Shown piece by piece: positions 1-64,000 of a DNA stretch of 64,000 bases (position 1 is its first letter; every line of letters begins with the position of its first letter). A program made the position numbers and the translations under genes. The stretch is from Kiloniella spongiae. GTDB taxonomy: Bacteria; Pseudomonadota; Alphaproteobacteria; Kiloniellales; Kiloniellaceae. The stretch covers positions 1 to 64,000 of the forward strand of contig NZ_LAQL01000008.1 in the NCBI RefSeq assembly GCF_001026905.1, in the 5' to 3' direction. Under the pieces are notes generated by a model that saw only the letters and a program-made list of their open reading frames with translations, did no database searches and was not told where the DNA came from.

Positions 1-42
1 AGTGCACGTGGTGAACGTCGCAACAGACGTAGGCGGGCCTAA
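1..42 (+). CDS. 3' end of an upstream gene with an Arg-rich C-terminus
   Basis: Only the last 13 codons and a TAA stop are in the window; they read SARGERRNRRRRA. The other two forward frames do not give a comparable ending, and a strong terminator follows 35 bases later, so this is probably a real gene end. The tail resembles the Arg-rich end of the next gene (corrinoid reactivase) and of the homocysteine methyltransferase at 44.8 kb. A member of the same methyl-transfer pathway (corrinoid protein or methyltransferase) would fit, but that is inference; the protein family cannot be read from this fragment. Confidence 0.6.
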   Translation, partial: SARGERRNRRRRA

Positions 43-76
43 GTAGCTCCACCGAATAGTTGGTAGTTATAATAAG

Positions 77-111
77 GTCCTCTTCATATCATTTACGAAG
101 AGGACTTTTTT
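77..111 (+). terminator. Rho-independent terminator
   Basis: Nine-base perfect stem GTCCTCTTC/GAAGAGGAC (77-85 with 97-105), 11-base loop, followed by six T. It ends the transcript of the gene stopping at base 42 and separates it from the reactivase gene, which therefore needs its own promoter in 112-226. Confidence 0.9.
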
Positions 112-238
112 GCCTTAAAAAATAATTTTCTTTGATATCGAACATGGTTTTCCTGTTCCACACTAAGATCCTAAAACAAAAGCTCAGCCCCGCACGTATA
201 ATAACGCTAACAAGGGGCAAAAATACGAGGAGAGACCC

Positions 239-2254
239 GTGGCTAAAAATGCACATATCGTATTTACTCCTTCTGGTCGACGTGGTGATTTTCCGGTCGG
301 GACACCTGTCTTAACAGCTGCCCGTAGCCTGGGTGTTGATATTGATTCAGTTTGTGGTGGTCGCGGCATTTGTGGCCGCTGTCAGGTTGAAGCCGGCGAA
401 GGTGAATTCGCGAAACACAAGATCGTCAGTTCGTGCGCAAACATGACTGATTTTTCCAGCGTCGAAGAACGTTATGCAAGTAAAAAAGGGATGAAAGACG
501 GGCGTCGTTTATCCTGTCAAGCCATGATTGAAGGTGATCTTCTTATTGATGTCCCGGCTGAAAGCCAGGTTCATAAACAGGTCGTCCGCAAGCGCGCTGA
601 TGTTCGTGAAATCGAAATCGATCCCCCCATTCGCCTGCATTATGTCGAAGTTGCAGAACCGGACATGCACCATCCATCAGGTGATTTGGAACGCCTGGAA
701 GACGCCCTTGAAGCACAATGGGGCCTAACAAGCTTACACTGCGATCTACGGACACTACAAACCTTGCAGCCAGTTTTGAGAAAAGGTAAGTGGCAGGTAA
801 CAGTTGCGGTTGAGAACGAGAAAACAATCATAGCCGTTTGGCCCGGCTATAAAGAAAATGCCTTTGGCATCGCTGTCGATTTGGGATCTACCACTGTTGC
901 CGCACATCTGTGCGACTTACAAACAGGCAAAGTCACAGCTTCATCCGGTATCATGAATCCCCAAATTCGTTTCGGGGAAGATCTTATGAGTCGCGTATCG
1001 TATGTCATGATGAATCCCGGCGGTGATAAGGAAATGACTGTTGCGGTTCGCGAAGCCCTGGATATCATCATTGGTGTGGTAGCAGAAGAAGGTAAAATCG
1101 AACGCACAGACATTCTCAGCATGACCTTTGTCGGTAACCCCGTCATGCACCATCTCTTGCTCGGCATCGACCCAACGGAGTTGGGTGGCGCACCTTTTGC
1201 CCTTACACTGAATTCGTCCATTGATCTTTATGCAAGTGAACTTGGACTAAACATAAGCCCTGATGGTCGTGTTTACATTCTTCCCTGTATCGCAGGCCAT
1301 GTCGGCGCGGATACCGCTGGTGTTATTCTCTCCGAAGGCCCTCATCTCCAGGACGAAGTGACACTAATCTGTGATGTAGGTACCAATGCCGAGATTGTTC
1401 TTGGAAACAAAGACAGATTGCTTGCATGCTCTTCCCCAACAGGACCAGCCTTTGAAGGTGCACAGATTACAAGCGGGCAACGCGCTGCACCGGGTGCCAT
1501 CGAGCGAATTCGAATTGATCCAGAAACGTTAGAACCAAGATATAGGGTAATCGGATGTGATCTTTGGTCCGATGAAGAAGGTTTTGCCGAGCAAACGAAA
1601 TCAACTGGCGTTACCGGTATCTGCGGTTCAGGTATCATCGAAGCTATTGGTGAAATGTTCCTGGCAGGAATTATTCAAACAGATGGCATTATTGATGGAG
1701 CACAGTCTGAAAAATCTCCACGGGTAAAGTTTAACGGTAAAACTTACGACTACGTGATTAGTGAGAACGAGCCACTGATCACTGTCACCCAAACCGATGT
1801 CCGAGCCATTCAATTAGCAAAGGCTGCCCTTTATGCCGGGGTTAAATTACTAATGGAAAAACTGGACGTGGAAACCATCGACCGCATTCAGCTTGCAGGT
1901 GCCTTTGGCAGTCATATTGATGTCAAGTATGCCATGGTCATTGGCCTAATACCTGATTGCGATCTGGAACGTGTAAAATCAGCCGGAAATGCCGCAGGCA
2001 CAGGAGCACGTATCGCCCTACTCAACAAAGCGGCCCGTAAAGAGATCGAAGATGTCGTTCGCCGCGTTGAGAAAATTGAAACGGCAGTAGAACCAAAGTT
2101 CCAGGAACACTTTGTCAACGCCATGGGAATGCCCAATACAATTGACGAATTTGTTAATTTGGCAAAAGTCGTCAAGCTACCAGAACGAAAAGTCGGCGCC
2201 CCTGCGGCAGAAGGATCTGGCGAAGGTGGTCGCAGAAGAAGACGCAGGCGTTAA
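239..2254 (+). CDS. Corrinoid methyltransferase reactivation protein (RamA-like, ferredoxin + ASKHA/DUF4445)
   Basis: Members of this family use ATP and a low-potential electron to reduce inactive Co(II) corrinoid back to Co(I) in methyltransferase systems. The N-terminal part (about residues 1-110) is a plant-type [2Fe-2S] ferredoxin domain with cysteines at 39, 44, 47 and 93. From about residue 205 an actin-like ATPase (ASKHA) domain begins with the phosphate-loop motif AVDLGSTTVAAHL, and the C-terminal DUF4445 region contains CDVGTNAEI and LAGAFGSHID. The chosen GTG start has AGGAGA 5 bases upstream. The last 15 residues are Gly/Glu then seven Arg, outside the conserved domain. The likely client is the MttB-family methyltransferase at 23.6 kb or the gene ending at base 42. 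The family is clear; the client is inferred. Confidence 0.9.
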   Translation: MAKNAHIVFTPSGRRGDFPVGTPVLTAARSLGVDIDSVCGGRGICGRCQVEAGEGEFAKHKIVSSCANMTDFSSVEERYASKKGMKDGRRLSCQAMIEGDLLIDVPAESQVHKQVVRKRADVREIEIDPPIRLHYVEVAEPDMHHPSGDLERLEDALEAQWGLTSLHCDLRTLQTLQPVLRKGKWQVTVAVENEKTIIAVWPGYKENAFGIAVDLGSTTVAAHLCDLQTGKVTASSGIMNPQIRFGEDLMSRVSYVMMNPGGDKEMTVAVREALDIIIGVVAEEGKIERTDILSMTFVGNPVMHHLLLGIDPTELGGAPFALTLNSSIDLYASELGLNISPDGRVYILPCIAGHVGADTAGVILSEGPHLQDEVTLICDVGTNAEIVLGNKDRLLACSSPTGPAFEGAQITSGQRAAPGAIERIRIDPETLEPRYRVIGCDLWSDEEGFAEQTKSTGVTGICGSGIIEAIGEMFLAGIIQTDGIIDGAQSEKSPRVKFNGKTYDYVISENEPLITVTQTDVRAIQLAKAALYAGVKLLMEKLDVETIDRIQLAGAFGSHIDVKYAMVIGLIPDCDLERVKSAGNAAGTGARIALLNKAARKEIEDVVRRVEKIETAVEPKFQEHFVNAMGMPNTIDEFVNLAKVVKLPERKVGAPAAEGSGEGGRRRRRRR

Positions 2255-2272
2255 ATTAAAAAGATGAAACCA

Positions 2273-2312
2273 ATAAACAAAGGGGCGGACTTAATTCGCC
2301 CCTTTGTTTATT
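2273..2312 (+). terminator. Rho-independent terminator of the reactivase gene
   Basis: Long perfect stem of 15 pairs (2273-2287 with 2297-2311) with the core AAAGGGGCG/CGCCCCTTT and a T-rich descending arm. It lies 18 bases after the reactivase stop codon. Confidence 0.88.
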
Positions 2313-2413
2313 CATGTCCACATGCCTCAAGAAACATCACCGAAAACCAATCTAACTTTAAAATAATTTCTTCAAATTGATATTTAAGACACATTTCAAA
2401 CATAAACATTAAT

Positions 2414-2460
2414 AATAGTTAACAAATTAACTTTTCATTAACTATTTTGTACTGTATAAT
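2414..2460 (+). promoter_or_regulatory. Inverted repeat and -10 box upstream of the 59-residue gene
   Basis: AATAGTTAA (2414-2422) and TTAACTATT (2438-2446) form a perfect 9-base inverted repeat with a 15-base spacer. A consensus -10 hexamer TATAAT follows at 2455-2460; no good -35 box is visible 17 bases upstream. The rest of the 2313-2553 gap is AT-rich with nothing else recognisable. Function as operator plus promoter is inferred from position. Confidence 0.5.
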
Positions 2461-2553
2461 CGTCATATGAACAGAAAAATGTCACAGGCAAGACATCAAT
2501 ACTTACGTTTCGAATTATATTTGTTCGAAGCGAAGTGAAGGAGGCAAAAGGAA

Positions 2554-2733
2554 ATGCCGACAACAGAACAACTGGAAAGCCGTCTTGCTGCGGATAACAT
2601 CACGCACCAAACTTTTGGCATTAGCAAAAGAGCCTATGGTGGTGTTATTGCCTACCAGTTAGAGAAACATGGTTTCAACGGTGCTCTAAAGGTAATCAAA
2701 CAGCAAGTTCAAGCCTTAGAAACAACACACTAA
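2554..2733 (+). CDS. Small conserved-looking protein of unknown function, 59 residues
   Basis: An ATG frame of 59 codons ending in TAA, preceded at an ideal 9-base distance by AAGGAGG (2538-2544), with a TATAAT box about 95 bases upstream. The protein begins MPTTEQLESRL and ends QVQALETTH. It is soluble, mixed charge, likely helical, and has no signal peptide, membrane segment or cysteine. The strong ribosome-binding site and dedicated upstream region make it a probable gene. I do not recognise the family. It converges on yaaA, with a weak 5-base hairpin between them. Confidence 0.65.
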   Translation: MPTTEQLESRLAADNITHQTFGISKRAYGGVIAYQLEKHGFNGALKVIKQQVQALETTH

Positions 2734-2786
2734 TCACTCTTCTATAAGAAGGTTTATACTAAAAATTCTCTTCAAATAGCAGCTTT

Positions 2787-3566
2787 TTACGCTTTGCCGT
2801 GCTCACGGGTGAATACAAAATCTGATGCACTTGAAAGATCAGAGCGATAAGCATAGCCACCAGCAGTAAAATCCTTTAGCCCCTCAGCTTTATCAATTCG
2901 CTCTTGAATAATAAATCGCGCCATCATTCCGCGCGCACGCTTTGCAGGAAAACTGATAATTTTTGCAACTCCGTCCTTAATTTCTTTAAAGACAGGCGTG
3001 ATGACCGTACCTTCTAATTTTGATGTCTGCACAGCCTTAAAGTATTCATTAGAAGCAACATTTACCAATATTCTATCGCTGTGTTCAGCGAGTTGGGCGC
3101 TAAGCTCTTTGGTGATTTGATCCCCCCAAAAATCATATAAGTCTTCGCCATGAGGATTACGCAGCTTTGTTCCCATCTCCAGACGATAGGGCTGCATTAA
3201 ATCAAGGGGACGCAGTAATCCATAAAGCCCAGAGAGGATGCGAAGATGGTCCTGTGCATATCTAAGCTCATCCTCATCCAGGTTTTCCGCATCAAGGCCG
3301 ACATAAGTATCACCCTTGAATGTATCAACAGCAACTTTGGCATTATCCTGAGTGAAGGGGAAAGAAAAATTACGATAGCGCTGATAATTTAAATCCGCCA
3401 GATTTTCACTTATGCTCATCAAGTTCCGAAGATCTGCACGGGTTAAATCTTTCGTCACCGAAAGAAGGTCCTTTATCTGATCCTCAAACACAGGTTGAGA
3501 TGTCATAAAATCAATTTTAGCAGCACTCTCATCTAGTTTTTTTGCAGGAGAAACAACAGCTAACAT
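2787..3566 (-). CDS. yaaA: Peroxide stress protein YaaA (DUF328)
   Basis: 259 residues, the usual length of the YaaA family. The N-terminus MLAVVSPAKKLDE and the inner motifs LSGLYGLLRPLDLMQPYRLEMG and SFPAKRARGMMARFI are diagnostic. In E. coli YaaA lowers free iron and limits DNA damage under peroxide stress; it is cytoplasmic. The gene is single and faces the 59-residue gene. Family assignment is secure; the precise biochemistry of the family is not fully settled. Confidence 0.93.
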   Translation of the reverse strand: MLAVVSPAKKLDESAAKIDFMTSQPVFEDQIKDLLSVTKDLTRADLRNLMSISENLADLNYQRYRNFSFPFTQDNAKVAVDTFKGDTYVGLDAENLDEDELRYAQDHLRILSGLYGLLRPLDLMQPYRLEMGTKLRNPHGEDLYDFWGDQITKELSAQLAEHSDRILVNVASNEYFKAVQTSKLEGTVITPVFKEIKDGVAKIISFPAKRARGMMARFIIQERIDKAEGLKDFTAGGYAYRSDLSSASDFVFTREHGKA

Positions 3567-3794
3567 AAGGACCTCAGAATTTGGATTTAAAGAATTTTTA
3601 TTTCCTCCATAAGGTAAGAACTAAAGCCTCATCAAACAAGAACCATAATAGCTTACCAGATGTTTTTTTCAGTTATGACATCAATCACACCATCAATCAC
3701 AGGTGTTCACTAAAACCTTACACTCCAAATTTCTTTACTCGTGCTAGTATTCACCTTCTCGGCCCTATTCCCAAACAATCCAGCGGATACATCC

Positions 3795-5015
3795 ATGCAG
3801 CGCATCAAGCTTACATTCGAAAACTCTCAAGGAAATGAACTCTCAGGGGCCCTAGAGCTGCCCTACCAGAAACCTTTGGGATACGCCCTTTTTGCCCACT
3901 GTTTTTCCTGCGGAAAAGATATCCCCGCCGCAACACGGATCAGCCGTAGCCTGGTTGAAAAGGGATTTGCAGTATTGCGCTTTGACTTTACAGGACTTGG
4001 TGGAAGTAACGGTGATTTTGGCAACACGAATTTCTCCTCCAATGTTGCCGATTTAGTTGCAGCATCAAGATTACTTAAAGAACAGTACGAGGCACCCAGC
4101 CTGTTAATTGGTCATAGCCTTGGCGGCGCAGCAGTCCTTGCTGCAGCAAGAGATATTCCCGAAGCCGAAGCCGTCATCACGATTGGCGCCCCAAGTGATC
4201 CCGAACATGTAAGCCATCTTTTTTCTGATCAGGTAGAAACAATTGAGAAAGATGGCGTCGCCCCTGTCCAGCTGGGCAGCAGAACTTTTAATATAACCAA
4301 GCAGTTCCTGACGGACATATCGAACCACAATATGAAAGAACACATCGGTAATCTGGGAAAAGCACTCCTCGTTTTTCATTCCCCACGAGACACTACAGTA
4401 AGTATTGATGAAGCAAGCAAGATTTTTACAGCTGCCAAACACCCCAGGAGTTTTATCTCTCTGGATCAAGCCGACCACCTATTAACCAATGCAGCAGATG
4501 CAGCCTATGTTGGCCATACAATTGCAGCCTGGGTAGAACGCTATGTATCGTCCTCATCTTCTCCTCAAGACATTACGCCCGCACCAGAAAAAGGGCATGT
4601 CATTGTCAAGGAAGAGAACAAAGCCTTCTTAAGACATATAAAAACAGATCATCACAACTGGCTTGCGGATGAACCCTTGACTATGGGTGGCGGCAATCAG
4701 GGACCAGATCCTTACGAAATGTTACTGGCAGCACTGGGTGCTTGTACATCAATGACAATCCGTATGTACGCCAATCATAAACAATGGCCGCTTGAAGATC
4801 TGGATGTTGAGTTATCGCATACAAGAGAACATTGCCAGGACAGTGCAGATTGCGAACAATCAGGGCACCAGATTGACATCATTACCCGTAATATCAGCCT
4901 TGTAGGCGAAAAACTTACCGAAGAACAACGTCAACGCCTGTTGCAAATTGCCGGTAAATGCCCTGTTCACAAGACATTGGAAAACAAGATTGTTGTAAAA
5001 GACAAGCTAACTTAA
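3795..5015 (+). CDS. Alpha/beta hydrolase fused to an OsmC-family domain
   Basis: 406 residues from the chosen ATG (MQRIKLTF); the open frame extends 18 codons upstream, but that extension lacks similarity to a family start. Residues 1-260 form an alpha/beta hydrolase with nucleophile elbow GHSLGG (Ser108). After a Pro-rich linker at about residue 275, an OsmC/Ohr-type domain follows with the two redox cysteines in LGACTS (about Cys317) and GKCPVHKTL (about Cys389). OsmC domains reduce organic hydroperoxides. This fusion is a known architecture; the hydrolase substrate is unknown. Pairing with yaaA across a 228-bp gap is consistent with oxidative stress, but that is inference. Confidence 0.88.
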   Translation: MQRIKLTFENSQGNELSGALELPYQKPLGYALFAHCFSCGKDIPAATRISRSLVEKGFAVLRFDFTGLGGSNGDFGNTNFSSNVADLVAASRLLKEQYEAPSLLIGHSLGGAAVLAAARDIPEAEAVITIGAPSDPEHVSHLFSDQVETIEKDGVAPVQLGSRTFNITKQFLTDISNHNMKEHIGNLGKALLVFHSPRDTTVSIDEASKIFTAAKHPRSFISLDQADHLLTNAADAAYVGHTIAAWVERYVSSSSSPQDITPAPEKGHVIVKEENKAFLRHIKTDHHNWLADEPLTMGGGNQGPDPYEMLLAALGACTSMTIRMYANHKQWPLEDLDVELSHTREHCQDSADCEQSGHQIDIITRNISLVGEKLTEEQRQRLLQIAGKCPVHKTLENKIVVKDKLT

Positions 5016-5112
5016 GGAAATATAATTCCTTAGGTTAGCTTGCATATCGCTTGAAGTTTCGCCATCAACAATATATACGATTCATATACAAAACATATAT
5101 GGATTCGTTAAT

Positions 5113-5388
5113 ATGGGAATTGTAAAAATCTCCAGCGAAATACACGAAAACATTCGTGTCGCAAGCAAAGCCATGACCAGATCAATCAATGCTCAGGCAG
5201 AACATTGGATGAAGATTGGCATGCTTGCGGAAAGAAACCCGGGGCTTAACTACGGAGAGATTCTCTCTCTACTTCTTAGAGAAGCGGAACAATCCAGCCA
5301 ACCGGAAAATCAGAACACACCTGCAAATACCCCCCCAAGAGCCAAGCCAATACAGGCACAGGTAACTAATGCAGCAGCCCGTCATTAA
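5113..5388 (+). CDS. ParD-like antitoxin-family protein
   Basis: 91 residues. The first 60 or so (MGIVKISSEIHENIRVASKAM, then INAQAEHWMKIGMLAE and LNYGEILSLLLREAE) match the ParD_like family, a ribbon-helix-helix-type DNA-binding domain; the C-terminus is Pro/Ala-rich and probably disordered. The stop overlaps the start of map by 20 bases, so the two are translationally coupled, and no ParE toxin follows. The AT-rich upstream gap (5016-5112), with repeated ATATA/GATTC elements, could hold an autoregulatory site. Role is unknown; the arrangement suggests it controls map rather than a toxin. Confidence 0.75.
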   Translation: MGIVKISSEIHENIRVASKAMTRSINAQAEHWMKIGMLAERNPGLNYGEILSLLLREAEQSSQPENQNTPANTPPRAKPIQAQVTNAAARH

Positions 5389-6163
5389 GACAGCAACAGA
5401 GATTAACAAGATGCGTGTTGCTGGCGCACTTACCGCCCAAGTTCTTGATCAGGTCAAAGGTATTATTACGCCCGGGATCTCAACAATGGAGATCAATGAT
5501 TTTTGTGACGATTTTATCCAACATCATTTGAATGCTGTGCCGGGAAGCAAAGGACAATACGACTATCCCTATGCCATCAATACATCGGTTAATCATGTTA
5601 TATGTCACGGCATACCATCAAAATCTGCACGGCTGAAAAAAGGTGATATCATCAATGTCGATTTAACTGTTTTCAAAGATGGCTATTACGGCGATAGCAG
5701 CAAAATGTTTGCTGTTGGCAAAATCCAACCGCACGCACTAAAGCTAATCGAGATCACACGGGAATGTCTGTATCAGGCTATAAAAATCGTAAAACCCGGC
5801 AATACCTTTGGGGATATTGGCTTTACCATCCAGTCTCTCGCAGAAAAAAACGGTTACTCAGTTGTTCGGGAGTTTTGTGGTCATGGTATTGGCTCAAAAA
5901 TGCATGAGCCACCAGAGGTCAGGCATTACGGAAAATCTGGTGAGGGCATCGTTCTAAAAGAAGGTATGACCTTTACAATTGAGCCAATGATCAATCAGGG
6001 AAAGGCAACGATAAGACAGCACCCTGATGGCTGGACCGTATCAACAAAAGACAGACGGTTATCCGCCCAATGCGAACATACAATACTGGTCACCGCTACA
6101 GGCTATGAGATCTTGACCTATCGTGATGAAGAAAAAGAGTTCATACTCAGGATCGCGTCTTAA
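5369..6163 (+). CDS. map: Type I methionine aminopeptidase
   Basis: 264 residues, matching the E. coli enzyme in length. It removes the initiator Met from nascent proteins. The five metal ligands are present: Asp98, Asp109, His172, Glu205 and Glu236, plus the catalytic His80 in VICHGIPS. These positions are each one higher than in E. coli. There is no N-terminal zinc-finger extension. It is co-transcribed and overlapping with the ParD-like gene, unlike the usual rpsB-linked map, so a second map copy elsewhere in the genome is plausible. Confidence 0.93.
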   Translation: MQQPVIKTATEINKMRVAGALTAQVLDQVKGIITPGISTMEINDFCDDFIQHHLNAVPGSKGQYDYPYAINTSVNHVICHGIPSKSARLKKGDIINVDLTVFKDGYYGDSSKMFAVGKIQPHALKLIEITRECLYQAIKIVKPGNTFGDIGFTIQSLAEKNGYSVVREFCGHGIGSKMHEPPEVRHYGKSGEGIVLKEGMTFTIEPMINQGKATIRQHPDGWTVSTKDRRLSAQCEHTILVTATGYEILTYRDEEKEFILRIAS

Positions 6164-6189
6164 ATATTAACTCCGCCGTAAGTGACGAT

Positions 6190-6606
6190 TTATCCCTCCA
6201 GCCTCTTCCCCATACTGACACGAGGCTCGACACCATACCCAAGACTTTTGTAAAGCTTAACAGCACCTTCATTGCCATCACGCACCTGTAAATTCAACTT
6301 TGTGCAACCGAGTGACACCAGTTCCTGCTCTGCAAGCGTAAGTAACTTGCTCGCAATGCCTTGCCGTCGATGGGTCGGCGCGACGACGACACTGTATATC
6401 CAACCACGACGGCCATCATAACCAGCCATCGTTGTTCCGACGATTGTGCCGTCGTCTTCGGCGACAAAAAGTAACCCGGGCTGATAACGTTGTTTGTTAT
6501 CCAAAATATCAGCCGCCTTATTCCAGGGCGACGGATTGGGATCATCCTCTTCCCATAAACGGAGTAGCCCTGCCCTGTCTTCCGAACGATAAGACCTGAT
6601 ATCCAT
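6190..6606 (-). CDS. ypeA: GNAT acetyltransferase, YpeA family
   Basis: 138 residues with the GNAT acetyl-CoA-binding motif VVVAPTHRRQGIASKLL and the family-typical start MDIRSYRSEDRAGLLRLWEE and end LNLQVRDGNEGAVKLYKSLGY. YpeA proteins are RimI-like, but their acceptor is not established. It is a single gene facing map; the upstream side holds the FMN riboswitch region of ribB on the other strand. Confidence 0.85.
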   Translation of the reverse strand: MDIRSYRSEDRAGLLRLWEEDDPNPSPWNKAADILDNKQRYQPGLLFVAEDDGTIVGTTMAGYDGRRGWIYSVVVAPTHRRQGIASKLLTLAEQELVSLGCTKLNLQVRDGNEGAVKLYKSLGYGVEPRVSMGKRLEG

Positions 6607-6762
6607 AGTTCCCTCTTTACTAATAACACCTGCTAACGCTTTCCTTAACAGGTCGCATATTTTGTCAAAATTGGCGGTTTCCGACTTGCCTAGGGCAAAG
6701 ATATTGGTCTAGGGTTAGCCGACTTGAAAGAAGATTCTTTTAAGTATGTGCAATTAGGCGCT

Positions 6763-6938
6763 TGTTCTCAGGGCAGGGTGAAATTCCCGACCGGCGGTAA
6801 CTTTTAGATACGATATGTAGAAAAAAGAAGCCCGCGAGCGCCCTTGGCTTCAGGATCTTTTCGGGTCCAGAAATCAAGGGGTCAGCAGATTTGGTGAGAT
6901 TCCAGAGCCGACGGTAACAGTCCGGATGGGAGAGGATA
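6763..6938 (+). promoter_or_regulatory. FMN riboswitch (RFN element) of ribB
   Basis: All conserved blocks of the RFN element are present in order: GGGCAGGGTGAAATTCCCGACCGGCGGT near 6770-6798 (split here as GGGCAGGGTGAAATT then CCCGACCGGCGGT), GCCCGCGAGC near 6831, GGGGTCAGCAGATTTGGTGA near 6879, and CCGACGGTAACAGTCCGGAT near 6908. It binds FMN and turns down riboflavin synthesis genes. The variable arm (about 6800-6880) is moderately long. It sits 133 bases upstream of the ribB start. Confidence 0.97.
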
Positions 6939-6980
6939 GGCAGGAATGAGCATGGCAATAAGCCTGTTTATTCTGCGTGT

Positions 6981-7018
6981 GCGGATGATCTGTGTCTTTG
7001 ACAGATATAATCATTCGC
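6981..7018 (+). promoter_or_regulatory. Hairpin in the likely expression platform of the FMN riboswitch
   Basis: GCGGATGAT (6981-6989) pairs with ATCATTCGC (7010-7018) with one G-U pair, with an inner CTGT/ACAG extension. Only CCTTTC follows, not a run of T, and the ribB ribosome-binding site is another 40 bases on. It may be a weak attenuator or part of an alternative fold; sequence alone does not decide. Confidence 0.45.
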
Positions 7019-7071
7019 CCTTTCTGAACACGCCCTGATTCTGGTTACGCCGCTTATTAGGAGTGACAACC

Positions 7072-7761
7072 ATGAATCAGATCGCAAACGATCACAACAA
7101 TACGCACCAGTCTCTACTGGCGCAGTTCGGCACGCCCTATGAAAGAGTGGAAAAGGCTCTTTCTTCCATGCGTGCTGGCAAGGGGATTCTCGTCGTTGAT
7201 GACGAAGACAGAGAAAATGAAGGCGATCTCATTTTCGCTGCCGAGACTCTGACCAACGAACAGATGGCAATGCTTATCCGCGAATGTAGTGGCATTGTTT
7301 GCCTCTGTATGACAGATGAAAAGCTTCGTAATCTCGATCTGCCTCAGATGGTACAGGACAACAACTCATCTATGGGAACCGGCTTTACCGTTACCATTGA
7401 AGCAAAGGTTGGTGTCACCACAGGAGTATCCGCCGCCGACCGCGTAACAACGGTTAAGACAGCAATTGCTGATGACTGTAAGCCTGATGATTTAGCCCGT
7501 CCTGGCCATGTATTCCCTTTACGGGCCATGGCTGGTGGTGTTCTAACACGCCAGGGACATACAGAAGCAACCTGTGATCTGTCCGCAATGGCCGGATGGA
7601 AACCTGCAGGCGTTCTATGTGAAGTGACCAACCCGGATGGTACAATGGCGCGGTTGCCCGAAATCATCGAATTCGGACAAAAACACAACCTGCCTGTCGT
7701 ATGCATTGATGATATTATCTTGTATCGCAAGAAAACAGAGACTGCTGCAATCGCCGTATAG
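7072..7761 (+). CDS. ribB: 3,4-dihydroxy-2-butanone 4-phosphate synthase
   Basis: 229 residues. It converts ribulose 5-phosphate to the four-carbon precursor of riboflavin. The acidic metal/substrate site [17 protein letters not shown], the motif [10 protein letters not shown] and the GHTEAT motif are present. The C-terminus stops after the RibB domain, so there is no RibA (GTP cyclohydrolase II) fusion. ATG at 7072 is preferred over an upstream GTG because AGGAG lies 8 bases before it. Control by the FMN riboswitch is visible upstream. It stands alone, not in a rib operon, as is common for riboswitch-controlled ribB in proteobacteria. Confidence 0.95.
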
Positions 7762-7790
7762 CAAACCAGAAAATTCTATCCCATACCCCA

Positions 7791-7828
7791 GAAGAGGCCC
7801 CTTACACTTAAGGGGCCTCTTCTTCTTT
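7791..7828 (+). terminator. Terminator after ribB
   Basis: Perfect 13-base stem GAAGAGGCCCCTT/AAGGGGCCTCTTC (7791-7803 with 7810-7822) followed by TTCTTT. Confidence 0.88.
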
Positions 7829-7951
7829 AAGTTCACCTTTTGAACACGTTTTTTCTGAATTACCCTTTTTCTGAATTACTGGGCAAGAATCAGATGTTTT
7901 TAAAAGCCATTATTTGATTATCTCTTATCAACATTAAACATGGAGGTAACA

Positions 7952-8437
7952 ATGTCAGCACAAAATCTCATCGTTAAGTTTATTGCAATTCCAACAGAAC
8001 ATGCACGCCATCTCCAATCAGGTGGTTGTGATGAGAACGGTTTGATCCCTGAGAAAATGATCTCTGATGGAGATGGTTTTCCCTGTCGACATTGTTTAAA
8101 AGGAATTGAAAAGGGAGAAGAAGTGCTGGTCATTTCATACCGCCCTTTTCCTGAAAAACAGCCTTATGCTGAATCTGGCCCAATTTTTCTTCACAGCAAA
8201 ACGTGTGTTTCCCATAATAATAACGGGAAAATTCCAGATAATATAAAATCTCAGGGAATAACGCTAATTCGTGGCTATAACAGTGAAAACAGGATCGTTT
8301 ACGGCACAGGAAAAGCAATCAAATCATCTGATATTGAAGCAGAATCTGTAAAGATGTTCGAGGCAGATAACATTGCCTATATACATGCAAGATCTGCGGC
8401 AAATAACTGTTTTACCTGCCGTATTGAACGTGCATAA
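7952..8437 (+). CDS. DUF1203 family protein
   Basis: 161 residues from ATG 7952, chosen because GGAGG lies 5 bases upstream; an ATG 12 bases earlier overlaps that site. Family hallmarks are visible: FPCRHCLKGIEKGEEVLVISYRPF (two cysteines) followed by PYAESGPIFLH and a conserved Cys, and YIHARSA with a Cys pair FTC near the end. The conserved Cys/His residues could bind metal. No function is established for DUF1203. It is a single gene with its own terminator. Confidence 0.85.
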   Translation: MSAQNLIVKFIAIPTEHARHLQSGGCDENGLIPEKMISDGDGFPCRHCLKGIEKGEEVLVISYRPFPEKQPYAESGPIFLHSKTCVSHNNNGKIPDNIKSQGITLIRGYNSENRIVYGTGKAIKSSDIEAESVKMFEADNIAYIHARSAANNCFTCRIERA

Positions 8438-8473
8438 TTTTCCTGGACCAGATCAATAATCGCAGAATACAAA

Positions 8474-8503
8474 AAAAGCCCTGTGTAAAAACAGGACTTT
8501 TCA
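8474..8503. terminator. Probable terminator between DUF1203 gene and flgO-like gene
   Basis: AAAAGCCCTGT and ACAGGACTTTT pair over 10 of 11 positions around a 6-base loop, with A-run before and T-run after, so it may serve both converging transcripts. Confidence 0.7.
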
Positions 8504-8525
8504 TACTTGTTCGAAAATCTTCTGT

Positions 8526-9101
8526 TTACTGAACGAGGACCCACCCACCGTTGGTTTTCTTGGGTAGCATAGATGCGATATCAGCATCTTTTTCAATTCG
8601 AAAATCTGTCGCAGATAATATAAGACCATCCCCGGCACGAAGTAAGCGCAGATTAACAAAAACACTATGTTCACTAATCGAATAGGTTCCTGTTAAAACT
8701 GCCTGAGCATTTTGACGTCCGGCCAAAAAGGCAAGATCTCTGGACAGCATCAACTCACCTTGTCTTGGGCGAACAGCAATTGAATCACGCATTTTGATTT
8801 CTAAAACACTATATCCGAGCTGAGCAATACGTCCGGAAAGCTGTTCACTCACCGTACGGCCAAATGTCGAACTCGTCTCCAACGCATCAATATCAACAAT
8901 CGAGGCAACAAGAACGGATGCATTCTGGTCCAATGCTTGATTAGACGTCATCACAAGGGTATCTGCCGCACGATAAACTTCTGGTAACAGCTCTACAGTT
9001 ACTTCTGATTGCTCAACGGGTTCACTGTATATGTTTAGAGATTCAGGTGAACAACCTGCTAATGAGACTAAAAGCGCAGTTGAAAGAAAAAGATGTTTCA
9101 T
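8526..9101 (-). CDS. FlgO-family outer membrane lipoprotein
   Basis: 191 residues. A lipoprotein signal peptide ends at LAGC (Cys17). The body matches the FlgO domain: LVMTSNQALDQNASVLVASIVDIDALE, FGRTVSEQLSGRIAQLGY, and the central LTGTYSISEHSVFVNLRLLRAGDGLILSATDF. In Vibrio, FlgO is an outer-membrane lipoprotein needed for normal flagella; here no flagellar gene is adjacent. The gene follows another lipoprotein by 12 bases and is probably its operon partner, forming an envelope pair. Confidence 0.82.
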   Translation of the reverse strand: MKHLFLSTALLVSLAGCSPESLNIYSEPVEQSEVTVELLPEVYRAADTLVMTSNQALDQNASVLVASIVDIDALETSSTFGRTVSEQLSGRIAQLGYSVLEIKMRDSIAVRPRQGELMLSRDLAFLAGRQNAQAVLTGTYSISEHSVFVNLRLLRAGDGLILSATDFRIEKDADIASMLPKKTNGGWVLVQ

Positions 9102-9113
9102 TATCGTTACTCC

Positions 9114-9902
9114 CTACTGCGTCACAATTGCGATGGTTTGAACGGGTAATTTTTCTTCAGCCCCCGTCGCTGTCGCACGTATCGGACGATCCGCAGGTAA
9201 ACTGGTCATATATAGAGAAAGCTCTTCAGGGCGTACGTATAGCACCTCTGACTTTTGGTGGACGAGTTCAGCACCATGGGCAATTGACGTCGTCAAAACC
9301 ATTTCAGCATCGGTAACAGCCCCAAAATCAATTAATCCCCGGACAAGCTCAGTTGCAACAAGCCCAGCACCAATTGTGCTTAACGTTCCCCAATTCCCGT
9401 ATTCTTTAATACCAATAGCAGTTGCCAAACCAAAAACAGATTCCGGTGATGCAGGTAAGCGATACCCCTTATCATCATAGAAAAAGCTTTGAACTTGATA
9501 GTTCACGACAATTGCCCCTTTGGGCGAAGATACAACCGGCACGCCATTTGCCAGAAGTTCGTTTTCTAAAATACGTTTAAAGGCCCTGCTAAAGGGCATA
9601 TCAAAAGGACCAGGCTGTACATAGAAAGGCTTGGGTGACGAATAACTAACAACTTCATTTTTTCTCTTATCAGAGGCAGAAGCATCTACAACTGGCGAAA
9701 TTCCAAAATCCGGCATTGCCGACAAATCGTTCACAATTCGGGCAGAAGATCGTTGTCCGAGAAGATTCCAGTCATTCCAGGTGAGAACTTTATATTGGCT
9801 ATGAGTGGTTTGAGGTTGTTGATCCCGTTTTACCCAAGGCTTTCCACAAGCAGATAGAGTAAAACTGGCAACGGCCAGAAGTATCACGGCTGGCTTCAAC
9901 AT
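9114..9902 (-). CDS. Lipoprotein of unknown function, upstream of the FlgO-like gene
   Basis: 262 residues with a lipoprotein signal peptide ending LSAC (Cys19). No family is recognised. Visible features are KVLTWNDWNLLGQRSS near residue 40, a stretch with FDMPFSRAFKRILENELLANGVPVV, a Gly/Ala-rich segment around residues 160-195 (GLATAIGIKEYGNWGTLSTIGAGLVATELVRGLI) that could insert in or lie on a membrane, and a C-terminus rich in Ala/Thr. The next gene (FlgO-like) begins 12 bases downstream, so a shared envelope role is likely but not shown. Confidence 0.75.
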   Translation of the reverse strand: MLKPAVILLAVASFTLSACGKPWVKRDQQPQTTHSQYKVLTWNDWNLLGQRSSARIVNDLSAMPDFGISPVVDASASDKRKNEVVSYSSPKPFYVQPGPFDMPFSRAFKRILENELLANGVPVVSSPKGAIVVNYQVQSFFYDDKGYRLPASPESVFGLATAIGIKEYGNWGTLSTIGAGLVATELVRGLIDFGAVTDAEMVLTTSIAHGAELVHQKSEVLYVRPEELSLYMTSLPADRPIRATATGAEEKLPVQTIAIVTQ

Positions 9903-9989
9903 GAAGCATCTCCAATACAGAATTCAACACACGGTAATCTTTGGCATTAGCACTTATGCCTGTTACCTGTTTACCGACAAACTCTTTCT

Positions 9990-10036
9990 GTACCGTTAAT
10001 TTTTGGCTGTATCGTTAATTTTTGGCTACATCGTTA
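9990..10036. repeat. Short tandem repeat, 19-bp unit, about 2.5 copies
   Basis: GTACCGTTAATTTTTGGCT (9990-10008) is followed directly by GTATCGTTAATTTTTGGCT (10009-10027) and a partial third unit ACATCGTTA. It lies in the 9903-10083 gap between two minus-strand lipoprotein genes, upstream of the 9114-9902 gene, and could affect its promoter. Otherwise the gap shows nothing clear. Confidence 0.8.
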
Positions 10037-10083
10037 GAAGCATGTCCTAAAAACACCGCTTCAACTTGATAAGTCAACACACC

Positions 10084-10716
10084 CTAATTCACGCCACCTT
10101 CAGGAACCCAGCCTGTTTGCCACTGATCAAGAGGAGACACCGTTGCACTCTCACCATTCTTGAAAAAAGAACTATCAACAGACCACATCGTCACTGCGTT
10201 ATTCTCTTTGCCTACAACCTGTTCCAAAACGGCGGTTGCATGCAAAATATTGCCACTCACCCAACTTCTCAACTGCGGTTCTCTTAGCTCGTGGTATTTC
10301 AGCAAGCCATCTCGTTCTATGAGCGAGATAAAGTTAGAGGCGTTCACAGCTTCGTCAATACAATCCAGTTGCCGATCACCGACATCACCCAGAAAAGTAC
10401 CAGCCTTGTCTTTATCAGTTCCATTCTGCTGACCAGCGATATGCTCTATGCGTCCGATAGCAACTGTTATTGCCTGACGCTCTTCTGCAGGAGAAAGTTT
10501 TCTGGCTTTAAATAATTTCTGTATCTCCAGCCACTGCCCCTCACTCAAGGAAACCTGACCTTTATGCTGACAGCCATGACCATAGCAATAGCCGATATCA
10601 TCAACAGCATAAGATGTTGAGAGGTGAGACAAAGCTTTCTCTGATGGCTTGGTAACTTTGCAACCAGAAACGGCCAGCAACAAGACCACGCCAGAAATCA
10701 ATAAGCTTTTGGACAC
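10084..10716 (-). CDS. Conserved alphaproteobacterial-type lipoprotein of unknown function
   Basis: 210 residues from a GTG start at 10716, chosen because TGGAG lies 6 bases upstream and the signal peptide (SKSLLISGVVLLLAVSGC, lipidated Cys19) then has normal length; the frame is open a little further upstream. The body has YCYGHGCQHKGQVSLSE, EERQAITVAIGRIEHIAG, RQLDCIDEAVNASNF and LIERDGLLKYHEL. The conserved cysteines and the CIDEA motif look family-like to me, but I cannot name a function. Exported to the outer or inner membrane face. No operon partner. Confidence 0.75.
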   Translation of the reverse strand: MSKSLLISGVVLLLAVSGCKVTKPSEKALSHLSTSYAVDDIGYCYGHGCQHKGQVSLSEGQWLEIQKLFKARKLSPAEERQAITVAIGRIEHIAGQQNGTDKDKAGTFLGDVGDRQLDCIDEAVNASNFISLIERDGLLKYHELREPQLRSWVSGNILHATAVLEQVVGKENNAVTMWSVDSSFFKNGESATVSPLDQWQTGWVPEGGVN

Positions 10717-10980
10717 AGTGAACTCCACCCCAGTAGAAAATAACAGCAGCACAAATGCCACCAGAAAACATCTATTGCAATAAGATATCGTGCCGAAAAT
10801 ACTGCACGAGATAAAATCTTTGTGTATATACGACCTAAGAAGACCAGTTATGCCAAAGAAGAACAGTTATGCACGTAAAATTCTAGACAGTACAAGACAG
10901 ATAAGCTACCAGCTTCATCTTGAAAATACCGATTAAAGCATATGAGAGCTATCACAGACAGCTCACCCAAGGAGATACCA

Positions 10981-11838
10981 ATGAGCCAGCTGCAAATTCC
11001 AACAGAAATCCCTGTTCACGATGACAACCGTGATTTGATGAATGCGCTGCTCATGATTGCCCAACGGGCAGGCGACATCATCATGGAGATCTACAACAGA
11101 CCATCGGGAATTGAGGTAGAGAAAAAGGATGACGCCTCCCCTGTAACAGAAGCTGATAAAGCCGCAGAAGCATTTATACTCGGCGCATTGAATACTGTTA
11201 CACCTGATATCCCTGTTGTATCAGAAGAAGCCGCTTCGGCAGGAGAAATTCCCGAGGTAGATAACGGCTTGTTTTGGCTGGTTGACCCTGTTGACGGCAC
11301 AAAAGAATTTATCAACAAAAACGGTGAATTCACGGTTAACATCGGCTTAATTGAGAACGGTATTCCTGTTGCTGGTGTCGTCCATGCCCCGGCAAAGGGA
11401 TTAACCTGGGTCTCTGCAGATATCTGCATTTTCTTCGAAGAAGGTTACGAGCCGGTTGTTGCTCAGGTCCGTTCTATTCCCACAGAGGGCGCCACAGTTG
11501 TGGCAAGCCGACGCCACGGTGATAATGACGATTTAAATAACTTCTTGAAAACACGTAAAGTTCACGAGCAGATCGGGGCAGGTTCATCGCTTAAAATCTG
11601 CCTGATCGCAGCAGGTAGGGCAGACCTTTACCCGCGTTTTGGCCCCACAATGGAATGGGACACAGCAGCAGCCCACGCGGTTCTTCTCGCTGCCGGGGGA
11701 CACCTCAGCGATGCGGACGGAGACCCTCTAACCTACGGGAAGTTCAACTTCCGAAATCCATATTTTGTTGCCGAAGGCGAACATTTGGATGCCGGTTTTG
11801 ATTTGTCAGATGAAGACCTTCCCACAGAAGAGAAATAA
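10981..11838 (+). CDS. cysQ: 3'(2'),5'-bisphosphate nucleotidase CysQ
   Basis: 285 residues from ATG 10981, which has AAGGAG 6-10 bases upstream; the frame is open 13 codons earlier without a site. It hydrolyses PAP/PAPS byproducts of sulfate assimilation. The inositol monophosphatase fold motifs are present: PVTEADKAAE, VSEEAAS, the metal site WLVDPVDGTKEF and the second motif MEWDTAAAHAVLLAAGG. The C-terminal acidic tail (DLSDEDLPTEEK) is extra. The next gene (Sua5) starts 14 bases on, so they are likely co-transcribed. Confidence 0.93.
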   Translation: MSQLQIPTEIPVHDDNRDLMNALLMIAQRAGDIIMEIYNRPSGIEVEKKDDASPVTEADKAAEAFILGALNTVTPDIPVVSEEAASAGEIPEVDNGLFWLVDPVDGTKEFINKNGEFTVNIGLIENGIPVAGVVHAPAKGLTWVSADICIFFEEGYEPVVAQVRSIPTEGATVVASRRHGDNDDLNNFLKTRKVHEQIGAGSSLKICLIAAGRADLYPRFGPTMEWDTAAAHAVLLAAGGHLSDADGDPLTYGKFNFRNPYFVAEGEHLDAGFDLSDEDLPTEEK

Positions 11839-11852
11839 ACCGGAATTACCCG

Positions 11853-12899
11853 ATGGCATCCGTGTCTCAAAACAGATATCAGAATATCTTTAACGCAGAT
11901 CAGGCAGGATTGGATCATGCTTGTAACTTACTGCGTGCGGGTGGGCTGGTCGCATTTCCCACAGAGACTGTTTACGGGCTCGGCGCCAATGCAACAGATG
12001 CAACAGCCTGTGCATCAATCTACGAAGCCAAGGGAAGACCAAGTTTCAACCCCTTAATCGTGCATTTCCCGGATCTGGCAGAAGCTGAAAAGCGGGTGAC
12101 CTTCAACGAAAAGGCGCAAAAACTTGCTCAAATCTTCTGGCCCGGCCCTTTAACATTGGTTCTGCCCCGTGCAGAAAGCTGCGATATTGCCGAACTGTGC
12201 TCTGCAGGTCTTCCAAGCCTCGCAGTACGTGTTCCCGGTCACCCAATTGCCCATGCCTTACTTCAACAATCGAGCCTTCCACTTGCAGCACCCAGCGCCA
12301 ATGCATCTGGAAAGATAAGCCCGACCAGATCAGAGCATGTTGCCTACTCACTGGGTGAAAAAGTGTCCTGTATCCTCGATGGGAAAGACACGGCTTGTGC
12401 AGTTGGCCTTGAATCAACTGTCATAGATTTGACTGGGGAGATTCCCGTGCTTCTTCGTCCGGGGAACATCACCAGGGAAGAGATAGAAGCCGTTATTGGT
12501 TCCATCCAAATGGGTAAATCTTTGATGGAAAGCAAGGCAGAGGCTTCACCTGATGACCCAACCACTGAAAACACCTTCCAAAGCCAGAATGCGCTCAAGT
12601 CTCCCGGTCTTTTGAAGAGTCATTATGCCCCGACACTTCCACTGCGATTAAACGCCACAGAAGTTGCCGCAAATGAAGCTCTGCTCGCTTTCGGTAAAAA
12701 GCCACTTTTGGGGGCTGCATACTGCCTCAACCTTAGCGAAAAAGGCGATCTATTAGAGGCAGCAGCAAATCTTTTTTCCGCTCTTCATGAACTGGATCAA
12801 AAAGAAGATGTGCAAGGCATCGCCGCAATGCCAATCCCGAATACTGGTTTGGGTCTTGCGATAAACGATCGGCTAAAACGTGCTGCTGCCCCTAAATAA
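11853..12899 (+). CDS. Threonylcarbamoyl-AMP synthase (Sua5/TsaC type)
   Basis: 348 residues: a YrdC domain (residues about 12-205; PTETVYGLGANATD, KGRPSFNPLIVH, LAAPSANASGKISPTR) followed by the C-terminal Sua5 domain (about 245-345; SPGLLKSHYAPTLPLRL). It makes threonylcarbamoyl-AMP from Thr, bicarbonate and ATP for the t6A37 tRNA modification, an essential cytoplasmic step. Length and two-domain layout mark the Sua5 form rather than short TsaC. Follows cysQ by 14 bases. Confidence 0.94.
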   Translation: MASVSQNRYQNIFNADQAGLDHACNLLRAGGLVAFPTETVYGLGANATDATACASIYEAKGRPSFNPLIVHFPDLAEAEKRVTFNEKAQKLAQIFWPGPLTLVLPRAESCDIAELCSAGLPSLAVRVPGHPIAHALLQQSSLPLAAPSANASGKISPTRSEHVAYSLGEKVSCILDGKDTACAVGLESTVIDLTGEIPVLLRPGNITREEIEAVIGSIQMGKSLMESKAEASPDDPTTENTFQSQNALKSPGLLKSHYAPTLPLRLNATEVAANEALLAFGKKPLLGAAYCLNLSEKGDLLEAAANLFSALHELDQKEDVQGIAAMPIPNTGLGLAINDRLKRAAAPK

Positions 12900-12914
12900 A
12901 AGTGGCCTTTTAAT

Positions 12915-13523
12915 CTAACCTTTTAGTACCCCAAGCTCTTGTAACGCTTTGTTCATTAAGCCGGGTTCCGTAAAGTGAATTGCTTTGAACCCCAGATCCT
13001 TGGCCACCATAATATTATCTTCACGATCATCGATGAAAACACACTCTTCTGCTTTCAAAGAGAAATCAGATAACAAGCGGTGATAAATTTTTGGATCCGG
13101 CTTTGCCAACTTAACGGCGCCAGAGACGGTTATGCCCTTGAAATACTGCAAAAAGGGAAAACGTGCCTCGGCATGAGGAAAAGTCTCTTCGGACCAGTTT
13201 GTCAAACCATAAAGCGGGGCCTTTTGGGCGTGAAGCTTTTCAAGCGTTTCTACTGTCCCTGTAATTTCATCCCCCAGCGTGTCTGGCCATCTTGTCAACA
13301 ACAGAGCAAGTGCATCCTTATATTCTGGAAACTTGCCCTGGAGCTCACCGATAACACTGGAGAAACTTTCCCCGGCATCAAGCCTGTGATTTGCCTCAAA
13401 TGTAAAAACATCACTTAAGAAACGTTCCATTTCCTCTGTACTGGAAAATTCTGATTGGTAAAGGTAACGCAAATTCCAATCAATCAGTACGCCACCAAAA
13501 TCGAAAACGACATTTTTTATCAT
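12915..13523 (-). CDS. HAD-superfamily hydrolase (subfamily IA)
   Basis: 202 residues with HAD motif I FDFGGVLIDWN, motif II LTNWSEE, motif III Lys in KLAKPDPKIYH and motif IV VFIDDREDNI. It resembles the YihX/2-haloacid dehalogenase-like group; small phosphate esters are the likely substrates, the true one is unknown. A short cap domain lies between motifs I and II. It converges on the Sua5 gene with a 15-bp gap. Confidence 0.88.
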   Translation of the reverse strand: MIKNVVFDFGGVLIDWNLRYLYQSEFSSTEEMERFLSDVFTFEANHRLDAGESFSSVIGELQGKFPEYKDALALLLTRWPDTLGDEITGTVETLEKLHAQKAPLYGLTNWSEETFPHAEARFPFLQYFKGITVSGAVKLAKPDPKIYHRLLSDFSLKAEECVFIDDREDNIMVAKDLGFKAIHFTEPGLMNKALQELGVLKG

Positions 13524-13649
13524 GAATCTCTCTAGAAAAATCTGTTAGAACAAATGGGTAATAGAATAATTCTGGCCCCCCAGAGAAAAGAGATTTAGGC
13601 TAAGGCCATCCCTTTACCAATTAACCTTGCAAGAAATCCTGTCAAAATA

Positions 13650-15095
13650 ATGGCCGACAAAAATATTTCTCCGAAGCTACCGCAAAAATTCCTGTCTGAT
13701 ATGGAAACAGCTATCGACGCCAAGGCGATGATAACGACCCACGATGACATCGCGCCTTATATGGTTGAACAAAGGGGGCGTTTTATCGGGCAAACATCTT
13801 TGGTTGTGCTCCCGAAAACAACACAAGAAGTATCGGATGTCGTCAAACTATGCGCGGAATATAACATCGGTATCGTTCCTCAAGGTGGCCATACGGGGCT
13901 TGTAAGTGGTGGTATCCCCTTCCCTGGTGATAATGCAATTGTCCTTAGCACAAGTCGTTTAAACAAAATACGGGCTATTGATCCCGCCAATAACACCATG
14001 ATTGTCGAAGCTGGCTGTATTCTACAAACAATCCAAGAACATGCCGCAAAACATGATCGCTTATTTCCCCTATCACTTGGGGCCGAGGGTAGCTGCCAGA
14101 TCGGCGGTAATATCGCAACCAACGCTGGCGGCATTAACGTCATTCGTTATGGAAATACACGGCAATTAATATTGGGATTGGAAGTTGTCACCCCTACCGG
14201 AGAAATATGGGATGGCCTAAGAGCCTTACAAAAAGACAACACAGGCTACGACCTGAAACAACTCTACATTGGGTCAGAAGGAACACTGGGGATTATCACT
14301 GCGGCAGTTCTACAACTTTTCCCGAAACCTAAAGAACAGCAAACTGCTATTTTGGCTCTTAGAGATCTCGACACCTCCCTTCCTTTACTTAATCTTGCTC
14401 AAGCAATGCTCGGCGATGCTTTGACATCATTTGAACTTCTGCCATGGATCGGTATAGATTTTGCTCAAAAACACGGACAAGGTGTGATTGATCCAATAGA
14501 AGGGCAATACGACTGGTACATCCTGATGGAAGCGTCTGTAGCTATCAATCATTCCAACCTGAAAGATCATTTTGATAACTATCTGGAAACCGCTTTTGAA
14601 AAGGGCTGGATAAAGGACGGCGTCTTAGCACAAAACAAAACACAGTCAGATTGTTTTTGGTTGCTTCGGGAAAATATAACTCTGTGCCAAAAAGCAGAAG
14701 GTGGCTCTATAAAGCACGACATTTCGGTACCAGTTTCATCTGTCCCAGCCTTTATCAAGATGGCCAATGAAGCCGTCCAAAAACTGATCCCGGGTATCAG
14801 ACCTCATCCCTTTGGGCATCTCGGTGATGGCAACATTCATTACAATTTATCCCAACCCATAAATATGAACAAACAGGATTATTTGGATCGCTGGGAAGAG
14901 GTAAACAGAGTTGTTCACGACATTGTCCATAGCTTTAACGGATCAATTTCAGCCGAACATGGCATTGGCCGTGTTAAACGCGATGAAAACCAGCATTACA
15001 AATCGCCAATAGAAATACAGCTAATGAAAAGTATAAAAACAACATTAGATCCCAAGGGGATTATGAATCCCGGAAAACTTATACCCGTCAGTTAG
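13650..15095 (+). CDS. FAD-linked 2-hydroxyacid dehydrogenase (D-2-hydroxyglutarate/D-lactate type)
   Basis: 481 residues of the VAO/GlcD family. The FAD-binding PP-loop PQGGHTGLVSGGIPF and SLGAEGSCQIGGNIATNAGG are present; the C-terminal cap domain holds the substrate/metal motif HPFGHLGDGNIHYN and SAEHGIGRVKRD. These are typical of D-2-hydroxyglutarate dehydrogenase and related D-lactate dehydrogenases. The enzyme oxidises a D-2-hydroxyacid to the 2-oxoacid. The exact substrate cannot be read. A GNAT gene follows 13 bases later. Confidence 0.88.
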   Translation: MADKNISPKLPQKFLSDMETAIDAKAMITTHDDIAPYMVEQRGRFIGQTSLVVLPKTTQEVSDVVKLCAEYNIGIVPQGGHTGLVSGGIPFPGDNAIVLSTSRLNKIRAIDPANNTMIVEAGCILQTIQEHAAKHDRLFPLSLGAEGSCQIGGNIATNAGGINVIRYGNTRQLILGLEVVTPTGEIWDGLRALQKDNTGYDLKQLYIGSEGTLGIITAAVLQLFPKPKEQQTAILALRDLDTSLPLLNLAQAMLGDALTSFELLPWIGIDFAQKHGQGVIDPIEGQYDWYILMEASVAINHSNLKDHFDNYLETAFEKGWIKDGVLAQNKTQSDCFWLLRENITLCQKAEGGSIKHDISVPVSSVPAFIKMANEAVQKLIPGIRPHPFGHLGDGNIHYNLSQPINMNKQDYLDRWEEVNRVVHDIVHSFNGSISAEHGIGRVKRDENQHYKSPIEIQLMKSIKTTLDPKGIMNPGKLIPVS

Positions 15096-15108
15096 ATTTT
15101 CTCAAAAG

Positions 15109-15588
15109 ATGCATTCAGTTATGATTATTAGGCCTCATAAACCCGAAGACGTGACCACACTATTTCAACTGTTCTTTGATACTGTCCACAACGTAAATAT
15201 TCAGGATTATACACAAGAACAAGTAAAAGCCTGGGCGCCGGAAAATTTTGATATCAACCGCTGGCAAAACAGAACAAAAGACTATTGTATTTTCGTAGCA
15301 GAGGACGATAGCGATATTGTTGGCTTTGCTGAACTTGAACAAAATGGCCATATCGATTGTTTTTATGTCCACCATAAAAAACAGGGACTTGGTATCGGGC
15401 ACAAATTGATGTCAAAGCTTGAACAAAAGGCGAAAAGCCTGGAGCTGGATGAGATCTATGCCGAGGTTAGCATTACGGCACGGCCTTTCTTTGAAAGAAA
15501 GGGATTTAAAGTTATGCAAAAACAAACGGTTTCTCTGCGAGGGCAACGTTTAACAAACTACAAAATGTCTAAACCTTTAAGCAATTAA
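15109..15588 (+). CDS. GNAT-family N-acetyltransferase
   Basis: 159 residues. Starts RPHKPEDVTTLFQLFFDTVHNVNIQDYT, with the acetyl-CoA motif FYVHHKKQGLGIGHKLMSKLEQKA and a C-terminal FFERKGFKVMQKQTVSLRGQRLTNYKMSK, typical of a common small GNAT group of unknown substrate. Two Met codons (15109 and 15121) are possible starts; neither has a strong ribosome-binding site. Likely co-transcribed with the oxidoreductase ahead of it. Confidence 0.82.
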   Translation: MHSVMIIRPHKPEDVTTLFQLFFDTVHNVNIQDYTQEQVKAWAPENFDINRWQNRTKDYCIFVAEDDSDIVGFAELEQNGHIDCFYVHHKKQGLGIGHKLMSKLEQKAKSLELDEIYAEVSITARPFFERKGFKVMQKQTVSLRGQRLTNYKMSKPLSN

Positions 15589-15751
15589 CTCAAAGAATAT
15601 TATCCTATTTTTCTTATAATGACAAAAAATTGATCATCAAAACTGATTTGTTGGTACAACGTTAATCACTTCGTCCTAACTTATAGAAAAGTCGCAAGAC
15701 AGCTCGCTATAGAGGTAGTGCAATGCTACCAAAATTTCTTGGATATGAAGT

Positions 15752-17812
15752 ATGATACGTTATATAAGTGATCAAAAAATCAGAACCCGGATACTTTATT
15801 GTCTCCTCCTTCCTATTTTAGCCCTACTCTCTCTTTCTGGTTATAATCTGGTCAAAGAACAAAAGGCTTTGGGTACATCACAAAAACTCGAAGATCTTGC
15901 TATTCTAGCACCGATTTTGGGAACTCTTGTCCACGAGTTACAGAATGAACGTGACCTGACGGCCAGCTTTCTAAGTAATAACGGAAAAGCTTTTGGTTCT
16001 GAACTCAAAACTCAATTTAAGAAAACCGATACTGTTTTATCCCTCTACACAAAAGACTTGGCTGTATTCGACGTGAAAGCCTACGAAGAATCTTTCATGA
16101 AAAAAGTCGACAGTGTTCAAACCTCTTTGAGTGACCTAAAAAACAATCGGAAATCTACTTTAAATCAATCTCTAAAAAGAGGCGATGCCTTACGTTCTTA
16201 TCAACGCACGATTGCCCGCTTGCTATCAACAATAGAGGTTATGGCCGTCATCAGTGATGACGCTGATATTACCCGGGTGATTGCCGCTTACACCTCTTTT
16301 TTACAAGGTAAAGAGCGCGCGAGCAGAGAGCGACACATTGGAGCACAAGGCTTTCAATCCGGTAGTTTCTCTCCCAGCTTATACAGAAGTTTTTCTCAGA
16401 TGATTGCATCACAATCTGCGTATTTGAATGATGCTGGAAAATTCGCAAGCCCAGACGAATTCGCCTACTTTAATAAGACAATCAGCGGGCCAGTCGTTAA
16501 AGATGTCAATCAAATGCGGCAGGCGGCATTTAAAAGCTTCTCATCAGGGAATACAGGGGATATCAACGAAACCAGATGGATGGAGCAAGCAACTGCTCGC
16601 TTGGAACTCTTCAAGTTAATGGAGAATTATTTTGCACAAAATCTTATCGATTTGGCAAGTTCCATCAAAACAGATCAACAAACACGTTTTCTGATTGTAT
16701 CTATCTTACTTGTTGTCCTTTTATCGCTCACAGCATTTATCGTTATAGCAACCGTACGCAGCATTGTTCGTCCCGTTGCGCGCCTTACACAGGTTATGCA
16801 AAAACTTGCCAAGGGGGATAACAGCGTTGAAGTACCCGGGTTAAAAAAGCAACGTTGTGAAATTTCCGATATGTCCAGAGCTGTGCTGGTGTTCAAGGAA
16901 AACGCAATCAGAAATGACGAATTGGAACAAGCTGAACGCGTGAATCGTGAAAAACGGGAAAAAAGAACCGCTGAAATTGAAAACCTGGTCAGTGTTTTTG
17001 ATAATACCATCAATGAAACGCTAAAGGATCTTTCCAGCTTATCAGGCGAGTTGGAAGGATCTGCCAAGACCATGTCCTCAACGGCCAATACAGCACGAGA
17101 TGAATCAACATCAGCAGAAGTATCCACTGAAAATGCAGCTTCAAATGTAGAAACTATGTCATCAGCGGCTCAAGAGCTTGTAAGTTCTATTAGTGAAATT
17201 TCGAATCAAGTTACCCAAGCTAAACAATCTGCATTAGATGCAGTTAGTGCAGCTGAAAAATCAACCAACACATTAAGGGGGCTATCGGACTCAGCCCAAA
17301 ATATTGGAGAAGTTATTCAGCTTATTCAGGAGATTGCAGAACAGACAAACCTGTTGGCCCTAAACGCAACCATTGAGGCCGCGAGAGCCGGAGAAGCAGG
17401 TAAAGGGTTTGCCGTTGTTGCCAACGAAGTCAAGAACCTTGCCAATCAAACAGCAAAAGCAACGGAAGATATTTCTGCACAGATTAACGCAATTCAGAGC
17501 ACCACGGAAACGGCCGTTCAAACAAATGAATCCGTTTCCCAACAAATAGATCAGATATCCGAAGTATCCACCGCCATTGCAGCGGCAGTAGAACAACAAT
17601 CAGCGGCGACGACCGAAATCACACGAAATGCGCAACTTGCTGCAGATGGCACATCGGTTGTCAGTGATAATATCAAGCGTGTTAAAAATTCCACCGAAGA
17701 AACCGGAAGTGCGGCCGAGACTGTTTTGGAGCTTGCTAGCATTTTGCAATCCAAGGCCGACAATCTGGAAAAAGATGTTGATCAATTCCTAGATGACGTG
17801 CGTTCTGCCTAA
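15752..17812 (+). CDS. Methyl-accepting chemotaxis protein with NIT sensor domain
   Basis: 686 residues. TM1 at about 11-28, a periplasmic nitrate/nitrite-sensing-type (NIT) domain at about 45-290 ([20 protein letters not shown] is the hallmark), TM2 at about 312-335, HAMP at about 336-392, then an MCP signalling domain with the hairpin tip [38 protein letters not shown]. It would control the CheA kinase. The NIT domain suggests nitrate/nitrite or a related ligand, which is only inferred from the family. It is a single gene with no che genes adjacent. Confidence 0.93.
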
Positions 17813-17831
17813 CCTAATCCTTTCCTATAAC

Positions 17832-17873
17832 AAAAAAAGCCTCAGAGTTAGCAAAAACTCCGAGGCTTTTTTT
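17832..17873. terminator. Bidirectional terminator between the chemoreceptor and mmsA
   Basis: AAAAAGCCTCAGAGTT pairs with AACTCCGAGGCTTTTT (one mismatch), with seven A before and seven T after, so it can end both converging transcripts. Confidence 0.88.
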
Positions 17874-17894
17874 ACTAGGAAATAATCAATTTTT

Positions 17895-19394
17895 TTATTT
17901 CATCGTCGGCATCATAAATTCGGCACCGCTACGAATACCAGTTGGCCAACGTGTCGTTACTGTCTTCAAACGAGTGTAGAAACGAATACCTTCTGGGCCA
18001 TGCATGGAATGATCACCAAACAGAGATCTTTTCCATCCACCAAAAGAATGGAAAGCCATCGGCACCGGAATTGGCACATTTACACCGACCATACCAATTT
18101 GGATCTTGTGCGAAAATTCACGTGCTGAATCTCCGTCGCGGGTAAAGATCGCAGTACCATTTCCGTATTCGTGATCGTTAATCAACTTAACAGCTTCATC
18201 AAAGGTGTTTACACGAACTACCGCCAATACTGGACCAAAGATTTCTTCTTTGTAGATCGTCATATCGGAAGTAACGTTATCGAACAAACATCCACCGATG
18301 AAATAACCGTTTTCAAGACCTTCCGGTTTTTTACCACGTCCATCAACAACCAGTTTAGCACCTTCATTGACACCAGCATCTACAAAGCCTGTTACCTTTG
18401 CCAGATGTTCAGCAGAGATCAAAGCGCCCATTTCAGCATCAGCAACTTCATAGTGCGCAATCTTAAGAGCCTCAACCTTTGGTGCCAACTTCTCAATCAG
18501 GGTATCCGCAGCTTCATCACCAACCGCAACGGCAACAGAAATCGCCATGCAACGTTCACCGGCAGAGCCATAAGCGGCCCCCATAAGTGCATCAACAGCT
18601 TGGTCCATGTCTGCATCCGGCATCACAACCATGTGGTTCTTTGCACCGCCCAGGGCCTGAACACGCTTCCCGTTTGCCGTACCTGTTTTATACACATATT
18701 CGGCGATCGGAGTGGATCCAACAAAACTGATGGCTTTGACACGCTCATCTTCCAACAAAGTATCAACGGCTTCCTTATCACCGTTCACAACGTTTAGAAC
18801 ACCATCAGGTAAACCAGCCTCTTTTAGAAGCTCAGCAAGACGTAACGGGCACGAGGGATCTTTTTCAGAAGGCTTCAGGATAAAGGTATTACCGCAAGCG
18901 ATTGCGATTGGGAACATCCACATAGGAACCATTGCCGGAAAGTTGAACGGTGTAATTCCCACACAGACACCAACAGGCTGGCGCGCAGAGTGACTATCAA
19001 CACCTGTACCAACATTTTCGCTGTGTTCGCCCTTTAGTAGATGTGGAATACCACAAGCAAATTCGACGACTTCCAAACCGCGGGTAATAGATCCAACAGC
19101 ATCGCTGATCACTTTACCATGCTCTGCGCTGACCATTGCCGCCAACTCATCCATGTTCTGTTCTATAAGTTCTTTGAACTTGAACATAACCCGCGCACGT
19201 CGCAAAGGCGGTGTTGCAGCCCATCCCGGTAATGCAGCTTCTGCCACGGCAATAGCGTCCCGAACTTCGTCAGCAGACGCCAGGGCCACTTCACCAGAAA
19301 CCTGCCCCAAAGCAGGATTGTGAATCCTTGCAGATCGACCGCTGTTTCCAGTAACTTTTTGCCCGTTAATAAAGTGTCCGATTTGTTGGCTCAT
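17895..19394 (-). CDS. mmsA: Methylmalonate-semialdehyde dehydrogenase (CoA-acylating)
   Basis: 499 residues. It converts methylmalonate semialdehyde or malonate semialdehyde to propionyl- or acetyl-CoA in valine, beta-alanine and inositol breakdown. Catalytic Cys282 in [11 protein letters not shown] is present. The general-base Glu of hydrolytic aldehyde dehydrogenases is absent: the sequence reads QALGGAKNH there, the mark of the CoA-acylating MmsA group. The C-terminal [24 protein letters not shown] is also typical. It diverges from a MocR regulator with a 396-bp gap. Confidence 0.94.
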
Positions 19395-19714
19395 TAGCCT
19401 ACTCCCACATTGCTAGTTGTAGCGATTTTTACGCTGTAACAGGGTTTTCAAATTCATATTTGTCATTTTGAATGTTCAGCACTTCCGCTTTATGACTTCA
19501 GCAAAAATGACTTTTATTCTTCGCGAACATTTAAGAGTTTGCGTCCTCTTGTTCATATATCCAGTTTTATCTATTCTCTATATCCAGATATGTTTTCATT
19601 CCTTAAATGTTATATGCTTTCTGATGATCGTTATTATGCAAAATAAATAAAGGACAATTCTGATATTCTGTTACAACCGCAGATCAACAGCATTTATTCT
19701 ATATAAAAATTATT

Positions 19715-19730
19715 TGGAATAAATATTCCA
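19715..19730. promoter_or_regulatory. Inverted repeat TGGAATA-AA-TATTCCA upstream of the MocR gene
   Basis: Perfect 7-base arms around a 2-base spacer, 60 bases before the MocR start in the mmsA-mocR divergent gap (19395-19790). The rest of that gap is very AT-rich with no other clear element. An operator for the MocR protein or for another regulator is inferred. Confidence 0.5.
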
Positions 19731-19790
19731 TATTCGTAAAATGTCAAGTGTAAACCCCTAATTTTGAAGACGAGAAAAGGACTCCATATA

Positions 19791-21257
19791 ATGTCAGAAA
19801 GCCTTTTTATTCTGGACAAAGGAAGTACTGAGTCTCTCCAACTTCAAATCAGACGGCAATTTGTTTCTGCTATTTTAGGAGGAAGCTTGCCTGCCGGAAA
19901 CCCTGTTCCTTCCAGCCGAAAGTTGGCTGAACAGTTAAACGTCTCCAGAATTACTGTTACACAAGCTTATAATTCTTTGATCGATGATGGCTATCTGACT
20001 TCCAAAGAACGTAGCGGTATCTACGTCAGTGATCGCCTGACCCTTCCTTTGAAAGCGGACAAGCCATCCCACTCCAAAGCTCCCCCTCTATCCGATCCCG
20101 TTTTCCGACAAATGAAACATCGCCCAAGTCACCAGCAAAATATTGAAAAACCAGAAAATTGGCGTGATTACCCTTACCCCTTTGTAACAGCTCAGGTTGA
20201 TAAATCCCTTTTCCCAATAGCCGCCTGGCGAGAGTGCTCCCGGCAAGCCTTAAGCCTGAACGCGATGGCCGATTGGACAGAAGATCGCCTCGGAGTAGAT
20301 GATCCTTTTCTGATTGAGCAGATCAGAACACGATTACTGCCCACCCGTGGGATTCATGCAAGTGAAGAGGAAATTCTGGTTACAGCGGGTGCCCAAAACA
20401 GTCTCTATATTCTTTCGCGGCTATTCCTTAACAACAATACTCTTTTTGGTATGGAGAACCCCGGTTATCCGGACTTGCGTAATATTATTCAGCTGATTGG
20501 GTCACGTATTCAGTATCTCAATCTTGATCATCACGGCTTAATTCCAGATCAGCAAATTGATAACTGCAATGTCCTGGCGGTTACCCCAAGTCATCAATTT
20601 CCCACAACCGTTACAATGCCCTTACAAAGAAGGAAGGAATTACTCGAACGGGTCGAAACAAATAATACGCTAGTAATTGAAGATGATTACGAGCCTGAAT
20701 TGAATTTCGAAAGCTCCCCAACCCCTGCCCTGAAATCTTTGGATAGCACTGGACGTGTTGTATATGTCGGAAGTCTCTCCAAATCTTTCTTTCCCGGGTT
20801 ACGGCTTGGCTATCTTGTTGCCTCAAAAGAAATCATCCAAGAAGCAAGAGCCCTTGGACGCCTTATGCATCGGCATACGCCAACCAATAATCAGCGGACC
20901 ATGGCGTTGTTCCTAGCACTAGGACATCACGATGCTTTGCGTAAAAAACTAAGGCGAATTTATAAAAACAGATGGCTTGAAATGAAAAACGGGTTAGAGA
21001 CAATGGGAATAAATTTCCAGAGATCATCCGGTGGATCTAGTTTTTGGGTAGAGGGAGCCAAAAATCTGGACAGTAAAGAGCTTTTAAAAAGGGCGTTAAA
21101 GAAAGGCGTTGTTTTGGAACCGGGTACTATTTACGACTTTAACGCTATTCCCCCCAAACACTTTTTTCGTCTTGGGTACACAGCAATTGAACACACTTCT
21201 ATTGAAAACGGTTTAAAACAACTTCATTCTACTCTGAACGAGCTAAGTGAAGTTTAA
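19791..21257 (+). CDS. MocR-family transcriptional regulator (GntR-HTH + aminotransferase fold)
   Basis: 488 residues from ATG 19791 (AAAAGGA 9 bases upstream). Residues about 12-80 are a winged helix of the GntR type (LQIRRQFVSAILGGSLPAGNPVPSSRKLAEQLNVSRITVTQAYNSLI, read across two stretches), and residues about 110-485 are a fold-type I aminotransferase-like domain with the PLP lysine in YVGSLSKSFFPGLRLGY. Such proteins sense PLP or amino-compound adducts. The gene diverges from mmsA and may control it; this is inference. Its last 4 bases overlap the convergent downstream gene. Confidence 0.9.
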   Translation: MSESLFILDKGSTESLQLQIRRQFVSAILGGSLPAGNPVPSSRKLAEQLNVSRITVTQAYNSLIDDGYLTSKERSGIYVSDRLTLPLKADKPSHSKAPPLSDPVFRQMKHRPSHQQNIEKPENWRDYPYPFVTAQVDKSLFPIAAWRECSRQALSLNAMADWTEDRLGVDDPFLIEQIRTRLLPTRGIHASEEEILVTAGAQNSLYILSRLFLNNNTLFGMENPGYPDLRNIIQLIGSRIQYLNLDHHGLIPDQQIDNCNVLAVTPSHQFPTTVTMPLQRRKELLERVETNNTLVIEDDYEPELNFESSPTPALKSLDSTGRVVYVGSLSKSFFPGLRLGYLVASKEIIQEARALGRLMHRHTPTNNQRTMALFLALGHHDALRKKLRRIYKNRWLEMKNGLETMGINFQRSSGGSSFWVEGAKNLDSKELLKRALKKGVVLEPGTIYDFNAIPPKHFFRLGYTAIEHTSIENGLKQLHSTLNELSEV

Positions 21258-21706
21258 TGAAGCGTCAGTCCAACAGTCGGAACTAAATCAAACTCTTCGT
21301 CTTCAACCAATTCAGGCATCGGAATCATTCCCTCATCCTGTACTGTTTCATCAGAATGCATATAAAAAGAAAGCATACCCTGATTAAGAAATGGCGTAGG
21401 ACGATAGGCATCACCGTCAACGGGTCTCACATCAATTTCTGCAAGGCTATCACTAGCTTCATCAAGAAAAAGATCAGACATTTTTGATGAAGCAGTTTCC
21501 ATAGACCGTAATGACTGGTTTAAATCATCTGAACCAGACTGTGTCGTGTTTTCAAAAGCAACTGAATTAGCGAGCATTTCCTGCAAAGCATGAACTCCTT
21601 GCCCCGAACCAACCGGTACACTCAAAAGACCATCATTGGTCTTCACCAAACTTTCTTCTCTGAAAACTTCAGAGAAACTTTCCCCCAATTGTGCAACAGA
21701 AACCAT
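21254..21706 (-). CDS. Hypothetical acidic protein, 150 residues
   Basis: ATG 21706 is chosen because GGAGGG lies 5 bases upstream. The protein starts MVSVAQLGESFSEVF, has a Ser/Gly/Asn-rich middle and a strongly acidic C-terminus (ELVEDEEFDLVPTVGLTLH). No signal peptide, membrane segment or cysteine. No family recognised. It converges with the MocR gene, overlapping by 4 bases. Confidence 0.65.
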   Translation of the reverse strand: MVSVAQLGESFSEVFREESLVKTNDGLLSVPVGSGQGVHALQEMLANSVAFENTTQSGSDDLNQSLRSMETASSKMSDLFLDEASDSLAEIDVRPVDGDAYRPTPFLNQGMLSFYMHSDETVQDEGMIPMPELVEDEEFDLVPTVGLTLH

Positions 21707-21898
21707 AATACCCTCCAACAAGCAGGACTATTTTAGTAAATTAAATCTAAAATTTACGTTAAATATTCATTGACAAAAATTAACCATAAATTGCAGAAGA
21801 AATTATTTTGTCCTTGCAACACAATGGGTTTAAAGTTTTTTTAATCACAGTCAGTTATCCATGATTAAAAATTATTTGCTGTAAGGGAGATCCAGCTA

Positions 21899-22225
21899 AT
21901 GAGTGAATCAGTCGAAGATCGCAGGATATTTCCAAGGGCAGAGGTTATTCTAGCCGGCCGGGTTGACGGTAATCTGCGCAAAAAAGACTGTGCCGTGATG
22001 GATATCTCTTTAACAGGTGCAAAGCTTGAATTTGATAATCCAATAACGGGTGAAATAATCGAAACACTCCGCTTTTCTCAATCCGCAGCACTCAACGTTT
22101 CCGTTGCCTGGGACCACGGTACAAATGTCGGCGTTAACTTCACCGACGCCCCTCACGACATTGCCAATGTCCTTGAACCCCTTTTACCAAAAAGCTGTTT
22201 TGAGCCTTTCGATAATAAAAGTTAG
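21899..22225 (+). CDS. PilZ-domain protein
   Basis: 108 residues forming a single PilZ domain: EDRRIFPRAEVILAGRV with the RxxxR c-di-GMP motif region, then MDISLTGAKLEFDNP (the D/NxSxxG motif) and VSVAWDHGTNVGVNF. PilZ domains bind c-di-GMP and act on motility or exopolysaccharide through partner proteins. A good GGGAG site precedes the start. It is a stand-alone gene; the partner is unknown. Confidence 0.87.
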   Translation: MSESVEDRRIFPRAEVILAGRVDGNLRKKDCAVMDISLTGAKLEFDNPITGEIIETLRFSQSAALNVSVAWDHGTNVGVNFTDAPHDIANVLEPLLPKSCFEPFDNKS

Positions 22226-22263
22226 ACGTTCAAGTCTCTCAACTATTTGCTGAATGAATACAT

Positions 22264-22300
22264 AAAAAAATCCTACAAAATTACATTGCAGGATTTTTTG
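22264..22300. terminator. Terminator between PilZ gene and GlxA-type regulator
   Basis: AAAAAATCCTACAA pairs with TTGCAGGATTTTTT (one mismatch), flanked by A and T runs, suited to both converging transcripts. Confidence 0.8.
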
Positions 22301-22342
22301 TTTAAAAATAATTTGTGGCTTAAAGACCTGGTCTTCAATGAG

Positions 22343-23335
22343 CTAGGCGTCCTCTTCTTCCCCGGGAAGTCCTGGTAATCCACGCTCTTTTCTTGGTGTT
22401 CGCCCAAAAAAGTCGCGATAACATTTTGAAAAGTGAGACGCCGATACAAAACCACAAGCAAGAGCTACATCAATAACAGACATGTTTGTTTGCAATAGAA
22501 GAAGGCGTGCTTTGTTTAATCTGAGTTCCAGATAATATCGTGCAGGAGAACGGCTCAGGTATTTACGGAAGAGCCGTTCTAGCTGCCGTGTTGAAAGTCC
22601 AGCATCTTTAGCCAACTGAATGCGTGTCAGAGGCTCTTCCAGATTTTCTTCCATCAGTTTGATAACAGCCAGCAACTTTGGATGCCGCACCCCTAATCGA
22701 ACTGGCATAGACATACGCTGCTGATCATGCTCATCGCGAATACGATCATGCATAAACTGGTTCGCGACCACCCCCGCCAACTCGTGTCCGTGTTGAGCAG
22801 AAATAACATTGAGCATCATATCCAGTGACGCGGTCCCACCGGCACAGGTAAAACGATTACGGTCAATTTCGAACAATTCCGGTGTGACTTCGATTTCAGG
22901 AAAATCCTCTAGAAACCCAGCCAGATTTTCCCAATGTATCGTACAGCTGTAATCATCAAGCAACCCAGCTTTCGCCAGAATATGTGCCCCGGTACAAAGC
23001 GCACCGATATCAACCCCTTTACGTTCTATCCGACGTAACCATGAGTGAATACGCCGATCAGTAATCTTGTGCGCATCTTCCCCACTACAGATAATTGCAG
23101 CGTGAAAACTATCTAGTTCATCAAGATTAATATCAGGTGAAATTGGAATACCACAAGATGATATAACAGGTTGATCATCAACACTGACAAGATTCCAACT
23201 ATAAAGCTTTTTTCCAGCTTCTCTATTGGCAAGCCTTAATGGCTCTACAGCAGACGTAAAAGCAATAAGAGAGAATTTGGGGACCAGGAAAAAAACAATG
23301 CGCTGTGGCAATTCTTGCGGGGCTTTTCTAATCAT
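22343..23335 (-). CDS. GlxA-family transcriptional regulator (DJ-1/PfpI + AraC HTH), GbdR-like
   Basis: 330 residues from ATG 23335; the frame opens 11 codons earlier at TTG. The N-terminal DJ-1/PfpI-like domain (IVFFLVPKFSLIAFTSAVEPLRLANR; ALCTGAHILAKAGLLDDYSCTIHWE) has a Cys at the nucleophile-elbow position. The C-terminal AraC domain holds two HTH motifs (IQLAKDAGLSTRQLERLFRK; VIDVALACGFVSASHFSKCYRDFFGRTP). This architecture includes GbdR, which senses glycine betaine and dimethylglycine. It lies next to the mttB/dimethylglycine dehydrogenase pair, so control of that pair is a reasonable inference. Confidence 0.88.
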   Translation of the reverse strand: MIRKAPQELPQRIVFFLVPKFSLIAFTSAVEPLRLANREAGKKLYSWNLVSVDDQPVISSCGIPISPDINLDELDSFHAAIICSGEDAHKITDRRIHSWLRRIERKGVDIGALCTGAHILAKAGLLDDYSCTIHWENLAGFLEDFPEIEVTPELFEIDRNRFTCAGGTASLDMMLNVISAQHGHELAGVVANQFMHDRIRDEHDQQRMSMPVRLGVRHPKLLAVIKLMEENLEEPLTRIQLAKDAGLSTRQLERLFRKYLSRSPARYYLELRLNKARLLLLQTNMSVIDVALACGFVSASHFSKCYRDFFGRTPRKERGLPGLPGEEEDA

Positions 23336-23565
23336 CTCTAAACTTTCACCTGACACGCATGTTAGCAATGTGAAGATACAATCTATCAGTTAGCGCGTAT
23401 TAAGTACCATTAGGACACAGAACAACATTATTCATAACATTATTCTCTTGCACGAACCTTAAAATGTATACTCATTTCATTTTGAGCTTATTTTACTCTA
23501 TAAAATGCCAATTATCAGAAAGTTTTCAAGTAAACAAGAAGCGAATATTACTTTTACCTTTTACG

Positions 23566-23596
23566 TAAAAGAAAAGGCAGCAAAAGCCGCCTTTTC
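23566..23596 (-). terminator. Terminator of the mttB-family gene
   Basis: On the minus strand GAAAAGGC pairs with GCCTTTTC, extended by GGC/GCT, and is followed by TTTTAC. A 14-bp palindrome CTTTTACGTAAAAG (23558-23571) overlaps its end. It lies 28 bases after the stop codon of the methyltransferase gene. Confidence 0.65.
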
Positions 23597-23623
23597 ATAA
23601 CAGATAAGATCTATTCAGATTTT

Positions 23624-25192
23624 TTATGTAAAGGCATCTGGCATAGAGTCTTTTTTCTTAATGATAAACTCATTCAGAGCCTCATCAATTGATGCGTCAA
23701 GATCCGGGGCTACATATTGCTCCAAAGTCTTTTTCACAACAGCATTCGCACGTTGATAAGCATCAAGAGATCCTTCTGATTCCCACTGCTCAAAAGAATT
23801 ATTATCTGCAATGTTCGAACGGAAGAAGGCTGTTTCAAAATTAGCCTGAGTATGAGCACAACCAAGGAAGTGATTACCCGGACCAACTTCACGAAGAGCG
23901 TCCATAGCCTGGCCATTTTCGGTCATATCATAACCTTCCAACATACGCTGCATCATGCCCAGTTGGTCAGCATCCATCACCAATTTCTCGTAGGATGAAA
24001 TCAAACCACCTTCGAGCCATCCAGCGGCGTGAAGCGTAAAGTTCACCCCAGCCAATGAAGTCGGCAGGATTGTGTTTGCTGATTCGTAAGCCGCTTGTGC
24101 ATCTGGAAGCTTTGAACCGCAAAGCGACCCACCTGAACGGAAAGGAACACCAAGACGACGAGCAAGCTGTGCCATACCATAAAGAACCAATGCTGGTTCT
24201 GGGGTTCCGAAAGTCGGCGCACCTGATTGCATTGAAATAGAGCTTGCGAATGACCCCATAACAACTGGCGCACCTTTGCGAACCATTTGCGCAAAAGCAA
24301 TACCGGCCATACCTTCGGCAAGAGATTGTGCCATCACACCAGCAGCGGTTACAGGAGCCATCGCGCCCGCGAGAATGAACGGCGTGATAATACAAGCCTG
24401 CATGTGACGGGCATATACTTTCAACGCACCCAGCATCGTATCATCAAACGTCATTGGCGAGTTGGCGTTGATCAAGCTGATCATGACCGTATTGTTTTCA
24501 ACAAAATCATCGCCAAAAACCAATTTCGACATCGCAATGGAATCTTCCGCGCGTTCCGGAGCAGTTACAGAACCCATGTAAGGTTTGTCAGAGAAACGCA
24601 TGTGCGTATAGAGCATATCCAGATGACGCTTGTTCACCGGAATATCAACAGGTTCACAAACCGTACCGCCAGAATGATGAAGTGCAGGCATGGAATAGGT
24701 CAGCTTCACAAAATTCCGGAAATCCTCGATCGTTGCGTAGCGACGCCCACCATCAAGATCACGGACAAAGGGAGGACCATATACCGGCGCAAAAACAGTG
24801 TTTTTTCCACCAATAACCACCGATCTTTCCGTGTTACGGGCGTGCTGAGTAAACTCACTTGGTGCATGCGCACACCATTGACGGGCCAGACCACGAGGGA
24901 AACGAACACGTTCGCCCTGAACATCACAGCCATTGTCTTTCAGAATCTGAAGGGCTTCAGGATCATCACGGAATTCAATCCCGATTTCTTCCAGGACTGT
25001 TTCCGCATTGTATTCAATAATTTCAAGCGCTTCTTCATTCAGCGTCTCAAAATAAGGAATGTTACGTGTAATATATTTCAGTTGCTCTGAAGAACCGCCT
25101 GATCTGGCGGCACGTCGCGAAGTAGCACCACCGCCACTACGACCTCGACCGGCGCGCCCGGCGCGACCTGATCTTTTTTCTGTATCACTCAT
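23624..25192 (-). CDS. MttB-family corrinoid methyltransferase, non-pyrrolysine (glycine betaine/trimethylamine type)
   Basis: 522 residues from ATG 25192, which has GGGAGGG 7 bases upstream; an open 30-codon extension is ignored. The family transfers a methyl group from a quaternary or tertiary amine to a corrinoid protein. Motifs include YNAETVLEEIGIEFRDDPEAL, PPFVRDLDGGRRYATIEDF, and the C-terminal LREVGPGNHFLGCAHTQANFE. There is no in-frame TAG, so pyrrolysine is not used; such homologues include the glycine betaine methyltransferase MtgB. Residues 2-35 form a Gly/Ala/Arg-rich tail before the conserved start (about residue 38). Divergence from the dimethylglycine dehydrogenase gene suggests betaine as substrate, but TMA, carnitine or proline betaine cannot be excluded. 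Confidence 0.9.
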   Translation of the reverse strand: MSDTEKRSGRAGRAGRGRSGGGATSRRAARSGGSSEQLKYITRNIPYFETLNEEALEIIEYNAETVLEEIGIEFRDDPEALQILKDNGCDVQGERVRFPRGLARQWCAHAPSEFTQHARNTERSVVIGGKNTVFAPVYGPPFVRDLDGGRRYATIEDFRNFVKLTYSMPALHHSGGTVCEPVDIPVNKRHLDMLYTHMRFSDKPYMGSVTAPERAEDSIAMSKLVFGDDFVENNTVMISLINANSPMTFDDTMLGALKVYARHMQACIITPFILAGAMAPVTAAGVMAQSLAEGMAGIAFAQMVRKGAPVVMGSFASSISMQSGAPTFGTPEPALVLYGMAQLARRLGVPFRSGGSLCGSKLPDAQAAYESANTILPTSLAGVNFTLHAAGWLEGGLISSYEKLVMDADQLGMMQRMLEGYDMTENGQAMDALREVGPGNHFLGCAHTQANFETAFFRSNIADNNSFEQWESEGSLDAYQRANAVVKKTLEQYVAPDLDASIDEALNEFIIKKKDSMPDAFT

Positions 25193-25482
25193 TAATTGCC
25201 CTCCCATAGAGATCTCGAATATTCCCTTCTGACTGATCTGGCTCTGTCTAGATTGCGACAGACAAAAAACCAAATGCGGCAAGGAGGGGTAACAAGCTTA
25301 TTTCCCTAGTAAAAACCTTGAGAACAGACTGACGGTTTCGCCCAATTAAATCATACTTTTGAGAAATAACTAAACCGAGAGCCTCTATTTGAGATACCGG
25401 AACAGACGAGTCGGATTTATCGACCCTGAGACAAAGCGACTTTCTTTGTCCCAAAAGGGTCAAGATCTGTTAAAGTTAAAAG

Positions 25483-25510
25483 TGTCGTAAAATATCATTA
25501 ATGTCGTAAA
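25483..25510. promoter_or_regulatory. Paired direct repeats TGTCGTAAA in the mttB/dimethylglycine dehydrogenase gap
   Basis: TGTCGTAAA occurs at 25483-25491 and again at 25502-25510, 19 bp apart, about two helical turns. Such tandem half-sites are typical of AraC-type regulators. The 25193-25707 gap holds no gene I can support. The GlxA/AraC protein encoded at 22.3 kb is the obvious candidate binder (inference). A related GTCGTAA occurs at 50062-50068 upstream of choX. Confidence 0.5.
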
Positions 25511-25707
25511 CTGCGAGTGTGGTGACGCAAACCGATAGGACGTTCAGCAGACTGTTCCCCATCATCATGTTCAGATGTAATCGGTCGCTTTTGCGCTACA
25601 TTAAGGTAACAAAAGCACTTTGCCATATCGCAAAAAATACCGAGACATAACAAACAACTATGACCCTGTGCATAAGCACGTTAGTCGCATTAATTTGGAG
25701 TCAGGCG

Positions 25708-28227
25708 ATGAAATCTCACTACAAAGCCGTCGTTATCGGTGGTGGTGCTGTTGGTGTTGGTACACTTTACCACTTGGCAAAAAAAGGTTGGTCAGATGTT
25801 GCGCTGCTAGAGCGCCACGATCTGACATCTGGTTCCACCTGGCACGCTGCCGGTTTGCTGCCTTTGTTCAATATGAGTTACTCTGTTGGTAAAATCCATC
25901 AATACTCTGTCGATCTCTATTCTCGTCTGGAAGAAGAAACCGGCCTGAATTCAGGTCTCAAACAGGTTTCAAACATTCGTCTCGCCCGTACACAAGATCG
26001 TATGGACGAATACAGATACTATGTTGGTGTTGCGAAAACACTTGGTATTGATGTTAAGTGGCTTTCCATTGAAGAGCTCAAGGAAATTTGGCCCCTTTGT
26101 AATACTGACGGTGTTCTCGGTGCTATCCAGCACGTAGAAGACGGCTATGTACAGCCTGCTGAACTAACTCAAGCGCTTGCAAAAGGTGCCCGCAATAACG
26201 GTGCAGAAATTCATCAACATACAACTGTTCTGGGCATGGAACAGCAAGATGATGACAGCTGGATAGTGCAAACTGACAAGGGTGATATCTCTTGTGAGCA
26301 CGTTATTTCCTGTACTGGTAACTTCGCCCGTCAAACCGGTGAAATGGTTGGCCTGGACATTCCTGTTATTCCAGTTGAGCACCAATTTATCGTTACTGAA
26401 CCACATCCAGACATCAAAGCACGTCACGCTGCTGGCCTTCCAGAAATGGGCGTTCTACGCGAATCAGATTCTTCATGGTATATGCGTGAAGAAGCTGGCG
26501 GCCTGTTGCTTGGCCCATACGAAGTCGGTGCACCCTGCTGCTATGTTGACGGTCCAGCACCTGATGCCAAATATGAACTTTTCAACGGTGAGCTAGAGCG
26601 TCTGATGCCATACATCGAGACAGCTTTTGAACGCGTACCTGCCTTTGCTGAAGTTGGCATCAAAGAAGTTTACAACGGTGCGATTGCCTACACACCTGAT
26701 GGATCACCTATCATTGGTCCAGCATGGGGTTTGAAGAATTTTTGGCTGAACGAAGGTCACTCCTTCGGCATAACAGCAACAGGTGGTGCTGGTTGGCAGC
26801 TGGCTGAATGGATTGTTGACGGAGAACCGACAATTGATATGTCTGGTGTTGATCCGCGTCGTTTTGGTCCTTATGCAGGTCGTGGCTTCCTGAAAGAAAA
26901 GAATGAAGAAGCCTATGCAAATGTCTTCACTGTTCACTATCCCGATGAATCCCGTCCCGCAGCTCGTGGTCTAAAGCGCTCTCCTTCTTACGACCGTATG
27001 AAAGAACACGGTGCAGTTATGGGCACAATCTTTGGCTGGGAGCGTCCAAACTGGTTCGCACCAGAAGGTTATGGCCTGACGGAAGAAGATCTAAATCAAG
27101 ACGACACACTCACGCGTGAAAACCATGCTCCTGCTGAAGAAGGTAAGCTTCCAGTCGAAAAATGGTCTTTCCGTCGTTCCAACTATTTCGAACACGTTGG
27201 CAACGAGTGCAAAAACGTCATGGAAAACGTTGGCTTGCTTGACATGTCCGCTTTCTCCAAGTTCATCGTCAAAGGTAGAGGCGCTGAAGCATGGTTGAGC
27301 AGTCTTGTTGCCAACAAAATCCCGAAAAAGATCGGTCGTATGGCGTTGACACACATGTTGACCCTACACGGTGGTGTTCGCGCTGAATTCACCATCCTGA
27401 AAACAGGCAAGCAGAGCTACTATCTTGTATCAGCCGGTGCTCAGGAACGTCATGACTGGGATTACCTGACCAAGCTTAAGCCAACTGATGGTTCAGTTGA
27501 GCTAGAGAAAATCACAACTCAGCAAGGTGTTTTCATTATTGCCGGACCAAAATCCCGCCTATTGATGGAAAAACTGTCTGACGCAGATTTCTCGAACAAA
27601 GCTTTCCCATGGTTGACCGCACAACAGATCTCTGTTGGCATTGCGCCAGTTACTGCGGCACGAGTTAACTTCGTTGGCGAGTACGGTTGGGAGCTTCATC
27701 ACCCAATTGAAATGCAGAACTATCTCTTTGATGTTCTCATGGAAGCTGGCGCTGAATTCGGCCTGAAACCATTTGGTATCCGAGCAATGGATTCCATGCG
27801 CCTGGAAAAATCCTATCGCTTGATCCCGACTGAAATGTCCATCGAGTATTCTGCATTGGAAACTGGTCTTGATCGTTTTGTTCGCCTCGACAAAGAAGAT
27901 GATTTCATCGGTAAACAGGCACTTGCAGACTGGAAAGAACGCGGTTTTGACAATCAGTTTGTTACCCTTGAAGTTCACGGTGTAACAGATTGTGATGCTC
28001 GTGGTTCCGAGCCTATTTATCTTAACGATGAAATGGTTGGTCGTGTAACATCCGGTGGATACGGCTTCCGTACTCAGAAGTCGATTGCACTCGCAATGGT
28101 TCGTCCGGATCTGGCCGAAATTGGCACTGAGCTGAATGTCTATATTCTTGGTAATCTCTTCAAAGCAACTGTTGTTGAAGAATCACCATATGATCCTGAG
28201 AACAAAATCTTGCGTAACGTCGAATAA
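25708..28227 (+). CDS. Dimethylglycine/sarcosine dehydrogenase-like flavoprotein (DAO + GcvT domains)
   Basis: 839 residues from ATG 25708 (TGGAG 8 bases upstream). The FAD Rossmann motif AVVIGGGAVGVGTLYHLAKKG opens the protein (cited in part), and GSTWHAAGL carries His46, the residue that is covalently flavinylated in this family. From about residue 430 a folate-binding GcvT domain follows (NVMENVGLLDMSAFSKF, FGIRAMDSMRLEKSYRLI, GYGFRTQKSIALAMV). The enzyme oxidises an N-methyl group and can pass the carbon to tetrahydrofolate. Dimethylglycine is the favoured substrate because the gene diverges from an MttB-family gene, and sarcosine is the alternative. Confidence 0.9.
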   Translation: MKSHYKAVVIGGGAVGVGTLYHLAKKGWSDVALLERHDLTSGSTWHAAGLLPLFNMSYSVGKIHQYSVDLYSRLEEETGLNSGLKQVSNIRLARTQDRMDEYRYYVGVAKTLGIDVKWLSIEELKEIWPLCNTDGVLGAIQHVEDGYVQPAELTQALAKGARNNGAEIHQHTTVLGMEQQDDDSWIVQTDKGDISCEHVISCTGNFARQTGEMVGLDIPVIPVEHQFIVTEPHPDIKARHAAGLPEMGVLRESDSSWYMREEAGGLLLGPYEVGAPCCYVDGPAPDAKYELFNGELERLMPYIETAFERVPAFAEVGIKEVYNGAIAYTPDGSPIIGPAWGLKNFWLNEGHSFGITATGGAGWQLAEWIVDGEPTIDMSGVDPRRFGPYAGRGFLKEKNEEAYANVFTVHYPDESRPAARGLKRSPSYDRMKEHGAVMGTIFGWERPNWFAPEGYGLTEEDLNQDDTLTRENHAPAEEGKLPVEKWSFRRSNYFEHVGNECKNVMENVGLLDMSAFSKFIVKGRGAEAWLSSLVANKIPKKIGRMALTHMLTLHGGVRAEFTILKTGKQSYYLVSAGAQERHDWDYLTKLKPTDGSVELEKITTQQGVFIIAGPKSRLLMEKLSDADFSNKAFPWLTAQQISVGIAPVTAARVNFVGEYGWELHHPIEMQNYLFDVLMEAGAEFGLKPFGIRAMDSMRLEKSYRLIPTEMSIEYSALETGLDRFVRLDKEDDFIGKQALADWKERGFDNQFVTLEVHGVTDCDARGSEPIYLNDEMVGRVTSGGYGFRTQKSIALAMVRPDLAEIGTELNVYILGNLFKATVVEESPYDPENKILRNVE

Positions 28228-28249
28228 TATCGACTGACGTTAAAGCTCA

Positions 28250-28283
28250 AGAGCCGCAGAGTTCCAAACTCTGCGGCTCTTTC
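28250..28283 (+). terminator. Terminator after the dimethylglycine dehydrogenase-like gene
   Basis: Perfect 14-base stem AGAGCCGCAGAGTT/AACTCTGCGGCTCT with a 3-base loop, followed by TTCTATTT. Confidence 0.88.
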
Positions 28284-28297
28284 TATTTAAAACATAA

Positions 28298-30109
28298 TTA
28301 CCGCCCAGCGGCATAACCTTGCATAAACCGGGGATTAGCCGCAGCCTTTAATAAACCCTTTTCTTTAGATGCCGCAGCCATGCGCCCCAAGGACCAGTCT
28401 GGCTCAATGACAACCTTGTGTCCGCGACTTTTCAACTCTTCGATAGTCTCTGTAGGGAAACGTCCTTCCAGTGAGAGATTTCCCGGGTCACATTCACGCG
28501 GATAAAAAGAGCTTGGAAAATGTGCTGTCTGGAAAGCAGGCGCATCAATGGCTTCTTGAAGGTTCAACCCAAAATGAACATGGCGCAAGAAAAAATGAAG
28601 TGACCATTGATCCTGCTGATCCCCACCCGGTGTCCCAAAGGCCATGTAGGGAACACCATTTTTCAAAGCAAGCGATGGCGTTAACGTCGTTCTTGGCAGC
28701 TTTCCCGGTGCAATACAAGCCGGAGATGTTTCATCCAGCCAAAACATCTGCGCCCGGTTTGTCAGGCAGAACCCCAGTCCCGGAATAATTGGGGAAGATT
28801 GTAGCCATCCGCCGCTTGGTGTCGCTGAAACCATATTCCCCCAACGATCAATAATATCGAGATGACATGTATCTCCCTTGGCTCCACCTTTATCGTCCGG
28901 TGTAGGCTCATCATCAAAACGTGCGACAGTAGGCTCGCCAATATCTTTGTTGTCTTTACCTTCCTCTGTGGTTCCCTTGATCCGAACAACAACATTTCCC
29001 CCCTTACCCGGAACAGATCCTGGCCTGATCTCAAAAGAGGTTGTGTCCGAAATAAGTTTACGGCGTTCATCGTTGTAGGCATCCGAAAGCAGGACATCCA
29101 TAGGGACATCGACAAAATTTGGATCGCCATAAAAAGCTTCCCTGTCCGCAAAAGCCAGCTTTGCACTTTCTGTAACCAGATGCACAAATTCTGGCGACTT
29201 TTCATCCAGAGCATCCAAATCAAAGCCTTTTAGCAATGCCAATTGCTGCAAGAAAACAGGTCCCTGTCCCCACGCCGCAGTCTTACAGACCGTATAACCG
29301 TGATAATCAAACGTGAGCGGTTCTTCATAAGAAGCAGACCAACCCGCCAAATCATCTTTACTCAATAGAGCTTTGTGTCGACGTCCGGTTGTATCCATAA
29401 CCTCTGCAGTTTCACAGAAATCCATAATAGCTTTTGCGACAAAACCCTCTGACCAGATTTTTCGAGCCGTCTCAATTTGTCCTTCACGATTATCCGAAGC
29501 GGCTTCTGCCTCGGAAATAATACGATCATACATATCAGCCATTTCAGGGTTTTTAAAAAGCGCGCCTGCTTCCGGCACTTTTCCGTCTTTGAGATAGATA
29601 TTAGCCGATGATGTCCATTCATCCTCGAAAAGAGTTTTCACCCGATTTATTGTATGGGCAATATTTGGGACGATGGAATAACCATCACGGGCATAGTTAA
29701 TGGCGTAAGACAGGACATCACGCAAAGACATGGTTCCATAATCCAGCAACATTAACATCCATGCATCAAAAGCACCGGGTACAACCGCAGAAAGCATTCC
29801 TGACCCCGGCACAATAGATAAATCCAATGCCTGATAAGCTTCTAATGTCGCCTTTTGAGGAGCAGGTCCCTGCCCGTTTATCACTTTCACAGGTCCTTTT
29901 TCCGGAGCAACAATAATCGGGACTTCACCACCAGGTCCGTTCAAATGTGGTTCAACCACCTGTAAGGCAAAGCCGGTCGCAACGGCAGCATCATAAGCAT
30001 TTCCACCTCGTTCCAGTATGCCCATTCCTGCTGCTGTTGCCAGCCAATGAGTAGATGTAACAACACCAAAGGTTCCCACAATCTCTGGGCGTGTGGTGAA
30101 TTCGCTCAT
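28298..30109 (-). CDS. Gamma-glutamyltransferase-family Ntn hydrolase, cytoplasmic
   Basis: 603 residues. The family self-cleaves before a Thr that becomes the nucleophile; here it is Thr414 in KGDTCHLDIIDRWGN, followed by ATPSGGWLQSSPIIPGLGF and the LTPSLALKNGVPYMAFGTPGGDQQDQW block. The first residues (MSEFTTRPEIVGTFGVVTSTH) carry no signal peptide, unlike periplasmic Ggt, so it is probably cytosolic. It may hydrolyse a gamma-glutamyl or related amide compound. It diverges from the tctCBA transporter with a 220-bp gap, suggesting import and hydrolysis of one substrate; that substrate is unknown. Confidence 0.87.
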   Translation of the reverse strand: MSEFTTRPEIVGTFGVVTSTHWLATAAGMGILERGGNAYDAAVATGFALQVVEPHLNGPGGEVPIIVAPEKGPVKVINGQGPAPQKATLEAYQALDLSIVPGSGMLSAVVPGAFDAWMLMLLDYGTMSLRDVLSYAINYARDGYSIVPNIAHTINRVKTLFEDEWTSSANIYLKDGKVPEAGALFKNPEMADMYDRIISEAEAASDNREGQIETARKIWSEGFVAKAIMDFCETAEVMDTTGRRHKALLSKDDLAGWSASYEEPLTFDYHGYTVCKTAAWGQGPVFLQQLALLKGFDLDALDEKSPEFVHLVTESAKLAFADREAFYGDPNFVDVPMDVLLSDAYNDERRKLISDTTSFEIRPGSVPGKGGNVVVRIKGTTEEGKDNKDIGEPTVARFDDEPTPDDKGGAKGDTCHLDIIDRWGNMVSATPSGGWLQSSPIIPGLGFCLTNRAQMFWLDETSPACIAPGKLPRTTLTPSLALKNGVPYMAFGTPGGDQQDQWSLHFFLRHVHFGLNLQEAIDAPAFQTAHFPSSFYPRECDPGNLSLEGRFPTETIEELKSRGHKVVIEPDWSLGRMAAASKEKGLLKAAANPRFMQGYAAGR

Positions 30110-30204
30110 AACCTAATCTCCTAAATCAAATAGATTCCTCTAGATCAGATATCTAGCAAAAACAAATAACTAGATCCCGAATCAAGGCATCAGAACAACA
30201 TAAC

Positions 30205-30234
30205 TTGACAGTGAACATAGATCATGCAGATAAT
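30205..30234 (+). promoter_or_regulatory. Sigma70-type promoter of tctC
   Basis: TTGACA (30205-30210), 18-base spacer, GATAAT (30229-30234). This is a near-consensus promoter about 100 bases before the tctC start. The -10 box touches the first TGGTNNNACCA operator, so binding there would block initiation. Confidence 0.7.
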
Positions 30235-30264
30235 TGGTACAACCAATATAATTTGGTTAAACCA
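30233..30264. promoter_or_regulatory. Two FadR/PdhR-type operator boxes TGGTNNNACCA
   Basis: ATTGGTACAACCAAT (30233-30247) contains TGGT-ACA-ACCA? read as TTGGT-ACA-ACCAA, and TGGTTAAACCA (30254-30264) reads TGGT-TAA-ACCA. Their centres are 19 bp apart and both lie at or just after the predicted transcription start. The motif is that of the FadR subfamily of GntR regulators, and a FadR-family gene closes the same cluster at 34.5 kb. Binding by that protein is inferred. Confidence 0.65.
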
Positions 30265-30329
30265 GTTAACTTTACTCGGGCATCTAAAAATCTTTCGTAA
30301 CTAAAATCTTTCTCTGGGGAGGGAATTTC

Positions 30330-31316
30330 ATGTTCAAGGTCTCACTAAAATCCGGGGCGGCCGCTTTGTTGGCAACCGCAACAATAGGATTGGCATCACA
30401 AGCTCTAACGACACCAGTACACTCAGCTGAAATTTCCTGCGATACAGCAAAGCTTATCGTGCCGTGGAAAGCGGGTGGCGGAACAGATGTTGTATTTCGC
30501 AAGTTTGCCGAAGCCGCAAATAAAACCGGAGCCAAACCACAGTTGCAAGTGATCAACATTCCGGGCCAAGGCGGTAACAAGGGTACTAAAGAAGCCCACC
30601 GTGCCAAGGCAGACGGCTGTACCTTGATCGCAATCCATCAATCCGCAATTACAAGCTACTTCACAGGACGTATTGATTTCACATGGGATGCTTTTGAGCC
30701 CGTAAGTTTGTTGACTAGAACGGCTTCCTTCGTTGGTGCTGCTTCAAACACATCCTATAACAGTTTGGAAGAACTGATTGCCGATGCAAAAAAACGACCA
30801 GAAGAAATCACCGCAGGCGGCACCTTTGGGTCTGTCAGCCAGTTTCTATTCCTCCTGATTGAAGATGCAGCAGGCGTCAAATTTAGACACGTTTCCTATG
30901 ACGGTACAAAAGAACGTATCACAGCCCTTTTGGCCAAGAGCATTGAAATTGGCGAAATCAATCTGACAGCCGCAACCAAATATTTAGAAGCAGGTGATAT
31001 GAAAGCTCTGGCTGTTATGGGTGATAAAGAAATGTCAGAAACACCCGGTGTAAAAACGGCCAGGGATCAAGGTATTGATGTCGTCTTTGGTGTCGAACGT
31101 GGTGTCATGCTGCCAAAAGGAACACCAGCAAATATCGTTGCTCATTATGAAGCAATCTTCGAGAAAGCTGCACAGGATGTTTCCTTGAATGAGTCTTTGA
31201 ACAAAACTGGCACTGATATCGTGTACAAAAATGCAACCGATTACACCAACCATATGCAAACGACATATGACAAGTGGCTCGGTATTGCGAAAAAAATCGG
31301 CGCATACAAACGTTAA
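30330..31316 (+). CDS. Tripartite tricarboxylate transporter solute-binding protein (TctC/Bug family)
   Basis: 328 residues with a cleavable signal peptide (positively charged start, hydrophobic 10-25, likely cleavage near SAEIS). The mature protein has the Bug motifs KLIVPWKAGGGTDVVFRKFAE, INIPGQGGNKGTKEAHRAKADGCTL and AGGTFGSVSQFLFLLIEDAAGVKFRHVSYDG. It captures a carboxylate or similar solute in the periplasm for TctBA. The ligand is not deducible. First gene of the tctCBA set, with a clear promoter and two operator boxes upstream. Confidence 0.92.
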   Translation: MFKVSLKSGAAALLATATIGLASQALTTPVHSAEISCDTAKLIVPWKAGGGTDVVFRKFAEAANKTGAKPQLQVINIPGQGGNKGTKEAHRAKADGCTLIAIHQSAITSYFTGRIDFTWDAFEPVSLLTRTASFVGAASNTSYNSLEELIADAKKRPEEITAGGTFGSVSQFLFLLIEDAAGVKFRHVSYDGTKERITALLAKSIEIGEINLTAATKYLEAGDMKALAVMGDKEMSETPGVKTARDQGIDVVFGVERGVMLPKGTPANIVAHYEAIFEKAAQDVSLNESLNKTGTDIVYKNATDYTNHMQTTYDKWLGIAKKIGAYKR

Positions 31317-31428
31317 GTTTTGTTGTTTTAAGACCTTTGAGCTTCCGGTCTTAATCAACTCACTCGCGCTGACCTTCTCCCGTTTCTTTAAATGTTAGAG
31401 GTCAGCGCGCTTTTTTCTGGAGTTTCCA

Positions 31429-31929
31429 ATGATCAGAGCCAGACAAGATCTCTATGTCGCGATATTTTTGTTAATGTTCTGCAGTATCATGATATGGGCA
31501 AGCTATGATATTCGTGACCTAGGTTATCCGGGCTTGAAACCAGAAACCTGGCCCCGATTTCTGCTTATTCTTCTAAGCGGCCTCAGTGCTCTGTATTTGA
31601 TAAAATCTGTAAAAGCTTTAAAGATCGAAAAAGTGTCTTCTGAAGGTGCGGTTAGTCATATAGGTTTCTGGTCAAAGTATCAAAATGCTGTTTGGTGTTT
31701 TGCACTCTTTTTCCTGTTTCTCTTGAGCCTTGATTACATCGGAATGCTGTTGGGTGGCATGCTCTTTGTGTTTGCTCTTTTGACAGTTCTAGGTGAGTTC
31801 ACCAAAAAAAATATTATCCTGCACCTAATCGTATCTGTTATCTCGGTTGGTATCATGTGGTTGATTTTTACGTACAGTCTTCGGGTTCATCTTCCCGCGG
31901 GTGAAATTTTTGCGGTATGGCAGGTGTAA
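31429..31929 (+). CDS. Tripartite tricarboxylate transporter small membrane subunit (TctB)
   Basis: 166 residues with four predicted membrane segments (about 8-26, 40-58, 85-103, 110-150 split in two) and the TctB-typical middle DLGYPGLKPETWPRFLLILLSGLSALYL. It ends 3 bases before tctA. In the gap before it a C-rich stretch (31317-31428) shows GCGCGCTGACC-like inverted elements that could be an attenuating hairpin between tctC and tctB. Confidence 0.88.
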   Translation: MIRARQDLYVAIFLLMFCSIMIWASYDIRDLGYPGLKPETWPRFLLILLSGLSALYLIKSVKALKIEKVSSEGAVSHIGFWSKYQNAVWCFALFFLFLLSLDYIGMLLGGMLFVFALLTVLGEFTKKNIILHLIVSVISVGIMWLIFTYSLRVHLPAGEIFAVWQV

Positions 31930-31932
31930 ATT

Positions 31933-33588
31933 ATGTGGGACATTATTCTTCAAGCCAGTAACGATATCCTGTTGGATCCCAGTACTCTTTTACTCATGGG
32001 TATCGGTGTTATTGCAGGCCTGTTAACTGGCGCAATACCGGGCTTCACTATTGCAATGGGCGTTGTTCTTACCCTGCCCTTTACCTTTGGAATGTCTGCT
32101 ACTCAGGGCGTCGCGACAATGATCGGTGTTTTTGTCGGTGGGCTTTCTGGCGGTTTGATGTCTGGTATGTTAACTGGTATTCCCGGAACGCCATCATCTG
32201 TTGCCACGACCTTTGACGGCTTCCCCATGGCACGCAACGGCAAACCTGGCCTCGCCCTCGGCCTTGGTGTCTGGTCTTCTTTTTTTGGAGGCATTATCAG
32301 TGCCATTTTACTCGTTGCTCTTGCCCCACAGCTTGCGGTTCTTGGTCTGGAGTTTGGCCCCTGGGATTATTTCTCTCTCATTCTCTTTTCATTGACAATT
32401 ACTGCCAGTCTTTCGGGGAAAGCCCTTTTAAAAGGTATGATTGCAGGTGTTCTCGGCCTGTTTTTTGCCACAGCCGGCGAAGACCCGATAAATGGTATGG
32501 CGCGATTTGATTTCGGATGGGATCCCCTGTTACAAGGCTTTGCTTTTCTTCCTGTTCTCATAGGCCTCTTTGCCTTTAGCCAACTGCTCAGTGATATCGA
32601 GGATAGTGATCAAGCTCGACGTCCCCTTCTGGAAAAAGCCATGTCTGCGGCCAGAATAGAACATCGACAAGCCATAAAAATGATCTTTTCCCGTTGGGGA
32701 AACCTTATTAGATCCAGCTTAATCGGTGTTTTTACCGGGGTGTTACCCGCAGCCGGCAGTTCAATTTCCAACATTCTAGCCTATGATCAGGCCAAGAAAG
32801 CCGCCCCGGATGACAAAACATTTGGCAGTGGTGATCCCGACGGCATTATTGCCCCCGAAGCTGCCAACAATGCAACCGCTGGCGGGTCTCTTATTACTAT
32901 GATGGCACTTGGAATACCCGGTGATGTCGTGACTGCTGTCATGATTGGGGCCTTGATGATTCATGATATTGTCCCCGGGCCTTCTTTTATCTCAGACCAA
33001 CCGGTACTCGCCTATTCAGTTTTCATCGCCTTTTTCCTTGCCCATTTCATGATGGTTGGCACTCAGGCCCTGACCTTGCGACTATTTTTATTCGCGACAA
33101 GATCACCCATGTACATTCTGGCTGCGGTCATTTTGGCCTATTGCTCTATCGGTGTTTTCTCTCTTCATAACGTACAGTTTGATATGTGGGTTATGCTTGG
33201 CTTTGGTGTTGTCGGATATACGCTTCGCAAACTCGGATTTCCGCTTGCCCCAATGATCCTTGGCGTTGTTCTTGGGCAAATTGCCGAGCTCAACCTGTCC
33301 AGAGCTCTTTCCATCAGCGATGACATGACGTTGTTCCTCAGCAGACCGTGGTCCCTGTTCTTTTTAATTCTGGCGATTTTTTCCTTCAGCTTTCCCTGGT
33401 ACCAAACGGCAATCAAACTAAAGCGACAATGGGCATCCTATTTCATTCCTGTTGCCATGACAGGCTTGGCTTTTCCATTATTTCTAATGCAAGGCTCTGT
33501 TCGTCCCATCCTTGCCCTGGGGTTGATCTTGGGAGCATTATTCATCTTTTGGAAAATCGGGATAACAAATAAGGGCGAAAAAAGATAA
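31933..33588 (+). CDS. Tripartite tricarboxylate transporter large membrane subunit (TctA)
   Basis: 551 residues with about 12 membrane segments. The conserved TctA motifs are visible: GLLTGAIPGFTIAMGVVLTLPFTFGM (first half), GMLTGIPGTPSSVATTFDGFPMARNGKPGLALG, and the second-half repeat GVFTGVLPAAGSSISNILAYDQAKKA and PEAANNATAGGSLITMMALGIPGD. It drives secondary, ion-coupled uptake of the solute bound by TctC. Tightly coupled to tctB. Confidence 0.93.
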   Translation: MWDIILQASNDILLDPSTLLLMGIGVIAGLLTGAIPGFTIAMGVVLTLPFTFGMSATQGVATMIGVFVGGLSGGLMSGMLTGIPGTPSSVATTFDGFPMARNGKPGLALGLGVWSSFFGGIISAILLVALAPQLAVLGLEFGPWDYFSLILFSLTITASLSGKALLKGMIAGVLGLFFATAGEDPINGMARFDFGWDPLLQGFAFLPVLIGLFAFSQLLSDIEDSDQARRPLLEKAMSAARIEHRQAIKMIFSRWGNLIRSSLIGVFTGVLPAAGSSISNILAYDQAKKAAPDDKTFGSGDPDGIIAPEAANNATAGGSLITMMALGIPGDVVTAVMIGALMIHDIVPGPSFISDQPVLAYSVFIAFFLAHFMMVGTQALTLRLFLFATRSPMYILAAVILAYCSIGVFSLHNVQFDMWVMLGFGVVGYTLRKLGFPLAPMILGVVLGQIAELNLSRALSISDDMTLFLSRPWSLFFLILAIFSFSFPWYQTAIKLKRQWASYFIPVAMTGLAFPLFLMQGSVRPILALGLILGALFIFWKIGITNKGEKR

Positions 33589-33672
33589 AAACCTTAATGA
33601 AAATAAAATCTAAGCTGAGATAACACTCATTCACTAACGTTTATCAAATTTATGTAGTCAGGCTTTATATAG

Positions 33673-34500
33673 ATGGATGCACTCTTATCAACAGATCTGC
33701 TTATACTCGCAGCTGTCTTATTGGCAACAGGTGTCGTTGCCGGGTTAATTGCCGGCCTGTTAGGCGTTGGCGGCGGGATTGTTATTGTCCCGGTCCTATA
33801 TCATCTTTTCAGCCTTATTGGCGTTGATGAGTCTGTCCGGATGCACACCGCTGTCGGAACATCTTTAGCGACTATTCTTATCACTGGCTTTGCCTCTGCC
33901 CGATCTCACTACAACAAAGGTGCTGTTGACACAGACCTGCTTAAAAGCTGGGGTCCTGCCATTGCAATTGGTGTTTTGATTGGCGTTGTCGTTGGTGGAA
34001 ATATCGGGTCCGAAGCTTTGATCGCCATCTTTGCGGTCATTGCCTTAATCGTTGCAGTAAATATGGCTTTCCGTCCTGATGGCGCACATATCTCCGATCA
34101 ACTGCCCGGCTCTCCCTTTAAACAGCTTATCGGGGTTTTCATCGGTGGAATTTCCGTCCTGATGGGCATTGGTGGCGGAACCTTGTCAGTGCCTATTCTC
34201 ACCCTTTTCAATTACCCCATTCGCAAAGCTGTCGCGACGGCATCTGCGATCGGACTTATCATCGCAGTTCCAGGGTTTCTTGGCTATATCTACTATGGTT
34301 TGGGACTGCCCGGCAGACCAGATTTTTCCCTTGGTTATGTCAACCTGATTGGCTTCGCCCTAATCATTCCAACATCCGGGTTCTTTGCCCCTATCGGCGC
34401 AAAAATTGCCCATGCAATTCCGCCAAAATTACTTCGCCTGTCCTTTGCCTTTTTCCTCTTCATCACAAGCTTGCGCATGATACACGACTTGCTAACATAA
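33673..34500 (+). CDS. TauE/SafE-family membrane transporter
   Basis: 275 residues with eight predicted membrane segments and the two family repeats GLIAGLLGVGGGIVIVPVLYHLF and GGISVLMGIGGGTLSVPILTLF. The family exports sulfite, sulfoacetate or other organosulfur/organic anions, or imports carboxylates. It lies between tctA and the FadR-family regulator on the same strand, so it probably belongs to the same regulon. The substrate is unknown; desulfonation of the imported compound is one possibility but no sulfonate enzyme is nearby. Confidence 0.88.
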   Translation: MDALLSTDLLILAAVLLATGVVAGLIAGLLGVGGGIVIVPVLYHLFSLIGVDESVRMHTAVGTSLATILITGFASARSHYNKGAVDTDLLKSWGPAIAIGVLIGVVVGGNIGSEALIAIFAVIALIVAVNMAFRPDGAHISDQLPGSPFKQLIGVFIGGISVLMGIGGGTLSVPILTLFNYPIRKAVATASAIGLIIAVPGFLGYIYYGLGLPGRPDFSLGYVNLIGFALIIPTSGFFAPIGAKIAHAIPPKLLRLSFAFFLFITSLRMIHDLLT

Positions 34501-34537
34501 GAAGGCTGCCTTAGAAGGCAGTGATGGGAGAGCAAGT

Positions 34538-35275
34538 ATGATAGAACAAAGTCAGTCAGCACCGTTAGAACAAGGAACTGAAAGTACCGAAAATTCAGTT
34601 TCAACAGCGCGCGCCTATGAAGACGTTATCGCCAAGATCAGAAAACTGATCAGCGATGAAGACATGGGCCCCGGCGACGCTCTTCCTTCCGAACGACGTC
34701 TATCTGACTTGTTTACTGTTTCACGCCATTCTGTCCGCGAAGCCATCCGTGTTTTACAGGAACAGGGTGTCCTGGCCCCAAAGCGAGGAAGCGGCAACTA
34801 CATCAGGTCTTCCTCGCGAGAAGAATTAACCCGCGCCCTGTCCTCGCTGGTATCAGGTGATGCCAGGCGCTTATTCGAAGTCTTTCAGTTACGTGAGTTG
34901 ATGGAACCACAGATTGCCGCCCTCGCTGCGGAAATGATCCTGCCGGAACAGCTAGAGGAAATGGATCAACTCGTCAGAACACAGATGACCACCGAAGATC
35001 GAAGTGAACTGCAAAAAATTGACCGAAATTTTCATGCACTTATCGCCAAGGCAACGGGAAATGCGCTTTTATCTGATTTAATGGACAAAATCAGCGCATC
35101 AATGGACCCATCCCGTACCGAAGGTCATCAAAGTGATGAACGGCGGGTTGCCTCCATCACTGGCCATTGCCGCATCTTAAAGGCTTTACAAGCACACGAC
35201 CCTGTCGCAGCCGCAGAAGCAATGCGAGATCATATCAACGATATCAAGCACGCTGTTTCCCCGGATACACCCTAG
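34538..35275 (+). CDS. FadR-family (GntR) transcriptional regulator
   Basis: 245 residues. Winged-helix GntR domain at about residues 25-95 (DALPSERRLSDLFTVSRHSVREAIRVLQEQGVLAPKRGSGNYI, read in parts) and an all-helical FCD ligand domain at about 105-235 with the metal-binding pattern D-H-H (FHALIAKATGN; HCRILKAL; MRDHI). FCD proteins respond to carboxylates. The gene ends the ggt/tct/tauE cluster, and FadR-type boxes lie on the tctC promoter, so it is the likely local repressor. Confidence 0.9.
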   Translation: MIEQSQSAPLEQGTESTENSVSTARAYEDVIAKIRKLISDEDMGPGDALPSERRLSDLFTVSRHSVREAIRVLQEQGVLAPKRGSGNYIRSSSREELTRALSSLVSGDARRLFEVFQLRELMEPQIAALAAEMILPEQLEEMDQLVRTQMTTEDRSELQKIDRNFHALIAKATGNALLSDLMDKISASMDPSRTEGHQSDERRVASITGHCRILKALQAHDPVAAAEAMRDHINDIKHAVSPDTP

Positions 35276-35280
35276 AATTA

Positions 35281-36786
35281 TTATTCGGCAGCTTGGTTTA
35301 AAGGGTCAGGGTACAGTTCATCCATTGAAACGCTGCGCCCCGTATCAAGAACAATGCGGGCATGATAGCGCTTTAACGCACGCGCATCTGCCGCACCACA
35401 ACTGTGAGCGATAGTTCCGACTTCTTTACGCATGTTCTTCGCGTAACTGGCGACACGTTCAGATTTTGTAACCGGATCAAGGCCGAACTGTAATTTCTTG
35501 TTGTGTGTCGTCACGCCGGTTGGGCAGGTATTCTTGTTACACTGCAATGCCTGAATACATCCAAGGGCAAACATAAAGCCACGTGCAGAATTGACAAAAT
35601 CGGCCCCTGCACAATAGGCCCATGCCACATCAGACGGGTTGATCATCTTACCACTGGCACAGACTTTAATACGATCACGTAGCCCGTGTTTAATCAAAGT
35701 ATCCACCACATGAGGCAAACTTTCCCGGAGCGGAACACCCATGTTATCAATCAAGCTCATCGGTGCTGCGCCTGTTCCCCCATCTGCGCTATCAATCGTG
35801 ATAAAATCAGGGGCACTTTCAATGCCACGTTTTTTGATTTCCTCACATAGGTTATCAAAAAAACCATAAGCCCCGACCACCATCTTAAAACCAACCGGTT
35901 TGCCTGTGGTATCTCGGATATAGGCCATCATATCCAAAAGATCACTCTCGCATTTCACCTCTGGATGACGATTTGGACTGATGGCAGATTGACCGACAGG
36001 AATACCGCGAATTTGGGAAATTTCTTCAGTGACCTTTTCACCCGGCAGAATGCCACCCTTACCTGGCTTGGCACCTTGAGAGAGCTTAAGCTCAAACATT
36101 TTCACCTGATCGTGTTTTGCAACTTCCCGAAGTTTGTCCTCATCAAAACCACCTTCAGGTTTGCGAACGCCAAACTTGGCTGTTCCAATCTGAAACACAA
36201 TATCGGCCCCACCTTCCAAATGATAAGGCGACAAGCCTCCCTCGCCTGTGTTTAACCAAATACCTGCCTTCTTGGCCCCTTTCGACAAGGCCCGAACGGC
36301 CGGGATAGAGATTGCACCATAGCTCATACCAGAAATGTTAAAAATACTATCGGTTTCGTAAGGTTGCCGACAATAAGGGCCGATCACCACATTACCGGGT
36401 TCAACCGCATCTTCGGCCTGCGTCGGGAAAGGACAGTTCACGAAAAACACCGTTCCCGCAGGTCGTAAATCGCGTGAAGACCCAAAGGCAACAGTGGAAT
36501 CAACATTCTTTGCCGCACGATAAACCCATGACCGCTCTGCGCGATTAAAGGGCATTTCTTCACGATCCAAGGCAAAGAAATACTGACGGAAAAATTCCCC
36601 GAGATGTTCGAAAAGATATCTAAAACGCGCAATGACCGGATAGTTTCGACGTAACGTACTTTCTGTCTGCGTCACGTCACTGATATAGGCATATATCAAC
36701 CACAGGAAACCTGCACCAACTGCCGTTATAAAAAGAAAAGAGAGAAGTTCCAAAAAGGTGACAACAAAATCAGGTATCTGTTCCAT
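35281..36786 (-). CDS. FMN-binding glutamate synthase-family protein, membrane-anchored
   Basis: 501 residues. One or two membrane segments at about 10-35 precede a GltB central/FMN-type domain: GMSYGAISIPAVRALSKGAKKAG, SQGAKPGKGGILPGEKV, ITIDSADGGTGAAP, and a [3Fe-4S]-type cysteine set in CIQALQCNKNTCPTGVTTHN. The N-terminal glutaminase domain of true glutamate synthase is absent. The family is widespread but its reaction is not established. It converges on the FadR-family gene with 5 bp between, so it is not part of that regulon by position. Confidence 0.85.
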   Translation of the reverse strand: MEQIPDFVVTFLELLSFLFITAVGAGFLWLIYAYISDVTQTESTLRRNYPVIARFRYLFEHLGEFFRQYFFALDREEMPFNRAERSWVYRAAKNVDSTVAFGSSRDLRPAGTVFFVNCPFPTQAEDAVEPGNVVIGPYCRQPYETDSIFNISGMSYGAISIPAVRALSKGAKKAGIWLNTGEGGLSPYHLEGGADIVFQIGTAKFGVRKPEGGFDEDKLREVAKHDQVKMFELKLSQGAKPGKGGILPGEKVTEEISQIRGIPVGQSAISPNRHPEVKCESDLLDMMAYIRDTTGKPVGFKMVVGAYGFFDNLCEEIKKRGIESAPDFITIDSADGGTGAAPMSLIDNMGVPLRESLPHVVDTLIKHGLRDRIKVCASGKMINPSDVAWAYCAGADFVNSARGFMFALGCIQALQCNKNTCPTGVTTHNKKLQFGLDPVTKSERVASYAKNMRKEVGTIAHSCGAADARALKRYHARIVLDTGRSVSMDELYPDPLNQAAE

Positions 36787-36923
36787 TAAAATCTCTCCCC
36801 ATTATTATTTTCATTTCATCAAACTATAATAGGAAAACTCTCTTAAAAGCCAGTCACAAGAAAAATAGCGGTTTGTGACTGCATAGATTTTGAATTCATC
36901 CTTCCCCTACTTGGTAGGTTCGC

Positions 36924-36962
36924 CAAAAAAATAAAAGCGCTGGAAAACCAACGCTTTTATTC
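36924..36962 (-). terminator. Terminator of the bkd operon
   Basis: On the minus strand AATAAAAGCGTTGG pairs with CCAGCGCTTTTATT (one mismatch, 4-base loop), followed by seven T. It lies 40 bases after the lpd stop. Confidence 0.85.
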
Positions 36963-37001
36963 AAGGTGATTTTGACCACTATCTTCCAATTCAAAACAGA
37001 A

Positions 37002-38396
37002 TTAAATATGCAACGCATGCCCTAAGGTTTTAAGGGCAGCTTCCTGAAAAGCCTCGCTTTGTGTTGGGTGAGCATGGATTGTTCCGGCGATGTCTTCCAG
37101 ACGTGCCCCCATTTCAAGGGCAAACGCAAAGCCTGCGGACATTTCGGAAACACCTGCACCAACGGCCTGAATACCAAGAACAAGATGGTTATCAGCACGG
37201 GCAACGATACGTACGAAACCTTCTTCGCGTTCAGCAGACATGGCGCGGCCATTGGCCTGAAACGGGAAGAGATCGGTTTTAATATCATGCCCCAGTTCTT
37301 TTGCTTCTGCCGGGGATAATCCAGCCGTTACAATTTCCGGATCAGTAAAGCAAACAGCGGGAATACAAACTTTATCCCAAGCACGCTTTTCCCCCGCAAT
37401 AATTTCAGCAACCATTTCCCCCTGTGCCATAGCACGGTGGGCAAGCATTGGTTCCCCGGTAACATCCCCTATTGCATAGGTTCGCCGCATAGATGTTTCG
37501 CATTTATCATTGATATGAATAAAGGCACCATCCATACGCAGATCAATTTCTTCCAGTCCCCACCCTTCAGTGACGGGTTTGCGGCCAACCGTAACCAAAA
37601 TCTTGTCCGCTGGAATTTTGTGATCAGCCCCGCCACCATTTTCCACAAGCAGCGAGTTACCTTTTGTCGAAAGTCCTTTTGCTTTGGCGTTGGTCATGAC
37701 CTTTATACCAAGATCGTTCAGGCGTTTGACAACGGGACGAACCAAATCTTTATCATACTGAGGCAAAATAGATTTAGCCGCTTCGACCACCGTAACCTCA
37801 GCCCCAAGTTTTGCATAGACAATTCCAAGTTCCAGTCCGATATAGCCACCGCCGACTACAGCCAGCTTTTTTGGAACTTCGGTTAATGACAGAGCCTCGG
37901 TAGAGGAAATTACTTTATCCCCGAAAGGCAAGAAAGGCAGCTCAACAGGCTTGGAACCTGTGGCAATTACCACATATTCAGCGCGAATAATCTGCGGGCC
38001 TGTAGGTGTGGTAACCTCAACGGTTTTACCATCCCGAAACTTGGCCCAGCCTTCAACGGTTTTAACCCCGTGCTTTTTCAAGAGACCCGCAACACCAAAA
38101 TTCAAACGACTGACAATGCCATCTTTCCATTCCATAGTTTGAGTCAGATCAATAGTGGGCTTTGTCGTTGAGATTCCAAGTGCATTTTCCCCGGACAAAT
38201 GAGCGACTTTATCGAACTCATCCGCGGCGTGGATTAGGGCTTTTGACGGGATACAGCCTACATTCAAACAGGTACCACCGGGTTTTCCTGCTTCAATAAC
38301 AACGGTGTCTATCCCCAGTTGTCCAGCACGGATGGCACAGATATATCCACCAGGGCCAGCACCGATGACCAGAAGCTTTGTTTTAATTTCCTTCAC
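37002..38396 (-). CDS. lpdA: Dihydrolipoyl dehydrogenase (E3) of the branched-chain complex
   Basis: 464 residues. FAD motif VIGAGPGGYICAIRAGQLG, redox disulfide Cys43/Cys48 in GGTCLNVGCIPSKA, NAD-binding VVGGGYIGLELG and C-terminal His-Glu dyad in HAHPTQSEAFQEA. It reoxidises the lipoyl arm of E2 with NAD+. It is the last gene of the four-gene operon, 3 bases after E2, so it is the dedicated E3 of this complex (often called LpdV). Confidence 0.94.
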   Translation of the reverse strand: MKEIKTKLLVIGAGPGGYICAIRAGQLGIDTVVIEAGKPGGTCLNVGCIPSKALIHAADEFDKVAHLSGENALGISTTKPTIDLTQTMEWKDGIVSRLNFGVAGLLKKHGVKTVEGWAKFRDGKTVEVTTPTGPQIIRAEYVVIATGSKPVELPFLPFGDKVISSTEALSLTEVPKKLAVVGGGYIGLELGIVYAKLGAEVTVVEAAKSILPQYDKDLVRPVVKRLNDLGIKVMTNAKAKGLSTKGNSLLVENGGGADHKIPADKILVTVGRKPVTEGWGLEEIDLRMDGAFIHINDKCETSMRRTYAIGDVTGEPMLAHRAMAQGEMVAEIIAGEKRAWDKVCIPAVCFTDPEIVTAGLSPAEAKELGHDIKTDLFPFQANGRAMSAEREEGFVRIVARADNHLVLGIQAVGAGVSEMSAGFAFALEMGARLEDIAGTIHAHPTQSEAFQEAALKTLGHALHI

Positions 38397-38399
38397 GGC

Positions 38400-39710
38400 T
38401 TAGCCCTCCATAAAAATCATTGCCGGTGTCTCAAGAAGAGATTTAATACGCTGCACAAAAACGGCGGCATCCCAACCATCAATAACCCTGTGGTCAAAGC
38501 TGGAAGAAATATTCATCATCTTGCGTGGTACAAAATCCGTTCCGTCCCACATGGGGCGCACAGCCATTTTATTTACCCCCAGAATGGCGACTTCCGGGTG
38601 ATTAATAACAGGCGTTGTTGCAATCGCCCCCAACGGCCCGAGCGAAGTAATTGTAATGGTAGAACCACTCAGCTCTTCGCGCGTAGCAGTTCCCGCTTTG
38701 GATGCGGCCGCCAAGCGATTAACTTCTGCGGCACAGCCCCAGACATCTCTTGCCTCGGCATGCTTAATAACTGGCACGACCAAACCATTTGGTGTCTGTG
38801 CCGCCATACCAATATGAACACCACCGTATTGATGAACAACGCCCGCTTCATCATCAAAGATTGCATTGAGATTAGGTTGTTCAGCAACGGCCTTGACCAA
38901 AGCCCGCATCAAAAATGGCAGAAGCGTCAATTTAGGATGGTCTTCTGCCCTGTTCTTGTTCAACGTCGCGCGCAATTCTTCCAGCGCCGTCATATCAACT
39001 TCTTCCACAATCGTAATATGCGGTATACGCGATTTAGAAATCGACATCTTTTCCGCAATTTTACGACGCAGGCCAACGACCTTAACTTCTGAAACCGAAG
39101 TATTTGGAACAAGACCACCCTTTGGGCCAACTGCAACGCTGCTGCCGTCAAAATAAGCATCCAGATCTTCATGTGTAATACGCCCGGCTGGCCCGGTCCC
39201 GGCAACTTGTCGGAGATCAACTCCTCCATCTTGTGCACGCTTTCGAACAGCAGGGGATGCAACGGGCTTTTCTCCCTCTGCTCTGACGGGGCCAACAGAC
39301 TGTTTACGTAACTTAGAGCCGGAAGGTTTCTTTATCTCCACCTTTGTTTTTGGTGGTTCAACAATAAAACTCTGTTCCCGCTTTTTAGGGACATTTTTCT
39401 CTGACTTTTCCGTCTCTGGTTCCTCAGTTTGGGGACCAGACGTACTTGCTTCCGTACTATTTCCTTCCCCGTCAACTTCTAGTTTGATAATAGGCGCACC
39501 GACAGACATCACATCCCCAGGCTCTGCCCCAAGCCAAATAATGCGCCCATCGACCGGCGACGGAATTTCAACAGTTGCTTTGTCTGTCATCACAGCGGCA
39601 AGGACGGCATCTTCCTGAACGACATCACCAACAGATACTTCCCATTCGACAATCTCGGCTTCGGCAACACCTTCGCCAACATCCGGAAGCTTGATTACAT
39701 ATTCACCCAT
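38400..39710 (-). CDS. bkdB: Dihydrolipoyl acyltransferase (E2) of branched-chain 2-oxoacid dehydrogenase
   Basis: 436 residues: lipoyl domain (1-80, lipoyl Lys44 in MTDKATVEIP), a charged Pro/Glu/Lys linker, a peripheral subunit-binding domain at about 155-190 (SPAVRKRAQDGGVDLRQVAGTGPAGRITHED, read in parts), and a catalytic domain ending with the active-site SFDHRVIDGWDAA. It transfers branched acyl groups to CoA. Gene order E1alpha-E1beta-E2-E3 is the classical bkd operon. Confidence 0.93.
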   Translation of the reverse strand: MGEYVIKLPDVGEGVAEAEIVEWEVSVGDVVQEDAVLAAVMTDKATVEIPSPVDGRIIWLGAEPGDVMSVGAPIIKLEVDGEGNSTEASTSGPQTEEPETEKSEKNVPKKREQSFIVEPPKTKVEIKKPSGSKLRKQSVGPVRAEGEKPVASPAVRKRAQDGGVDLRQVAGTGPAGRITHEDLDAYFDGSSVAVGPKGGLVPNTSVSEVKVVGLRRKIAEKMSISKSRIPHITIVEEVDMTALEELRATLNKNRAEDHPKLTLLPFLMRALVKAVAEQPNLNAIFDDEAGVVHQYGGVHIGMAAQTPNGLVVPVIKHAEARDVWGCAAEVNRLAAASKAGTATREELSGSTITITSLGPLGAIATTPVINHPEVAILGVNKMAVRPMWDGTDFVPRKMMNISSSFDHRVIDGWDAAVFVQRIKSLLETPAMIFMEG

Positions 39711-39713
39711 AGA

Positions 39714-40727
39714 TCAGGCCTCCATCACTTGTTCTAACGCGCGACTAACTCTTTCCGGTCCGGGAAAATAGGCCCATTCCTGTGCGTGCGGATAAGGCGT
39801 GTCCCACCCGGTGACCCTTTGAATAGGTGCTTCAAGATGATAGAAACAGGTTTCCTGAACACGAGAGAGAAGTTCCCCACCAAAGCCGGAGGTCAGTGTT
39901 GCTTCGTGAACAACAACACAACGCCCTGTCTTTTTAACCGACGCGATGATTGTTTCTTCATCCAGCGGCAACAAACACCGAAGATCGATAATCTCAGCAT
40001 CAATCCCGGTTTCTTTTGCTGCAGCTTCGGCGACATAGACCATGGTGCCATAGGCAATGATCGTAACGTCTGCCCCTTCGCGGGTCACTTTCGCTTTGCC
40101 CAATGGGACATTGTAGTAGCCATCGGGCACTTCACCCAATTCATGTTTTGACCAAGGCGTTACCGGCTGGTCGTGATGACCATCAAAAGGACCATTATAA
40201 AGGCGTTTCGGTTCCAGATAGATAACGGGATCGTCATCTTCAATCGCAGAAATCAAAAGCCCTTTGGCATCGGCAGGGTTGGATGGCACAACGACCTTCA
40301 GGCCGGAAACCTGGGTAAAGACCGCTTCGGGACTTTGGCTATGTGTCTGCCCCCCAAAGATCCCGCCTCCTGTTGGCATTCTGATTGTTATTGGGGCCGT
40401 AAAATCACCCGCAGAGCGATACCGCAACCGCGCAGCTTCAGAAACAATCTGATCATAAGCAGGGTAAACATAATCAGCGAATTGGACTTCGACACAAGGA
40501 CGCAGGCCATAAGCAGCCATACCAATAGCAGCACCGACAATGCCGGATTCATTGATCGGAGCATCAAAACAGCGGTTCTTGCCGTACTTTTCCTGCAGGC
40601 CATGTGTGCAGCGGAAAACACCACCGAAGTAACCAACATCTTCGCCAAAAACAACAACGTCGTCATTTTTTCCCATCATGACATCCATTGCATCACGGAT
40701 GGCTTCAATCATCGTCATTCTGCTCAT
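39714..40727 (-). CDS. bkdA2: Branched-chain 2-oxoacid dehydrogenase E1 beta subunit
   Basis: 337 residues. Transketolase-like pyrimidine-binding fold with VVVFGEDVGYFGGVFRCTHGLQ, FDAPINESGIVGAAIGMAAYGLRPCVEVQFADY and the C-terminal VVVHEATLTSGFGGE. It forms the heterotetrameric ThDP enzyme with E1alpha. Its start overlaps or abuts the E1alpha end by a few bases, indicating coupling. Confidence 0.93.
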   Translation of the reverse strand: MSRMTMIEAIRDAMDVMMGKNDDVVVFGEDVGYFGGVFRCTHGLQEKYGKNRCFDAPINESGIVGAAIGMAAYGLRPCVEVQFADYVYPAYDQIVSEAARLRYRSAGDFTAPITIRMPTGGGIFGGQTHSQSPEAVFTQVSGLKVVVPSNPADAKGLLISAIEDDDPVIYLEPKRLYNGPFDGHHDQPVTPWSKHELGEVPDGYYNVPLGKAKVTREGADVTIIAYGTMVYVAEAAAKETGIDAEIIDLRCLLPLDEETIIASVKKTGRCVVVHEATLTSGFGGELLSRVQETCFYHLEAPIQRVTGWDTPYPHAQEWAYFPGPERVSRALEQVMEA

Positions 40728-40730
40728 GAA

Positions 40731-41963
<1,233 letters not shown>

Positions 41964-42195
41964 CTATTTTTCTCCACCAAGATATTTTTCTCTGGCACTT
42001 GTCACTCCCTAGGTTCAGCCCTTTTTGCCGATTTTGGCTTGTTTTTAATTACACTTTTAATCTCGGGTGCAATCTGGGGCATAATCTCTGGCAATAATTA
42101 TGACATATTATCGCTGGTGATTATTCCCAAAATGATTAATATTAGAAAGAAATTGAGCTATTTTTCTCTAACAAACACATGATGAGTAGTGATTT

Positions 42196-42669
42196 ATGGA
42201 ACTTGATACGATTGATATAAAGATTTTGCGAATCCTTCAAACGGAAGGGCGCATACGTTCTATAGAACTGGCCGAGCGTGTAGGTCTGTCGCCCACGCCA
42301 TGCGCCCGACGTGTAAAAATGCTTGAAGACGAAGGTGTTATCACCGGCTATGCAGCAAGGGTCGATCAAACCAAACTTGGTTATATGATCAATATCTTTG
42401 TCTCGGTTGAACTGGAAAAACAGGCGTCGGAGAACCTGAAACAGTTTGAAGAAGAAATAGATAAATTTGAAGAGGTTGTAGAATGTTACCTGATGACGGG
42501 TAGTCAGGATTTCTTGCTTAAGGTTGTCGCAACTGATCTTATGGCCTTCGAAAAATTCCTTCAGGAGAAGTTGACCCGTATTCCAACAATCCGGGCAGTA
42601 AGATCTCGTTTTGCCCTGCGCAGCATTGTAGAAAGAAATGCGCTGCCAAGCCCACAAAGACCATCCTAA
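42196..42669 (+). CDS. bkdR: Lrp/AsnC-family regulator, probably of the bkd operon
   Basis: 157 residues: HTH at about 1-60 (LDTIDIKILRILQTEGRIRSIELAERVGLSPTPCARRVKMLEDEGVI, cited in parts) and an AsnC ligand domain (VECYLMTGSQDFLLKVVATDLMAFEKFL). Its divergent position from bkdA1 and its family match BkdR, the activator of bkd in Pseudomonas that responds to branched-chain amino acids. Symbol given by context, not by unique sequence marks. Confidence 0.85.
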   Translation: MELDTIDIKILRILQTEGRIRSIELAERVGLSPTPCARRVKMLEDEGVITGYAARVDQTKLGYMINIFVSVELEKQASENLKQFEEEIDKFEEVVECYLMTGSQDFLLKVVATDLMAFEKFLQEKLTRIPTIRAVRSRFALRSIVERNALPSPQRPS

Positions 42670-42819
42670 TAATTCAAAACTCCAACTGAAGGTAAGCAAT
42701 TTGAACATGATTGCTCCTGTTGCAATGCCCCAAGAACCTGATGATCAATCCTCACACACGACTACCGCATAAGTTGACCACAATAACAATAATACCATCG
42801 CCTAAGCAAAAGAGATACG

Positions 42820-42852
42820 AAAATGGTCACCACAATAATATGATGACCATTT
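42820..42852. terminator. Possible bidirectional terminator
   Basis: AAATGGTCA and TGACCATTT form a perfect 9-base inverted repeat with a long (about 15-base) AT-rich loop, between the converging bkdR and the 525-residue gene. The T-run is short. Confidence 0.45.
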
Positions 42853-42886
42853 CATAAAACTACTCGACTATTTTTAGTGGTGTTTA

Positions 42887-44464
42887 TTACTCGGCAGCTT
42901 CCGGTAAAGCATTACGGTTGCGGATCAACAAATCGCCAATACTGTTGGCCTTGTGTTCTACCAATGTATCAGGCCCACCCCAGATTGGGACCGCACGGCC
43001 AAGTCTAGCCATAATGTCATAGATAATAAACTTCGCGACACCATTTCCGCCACGAGTTCCCTCATACAACAACTGAAGAGGATATGCAGCATTCCCGAGA
43101 ACTGGGATAAAACCCAAAAGCAATGCAAACCAAGGCCGGCTTGTTCCCCGGGCGGTAGAAGCAAGAATACGACACGTCGTATAGATCGTGCGCACAATCA
43201 CCCCACCACTAAAATAACCAATAATACCGCCTAAAAGGCCAATGACATCAAAAGCCCCCAACCCAAAGACAATAGCCAGGGTTGTAACTTTCACAAACGG
43301 TTTCAGCGCCATCAATACACCAAAGTCAGTGATGTAAAGGCTGCTTTCGCTATTTTCCATTTCATGCTTCAAAACATCGGCTTCACGTTCGGTAAGCTGG
43401 CGACGTTTTTTCCAGTCTTCAATGCTGCGTCCAACCAATAACCGGCTCAACTGCGTCCTATAAGAAGGCAGGAACATAAAGGCTTTAATTTTTGGCATCA
43501 GGTTGCCAAGTTGCTTGATAAGTTTGCTCTCAGTTAGCAAAGATTTGGCTTTCCCAATAACTTTGCCCAAACCTTCTTTGACCTGCCGCCCATACCAACG
43601 CAACGGATGCTTCTTGTAATAATGCGTTTCTTCTTCGGAAATTTTACCGCGGGCAAATTTTGACTGGATACTCCGCTGCAGACGCGACATGAAACGCCAG
43701 TCATCAGGCTTGTGAATAAGACCAGATACATCAACACAAAGTGCTTCATATTCCTGTTCACTCATCACAGCTAAAAGCGCATTTTTGTTTACCGCAATAT
43801 AATCGCGAAGCTTGGGTACATCCACATCATCATATAGCGGACGACCATTCACAACAGTACGCTGTAAATAGTAAGTAAACAGGAGCTTAGGATTCGCCGG
43901 AAACAAGGCTGGTACGCCGGATTCCAGATCAACCCAGACCCAACGCTTTTCACCCGCATCTGTCGTTTCCAAGAGGAAATTACTGGTCGCAACGGGATTA
44001 CCATACCCCGCCTGCCAGGCAAGACCATCAAACCCCGCATCAAGAAGTAATCCCTGCAAGGGTTTCATGACATTCTCGACAAGATCCTGAATTTCCGTTT
44101 CTTTCAGCGAAGAATACGGATGATGCAGAGACGGCGCGCGACCATCAATAAATTCCATGGTAATTTCGTTCGCACGGAATTCTTCATTCCAAGATACAGA
44201 AATAATTTCTGCAATACGCAACTTACCAGGAAGCCAGAGCTTCATGAGCGCAGCAAGAACACGACGTCGACAGGCAGCTTCTAGGATTGATCCCTGATGC
44301 CAGATATAAGGGTTGTTCGCGCCAAAAATCACATTGTGAACAAGGCCAGCCAACGTAGAACCTACAAATATCTTACGTGCTGTCGCCCGACCATCAGGAA
44401 GATGATCCAGATAGACAGTAGCCGATCGGCCAGCGCCAATCTTACGATCTTTTAAAGTCGACAT
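42887..44464 (-). CDS. Kinase-like fold protein with C-terminal membrane segments, unknown function
   Basis: 525 residues, family not recognised. The N-terminal 250 residues resemble a protein/aminoglycoside-kinase fold: a Gly-rich loop IGAGRSATVYLD near residue 10, a possible catalytic Lys in ARKIF, a hinge-like ITMEFIDGRAP, a catalytic-loop-like GYGNPVATSNFLLE without the usual Asp, and a DFG-like WVDLESG. A basic helical stretch follows (about 275-345). Two hydrophobic segments at about 385-430 and 450-475 are probably membrane-embedded. It may be an ABC1/lipopolysaccharide-kinase-like enzyme or a pseudokinase anchored in the inner membrane. It is alone on its strand next to bmt. Confidence 0.75.
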   Translation of the reverse strand: MSTLKDRKIGAGRSATVYLDHLPDGRATARKIFVGSTLAGLVHNVIFGANNPYIWHQGSILEAACRRRVLAALMKLWLPGKLRIAEIISVSWNEEFRANEITMEFIDGRAPSLHHPYSSLKETEIQDLVENVMKPLQGLLLDAGFDGLAWQAGYGNPVATSNFLLETTDAGEKRWVWVDLESGVPALFPANPKLLFTYYLQRTVVNGRPLYDDVDVPKLRDYIAVNKNALLAVMSEQEYEALCVDVSGLIHKPDDWRFMSRLQRSIQSKFARGKISEEETHYYKKHPLRWYGRQVKEGLGKVIGKAKSLLTESKLIKQLGNLMPKIKAFMFLPSYRTQLSRLLVGRSIEDWKKRRQLTEREADVLKHEMENSESSLYITDFGVLMALKPFVKVTTLAIVFGLGAFDVIGLLGGIIGYFSGGVIVRTIYTTCRILASTARGTSRPWFALLLGFIPVLGNAAYPLQLLYEGTRGGNGVAKFIIYDIMARLGRAVPIWGGPDTLVEHKANSIGDLLIRNRNALPEAAE

Positions 44465-44786
44465 TTAGTTATTTTCCAACCCTTGTACGGTGCCCGTATT
44501 CGCCCCTTCGGTAAGTAAAAAACCGAAAATAGAAATCAAAGCTGCGGGGAAATTTTTCGCGAGCAGCATATATCTATACTTTTTTTGTGGAAAAAACCAC
44601 CCATGGTGAAATAAAAATGTCACTTTTATGCCTCAGATACCTCACGAGCCTGTATCTCCTTAAGAAAACCTCGTTAAATAAATCACAAAACCTATATAAA
44701 GAAATCCTGATATAGCTTGCGTCATTCAAAAAAAGAGCATAGTTTCCTCAATAGATACTAATCTCAATTTTGTGCGGCGAGTCACC
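44465..44786. other. Divergent intergenic region upstream of bmt
   Basis: 322 bases, AT-rich. I see a short hairpin GTGG-AAAAAA-CCAC near 44587 and a CTATAT/ATATAG pair near 44692-44715. No SAM or SAH riboswitch core and no convincing promoter or gene are visible. Confidence 0.5.
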
Positions 44787-45872
44787 ATGGCCAATAAATT
44801 TCTTGATCTCTTAAAAACACGCGACTGGCTTCTTGCTGATGGCGCAACAGGTACTAACCTTTTCGAAGTAGGTCTCGAAACCGGCGATGCACCCGAGCTT
44901 TGGAATATTGATGAACCGGAGAAAATTTACAATCTTCAAAAATCTTTTGTTGATGCAGGCTCAGACATTATTCTCACCAACACTTTTGGTGGTACACGCA
45001 ACCGTCTTAAGCTTCACAAAGCAGACGATCGCGTTGCAGAAATAAACTCAGCCGCTGTCAAAATTACCAAGCGGGTTGCAGATGACGCAGGACGCCCCGT
45101 AGTTGTCGCCGGATCCATGGGTCCCACAGGTGATATTTTTGAACCCGTTGGATCACTTACCCGCGAAGAAGGCATTGCTGCATTTCGAGAGCAAGCTTTT
45201 GCCCTTGCCGAGGCAGGCGCAGATGTTCTTTGGCTGGAAACAATTTCCGCACCGGAAGAACTGGAAGCAGCTGTCACTGCATGTAGTGAAACAGGTCTTC
45301 CGATTGTTACAACACTGAGCTTTGACACCAATGGCCGTACAATGATGGGCCTTACTCCTGGTGACTTTGCCGGACGCGTCAAAGAACTATCAACGGTGCC
45401 TGTCGCCTATGGTGCCAACTGCGGTGTTGGCGCCTCTGAAATGGTTACAGCACTTCAAAACATGGCAATGTGTGCGAAAGAAGGCGATGTACTGGTGTCA
45501 AAAAGCAACTGTGGCATTCCTGAATATGTTGATGGGGCTATCCGTTACACTGGTACACCAGAACTAATGGCTGATTACGCCAGAATTGCCGTTGATTCGG
45601 GCATAAAGATCATCGGTGGCTGCTGCGGTACAACCCCAAATCACGTCAAGTATATGCGTGAAGCTCTGGATAATCATACGCGTGGTCCGAAACCAAGTCT
45701 TGATGAAATCATCTCGCGCCTGGGTGAGATTTCCAACGGCGCACGCGAAATGAACGAAGCCGGTCCTTTAGGTGCAAAACCAGTGGCACAAACTGGCGGC
45801 GGGCGGCGGCGTCGTGGCCGCGATCCCAAACGAAAAGCTGCCGATGATGGAAAGTTGCCCGGGCAAGAGTAA
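44787..45872 (+). CDS. bmt: Betaine-homocysteine/homocysteine S-methyltransferase with Arg-rich tail
   Basis: 361 residues from ATG 44787 (a GTG 15 bases upstream is the alternative). The homocysteine-methyltransferase barrel shows LLADGATGTNLFEVGLETG, DIILTNTFGGTRNRL and the zinc site Cys in YGANCGVGASE and CysCys in IIGGCCGTTPNH. It methylates homocysteine, using glycine betaine in characterised bacterial Bmt proteins. After about residue 320 the sequence leaves the fold and ends with GGGRRRRGRDPKRKA and a short polar tail. This tail is shared in style with the corrinoid reactivase. The methyl donor could therefore be betaine itself or a methyl-corrinoid protein. Confidence 0.85.
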   Translation: MANKFLDLLKTRDWLLADGATGTNLFEVGLETGDAPELWNIDEPEKIYNLQKSFVDAGSDIILTNTFGGTRNRLKLHKADDRVAEINSAAVKITKRVADDAGRPVVVAGSMGPTGDIFEPVGSLTREEGIAAFREQAFALAEAGADVLWLETISAPEELEAAVTACSETGLPIVTTLSFDTNGRTMMGLTPGDFAGRVKELSTVPVAYGANCGVGASEMVTALQNMAMCAKEGDVLVSKSNCGIPEYVDGAIRYTGTPELMADYARIAVDSGIKIIGGCCGTTPNHVKYMREALDNHTRGPKPSLDEIISRLGEISNGAREMNEAGPLGAKPVAQTGGGRRRRGRDPKRKAADDGKLPGQE

Positions 45873-45915
45873 TTACCTGGAGGATAGAACGGCCAGATAA
45901 AGGTATCTATACAGT

Positions 45916-45948
45916 AAAAGGGGCTTCGGGATCAGAAGCCCCTTTTCT
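45916..45948. terminator. Terminator between bmt and the HAD gene
   Basis: Perfect 12-base stem AAAAGGGGCTTC/GAAGCCCCTTTT with a 7-base loop; A and T tracts on both arms suit both converging transcripts. Confidence 0.88.
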
Positions 45949-45989
45949 TATTCTAATTCCGGTTTTACCTGATAATAAAAACTGGTTAT

Positions 45990-46691
45990 CTATTCAGGCA
46001 ATAGGCCTTCCAACTCTTCGACCGACGATAACACGTGATCTGCAAGCTTTGACAACTCTTCACGCCCTGTCGTGCCAGTCAAAACACCAACCTTCAAACC
46101 GACATTGGCATTTATACCCATTTCCATGTCATGTAAGTTGTCACCAACAACAACAACATTTTCTGGGGCCACCTCCAACGCTTTGCAAAAGCCCAAAACC
46201 ATACCAGCCGTCGGCTTAAGTCCGTGACCAGTGTCGTAACCGGCAATAAAATCGAGCTTATCTATACAATCAAACCGGGATAAGGAGCGCTTCGCCCCTT
46301 GCTCACTATCGCTTGTTGCAACACCAAGCTTTAGGCCACGCTCTTTCAAACGAATAAATAAAGCAGATAGATCTGTAACAGGAACAGCAGCAGCTTCGCC
46401 ATCTTCCTGAAAAATCATTTCAACCTTATGGATTAAATCATCATAAATCGCGTTGGGGAGAAATTCACACCACTTCTCAACAATCTCACCATTACTGCTA
46501 GCAGCCAGCATGGAACCAGGTAAAACGCGAGAAAATTCAGCATCATAGCCTGTTTCAGCTAAAAGACGCGAAGCGAGATCCTCATCACCTTCAGCAGCCA
46601 TCAAGGCTGCTTTTTTGTTAAGAGGCATCCAGCTCTGCTCGTAATCAAGCAGCGTTCCATCCTTATCAAAAAGGATTGCTTCAATCTTCAT
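45990..46691 (-). CDS. HAD-family phosphatase (phosphoglycolate phosphatase-like)
   Basis: 233 residues with HAD motif I LFDKDGTLLDYEQSW, motif II GVATSDSEQG, motif III KPTAGMVLGFCKAL and motif IV VVGDNLHDMEMGINA. A helical cap lies between motifs I and II. It begins 14 bases after choV on the same strand, so it is the probable last gene of the cho operon. Its substrate is unknown; a phosphocholine-type role is conceivable only from position. Confidence 0.85.
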   Translation of the reverse strand: MKIEAILFDKDGTLLDYEQSWMPLNKKAALMAAEGDEDLASRLLAETGYDAEFSRVLPGSMLAASSNGEIVEKWCEFLPNAIYDDLIHKVEMIFQEDGEAAAVPVTDLSALFIRLKERGLKLGVATSDSEQGAKRSLSRFDCIDKLDFIAGYDTGHGLKPTAGMVLGFCKALEVAPENVVVVGDNLHDMEMGINANVGLKVGVLTGTTGREELSKLADHVLSSVEELEGLLPE

Positions 46692-46705
46692 TCTGGCACA
46701 ACCCG

Positions 46706-47905
46706 TTATTCAGCAGCATCAGCAATTGAACTTTGACGAAGGATACCTTGATATATCTCTTCATCACCAACAACACCGACAAGCACACCCTCTTCTGAAA
46801 GTAAGACAGGATTGCCTGTTGATTGACGTAACTCGATCGCGCGCTTCATCGTTATCTCAGGCGAAGCAGTCACGATATTGCAATCGGGAATATCATCCAA
46901 AGAATGATCCGCTTCAAAGCTAAAGACCGGTAACTCTTCTTTATCTTCAAAGGTAACTTTTTGCACCGCCCCTTTACTATCCAATGCCACCTTGAAGGCA
47001 TCATATTTATCCAAAATAACACGATCACCATCTTTGCGAAGGTCGCTGACAGGTGTCATCAATGACGCGCAACGCAGAACATTCAATGGGTTCATATGCG
47101 CAACAAACTCAGCAACATATTCGTTCGCAGGGTTCAGAACAATTTCTTCAGGCTCACCGTACTGAACGATACGTCCCCCTTCCATGATCGCGATATGCGT
47201 ACCAATCTTCAGCGCTTCATCAAGATCATGGCTTACAAAGACAATCGTCTTTTTCAGGTTTCTCTGTAGTTCAAGTAACTCATCTTGCAAGTGATCCCTA
47301 ATCAAAGGATCCAAAGCCGAGAAAGGCTCGTCCATCAATAGAATATCTGCATCTGTAGCGAATGCACGCGCAAGCCCCACACGCTGTTGCATTCCACCAG
47401 ATAGCTCATGCGCGTATTTGTCTTTCCATTGATCCAAGCTAACCATCTTGAGCTTTTCTTCGACAATGGCTTCACGCTCGGCTTTGGGCATACCTTTAAG
47501 TTCCAACCCTAAACCAACATTCTCTGACACCGTCCGCCAAGGCAAAAGCGCAAACTGTTGAAAAACCATAGAAACCCGTTCCATACGCATATGACGCAGT
47601 GTTTTCGCATCGCAGGACGCAACATCAATGAGGTCATCACCATCACGAACGAGAACTTCGCCCCGTGTGACTTTATTCAAGCCGTTCACGGCACGAAGCA
47701 ACGTTGATTTACCTGAACCGGAAAGCCCCATTAGAACGCATATTTCGCCTTCTTCAATTTTGATAGAACCATCTGCGACACCAAGAACACATCCGGTTTT
47801 TTCCAAAATTTCTTCTCGGGTCTTGCCCGCATCAACCATTGGAATGGCTTCTTGCTGATTATCGCCAAAAACAATATCGACTTTTTTAAATTCTACAGCT
47901 GTCAT
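46706..47905 (-). CDS. choV: Choline ABC transporter ATP-binding protein
   Basis: 399 residues of the ProV/OpuAA type. Walker A GLSGSGKSTLL, signature LSGGMQQRVGLARA, Walker B DILLMDEPFSALDPL, then a C-terminal CBS-like regulatory region (about 280-395; ITMKRAIELRQSTGNPVLLSEEGVLVGVV, in parts). It powers quaternary-amine uptake with ChoW and ChoX. The C-terminal residues read SSIADAAE. Confidence 0.92.
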   Translation of the reverse strand: MTAVEFKKVDIVFGDNQQEAIPMVDAGKTREEILEKTGCVLGVADGSIKIEEGEICVLMGLSGSGKSTLLRAVNGLNKVTRGEVLVRDGDDLIDVASCDAKTLRHMRMERVSMVFQQFALLPWRTVSENVGLGLELKGMPKAEREAIVEEKLKMVSLDQWKDKYAHELSGGMQQRVGLARAFATDADILLMDEPFSALDPLIRDHLQDELLELQRNLKKTIVFVSHDLDEALKIGTHIAIMEGGRIVQYGEPEEIVLNPANEYVAEFVAHMNPLNVLRCASLMTPVSDLRKDGDRVILDKYDAFKVALDSKGAVQKVTFEDKEELPVFSFEADHSLDDIPDCNIVTASPEITMKRAIELRQSTGNPVLLSEEGVLVGVVGDEEIYQGILRQSSIADAAE

Positions 47906-47925
47906 TTTATTGTCCCATCCCTACC

Positions 47926-48786
47926 TTAAGCGCCATCAACCGGTGCATTACGTTGCTTACACAGGCGATCCAACAAAATCGCAACAACAACAATCGCGAG
48001 ACCAGCTTCAATGCCCATATCAATTTGACGAGAATTCAAAGCACGAACAACAGGCTTACCAAGACCACTTGCGCCAACCAAAGCCCCAATCACCACCATA
48101 GAGAGCGAGAGCATAATACACTGCGTCACCCCAGCCATAATCGTCGGCAAGGCGTATGGAATTTCTACCTTCCAAAGTAATTGTTTCTTCGTTGCCCCAA
48201 AAGACTCAGCCGCTTCGATCAAAGGCTTAGGCACAGATGACACACCCAAATGAGTCAGACGGACAGGCGCAGCAACAGCAAAAATAACCGTTGCAACAAG
48301 CGCAGGCACCATTCCGAGACCAAAGAGTGTCATCGCAGGAATAAGATAAACAAATGTCGGGATTGTCTGCAAAAGGTCAAGGACAGGTCGTAAGAGTGAA
48401 TACAACCACGGTCGGTGAGCCGCCGCAATACCAAGAGGAACGCCCGTAATCATACAAACGACCGTGGCATAAACGACAAGAACAAGAGATTCAATTGTCT
48501 CTGTCCAATAACCCAGGTTGACGATGAAAAGCAGAGACAGAAATACAAACAGGGAAAGTTTCCATGTACGCTGTAAATACTGTGCAAGTCCGGTAATCAA
48601 AATGATCAACACGATTGACGGTATGAACAAAAGCATGTCCACGGTTCCATCAATCAGGAAACTACCACCATCAGTTATTGCGTCAAAAAAACCCGCAAAG
48701 TTATCGATTAGAAAGTCGAAAAAACTTTCCCCCCATTTCCCAACGGGAATTTTATGGTCAACTAACCATTGCTCGATACCGGACAT
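47926..48786 (-). CDS. choW: Choline ABC transporter permease
   Basis: 286 residues from ATG 48786, which is preceded by GAGGGA; the frame opens 12 codons earlier without a site. ProW/ChoW type, with about six membrane segments and the EAA loop IEAAESFGATKKQLLWKVEIPYALPTIMAGV (cited in parts). It lies between choX and choV in the usual choXWV order. Confidence 0.91.
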   Translation of the reverse strand: MSGIEQWLVDHKIPVGKWGESFFDFLIDNFAGFFDAITDGGSFLIDGTVDMLLFIPSIVLIILITGLAQYLQRTWKLSLFVFLSLLFIVNLGYWTETIESLVLVVYATVVCMITGVPLGIAAAHRPWLYSLLRPVLDLLQTIPTFVYLIPAMTLFGLGMVPALVATVIFAVAAPVRLTHLGVSSVPKPLIEAAESFGATKKQLLWKVEIPYALPTIMAGVTQCIMLSLSMVVIGALVGASGLGKPVVRALNSRQIDMGIEAGLAIVVVAILLDRLCKQRNAPVDGA

Positions 48787-48979
48787 TGTCAATCCCTCTG
48801 CTCCAAAGCGAACCCATAACATGACTGCTTATGTGTTCTTTTGTTCATTATCACCAGTTTCTCTGGGTAACAGATTATTATGAATAATCTATATTTCCAT
48901 CACTGGTTTTATTTTTACCTAACATACAAGAGGGCCGACAGAATGCCAGCCCTCTGTAAAATCTTATCTGGCGTCAGAT

Positions 48980-49930
48980 TTAAAGGCCAAGGTGACCTTT
49001 CACTGCTGCAAGACCATCACCACCGTCAAATGTAGTTACACCTGCAAGCCACGCATCCAATGCACCAGGGTTGGCCTTCAGCCACTCAGTTGCTGCAATC
49101 GGGCCTTCTTTACCATCATCAAGAATGGCACCCATGATTTCATTTTCCATGGCAAGTGTGAAGCCCAGGTTATCCAGAAGCTTACCCATGTTCGGGCACT
49201 CACTTGCGTAGCCTTTTCTAACATTTGTAAGAACATTCGCGCCACCAAAGTTAGGGCCGAAAATGTCATCACCGCCCGTTAGGTAGGTAAGTTCAAAGTT
49301 CGCATTCATCGGGTGTGGAGCCCAACCAAGGAAAACAACACCTTTTTCACGGCGCGTAGAACGTGCAACCTGAGACAACATACCGGCTTCGGATGATTCA
49401 ACAACTTCAAAACCTTTGAGACCAAAAGTGTCTTGGTCGATCATATCCTGAATAAGGCGGTTACCGTCGTTACCGGGCTCAATACCGTAGATTTTGCCAT
49501 CAAGATCGTCTTTAAATTTTGCGATATCAGCAAAATCTTTCAAACCTTTGTCAGCAAGATAAGTTGGAACAGCAAGTGTATATTTAGCCCCTTCAAGATT
49601 CACACGAACGGTCTCAACAGAACCTTCATCACGATAAGGTGCGATATCGGCTTCCATCGTTGGCATCCAGTTACCAAGAAAAACATCAACGTCGCCATTC
49701 TTTAGACCTGCATAGGTCACCGGAACAGAAAGGATTTGCGTTTCCGGTTGATAGCCAAGGCCTTCCAGAACAACAGATGCGACTGCCGTTGTTGCAGTGA
49801 TATCAGTCCATCCAACATCGGAAAAAGTAACAGATTGACAGCTAGCTGGGTCAGCAGCTTGCGCCCCAGTTGAAAAACCAGCCGCAGCGATGGCTAGTGT
49901 ACTAGCCGAAATCAAGTGTTTGAGGTTCAT
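48980..49930 (-). CDS. choX: Choline-binding periplasmic protein
   Basis: 316 residues with a cleaved signal peptide (likely after GAQA, residue 25). The choline/betaine-binding aromatic box is visible as three Trp motifs: FSDVGWTDI, FLGNWMPTM and FLGWAPHPM, with Asp in WTDI, as in Rhizobium ChoX. First gene of choXWV. The 358-bp gap upstream to betI contains the 52-bp BetI palindrome, so choline-dependent control is likely. Confidence 0.93.
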   Translation of the reverse strand: MNLKHLISASTLAIAAAGFSTGAQAADPASCQSVTFSDVGWTDITATTAVASVVLEGLGYQPETQILSVPVTYAGLKNGDVDVFLGNWMPTMEADIAPYRDEGSVETVRVNLEGAKYTLAVPTYLADKGLKDFADIAKFKDDLDGKIYGIEPGNDGNRLIQDMIDQDTFGLKGFEVVESSEAGMLSQVARSTRREKGVVFLGWAPHPMNANFELTYLTGGDDIFGPNFGGANVLTNVRKGYASECPNMGKLLDNLGFTLAMENEIMGAILDDGKEGPIAATEWLKANPGALDAWLAGVTTFDGGDGLAAVKGHLGL

Positions 49931-50073
49931 TCACTTGTCTCCATTTTTATGCCACAAGAGGACCTCGTGGCTCTAATTGATTTTAGCAAGATACCCGCAA
50001 GTTCATTATTATTCTAGCAGGATATTTGCCTGATTAACTCCCTAGTACGATCGAAACTATCGTCGTAACTCCA

Positions 50074-50125
50074 CTATCAATAATTTATTTTGATTGAACG
50101 TTCAATCAAAATAAATTATTGATAG
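50074..50125. promoter_or_regulatory. BetI operator within a perfect 52-bp palindrome
   Basis: Bases 50074-50099 and 50100-50125 are exact reverse complements with no spacer. The centre, TTGATTGAACGTTCAATCAA (50090-50109), matches the known BetI operator core. The palindrome lies between divergent choX and betI, so one site can repress both, as known for choline-relieved BetI. The outer 16 bases on each side (TTATTGATAG-like) are more than BetI needs. Confidence 0.9.
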
Positions 50126-50288
50126 ACATAACGCAGTCAGTAACAGATGAACAAAGTCTATGATTTAACAAATAAAATCAAAAGCTAAGTTCAAAAAAAT
50201 GCGTCGCGAAAACAGGAAATAGACACACATATTTTTTGTTTCAATGTCTCTCTAAGAACTGAAACATTGGATAAAAAGGATACAGATC

Positions 50289-50876
50289 TTGCCAAAAGTC
50301 GGAATGGAAGAGATTCGGAAAACCCAGTTGATCGAAGCAACAATTGCTATGATCCACGAGGAAGGGTTTACCAATGCCAGCATTTCGAAAATAAGCAAAC
50401 GTGCGGGCCTGTCTTCGGGGATTGTTGCCCACTACTTTGACGATAAATCAGGCTTGTTAACCGCAACGCTACAATATCTCATGCGTAAGCTGGGCGAAGA
50501 AACAAAAAAACAACTGGAACACGCCAACACACCAATTGAACGGCTGCTTGCCGTCGTGAATTCAAACTTTTCAGATGAGCAATTCAAACCGGGCGTGGTT
50601 GATGTTTGGTTGGCGTTCTGGGCTTTGGTTCCAACTTCAGAAAAATTGGGCCGCCTGCACAAAATCAATGAACGGCGCATGCAGAGCAATTTTCAACATG
50701 CGTTAAAACCTTTACTCCCCGAACAGATGGTTGCCAGTACAGCTACAGGCCTAGCTGCTATGGTCGAGGGACTATGGATACGATGTGCTCTGACCGAAGG
50801 CGGGGTCACCCCGAAGGAAGCCATAACAATTATGGAAAGTTACATCAGCAGCCAAATACTGGCACATCAAAAGTAG
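50289..50876 (+). CDS. betI: Choline-responsive repressor BetI
   Basis: 195 residues from a TTG start at 50289 with AAAAAGGA 8 bases upstream; the resulting N-terminus MPKVGMEEIRKTQLIEATI matches BetI. TetR-type HTH (FTNASISKISKRAGLSSGIVAHYFDDKSGLL, in parts) is followed by a ligand domain with aromatic residues LAFWALVPTSEKLGRLHKINERRMQSN typical of BetI. It represses bet and cho genes without choline. betB follows after an 81-bp gap. Confidence 0.94.
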   Translation: MPKVGMEEIRKTQLIEATIAMIHEEGFTNASISKISKRAGLSSGIVAHYFDDKSGLLTATLQYLMRKLGEETKKQLEHANTPIERLLAVVNSNFSDEQFKPGVVDVWLAFWALVPTSEKLGRLHKINERRMQSNFQHALKPLLPEQMVASTATGLAAMVEGLWIRCALTEGGVTPKEAITIMESYISSQILAHQK

Positions 50877-50957
50877 CTTAAAATAGTAAATTTAAAAATT
50901 CAAACACATTAGAACAACGCATAGAAACAATACGTTAAGACTTTAAGGATCAAAACA

Positions 50958-52424
50958 ATGGCAAAGCTTCCTGCTCAACAGCTTTACATCAACGGCAAGT
51001 ACACAAACGCTACATCAAGTGAAACATTTGAGACAATAAATCCCGCGACTGGTGACGTTATTTGTGATGTCCAGATTGCCTCAGCAGAAGATGTTGATAA
51101 GGCAGTTGAAGCCGCCAAGGCAGGTTTCAAGGTCTGGTCAAAAATGAGTGGTACCGAAAGAAGCCGCATTCTCTTAAAAGCAGTTGCCCTGCTTCGCGAA
51201 CGGAATGACGAGCTTGCTGCCCTTGAAGTCACCGACACAGGAAAACCAATGCAGGAAGCAAACTGCGTTGATGTAGAATCTGGTGCGGAATGCATTGAAT
51301 ATTTCGCTGGCCTTGCTGCCTCTATCAATGGTGAGCACATACAACTCGCAAATGGCAACTTTGCCTATACCCGTAAAGAACCCCTGGGTGTTTGTGCTGC
51401 CATCGGCGCATGGAACTATCCAATTCAGATTGCTTGCTGGAAATCTGCACCTGCTCTCGCATGCGGGAATGCTGTGATCTATAAAGCATCAGAAGTGACC
51501 CCGCTTACTGCGTTAAAATTAGCTGAAATCTATACCGAAGCAGGTTTACCAGACGGTGTTTTCAATGTCGTGTCCGGTTTGGGATCCGTTGGTCAAATGT
51601 TGGCAGAGCACGAAGGTATCGAGAAAATCTCCCTGACAGGTTCCGTGCCTACCGGGAAGCGTGTGATGGAATCAGCCTCAAAAACCCTAAAGCACGTAAC
51701 ACTTGAGCTCGGCGGCAAATCCCCCCTTATCGTATTCGATGACGCAAACCTGGATAACGCGGTATCAGCCGCGATGCTTGCAAACTTCTATACACAAGGT
51801 GAAATTTGCTCCAACGGAACCCGCGTCTATGTTCACGATGACATTAAGGATGCCTTTTTGGAAAAGCTCGTTGACCGTACATCGAAGATGATCATTGGTG
51901 ACCCAATGGATCTGGAAACTCATGTCGGGTCGCTCATCCATAAAGAGCACATGGAAAAGGTTCTGAGCTATATCGAGATAGGTAAAAACGAGGGTGCAAC
52001 ACTGGCCTATGGCGGTCAACAGATCTCTGTAAAAGGCTTCGAAAAAGGCTGTTTTGTCGAACCCGCAATCTTCACAGACGTAAAGGCAGATATGCGCATC
52101 GCCAAAGAAGAAATCTTTGGTGCTGTTATGTCTGTCATCACCTTCTCAGATGAAGATGAAGTCGTCGCCGCTGCCAACGACACACAATTTGGCTTGGCAG
52201 CAGGTGTCTTCACACAGGATATCAATCGTGCGCATCGCGTGATTGAAAACCTCGAAGCTGGAACCTGCTGGATCAACAATTATAACATAACCCCAATCGA
52301 AATGCCTTTTGGTGGATACAAACAATCTGGTATTGGTCGTGAAAATGGTACCGCGGCAATCAATCACTTTACTCAGCTAAAGTCTGTGTATGTTGAGATG
52401 GGTGATGTAGATTGTCCTTACTAG
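50958..52424 (+). CDS. betB: Betaine aldehyde dehydrogenase
   Basis: 488 residues. Oxidises betaine aldehyde to glycine betaine with NAD(P)+. General base Glu250 in [12 protein letters not shown] and nucleophile Cys284 in [13 protein letters not shown] are present, with the potassium/NAD region [26 protein letters not shown] typical of BetB (cited in part). Second gene after betI; betA, which usually follows, is absent, and a HIT-protein gene stands in its place. Confidence 0.94.
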
Positions 52425-52469
52425 AATATTCTTCTGGGATACCCTTTCTAAGGTAAAGGTTAAATCATC

Positions 52470-52895
52470 ATGGCATTTGCACTTCACGAACGTCTGAAAG
52501 CCGACACTGTAACAATAACAGAACTCGAACATTGTCGGGTTCTGCTTATGAACGACAGCCAATATCCCTGGCTGATCCTGGTGCCACGCTATAATGATCT
52601 TCGTGATTTACATGACCTGTCAGAAGACCTCTTTGCCCCTGTTATGGAAGAAATCAGGTATGTATCAGAGGTACTTACGAAAGAGTGTGATGCCTTTAAA
52701 ATCAATGTCGCTGCACTTGGCAATATGGTTCCGCAACTTCACATTCATATCATTGCACGATTTGAAGATGATGCTGCATGGCCTGGCCCGGTCTGGGGTG
52801 TAAAAGAGCCACGCCCTTACGCGATTGATGATCTCAAAGCGATCAAAAGTAAACTTGGAACCGCAATCGAAGGTGGATGCAAATCACCTGAGTAA
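52470..52895 (+). CDS. HIT-family nucleotide-binding protein
   Basis: 141 residues. The histidine triad reads QLHIHIIARFE, preceded by NVAALGNMVPQLH. The N-terminus (LHERLKADTVTITELEHCRVLLMNDSQYPWLILVP, in parts) matches the proteobacterial HIT group often described as diadenosine tetraphosphate hydrolase-like. Follows betB by 45 bases and may be co-transcribed. Reaction not established. Confidence 0.88.
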   Translation: MAFALHERLKADTVTITELEHCRVLLMNDSQYPWLILVPRYNDLRDLHDLSEDLFAPVMEEIRYVSEVLTKECDAFKINVAALGNMVPQLHIHIIARFEDDAAWPGPVWGVKEPRPYAIDDLKAIKSKLGTAIEGGCKSPE

Positions 52896-52906
52896 AACTG
52901 CCTCCC

Positions 52907-52929
52907 TGAGCTCAGCTCAAGTTGTTTTT
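52907..52929 (+). terminator. Weak terminator after the HIT gene
   Basis: TGAGC-TCA-GCTCA hairpin followed after two bases by GTTGTTTTT. Short stem, so low confidence. Confidence 0.35.
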
Positions 52930-53064
52930 CTCAGGCTTCCTGCCTTACCATATCCCACCCATCGATTGCGGTTTCCTTTTTCGAACTGAACAACAGATTC
53001 CAAATGAGTTCCCATCGGATACTAGCTGCTAGCTGAAGACCATGACCTAACAAATAAAACGTAC

Positions 53065-54150
53065 TTATTTCTTAGTCAAACAAGACACCAAGTTGTCACC
53101 TAAGCTCGACATAAGCGTTTTATATGCTTGAGATCCGGCTTCCAGTTTAGCCCCCAACGGATCGAGCTCTCCGATTTTGATGTCCAGATTTTCAGCAAGA
53201 ACCTCAACAACAACTGGCTTGAACTGAGGCTCTTGGTAAATACATTCGGCTTTTCTGTCCCTAATTACATCTCTAAGTTCAGAAATGCGTTTCGCCCCCG
53301 GTTTACGTTCTGCATCAATGGTCACCGAGCCAACAGCCGACAAAGAAAATTCTTTTTCAAAGTACTGATAAGCATCATGAAACACCAGATAAGGTGTTTT
53401 TTCATACCCGGAAACTTGCCCTTTAAGATCCTGTTTTAAAACATCAAGGTCTGCGAGTGTCTTTTCGACATTACTTTGATAGACAGCAGCATTATCTGGA
53501 TCAATTTCAACAAGCTCTGATCCAACACGACTTACAATAACCTTTGCGTTTTCAATAGAAAGCCAAATATGCGGATCAAATCGGCCATGATCATGCTCGT
53601 GATCTTCGTGGTGAACATGTTCATCCTCATGTTCATGACCATCTTCTTCCTGTGCATGATCTTCATGTTTTTCATCGTGGGCACTATGTTCGTCGTGGTC
53701 ACTGTGCCCTTCATGCTCTTCATCATGGTGTTCATCATGATCATGTGCTTCTTCAGCCCACTGTCCGGAATGGCGGTTTTTCAAGAGTGTAATTCCCTTG
53801 AGCTCCATCAGCTCCAAGACTTTTGAGTTCTCTTTTCTAGCCTCCAGTGGCTTCTCAAGAAATGTTTCCAATCCCTCTCCGACCCAGACAATAAGATCAG
53901 CTTTATTCAAGGCTCTGACTTGCGAAGGGCGTAGGCTATAACCATGAGGTGATGACCCTTGATCCATGAGAAGCTCAGCTTCGCCAACACCCTCCATGAC
54001 AGACTCAACCAAAGAATGAACAGGCAAAATCGACACGGATACCTTGGGCACTTCACCAGCAAAGCTAGAGAATGCAGCACCACAGGCAAATGATCCGACA
54101 ATGGTGCCGACAACGGCCACACATCGCAGTTTGTTAGAGTATCTCAACAT
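53065..54150 (-). CDS. znuA: Zinc ABC transporter substrate-binding protein
   Basis: 361 residues with an N-terminal signal peptide (cleavage near residue 31, FAGEVP). Zinc ligands include His69 in SSPHGYSL and His194 in FDPHIW. Between them, residues about 133-189 form a very His/Asp/Glu-rich loop, the zinc-sponge insertion known in ZnuA. It delivers Zn to ZnuB in the periplasm. It diverges from zur-znuC-znuB with a Zur-like site in the gap. Confidence 0.94.
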   Translation of the reverse strand: MLRYSNKLRCVAVVGTIVGSFACGAAFSSFAGEVPKVSVSILPVHSLVESVMEGVGEAELLMDQGSSPHGYSLRPSQVRALNKADLIVWVGEGLETFLEKPLEARKENSKVLELMELKGITLLKNRHSGQWAEEAHDHDEHHDEEHEGHSDHDEHSAHDEKHEDHAQEEDGHEHEDEHVHHEDHEHDHGRFDPHIWLSIENAKVIVSRVGSELVEIDPDNAAVYQSNVEKTLADLDVLKQDLKGQVSGYEKTPYLVFHDAYQYFEKEFSLSAVGSVTIDAERKPGAKRISELRDVIRDRKAECIYQEPQFKPVVVEVLAENLDIKIGELDPLGAKLEAGSQAYKTLMSSLGDNLVSCLTKK

Positions 54151-54212
54151 AGAGAATAATATTCCTCAGGTAATGCTCGCATCGAACAAGATCGCGAGTC
54201 TAGAAAAGTTAA

Positions 54213-54244
54213 ATAACAAATTTCGTTTTGTTATGTTATAACAT
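54213..54244. promoter_or_regulatory. Zur-like operator between znuA and zur
   Basis: ATGTTATAACAT (54233-54244) is a perfect 12-bp palindrome with the GTTATRTTATAAC flavour of alphaproteobacterial Zur boxes. It overlaps a second inverted repeat, ATAACAAA (54213-54220) with TTTGTTAT (54227-54234). The 128-bp divergent gap suggests that Zur represses znuA and its own operon. Confidence 0.75.
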
Positions 54245-54278
54245 TTACAACTTTGTCAAGACACGATATGAAAAGAGT

Positions 54279-54770
54279 ATGGAAAACTTTGATACAGTCT
54301 CACTTTCGTTCTGTGGCGGCACACACAACCATAAGAACTGCGTAACCACTGCTCTTGATGAAGCGGAACAGCTGTGCATTTCTCGCGGGGTTCGCCTCAC
54401 TGATGCAAGAAAGCGTGTGCTTGAGCTCGTTTGGGATAGCCATAACCCAATCGGGGCCTATGACGTTCTTTCAAAGCTCTCGCAAGAAAGTGGAAAAACA
54501 GCGCCGCCAACGGTATATCGGGCGCTTGATTTTCTGTTAGAACAGGGTCTTATCCATAGAATAGAATCCCTAAACGCTTTTGTTGGTTGCTCACACCCAA
54601 AAGAAGAACATTCTGGCCTTTTTCTTATTTGTAAAGATTGCGGCTGTGCTGCCGAGGTTCATGACGCAGTTATTGATAAAACTATATTAAACAAAACAGA
54701 TGCTCTTGGATTTAAAGCGGAGCAAAGAGTGCTTGAAGTCCGTGGACTATGCCCCGATTGCGTAGCATAG
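54279..54770 (+). CDS. zur: Zinc uptake regulator Zur (Fur family)
   Basis: 163 residues from ATG 54279; an earlier ATG at 54228 would place the coding region over the Zur box and is rejected. Winged helix at about 25-95 with LTDARKRVLELVWDS and APPTVYRALDFLLEQGLIHRIES. Structural zinc cysteines are Cys118/Cys121 and Cys158/Cys161; the sensory-site region contains Cys104, His106 and His111. An unusual N-terminal patch Cys12-His16-His18-Cys21 could bind an extra zinc. Heads the zur-znuC-znuB operon. Confidence 0.92.
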   Translation: MENFDTVSLSFCGGTHNHKNCVTTALDEAEQLCISRGVRLTDARKRVLELVWDSHNPIGAYDVLSKLSQESGKTAPPTVYRALDFLLEQGLIHRIESLNAFVGCSHPKEEHSGLFLICKDCGCAAEVHDAVIDKTILNKTDALGFKAEQRVLEVRGLCPDCVA

Positions 54771-54821
54771 CAAACATACGCTGACTTGAAGCGCAAATAA
54801 TTTTCACGAACACATGAGATC

Positions 54822-55685
54822 ATGGTGAACATCCAGAACGACAACGCCGCGACACCCCATATCGCGCCCCCCACAAGTGAGAGTGATCTGAACTGTGGCT
54901 GTGGTCACGACCACCTCGCCCCCTTGCCAAGTGGTGAGCCTTTAATTCATGCTGAGAACCTCACAATTAAGTTTGGCGGGAAAACAGCTATTCAGGATGT
55001 CAGCTTAACCGTACACAAGAACGAAATCGTTACCCTAATCGGGCCAAACGGCGCAGGAAAATCCACACTACTCCGCGCCTTGTTACAAGCCCTGAAGCCA
55101 ACACAGGGCGAGGTTTGGCGTAAACACGGCCTCGTAATCGGCTATGTTCCTCAGCGACTTAATATTGATCCGATTATGCCCATGACCGTAGAGCGTTTTT
55201 TGTCCATACCGGATAAGCGTCCACTGCCAGAAAGGGAAGCCGCTCTCAAAGATGTCGGCGCTCATCATACCCTGAAACAAGCTGTTCAAAGCCTGTCAGG
55301 TGGCGAGTTCCAACGCGTTCTTCTTGCCCGTGCCATTCTCAGGAAACCCGATCTTCTGGTCCTGGATGAACCTGTTCAGGGCGTTGACTTCCAAGGTCAG
55401 ACAGAACTCTACAAACTGATATCCCGCCTAAAAGAACAGGTGGGTTTTGGCATATTAATGGTCTCTCACGACCTGCATATCGTCATGGCAGAAACTGATC
55501 GCGTTATTTGCATCAACGGTCATGTTTGCTGCTCTGGCGCACCGACACAAGTCAGCGATAGTCCGGAATATCTTGCTCTTTTTGGCGGACAGACAAAACC
55601 GGGCCTCGCTGTTTACCATCACCTTCACGACCATTCGCATGATTGTGAACATGATCACTCACCTCCAACGTCCAGCGAAACATGA
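54822..55685 (+). CDS. znuC: Zinc ABC transporter ATP-binding protein
   Basis: 287 residues. Walker A GPNGAGKST (74-82), signature LSGGEFQRVLLARA, Walker B LLVLDEPVQGVD. Both ends carry extra metal-binding-like sequence: an N-terminal CGCGHDH patch (Cys25, Cys27, His29, His31) and a C-terminal HHLHDHSHDCEHDH tail. Stop overlaps the znuB start by 4 bases (ATGA). Confidence 0.94.
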   Translation: MVNIQNDNAATPHIAPPTSESDLNCGCGHDHLAPLPSGEPLIHAENLTIKFGGKTAIQDVSLTVHKNEIVTLIGPNGAGKSTLLRALLQALKPTQGEVWRKHGLVIGYVPQRLNIDPIMPMTVERFLSIPDKRPLPEREAALKDVGAHHTLKQAVQSLSGGEFQRVLLARAILRKPDLLVLDEPVQGVDFQGQTELYKLISRLKEQVGFGILMVSHDLHIVMAETDRVICINGHVCCSGAPTQVSDSPEYLALFGGQTKPGLAVYHHLHDHSHDCEHDHSPPTSSET

Positions 55686-56497
55686 TATTAGAAGATTTTT
55701 TCCTGCGCGCACTTGTCGCCGGTATCGGTGTTGCCCTGATTTCCGGCCCCTTGGGGTGCTTTGTCGTTTGGCGTAGAATGGCCTATTTTGGCGATACCCT
55801 CGCACACTCTGCCCTGTTAGGTGTCGCGCTTGGGTTACTGTTGGGTTTTAATCTAACCGTTGGCATCATTGGCACCGCCATCGTGATCGCCTTGACAGTT
55901 ACGCTTTTCCAGCATCAAAAAAAGATCGCCAGTGACACTTTACTTGGCATCATGGCCCATTCCAGCCTTGCGATTAGTCTTGTTGTTCTTGGTCTTTTAC
56001 AAGGTTATCGGGTTGACTTGTTATCTTATCTCTTTGGGGATGTTCTTGCTGTAAATTATGAAGATATCTACTGGATTTATGGGGGCGGCGCTGTTGCACT
56101 CGCACTCCTTGCCTATATCTGGAAAGATTTGCTTGCCTTGACGCTACACGAAGAGCTCGCAAGGGCTGAAGGCATAAACGTTACCCTCATCCAGACCCTA
56201 TTCATGATAACAGTTGCGATTGTCATTGCCATTGCAATGAAGGTCGTCGGCGTTCTGCTCATCACATCGTTACTTATTATTCCCGCCGCTGCAGCAAGGC
56301 GCTTTGCAAAAACACCTGAACAGATGGCAATCATTGCATCCCTAATCGGTAGTCTGTCGATTATTCTTGGCCTCTTCGGATCTTTGGAATGGGATACCCC
56401 GTCCGGACCATCTATTGTGGTTGCCGAAGTAATACTGTTTTTAGGTGGTTTAATTTTTGGTGGATTATTTCTAAGCAGAAAAACGCATAGTCCGTAA
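55682..56497 (+). CDS. znuB: Zinc ABC transporter permease
   Basis: 271 residues, ABC-3 family, with about eight membrane segments. Typical motifs: GPLGCFVVWRRMAYFGDTLAHSALLGVALG (in parts), LFGDVLAVNYEDI, HEELARAEGINV and VVGVLLITSLLIIPAAAARR. Last gene of the zur operon. Confidence 0.94.
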   Translation: MILEDFFLRALVAGIGVALISGPLGCFVVWRRMAYFGDTLAHSALLGVALGLLLGFNLTVGIIGTAIVIALTVTLFQHQKKIASDTLLGIMAHSSLAISLVVLGLLQGYRVDLLSYLFGDVLAVNYEDIYWIYGGGAVALALLAYIWKDLLALTLHEELARAEGINVTLIQTLFMITVAIVIAIAMKVVGVLLITSLLIIPAAAARRFAKTPEQMAIIASLIGSLSIILGLFGSLEWDTPSGPSIVVAEVILFLGGLIFGGLFLSRKTHSP

Positions 56498-56537
56498 TTG
56501 ACAATGTAAGTTACAGAACGCCCAACCGAGATGTAAT

Positions 56538-57440
56538 TTACAAAGAGCAAGCGTGTTTCTGGACTTCATTCAACAGCCAATCCCGGAACTTTTTAATCTT
56601 GGGTATATTCCTACGCGCCTTAGGATATACCAACCAATAGCCTCGCCCCTCATCACAGCAAATTTCATTGAATGGCTGTACTAAGCTACCTCTTCTCAGA
56701 GCATCACGATAAAAATCTGGCGTTAAAATAGCTACTCCCTGCCCTGCTTCTGCTGCTCTTGCTTCTAGCATTTGAATACCCATCCTACTCCGCTTATTGC
56801 CGTGAAATTCCTTTGATTGCACCCCCATTGAATCAAACCAGAGTTTCCACCAAGGATCAGAAGCATCAATTAAGGGTAATTTTAAAAGATCAGAAGGTTT
56901 TTTAATTCCGCCAATTGATTGAGCCAAATCAGGACTCAACATTGGTGAAAAAATAGCCGGTATTAATAAATGAGCTTCTACTCCCTGCCATTGACCGTCA
57001 CCCGATCGTATGCCCAAATCACAGTCTTCACGCGTAAAATCCACAAGAGACATAGAGGTATCCAGACGTACAGCAATATCGTCATGCAGAATTTGAAAAC
57101 TCCCAATTCTTTCAGCCAAAAAATTAGTCGCGAAAGTCGTGACCGTTGTTATCGATAAAAAATTATGACTGGTATCTTCTGCCATTACGAAGGCCGCACG
57201 CAGCAGTTCAAAGGCCTCTGTTATAATTGGCGCGATACGCTGACCTGTTTCAGTCAAAACCACTTGCCTTGGTCTGCGTAAAAAAAGCGGCGTCCCCACT
57301 CTCTCTTCAAGAATTTTCATCTGATAACTAACAGCAGCTTGAGTCATCCCGAGTTCTTCGGAAGCACGTGTAAAACTTCCATGACGAGCCGCGGCTTCAA
57401 AAACACGAAGGGATGAAAGTGGGGGTAATTTCACAGCCAT
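56538..57440 (-). CDS. LysR-family regulator, GcvA-like
   Basis: 300 residues from ATG 57440 (MAVKLPPLSSLRVFEAAARHGS), the usual start of the GcvA group; AAGGAG lies 12 bases upstream, and an in-frame ATG 8 codons earlier is the alternative. HTH FTRASEELGMTQAAVSYQMKILEE is clear; the effector domain follows with DLGIRSGDGQWQGVEAHLL. LysR proteins usually act on the divergent neighbour, here the small DUF1127-like gene. The target is unknown. Confidence 0.88.
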   Translation of the reverse strand: MAVKLPPLSSLRVFEAAARHGSFTRASEELGMTQAAVSYQMKILEERVGTPLFLRRPRQVVLTETGQRIAPIITEAFELLRAAFVMAEDTSHNFLSITTVTTFATNFLAERIGSFQILHDDIAVRLDTSMSLVDFTREDCDLGIRSGDGQWQGVEAHLLIPAIFSPMLSPDLAQSIGGIKKPSDLLKLPLIDASDPWWKLWFDSMGVQSKEFHGNKRSRMGIQMLEARAAEAGQGVAILTPDFYRDALRRGSLVQPFNEICCDEGRGYWLVYPKARRNIPKIKKFRDWLLNEVQKHACSL

Positions 57441-57549
57441 AACACATAAAATCTCCTTATGCATAGTAATCAGAATTTAGTTGGATATTCAAGTCACCAT
57501 TATGCACATTAGACACAAGAGAAAACGACATCACGAGGAGAATAACAAA

Positions 57550-57780
57550 ATGGTTGTCGCAAATAATTCATGTAATCCAAGTCACATTTCCACATCAACC
57601 ACAAACAAAAATAACCTACGGAGTACCCTTAACTTATTAAAAAACCTATTTAAATCCAATAAGAAAAGAAATATCATGACTCTTAAAGACATCCATGATC
57701 TTCCAATGCACATCAAAAAAGATATTGGGTTTTGGGACGTAAAACCTGAAGACCTCTCCCGTCACCCAATCAATCGGTAA
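57550..57780 (+). CDS. Small DUF1127-like protein
   Basis: 76 residues from ATG 57550, chosen for GAGGAG 9 bases upstream. The N-terminal half is Asn/Ser/Thr-rich; the C-terminal part TLKDIHDLPMHIKKDIGF resembles the short DUF1127 (YjiS-like) motif (L..L.D..L.DIG). Such proteins can bind RNA or affect phosphate/carbon metabolism in alphaproteobacteria. Divergent from the LysR gene. Confidence 0.65.
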   Translation: MVVANNSCNPSHISTSTTNKNNLRSTLNLLKNLFKSNKKRNIMTLKDIHDLPMHIKKDIGFWDVKPEDLSRHPINR

Positions 57781-57788
57781 GTATTTAT

Positions 57789-59168
57789 CTAGATTGAGTA
57801 TAATGAATTTGACAACACGTTACACTCAATCACCTTATCAATTGCCTGACTAAGAAGTGATCGACTTTCCGGAGCGGTCAAACAAATACGAATATGACCT
57901 GCGGGTTGAGATGTCGATGCAAAAAGCTCCCCGGAAACCACTTCAATTCCAGCGTCACGCAGCTTATTAACAGCAGTATCAACCGACCCAAATATCGCGA
58001 GCCAAAGATGGGGGCAAGGTGTTTTCTCCCAATTCACAGCGCCCAGCTTCTTAAGTCGCGATTTCGCGAGGCCCCATCGGGCTTCTATCTCGTGCCTTTG
58101 CCAGTCAGCCCTGGCAAAGGCACGCCCTTCTAATATCCACATATTTGCCAGTTCAATCATAAAAGGGCTCATCGTCCAATTCGTTGCATGAACTTCAGCA
58201 TCAATAGGTTTGATGAGACGCTGACATCCGTTGATAAACCCATACCGCAATCCCGGTGCCACCGACTTTGAAAGACTTGAGATTAAAACAGCATGATCAG
58301 GTAAATGAACTGCCAGTGGCTTATTACCACTCAGGGGACCATAGACATCATCTTCAATAACGATTATGTCCCGCTGCTTGATGATCCCGACAATATCGGA
58401 ACGCCGTTGCGAGGATGTGGTAAACCCCGTGGGGTTATTTATATTCGGATTGATGACCAGAACTTTCGCCCCACTTGTGTCTAATGCCTTTTCCAGAGCC
58501 GCGGGCCTCATTCCATCTTGATCACATTCAATACCAACCAATTTTAGCCTCAGCTGCCGAGCAATCGCCTTCATCCCCGGGAAGGTGAATTTTTCGACAA
58601 GAACTTTATCCCCAGCTTCACACAGGGCGAGTAAAGATGCCAAAAGCGCCTGTTGCCCGCCAGCACAAGGGACAATGTCGCTCGGTTTAACTTCGTAACC
58701 ACGCCATGACAACCACTGGCTCGCTGCAAATCTCGTCCGCGTCAGCAAATCAGGTGAATGATAGGAAAAAGCCTGACTTCCCGCACCCTTTTCAAGAGCC
58801 TGAATAAGTAAGCCCCGAGCATTGTGATCATCAGGATGCACAACAGGAATATTTGTAGATAAGTCAAAACTCTTGCTCGCAACAGTATCTTGCCCAGAAT
58901 CCTTCAACGCAAAAAGCTCAGCCTCTCGGCTTGTTGCCAAGACATAGGTTCCCCGCCCGATTTCTCCACCGATGAGATGGCGCTTAGTCGCTTCCTTGTA
59001 GGCCTGACTAACAGTACTGACGTTTACTTTCAGCTCCCAAGCCAGATCTCGATGGGTCGGCAAACGATCTCCGGCCAACAGCTCTCCTTGCTGGATTGCC
59101 GTAGAAATAGCTTCGACAATTGCAAGGTATTTGGTTTTTGTTGCTGGATTGAGTTCAGGTTTCCACAT
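57789..59168 (-). CDS. MocR-family transcriptional regulator (GntR-HTH + aminotransferase fold)
   Basis: 459 residues from ATG 59168 (MWKPEL, the common start of this group); an ATG at 59192 overlaps the operator-like repeat and is less likely. Winged helix at about 10-75 (AGDRLPTHRDLAWELKVNVSTVSQAYKEAT, in parts), PLP-binding aminotransferase-like domain at about 90-455 with the lysine in ISSLSKSVAPGLRYGF. It diverges from the threonine-dehydratase-like gene and direct repeats typical of MocR operators lie between, so that enzyme is its likely target. Confidence 0.9.
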   Translation of the reverse strand: MWKPELNPATKTKYLAIVEAISTAIQQGELLAGDRLPTHRDLAWELKVNVSTVSQAYKEATKRHLIGGEIGRGTYVLATSREAELFALKDSGQDTVASKSFDLSTNIPVVHPDDHNARGLLIQALEKGAGSQAFSYHSPDLLTRTRFAASQWLSWRGYEVKPSDIVPCAGGQQALLASLLALCEAGDKVLVEKFTFPGMKAIARQLRLKLVGIECDQDGMRPAALEKALDTSGAKVLVINPNINNPTGFTTSSQRRSDIVGIIKQRDIIVIEDDVYGPLSGNKPLAVHLPDHAVLISSLSKSVAPGLRYGFINGCQRLIKPIDAEVHATNWTMSPFMIELANMWILEGRAFARADWQRHEIEARWGLAKSRLKKLGAVNWEKTPCPHLWLAIFGSVDTAVNKLRDAGIEVVSGELFASTSQPAGHIRICLTAPESRSLLSQAIDKVIECNVLSNSLYSI

Positions 59169-59180
59169 CGCACACACTTT

Positions 59181-59218
59181 ATTGTATGCCATACAATATT
59201 AATATTGAACCATACAAT
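59181..59218. promoter_or_regulatory. MocR-type operator: direct repeats CCATACAAT plus inverted half-site
   Basis: CCATACAAT occurs at 59189-59197 and 59210-59218, exactly 21 bp apart (two helical turns), and ATTGTATG (59181-59188) forms a mirror half-site with the first. Two head-to-tail boxes are the usual operator of PdxR/MocR regulators. The gap belongs to the MocR gene (minus) and the dehydratase-like gene (plus). Confidence 0.75.
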
Positions 59219-59313
59219 CAAGCTGATAGTCTCTAATAAAACGAGGTATTGTCCCTATTCCCACCGTCAAAAATTGAAACGATAGCTGATTAAATATTAC
59301 GAAAGATCCGATT

Positions 59314-60282
59314 ATGTTTACCAAACAACAGCTTGAAAGTGCTGCACAATATATCTACCAGCATATGTCTGCGACCCCGCAATACAGCTGGCCACAAATA
59401 AATACCAAAGCAGGCTGTACAGTCGTTGTTAAGCACGAAAACCACACGCCAATCGGTGCCTTCAAAGCACGAGGCGGATTAACCTTTATGAGCTGGCTAC
59501 GGGCCAATCACCCAGATATTCAGGGCATTATTACAGCAACACGCGGCAACCACGGACAGGCACAAGCCTTTGCCGCCACCATGGCTGGGATCAAACCTGT
59601 TATTGTAGTCCCCCACGGTAACTCCCTGGAAAAAAATAACGCCATGCGCGCTTTTGGTGCAGAGCTTATCGAATACGGAACCGATTTTAACGAAGCACTC
59701 TTTGAGGTTACCCGACAAGCAAAAGAAAGAGGGCTTTTTGTCGTTCCACCTTTTCATGAACAGATCATGCTTGGCGTTGCTACCTATGGATTGGAATTAA
59801 TGACTGCACATTCTGATCTCGATTGCATCTATGTTCCTATCGGTTGCGGATCTGGTATATGCGGCACCATAACCGCGCGAAACGCCTTAGGCTTGAAAAC
59901 AAAAATTATCGGCGTTGTCTCTGACCAGTTTCCCGCCGCCAAAAAATCTTTTGAGAGTGGCGAAATGATTAACACCGAAGCAGCAGATTCCTTCGCCGAT
60001 GGCATGGCAGTTCGCGCACCCGTTCCAGATGCCTATAGCATCTATTCCAAAGGCGCCGAACGGATTGTCGAGGTTAGTGATAACGAAATTTCCGAAGCAA
60101 CCAGAATATATTTCAGTGATACGCATAACGCCGTAGAAGGCGCAGGCGCAGCTTCGCTTGCTGCCGTTTTGAAAGAAAGAGATCTACAGAAAAACAAAAA
60201 AATAGGTGTTATTCTGACTGGTGGAAACATTGATACAACTATGTTTAAAACTATTCTGGCGGGAAAGACACCAGCTGGTTAG
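59314..60282 (+). CDS. Threonine dehydratase-like PLP enzyme (fold type II)
   Basis: 322 residues, lacking the C-terminal ACT regulatory domains of IlvA, so catabolic type. PLP lysine in PIGAFKARGG, phosphate loop GCGSGICGT, and TRGNHGQAQAFA are clear. It probably eliminates ammonia from a hydroxyl-amino acid (Ser, Thr, 3-hydroxyaspartate). The divergent MocR regulator and its operator suggest amino-compound induction. True substrate unknown. Confidence 0.87.
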   Translation: MFTKQQLESAAQYIYQHMSATPQYSWPQINTKAGCTVVVKHENHTPIGAFKARGGLTFMSWLRANHPDIQGIITATRGNHGQAQAFAATMAGIKPVIVVPHGNSLEKNNAMRAFGAELIEYGTDFNEALFEVTRQAKERGLFVVPPFHEQIMLGVATYGLELMTAHSDLDCIYVPIGCGSGICGTITARNALGLKTKIIGVVSDQFPAAKKSFESGEMINTEAADSFADGMAVRAPVPDAYSIYSKGAERIVEVSDNEISEATRIYFSDTHNAVEGAGAASLAAVLKERDLQKNKKIGVILTGGNIDTTMFKTILAGKTPAG

Positions 60283-60305
60283 TAAACTTTATTTACAACC
60301 AGAAA

Positions 60306-60998
60306 CTAATTAACAAAATCCTCATCCATCGAAACTTCCATTTCGGAAAAAGAAGAATGGTCCGAAATAAACTTGGAAAAGCGCTTCATAAAAGGAGTAA
60401 ATTCTGCCCCTAAATAATGATAGAGAGAAGCTGTGTTAATTTTTTCAGCTCTTGATGGTTCAGTCTGAAATCCTTTTTCTGCCTGATAAGAAGAAACAGA
60501 GAAATCAGCTGAAAGAAATGCACCAACTTCTCCATGGTCAAAGGCCAGAAAAACGTCTTCAACACTGTTAAAAATCTTGCCACGGCGCCCATCCATGTAT
60601 TTTTCTTGCCACAAAATTCCCCGCACATAACCAATGGGTAACTTAGTGGCAAGATCGTTATTTGGATGGGTCCACAAAGAATTACGGACCGTAAAGATTG
60701 GGGTTTCAGATCGGACAAACGGTCGCTTGTATTTGTTCTCTGCTATCCGCAGCCTGTAGAGCTCTCCATCAACAGAAGAGTTATTAAAAGCCGCAAGGGC
60801 TCTTCGACCGGGTAATGCTTCAACGACAACTTCACAACCAAGGGCTTTATATACCCCCTTAAGAATACGTTCCCCAGTATCTGCTAAGACGCTTTCACCG
60901 ATACTGGAAATCTTCCCAGGACAATCGTCCTTCTTTTCTTCAGCAAATGATACTGAAGAAATGGAAAGCATGGAGATAAAAAATATCCAGCGCATCAT
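60306..60998 (-). CDS. Periplasmic solute-binding protein, family 3-like
   Basis: 230 residues from ATG 60998 (GGTGA upstream; adjacent ATG 60995 is equally possible). Signal peptide ends near SVSFA. The mature protein resembles the small SBP_bac_3-like group: SIGESVLADTGERILKGVYKALGCEVVVEALPGRRALAAFN (cited in parts) and VFLAFDHGEVGAFLSADF. No transporter partner is adjacent, so it may be a stand-alone receptor-like protein. Converges on the dehydratase-like gene. Confidence 0.78.
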   Translation of the reverse strand: MMRWIFFISMLSISSVSFAEEKKDDCPGKISSIGESVLADTGERILKGVYKALGCEVVVEALPGRRALAAFNNSSVDGELYRLRIAENKYKRPFVRSETPIFTVRNSLWTHPNNDLATKLPIGYVRGILWQEKYMDGRRGKIFNSVEDVFLAFDHGEVGAFLSADFSVSSYQAEKGFQTEPSRAEKINTASLYHYLGAEFTPFMKRFSKFISDHSSFSEMEVSMDEDFVN

Positions 60999-61019
60999 GA
61001 AAAACATCACCGTAATCAA

Positions 61020-61655
61020 TTGCCGCTAACGCAGTTACATTACCATACACCAAGGACCTTAATTTTCAATTATCCCCCTAAAACACTAATTATAAAGGGG
61101 GATATAACTACACCAATATGTACTCAATAAAAAAACGAGCTTAAAAGAAAAATAGGCTGCAGCATTCGCCGCAGCCCAAGTTTAGCTAACCTGACACAAA
61201 CACCTAAAATGTCAAGCCGCCTTCCAACTCCTGTAATACCTCAATTTATAGTATTATGGCAACGGGTATGTTACTTTATTATATGGAGAAATAATGGACG
61301 GTTAGGTATGAGAAACAAAAATAGCGATCGATTGTAACAGTTACATGATCCTCACTTCGATGCTACAGAATGCTTTACTGGCTTTGCTCTGGATCGTTTG
61401 TAATTTTTTTTGACCCAATAAATATAACAGTTAAGCTTTCAATGCCTTTTTATCTTCTGCCGGACGATGTATTTCTTGTCCCATCACACGCTTCACTCAT
61501 TTTCTAACAAGAAATCCTCAACCAAGGACTTAAATAAAAACCACAAAATCCACTCTTGATCGTACCGCTTTAAAAATTAAAAAATACTTAGCGGTGAGTT
61601 CACCCCTAAATTTCCGAGACACTAAAATAACATTACGATTACAGTTAAGAAGTCA
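61020..61655. other. Long intergenic region without a supported gene
   Basis: Together with the terminator below this is an 800-bp gap, the longest in the window. It is AT-rich, with no frame above about 20 codons that has a ribosome-binding site. A terminator-like hairpin on the minus strand (61143-61177) has no gene upstream of it on that strand except phnY beyond another terminator, so an RNA gene in 61180-61650 is possible but not shown. Confidence 0.5.
61143..61177 (-). terminator. Orphan terminator-like hairpin, minus strand
   Basis: On the minus strand GGCTGCGGC and GCTGCAGCC pair at 8 of 9 positions around a 4-base loop, followed by TATTTTTCTTTT. No coding gene ends here: phnY stops at 61818 and has its own terminator at 61657-61684. 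It may end a non-coding transcript or be a back-up terminator. Confidence 0.65.
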
Positions 61656-61656
61656 C

Positions 61657-61684
61657 AAAAAAAGGGAGAGCGAAGGCTCTCCCC
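61657..61684 (-). terminator. Terminator of the phnA-phnY operon
   Basis: On the minus strand GGGAGAGCC and GCTCTCCC form a stable GC-rich hairpin with a TTC-type loop, followed by seven T. It lies about 135 bases after the phnY stop codon. Confidence 0.85.
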
Positions 61685-61817
61685 GTCAGTGAATTTATCA
61701 GGCCTAAACCAAGCCCCCCCATCGCTTTTATAATGGGCCGTAAGCAAAACCAACCAACAGCTTACGGGACAACCTTTCAGCAAGGTCTTTTGCGAAACCA
61801 ATCAACTTGAAAAACCC

Positions 61818-63251
61818 TTAAAGCCAGGGCAATGAATAGGTTTTAACGTTCGTATAACTCTTCATGGCTTCGATAACGCCCTCTTTATACCCTAGGCCGG
61901 AATCTTTGATGCCTCCAAAAGGTGACATCTCAATACGATACCCAGGCACTTCCCAAACATTTACAGTTCCGGTACGCAGCTCTTTAATGAAGCGTTGAAT
62001 GTATTTGAAGTTATCTGTGCAAACACCAGATGATAGACCAAAAGCTGTTGAGTTTGATACACGGATTGCATCGTCAATATCCTTCACACGGATAATCGGA
62101 ATTGCAGGCCCAAAGGTCTCTTCACGTACCAATTCACAATCATAGGGAACATGGTCAACAACAGTTGGAGGATAAAGCGCACCATCACGGTTATTACCAT
62201 AAAGAAGCTTTGCCCCTACTTCGACAGCATTATTCACACGACGCTCAAACATTGATGCAGATTCAGCATCAATAACGCAGCCAAGATCTGTTTCGGGATC
62301 CATCGGGTCGCCGTATTTTATTTTCTGTGCTTTTTCGAGAACAAGCTTGGAAAATTCATCCGCGATTTCTTCAACAACCAGAATACGCTTAACAGCAGTA
62401 CAGCGCTGCCCAGAGTTTTTTGTTGCTCCGGCAACAGCAAGTTCCGCGGCCTTATCAAGATCGGCATCTTCCATCACGATCAGCGGCGCATTACCACCAA
62501 GTTCAAGAACAGTACGGCGATAGCCAGCGTTCTCTGCAATGTACTTACCGACAGGTACACCACCCGTGAAGGTCACAAGTTCAATGTTCTTATTGGTGAT
62601 AAATTCATTGCCAAGGTCTTCAGGGAGGCCTGTGATAATGGTCAGCATTTCTTTCGGCAGGCCTGCTTCATAAATGATATCAGCCAGGATCAATGCTGTA
62701 AGCGGTGTTTTCTCGGTCGGTTTACACACAATACAATTGTTTGTTGCAATCGCGGGTGCAATCTTGTGAGAAATCATGTTCAGAGGATGGTTGAACGGTG
62801 TGATCGCAGAGATTGCTTTCAACGGTTCGCGCTCAGTAAAGATTTTACGCGACTTGCCGTGCGGTGTGATATCGCAAGAGAAGATCTCGCCATCATCCAG
62901 AATACACATTTGGCCAGCCAATGTATAAACATCATAGGCGCGACCAACCTCGTACAATGAATCTTTCTTACAAAGACCGGATTCCGCGGTGATGATGTCA
63001 GAAATCTCTTCCTTGCGGTCGTTTAAAATCTCTGCCACACGAAAGAGAATTTGCTGACGCTCATAACGCGTCAATTTTGATTCGTAGTTTGCCGCAATTT
63101 CAAACGCTTCTTTTGCGTGTGCGGCTGTACCGCGAGGAACAGTCCCGATCACTTCGTTTGTGTAGGGATAATGCACATCAATACGGCCTTCGGTATCGAC
63201 TTTCTTACCAGCGATACGCATTGGTTCGTGACCAACAATCTTTACAGACAT
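61818..63251 (-). CDS. phnY: Phosphonoacetaldehyde dehydrogenase
   Basis: 477 residues, aldehyde dehydrogenase fold. General base Glu250 ([13 protein letters not shown]) and nucleophile Cys284 ([12 protein letters not shown]) are present. It oxidises phosphonoacetaldehyde, formed from 2-aminoethylphosphonate by PhnW, to phosphonoacetate with NAD+. Assignment to PhnY rather than another aldehyde dehydrogenase rests on the PhnY-like sequence and on the adjacent phnA 37 bases upstream in the same operon. Confidence 0.92.
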
Positions 63252-63288
63252 TTTACTATCCTTATTTCCTGCCCTTATTTAAGGCCAA

Positions 63289-64000
63289 TTACTCAGCGTA
63301 GTTTACAGAGCAATAAAACGCGTCGAAATTACGAAGACGCATATCTGATGGAATACCCGACATTGGGCGATTACTGATAAACGGTACTTTCTGCTCGGTG
63401 ATACCACCGTGGGTCCGCAATGGCCGATCCAACGCAGAGAGATCATGACGTTCTTCAGAAGTTCCCAAAGCCAGATGACGCTCAGAAATAATAATAATGT
63501 CACCCATGCGATCTTCTGGTAGTTCCAACATAGCGCAACCAGCAGGACCAGATATAGCCAATTCAACACCATCAACTTCTGACAGGCGTTTGATCGCCTC
63601 GTCCACGCTCTGCCCTTTAGGTAAATAAGCCGTCGCAAAAGATCCTAGTGCACCATGGTGAACAACATATGGATCCGTAATTGGCAAGATAACACGAGCT
63701 TCAGCTTTGCCATACCACTCATCAAACAGATCCTGAAGATACAGAACATTTGGTTTACCGTCAGCATCATGTTTCGGGTTCATTCCATGATCAGCTGTGA
63801 GAGTCAGGACAGCACCCAACTCATCAAGCTGTGCCCAGTATTTGTCCATCATTTCATAGAACGCCAATGCCCCCTCTTCTTCAGGAGCATATTTATGCTG
63901 AATGAAATCGGTTGTGGAAAGATACATGATCTCGGGACGAACCGTTTGCAATAGCTTGACGCCAGCGGCGAAAACAAACTCGGACAGGTCGGCACTGTAT
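63289..64000 (-). CDS. phnA: Phosphonoacetate hydrolase, 5' part beyond the window
   Basis: Minus-strand frame open to the right edge (reads YSADLSEFVFAAGVKLL at the edge), so only the C-terminal 236 residues are seen of an expected 410-420. Alkaline-phosphatase-superfamily metal motifs are present: YLSTTDFIQHKYAPEE and LTADHGMNPKHD, then RTHGGITEQKVPFI with a metal His. It splits phosphonoacetate into acetate and phosphate. With PhnY it forms the last two steps of aminoethylphosphonate use; phnW should lie beyond the edge or elsewhere. Confidence 0.93.
   Translation of the reverse strand, partial: YSADLSEFVFAAGVKLLQTVRPEIMYLSTTDFIQHKYAPEEEGALAFYEMMDKYWAQLDELGAVLTLTADHGMNPKHDADGKPNVLYLQDLFDEWYGKAEARVILPITDPYVVHHGALGSFATAYLPKGQSVDEAIKRLSEVDGVELAISGPAGCAMLELPEDRMGDIIIISERHLALGTSEERHDLSALDRPLRTHGGITEQKVPFISNRPMSGIPSDMRLRNFDAFYCSVNYAE

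Follow-up and report, generated by a model that had tools for sequence, protein, structure and literature searches.

A 52-bp perfect palindrome around a predicted BetI operator is conserved in the genus Kiloniella and was probably made by template switching

We explored a 64-kb window of the Kiloniella spongiae genome (the whole stretch of DNA analysed, 64,000 nucleotides) and found that the predicted BetI operator between the divergent choXWV and betI-betB genes lies at the centre of a 52-bp perfect palindrome, whose outer arms are as conserved within the genus as the operator core and, among the loci examined, are restricted to Kiloniella. No further BetI site was detected in the arms, and the other BetI operator of this genome, which precedes betI2-betA, carries a mirror-copied arm. 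We class the element as a BetI operator whose unusually extended symmetry is under selection and was probably made by template switching. Our best overall explanation, to which we give slightly less than even chances, places this operator within mirror-image divergent promoters whose symmetry would have arisen by template switching and been kept by selection.

The minus strand encodes a choline ABC transporter consisting of the substrate-binding protein ChoX (48980-49930; TIGR03414, 488.8 bits for a cut-off of 379.05), the permease ChoW (47926-48822; TIGR03416, 409.3 bits, cut-off 363) and the ATP-binding protein ChoV (46706-47905; TIGR03415, 584.1 bits, cut-off 483.75). Divergent from choX, on the plus strand, are betI (50289-50876, TTG start), encoding a TetR-type choline-responsive repressor (TIGR03384, 224 bits, cut-off 201.3; NF001978, 224.1 bits, cut-off 118), and betB (50958-52424), encoding a betaine-aldehyde dehydrogenase (NF009725, 819.5 bits, cut-off 593; TIGR01804, 700.2 bits, cut-off 668.6). 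The palindrome sits in the divergent intergenic region, separated by 143 nt from choX (start at 49930) and by 163 nt from betI (start at 50289). The choline genes of the source genome are split, with betI-betB and choXWV at this locus and betI2-betA at another. According to PMC12442346, the BetI proteins of E. coli, S. meliloti and Acinetobacter are repressors that respond to choline.

The repeat search returned two arms of 26 nt each (50074-50099 and 50100-50125), 100% complementary and with 0 nt between them, confirming both the 52-bp perfect palindrome of the preliminary description and its claim that the symmetry runs past the core, namely by 16 nt on each side of 50090-50109. The runner-up among perfect zero-loop palindromes in the window measures 14 bp. 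With a pairing probability of about 0.34 in DNA of roughly 80% A+T, our own arithmetic gives an expectation of 0.34^26 x 4.5 Mb, or about 3e-6 per genome, for a palindrome of 52 bp. Zero-loop palindromes scoring at least 23 numbered three in 456,618 bases of the source genome (the window plus 392,618 further bases), a count to be read as a background rate and not as an unbiased enrichment, the sampled contigs having been picked for carrying both operators. These three are the choX/betI element, the betI2-betA operator and one palindrome between convergent genes; the maximum score in a single block-shuffled control of the same bases was 10. The assembly artefact that the preliminary description had envisaged is ruled out by the presence of the element in eight separate assemblies, including those of K. 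laminariae DSM 19542, of Kiloniella strain EL199 and of metagenome-assembled genomes. A mobile or repeated element was also considered and rejected: the 25-nt arm pattern, searched with up to 3 mismatches, is present in eight of the nine genomes of the genus, where it occurs once per strand, corresponding to the two arms themselves, and finds no match in the ninth (G005).

In what follows, G000 designates the source genome, G001 Kiloniella sp. EL199 and G002 K. laminariae DSM 19542. Across the eight Kiloniella genomes, 49 of the 52 columns of the palindrome are invariant. It measures 52 bp in four genomes, 50 bp in G006 and 56 bp in G008, and is perfect in all of these; the copies of G002 and G003 have a C to A change at one position of the core and an altered right end, and retain 48 bp with a single mismatched pair. 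The left outer arm (50074-50089) is invariant at 16 of 16 columns and the right outer arm (50110-50125) at 14 of 16, its changes being confined to the two outermost columns. Counting ungapped columns only, parsimony places 3 changes at the 32 sites of the outer arms and 1 at the 20 sites of the core, versus 93 in the 137 columns of the choX-side spacer and 234 in the 149 columns of the betI-side spacer. On the same basis, changed columns amount to 2/32 in the arms against 72/137 (53%) in the choX-side spacer (Fisher p 4e-7) and 128/149 (86%) in the betI-side spacer (Fisher p 3e-18), while the outer arms do not differ from the core (Fisher p = 1). The most divergent perfect copy, that of G008 (L008), keeps 52/52 positions of the palindrome and 95/147 and 76/164 of the spacers. 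Since arms and core are equally conserved next to variable spacers, selection appears to constrain the sequence of the arms no less tightly than that of the core. The comparison of arms among close relatives that the preliminary description had proposed thus finds the outer arms kept, and not just the 20-bp core. In G005, which is 77% complete, the choX/betI locus was not found, the best BetI match there being a paralogue with 47% identity. By eye, G008 reads CTCTATC...GATAGAG and G002/G003 read CTCTATC...GAT-GAG, which suggests, from these sequences, that the ancestral Kiloniella palindrome measured 56 bp and that its outermost pairs decayed later without correction.

Thirty loci were examined, of which 21 lie outside Kiloniella; 20 of them, all but L032, have choX in divergent orientation to betI (L031 is a Kiloniella paralogue). 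At these 21 loci the core is kept, and the symmetry covers about 14-40 bp, mostly with mismatches, for scores of at most 14 versus 21-28 in Kiloniella. Long outer arms were hence not seen outside Kiloniella among the loci examined, despite the kept gene layout. The operator palindromes of other genera of the family reach 24-40 bp, most with mismatches, compared with 48-56 bp in Kiloniella. Among the best 80 of 581 loci from named genomes, which partly share contigs with the 30-locus set, scores range from 21 to 28 in Kiloniella and reach at most 13 elsewhere, in Pelagibius (L056, L058) and in two other Kiloniellales or Rhodospirillales genomes (L061, L069). A general symmetry of BetI operators outside the core is not supported either: the 71 distinct non-Kiloniella sites have on average 5.1 of 14 outer pairs matched, versus 4.6 in a control pairing the flanks of different loci (control maximum 12) and 12 to 14 at the Kiloniella sites, and at least 9 matched outer pairs were observed at 3 of the 71 sites where about 1.3 are expected.

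The 20-bp core TTGATTGAACGTTCAATCAA (50090-50109, centred on 50099/50100) corresponds at 20 of 20 positions to the TTGATTGAACGTTCAATCAA-like palindrome found upstream of betI. We examined 110 betI loci, of which 95 carry a core of at least 15/20 upstream of betI (79 distinct), the other 15 being dropped as weaker or too near the slice edge. The preliminary description had taken the palindrome to surround a BetI operator, and it does surround a predicted BetI-type site ahead of a betI gene recognised above the TIGR03384 cut-off. It had also judged the symmetry too long for one TetR dimer, in line with the 29-bp footprint that PMC12442346 reports for Ruegeria pomeroyi BetI1, around ATTGACG*CGTCAAT at betI1C. 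The betI1C operator resembles that of Kiloniella in having a TetR-type palindromic core over a predicted -35 box, upstream of betI and in the company of choline genes, but the Kiloniella symmetry is perfect over 52 bp and, across the genus, its outer arms are conserved like the core. At a BetI operator, conserved sequence can thus extend well past a 29-bp footprint, and core-only operator calls may miss functional sequence.

We propose that the palindrome would work as a double-stranded regulatory element with one BetI dimer on the 20-bp core. Without choline, BetI would repress a divergent pair of mirror-image promoters, the TTGATT of the core serving in each direction as -35 box and the TAAATT of the arm as -10 box (50087 to 50082 in the left arm, 50112 to 50117 in the right arm), with a 16-bp spacer. 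The left outer arm would hold the -10 box and start region of choXWV on the minus strand, and the right outer arm those of betI on the plus strand. Transcription would start near the palindrome edges, at about 50124 and 50075, such that the palindrome would run roughly from start to start (about 52 bp), and choXWV and betI-betB would rise and fall together. We infer the promoters and their start sites mainly from position, divergent layout and conservation, which point to them weakly. Indeed, the Kiloniella TTGATT-16-TAAATT arrangement matches, in both directions, 4/6 of the -35 consensus and 4/6 of TATAAT (8/12), below the 9-of-12 threshold of the promoter scan. Shuffled flanks reach a 4/6 match to the -10 box in about 17 of 71 cases, spacings of 14 and 18 bp score equally, and the mean -10 match over all 79 sites peaks at spacers of 14-15 on both sides, not 16. 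The 143 and 163 nt that separate the palindrome from the genes also speak against the mirror promoters. At the other BetI operators, a -10-like hexamer of at least 5/6 at a spacer of 15-19 occurs on the betI-ward flank in 24/71 and on the opposite flank in 0/71 (2.9 when shuffled), and one of at least 4/6 in 37/71 and 22/71, respectively (17.4 when shuffled), many of the 71 sites coming from related species and not being independent. From this betI-ward excess, the outer hexamer of the core may be the -35 box of a betI promoter in part of the species. PMC10268837 describes bidirectional promoters arising from symmetric elements, which share with our proposal transcription in both directions as a consequence of the DNA sequence; unlike these, the promoters proposed here would mirror each other across a repressor site, with about 52 bp between their start sites.

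The arms could alternatively bind a second protein, most plausibly IHF, which would bend the DNA on either flank of the BetI core and adjust the activity of both promoters; we consider this unlikely as the main explanation, and both IHF and the mirror promoters could hold. The IHF-like motif WATCAANNNNTTR was scanned after the fact. The sequence TATCAATAATTTA fits it once per arm in mirror orientation (50075-50087 on the plus strand, 50112-50124 on the minus strand), and two of the three strict consensus matches in the whole 64-kb window fall in the palindrome. The left-arm match is invariant in 8/8 genomes, and IHF would account for the conserved bases beyond the -10 box, but G002 and G003 lack the first W of the right-arm match. 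A chance match in sequence this AT-rich has a probability of about 0.007 by our own arithmetic, before counting the other motifs that could be tried, and inspection by eye of the arms of the betI2-betA operator of the source genome found no such match. A himA match over the curated cut-off was obtained in eight of the nine genomes of the genus, the incomplete G005 having only a weaker, HU-like match, and it indicates that IHF is likely present, nothing more.

As regards the proposed template-switch origin, a pattern of this kind is seen at the second operator (contig C44, 125857-125908; L187:5857-5908), which is located upstream of betI2-betA and spans 52 bp with 25 of 26 pairs matched and arms differing from those of choX/betI. 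It was first met in a class-wide pattern search that matched 33 of 385 genomes, the other matches, viewed by eye, entering no count. Core matches with at most 3 mismatches occur in the source genome at just the choX/betI and betI2-betA sites; because the reversed control pattern also matched once, at 3 mismatches, a match at that level is weak by itself, and the second operator was accepted as a BetI site because betI2 adjoins it. Judging from the translations, we take the gene beyond betI2 on this contig to be a GMC-type choline dehydrogenase (betA), and the neighbour of betI2 on the other side to be a prepilin-peptidase-like gene.

The symmetry of this operator amounts to 25/26 pairs in G000 versus 15/26 in the close relative G007. 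The two genomes differ at 11/26 positions of the left arm and 4/26 of the right arm, and G000 and G001 at 11/26 and 3/26; the comparisons with G001, G004, G006 and G008 give the same picture (left 11-13/26, right 3-7/26). The left arm of G000 is the mirror of the right arm of G007 at all but 5 positions, and 10 of the 11 pairs unmatched in G007 are matched in G000. The remaining one is third from the centre, where the loop of a hairpin would be, so that the loop was left untouched. The comparison with close relatives thus shows that in G000 a complementary copy of one arm has replaced the other, as quasipalindrome template switching would do. We call G007 a close relative and not a proven sister because the fork between G000, G007 and G001+G004 is unsettled in the betI2-betA tree, as is that between G000, G006 and G007 in the betI-betB tree. 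Comparable arms are absent from this operator in six of the nine genomes of the genus, including G007 and G001 (operator palindromes scoring at most 8). G004 and G006 carry different arms of 26 nt around a 10-nt loop (L163:1757-1818 and L165:1761-1822), 96% and 92% complementary, and are not sisters in the betI2-betA tree; their shared type of arm may stem from a single event combined with recombination, from two events, or from loss elsewhere. No obvious choline gene lies on the side of the mirrored arm of G000, and close relatives do not share this arm, so that the symmetry at betI2-betA need have no function.

In E. coli, quasipalindrome template switching is an established process (PMC7202029), and template switching has been proposed for RNA stems (PMC8794818). 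At choX/betI, the symmetry past the core would have arisen in the Kiloniella ancestor, perhaps then over 56 bp, and probably by the same process: a stalled nascent strand would have copied one promoter half across the operator, and the mirrored sequence would then have been kept by purifying selection. The origin is inferred at this locus, where neither arm is clearly ancestral and no relative has an intermediate form, so that the event cannot be polarised. The quasipalindrome products of the E. coli QP reporters (PMC7202029) and the RNA stems (PMC8794818) resemble betI2-betA in that one arm is copied, the repeat becomes more perfect and the loop is untouched. Unlike these cases, the Kiloniella examples are natural operators of a marine alphaproteobacterium, one of them with long sequence conservation afterwards. 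We tentatively put forward a broader proposal, which we hold possible but would not bet on: short repressor operators would seed template switching, so that one mutation would convert a one-sided regulated promoter into a symmetric promoter active both ways; in Kiloniella this would have occurred at each of the two BetI operators, with the choX/betI product captured by selection and nearly unchanged since the genus arose. If true, coordinated divergent promoters would be obtainable in one step from an already known copying error, and three states would be on display in Kiloniella, namely relatives without a copy, a young copy (betI2-betA in the source genome) and an old, selected copy (choX/betI). 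Among the literature matches listed, none dealt with long palindromes at BetI operators or with bacterial operators made by template switching, which is weak evidence, subscription papers being mostly uncovered.

The same process could also have produced functionless arms, a mutational product that template switching continually re-perfects. Such turnover is visible at the betI2-betA operator, and the presence of long palindromes at the two BetI operators of a single genome suggests a mutational bias. Correction, however, preserves symmetry and not sequence, whereas the choX/betI sequence is nearly frozen genus-wide and its spacers are not; moreover, asymmetries (the core C to A change in G002/G003 and the outermost pairs) stayed uncorrected. 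We regard functionless arms at choX/betI as improbable.

Another reading is selection on a nucleic-acid fold, either a cruciform under supercoiling or a hairpin in an mRNA leader transcribed from a promoter outside the palindrome; if the mirror promoters are correct, neither mRNA would contain a hairpin. The palindrome can fold, as the preliminary description had supposed, with a predicted energy of -28.2 kcal/mol as RNA (z -9.7) and -20.6 as DNA, both strands giving a 24-bp stem with a 4-nt loop, and the arms of betI2-betA stay paired although they differ in sequence between G000 and G004/G006. At choX/betI, however, no pair has changed on both sides in the eight genomes, and pairing is disrupted by the few existing changes, namely those of the terminal bases and the C to A change in the core of G002/G003. 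A frozen sequence whose changes break pairs is better explained by protein recognition of DNA than by selection on pairing, and we judge a selected fold highly improbable. Two related candidates were rejected: no intrinsic terminator (GC-containing stem followed by a T run) was found in 49900-50320, and no known RNA element matched at the gathering level of Rfam, the 19 sub-threshold matches belonging mostly to microRNA-precursor models.

That two or more BetI dimers sit side by side on the 52 bp, as the preliminary description had also suggested, is very unlikely. Some TetR-family operators take pairs of dimers, and 52 bp could hold two overlapping 29-bp footprints, but comparable arms were not seen at the BetI operators examined from other genera. 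With a weight matrix built from 71 other distinct sites (the weakest training site scoring 15.5), the core scores 34.1 and registers shifted by 4 bases score -5.3, and the best windows centred outside the core reach -15.8 when overlapping an arm and -15.3 elsewhere in the intergenic region; the arms hence hold no BetI-like window that the matrix detects. PMC12442346 describes in R. pomeroyi a betI2-betTA divergon which, as here, combines two betI genes in one alphaproteobacterium with an operator between divergent choline genes; there, BetI2 has two overlapping boxes, whereas a second box is not detectable at choX/betI.

Several further palindromes were encountered. The third high-scoring palindrome of the source genome, on contig C75 (L179:10169-10220), is likewise perfect over 52 bp. 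It is GC-containing and has A/T tracts, and the convergent genes on its two sides read as flgH and dksA; it looks like a two-way terminator. Its arms, like those of both BetI operators, measure exactly 26 nt, perhaps by coincidence. Within the window, a 40-bp imperfect palindrome at 5003-5042, at the end of a hydrolase/OsmC-type ORF (3741-5015), is probably a terminator. In G008, near a further BetI-like gene (37% identity), L168:1981-2010 holds the 30-bp near-perfect palindrome TAAAATATTGAATGAGTATTCAATATTTTA. Another Kiloniellales genus (L024, L025 and L026) has operator palindromes about 60-100 bases upstream of betI, which in L025 and L026 measure 38 bp, with a paired two-base insertion in both arms relative to the 30-bp form of L024, and have 10 and 9 of 14 outer pairs matched; the matched insertion is suggestive, though only that, of the same mirror copying. 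Lastly, a patch of the choX leader (TTGCCTGATTAACTCCCT and its neighbours, window positions 50004-50048) is moderately conserved, with 10-12 of 20 columns invariant in the eight genomes, unlike the betI-side spacer. It has no Rfam match at gathering level and is possibly a leader element or a second choX promoter.
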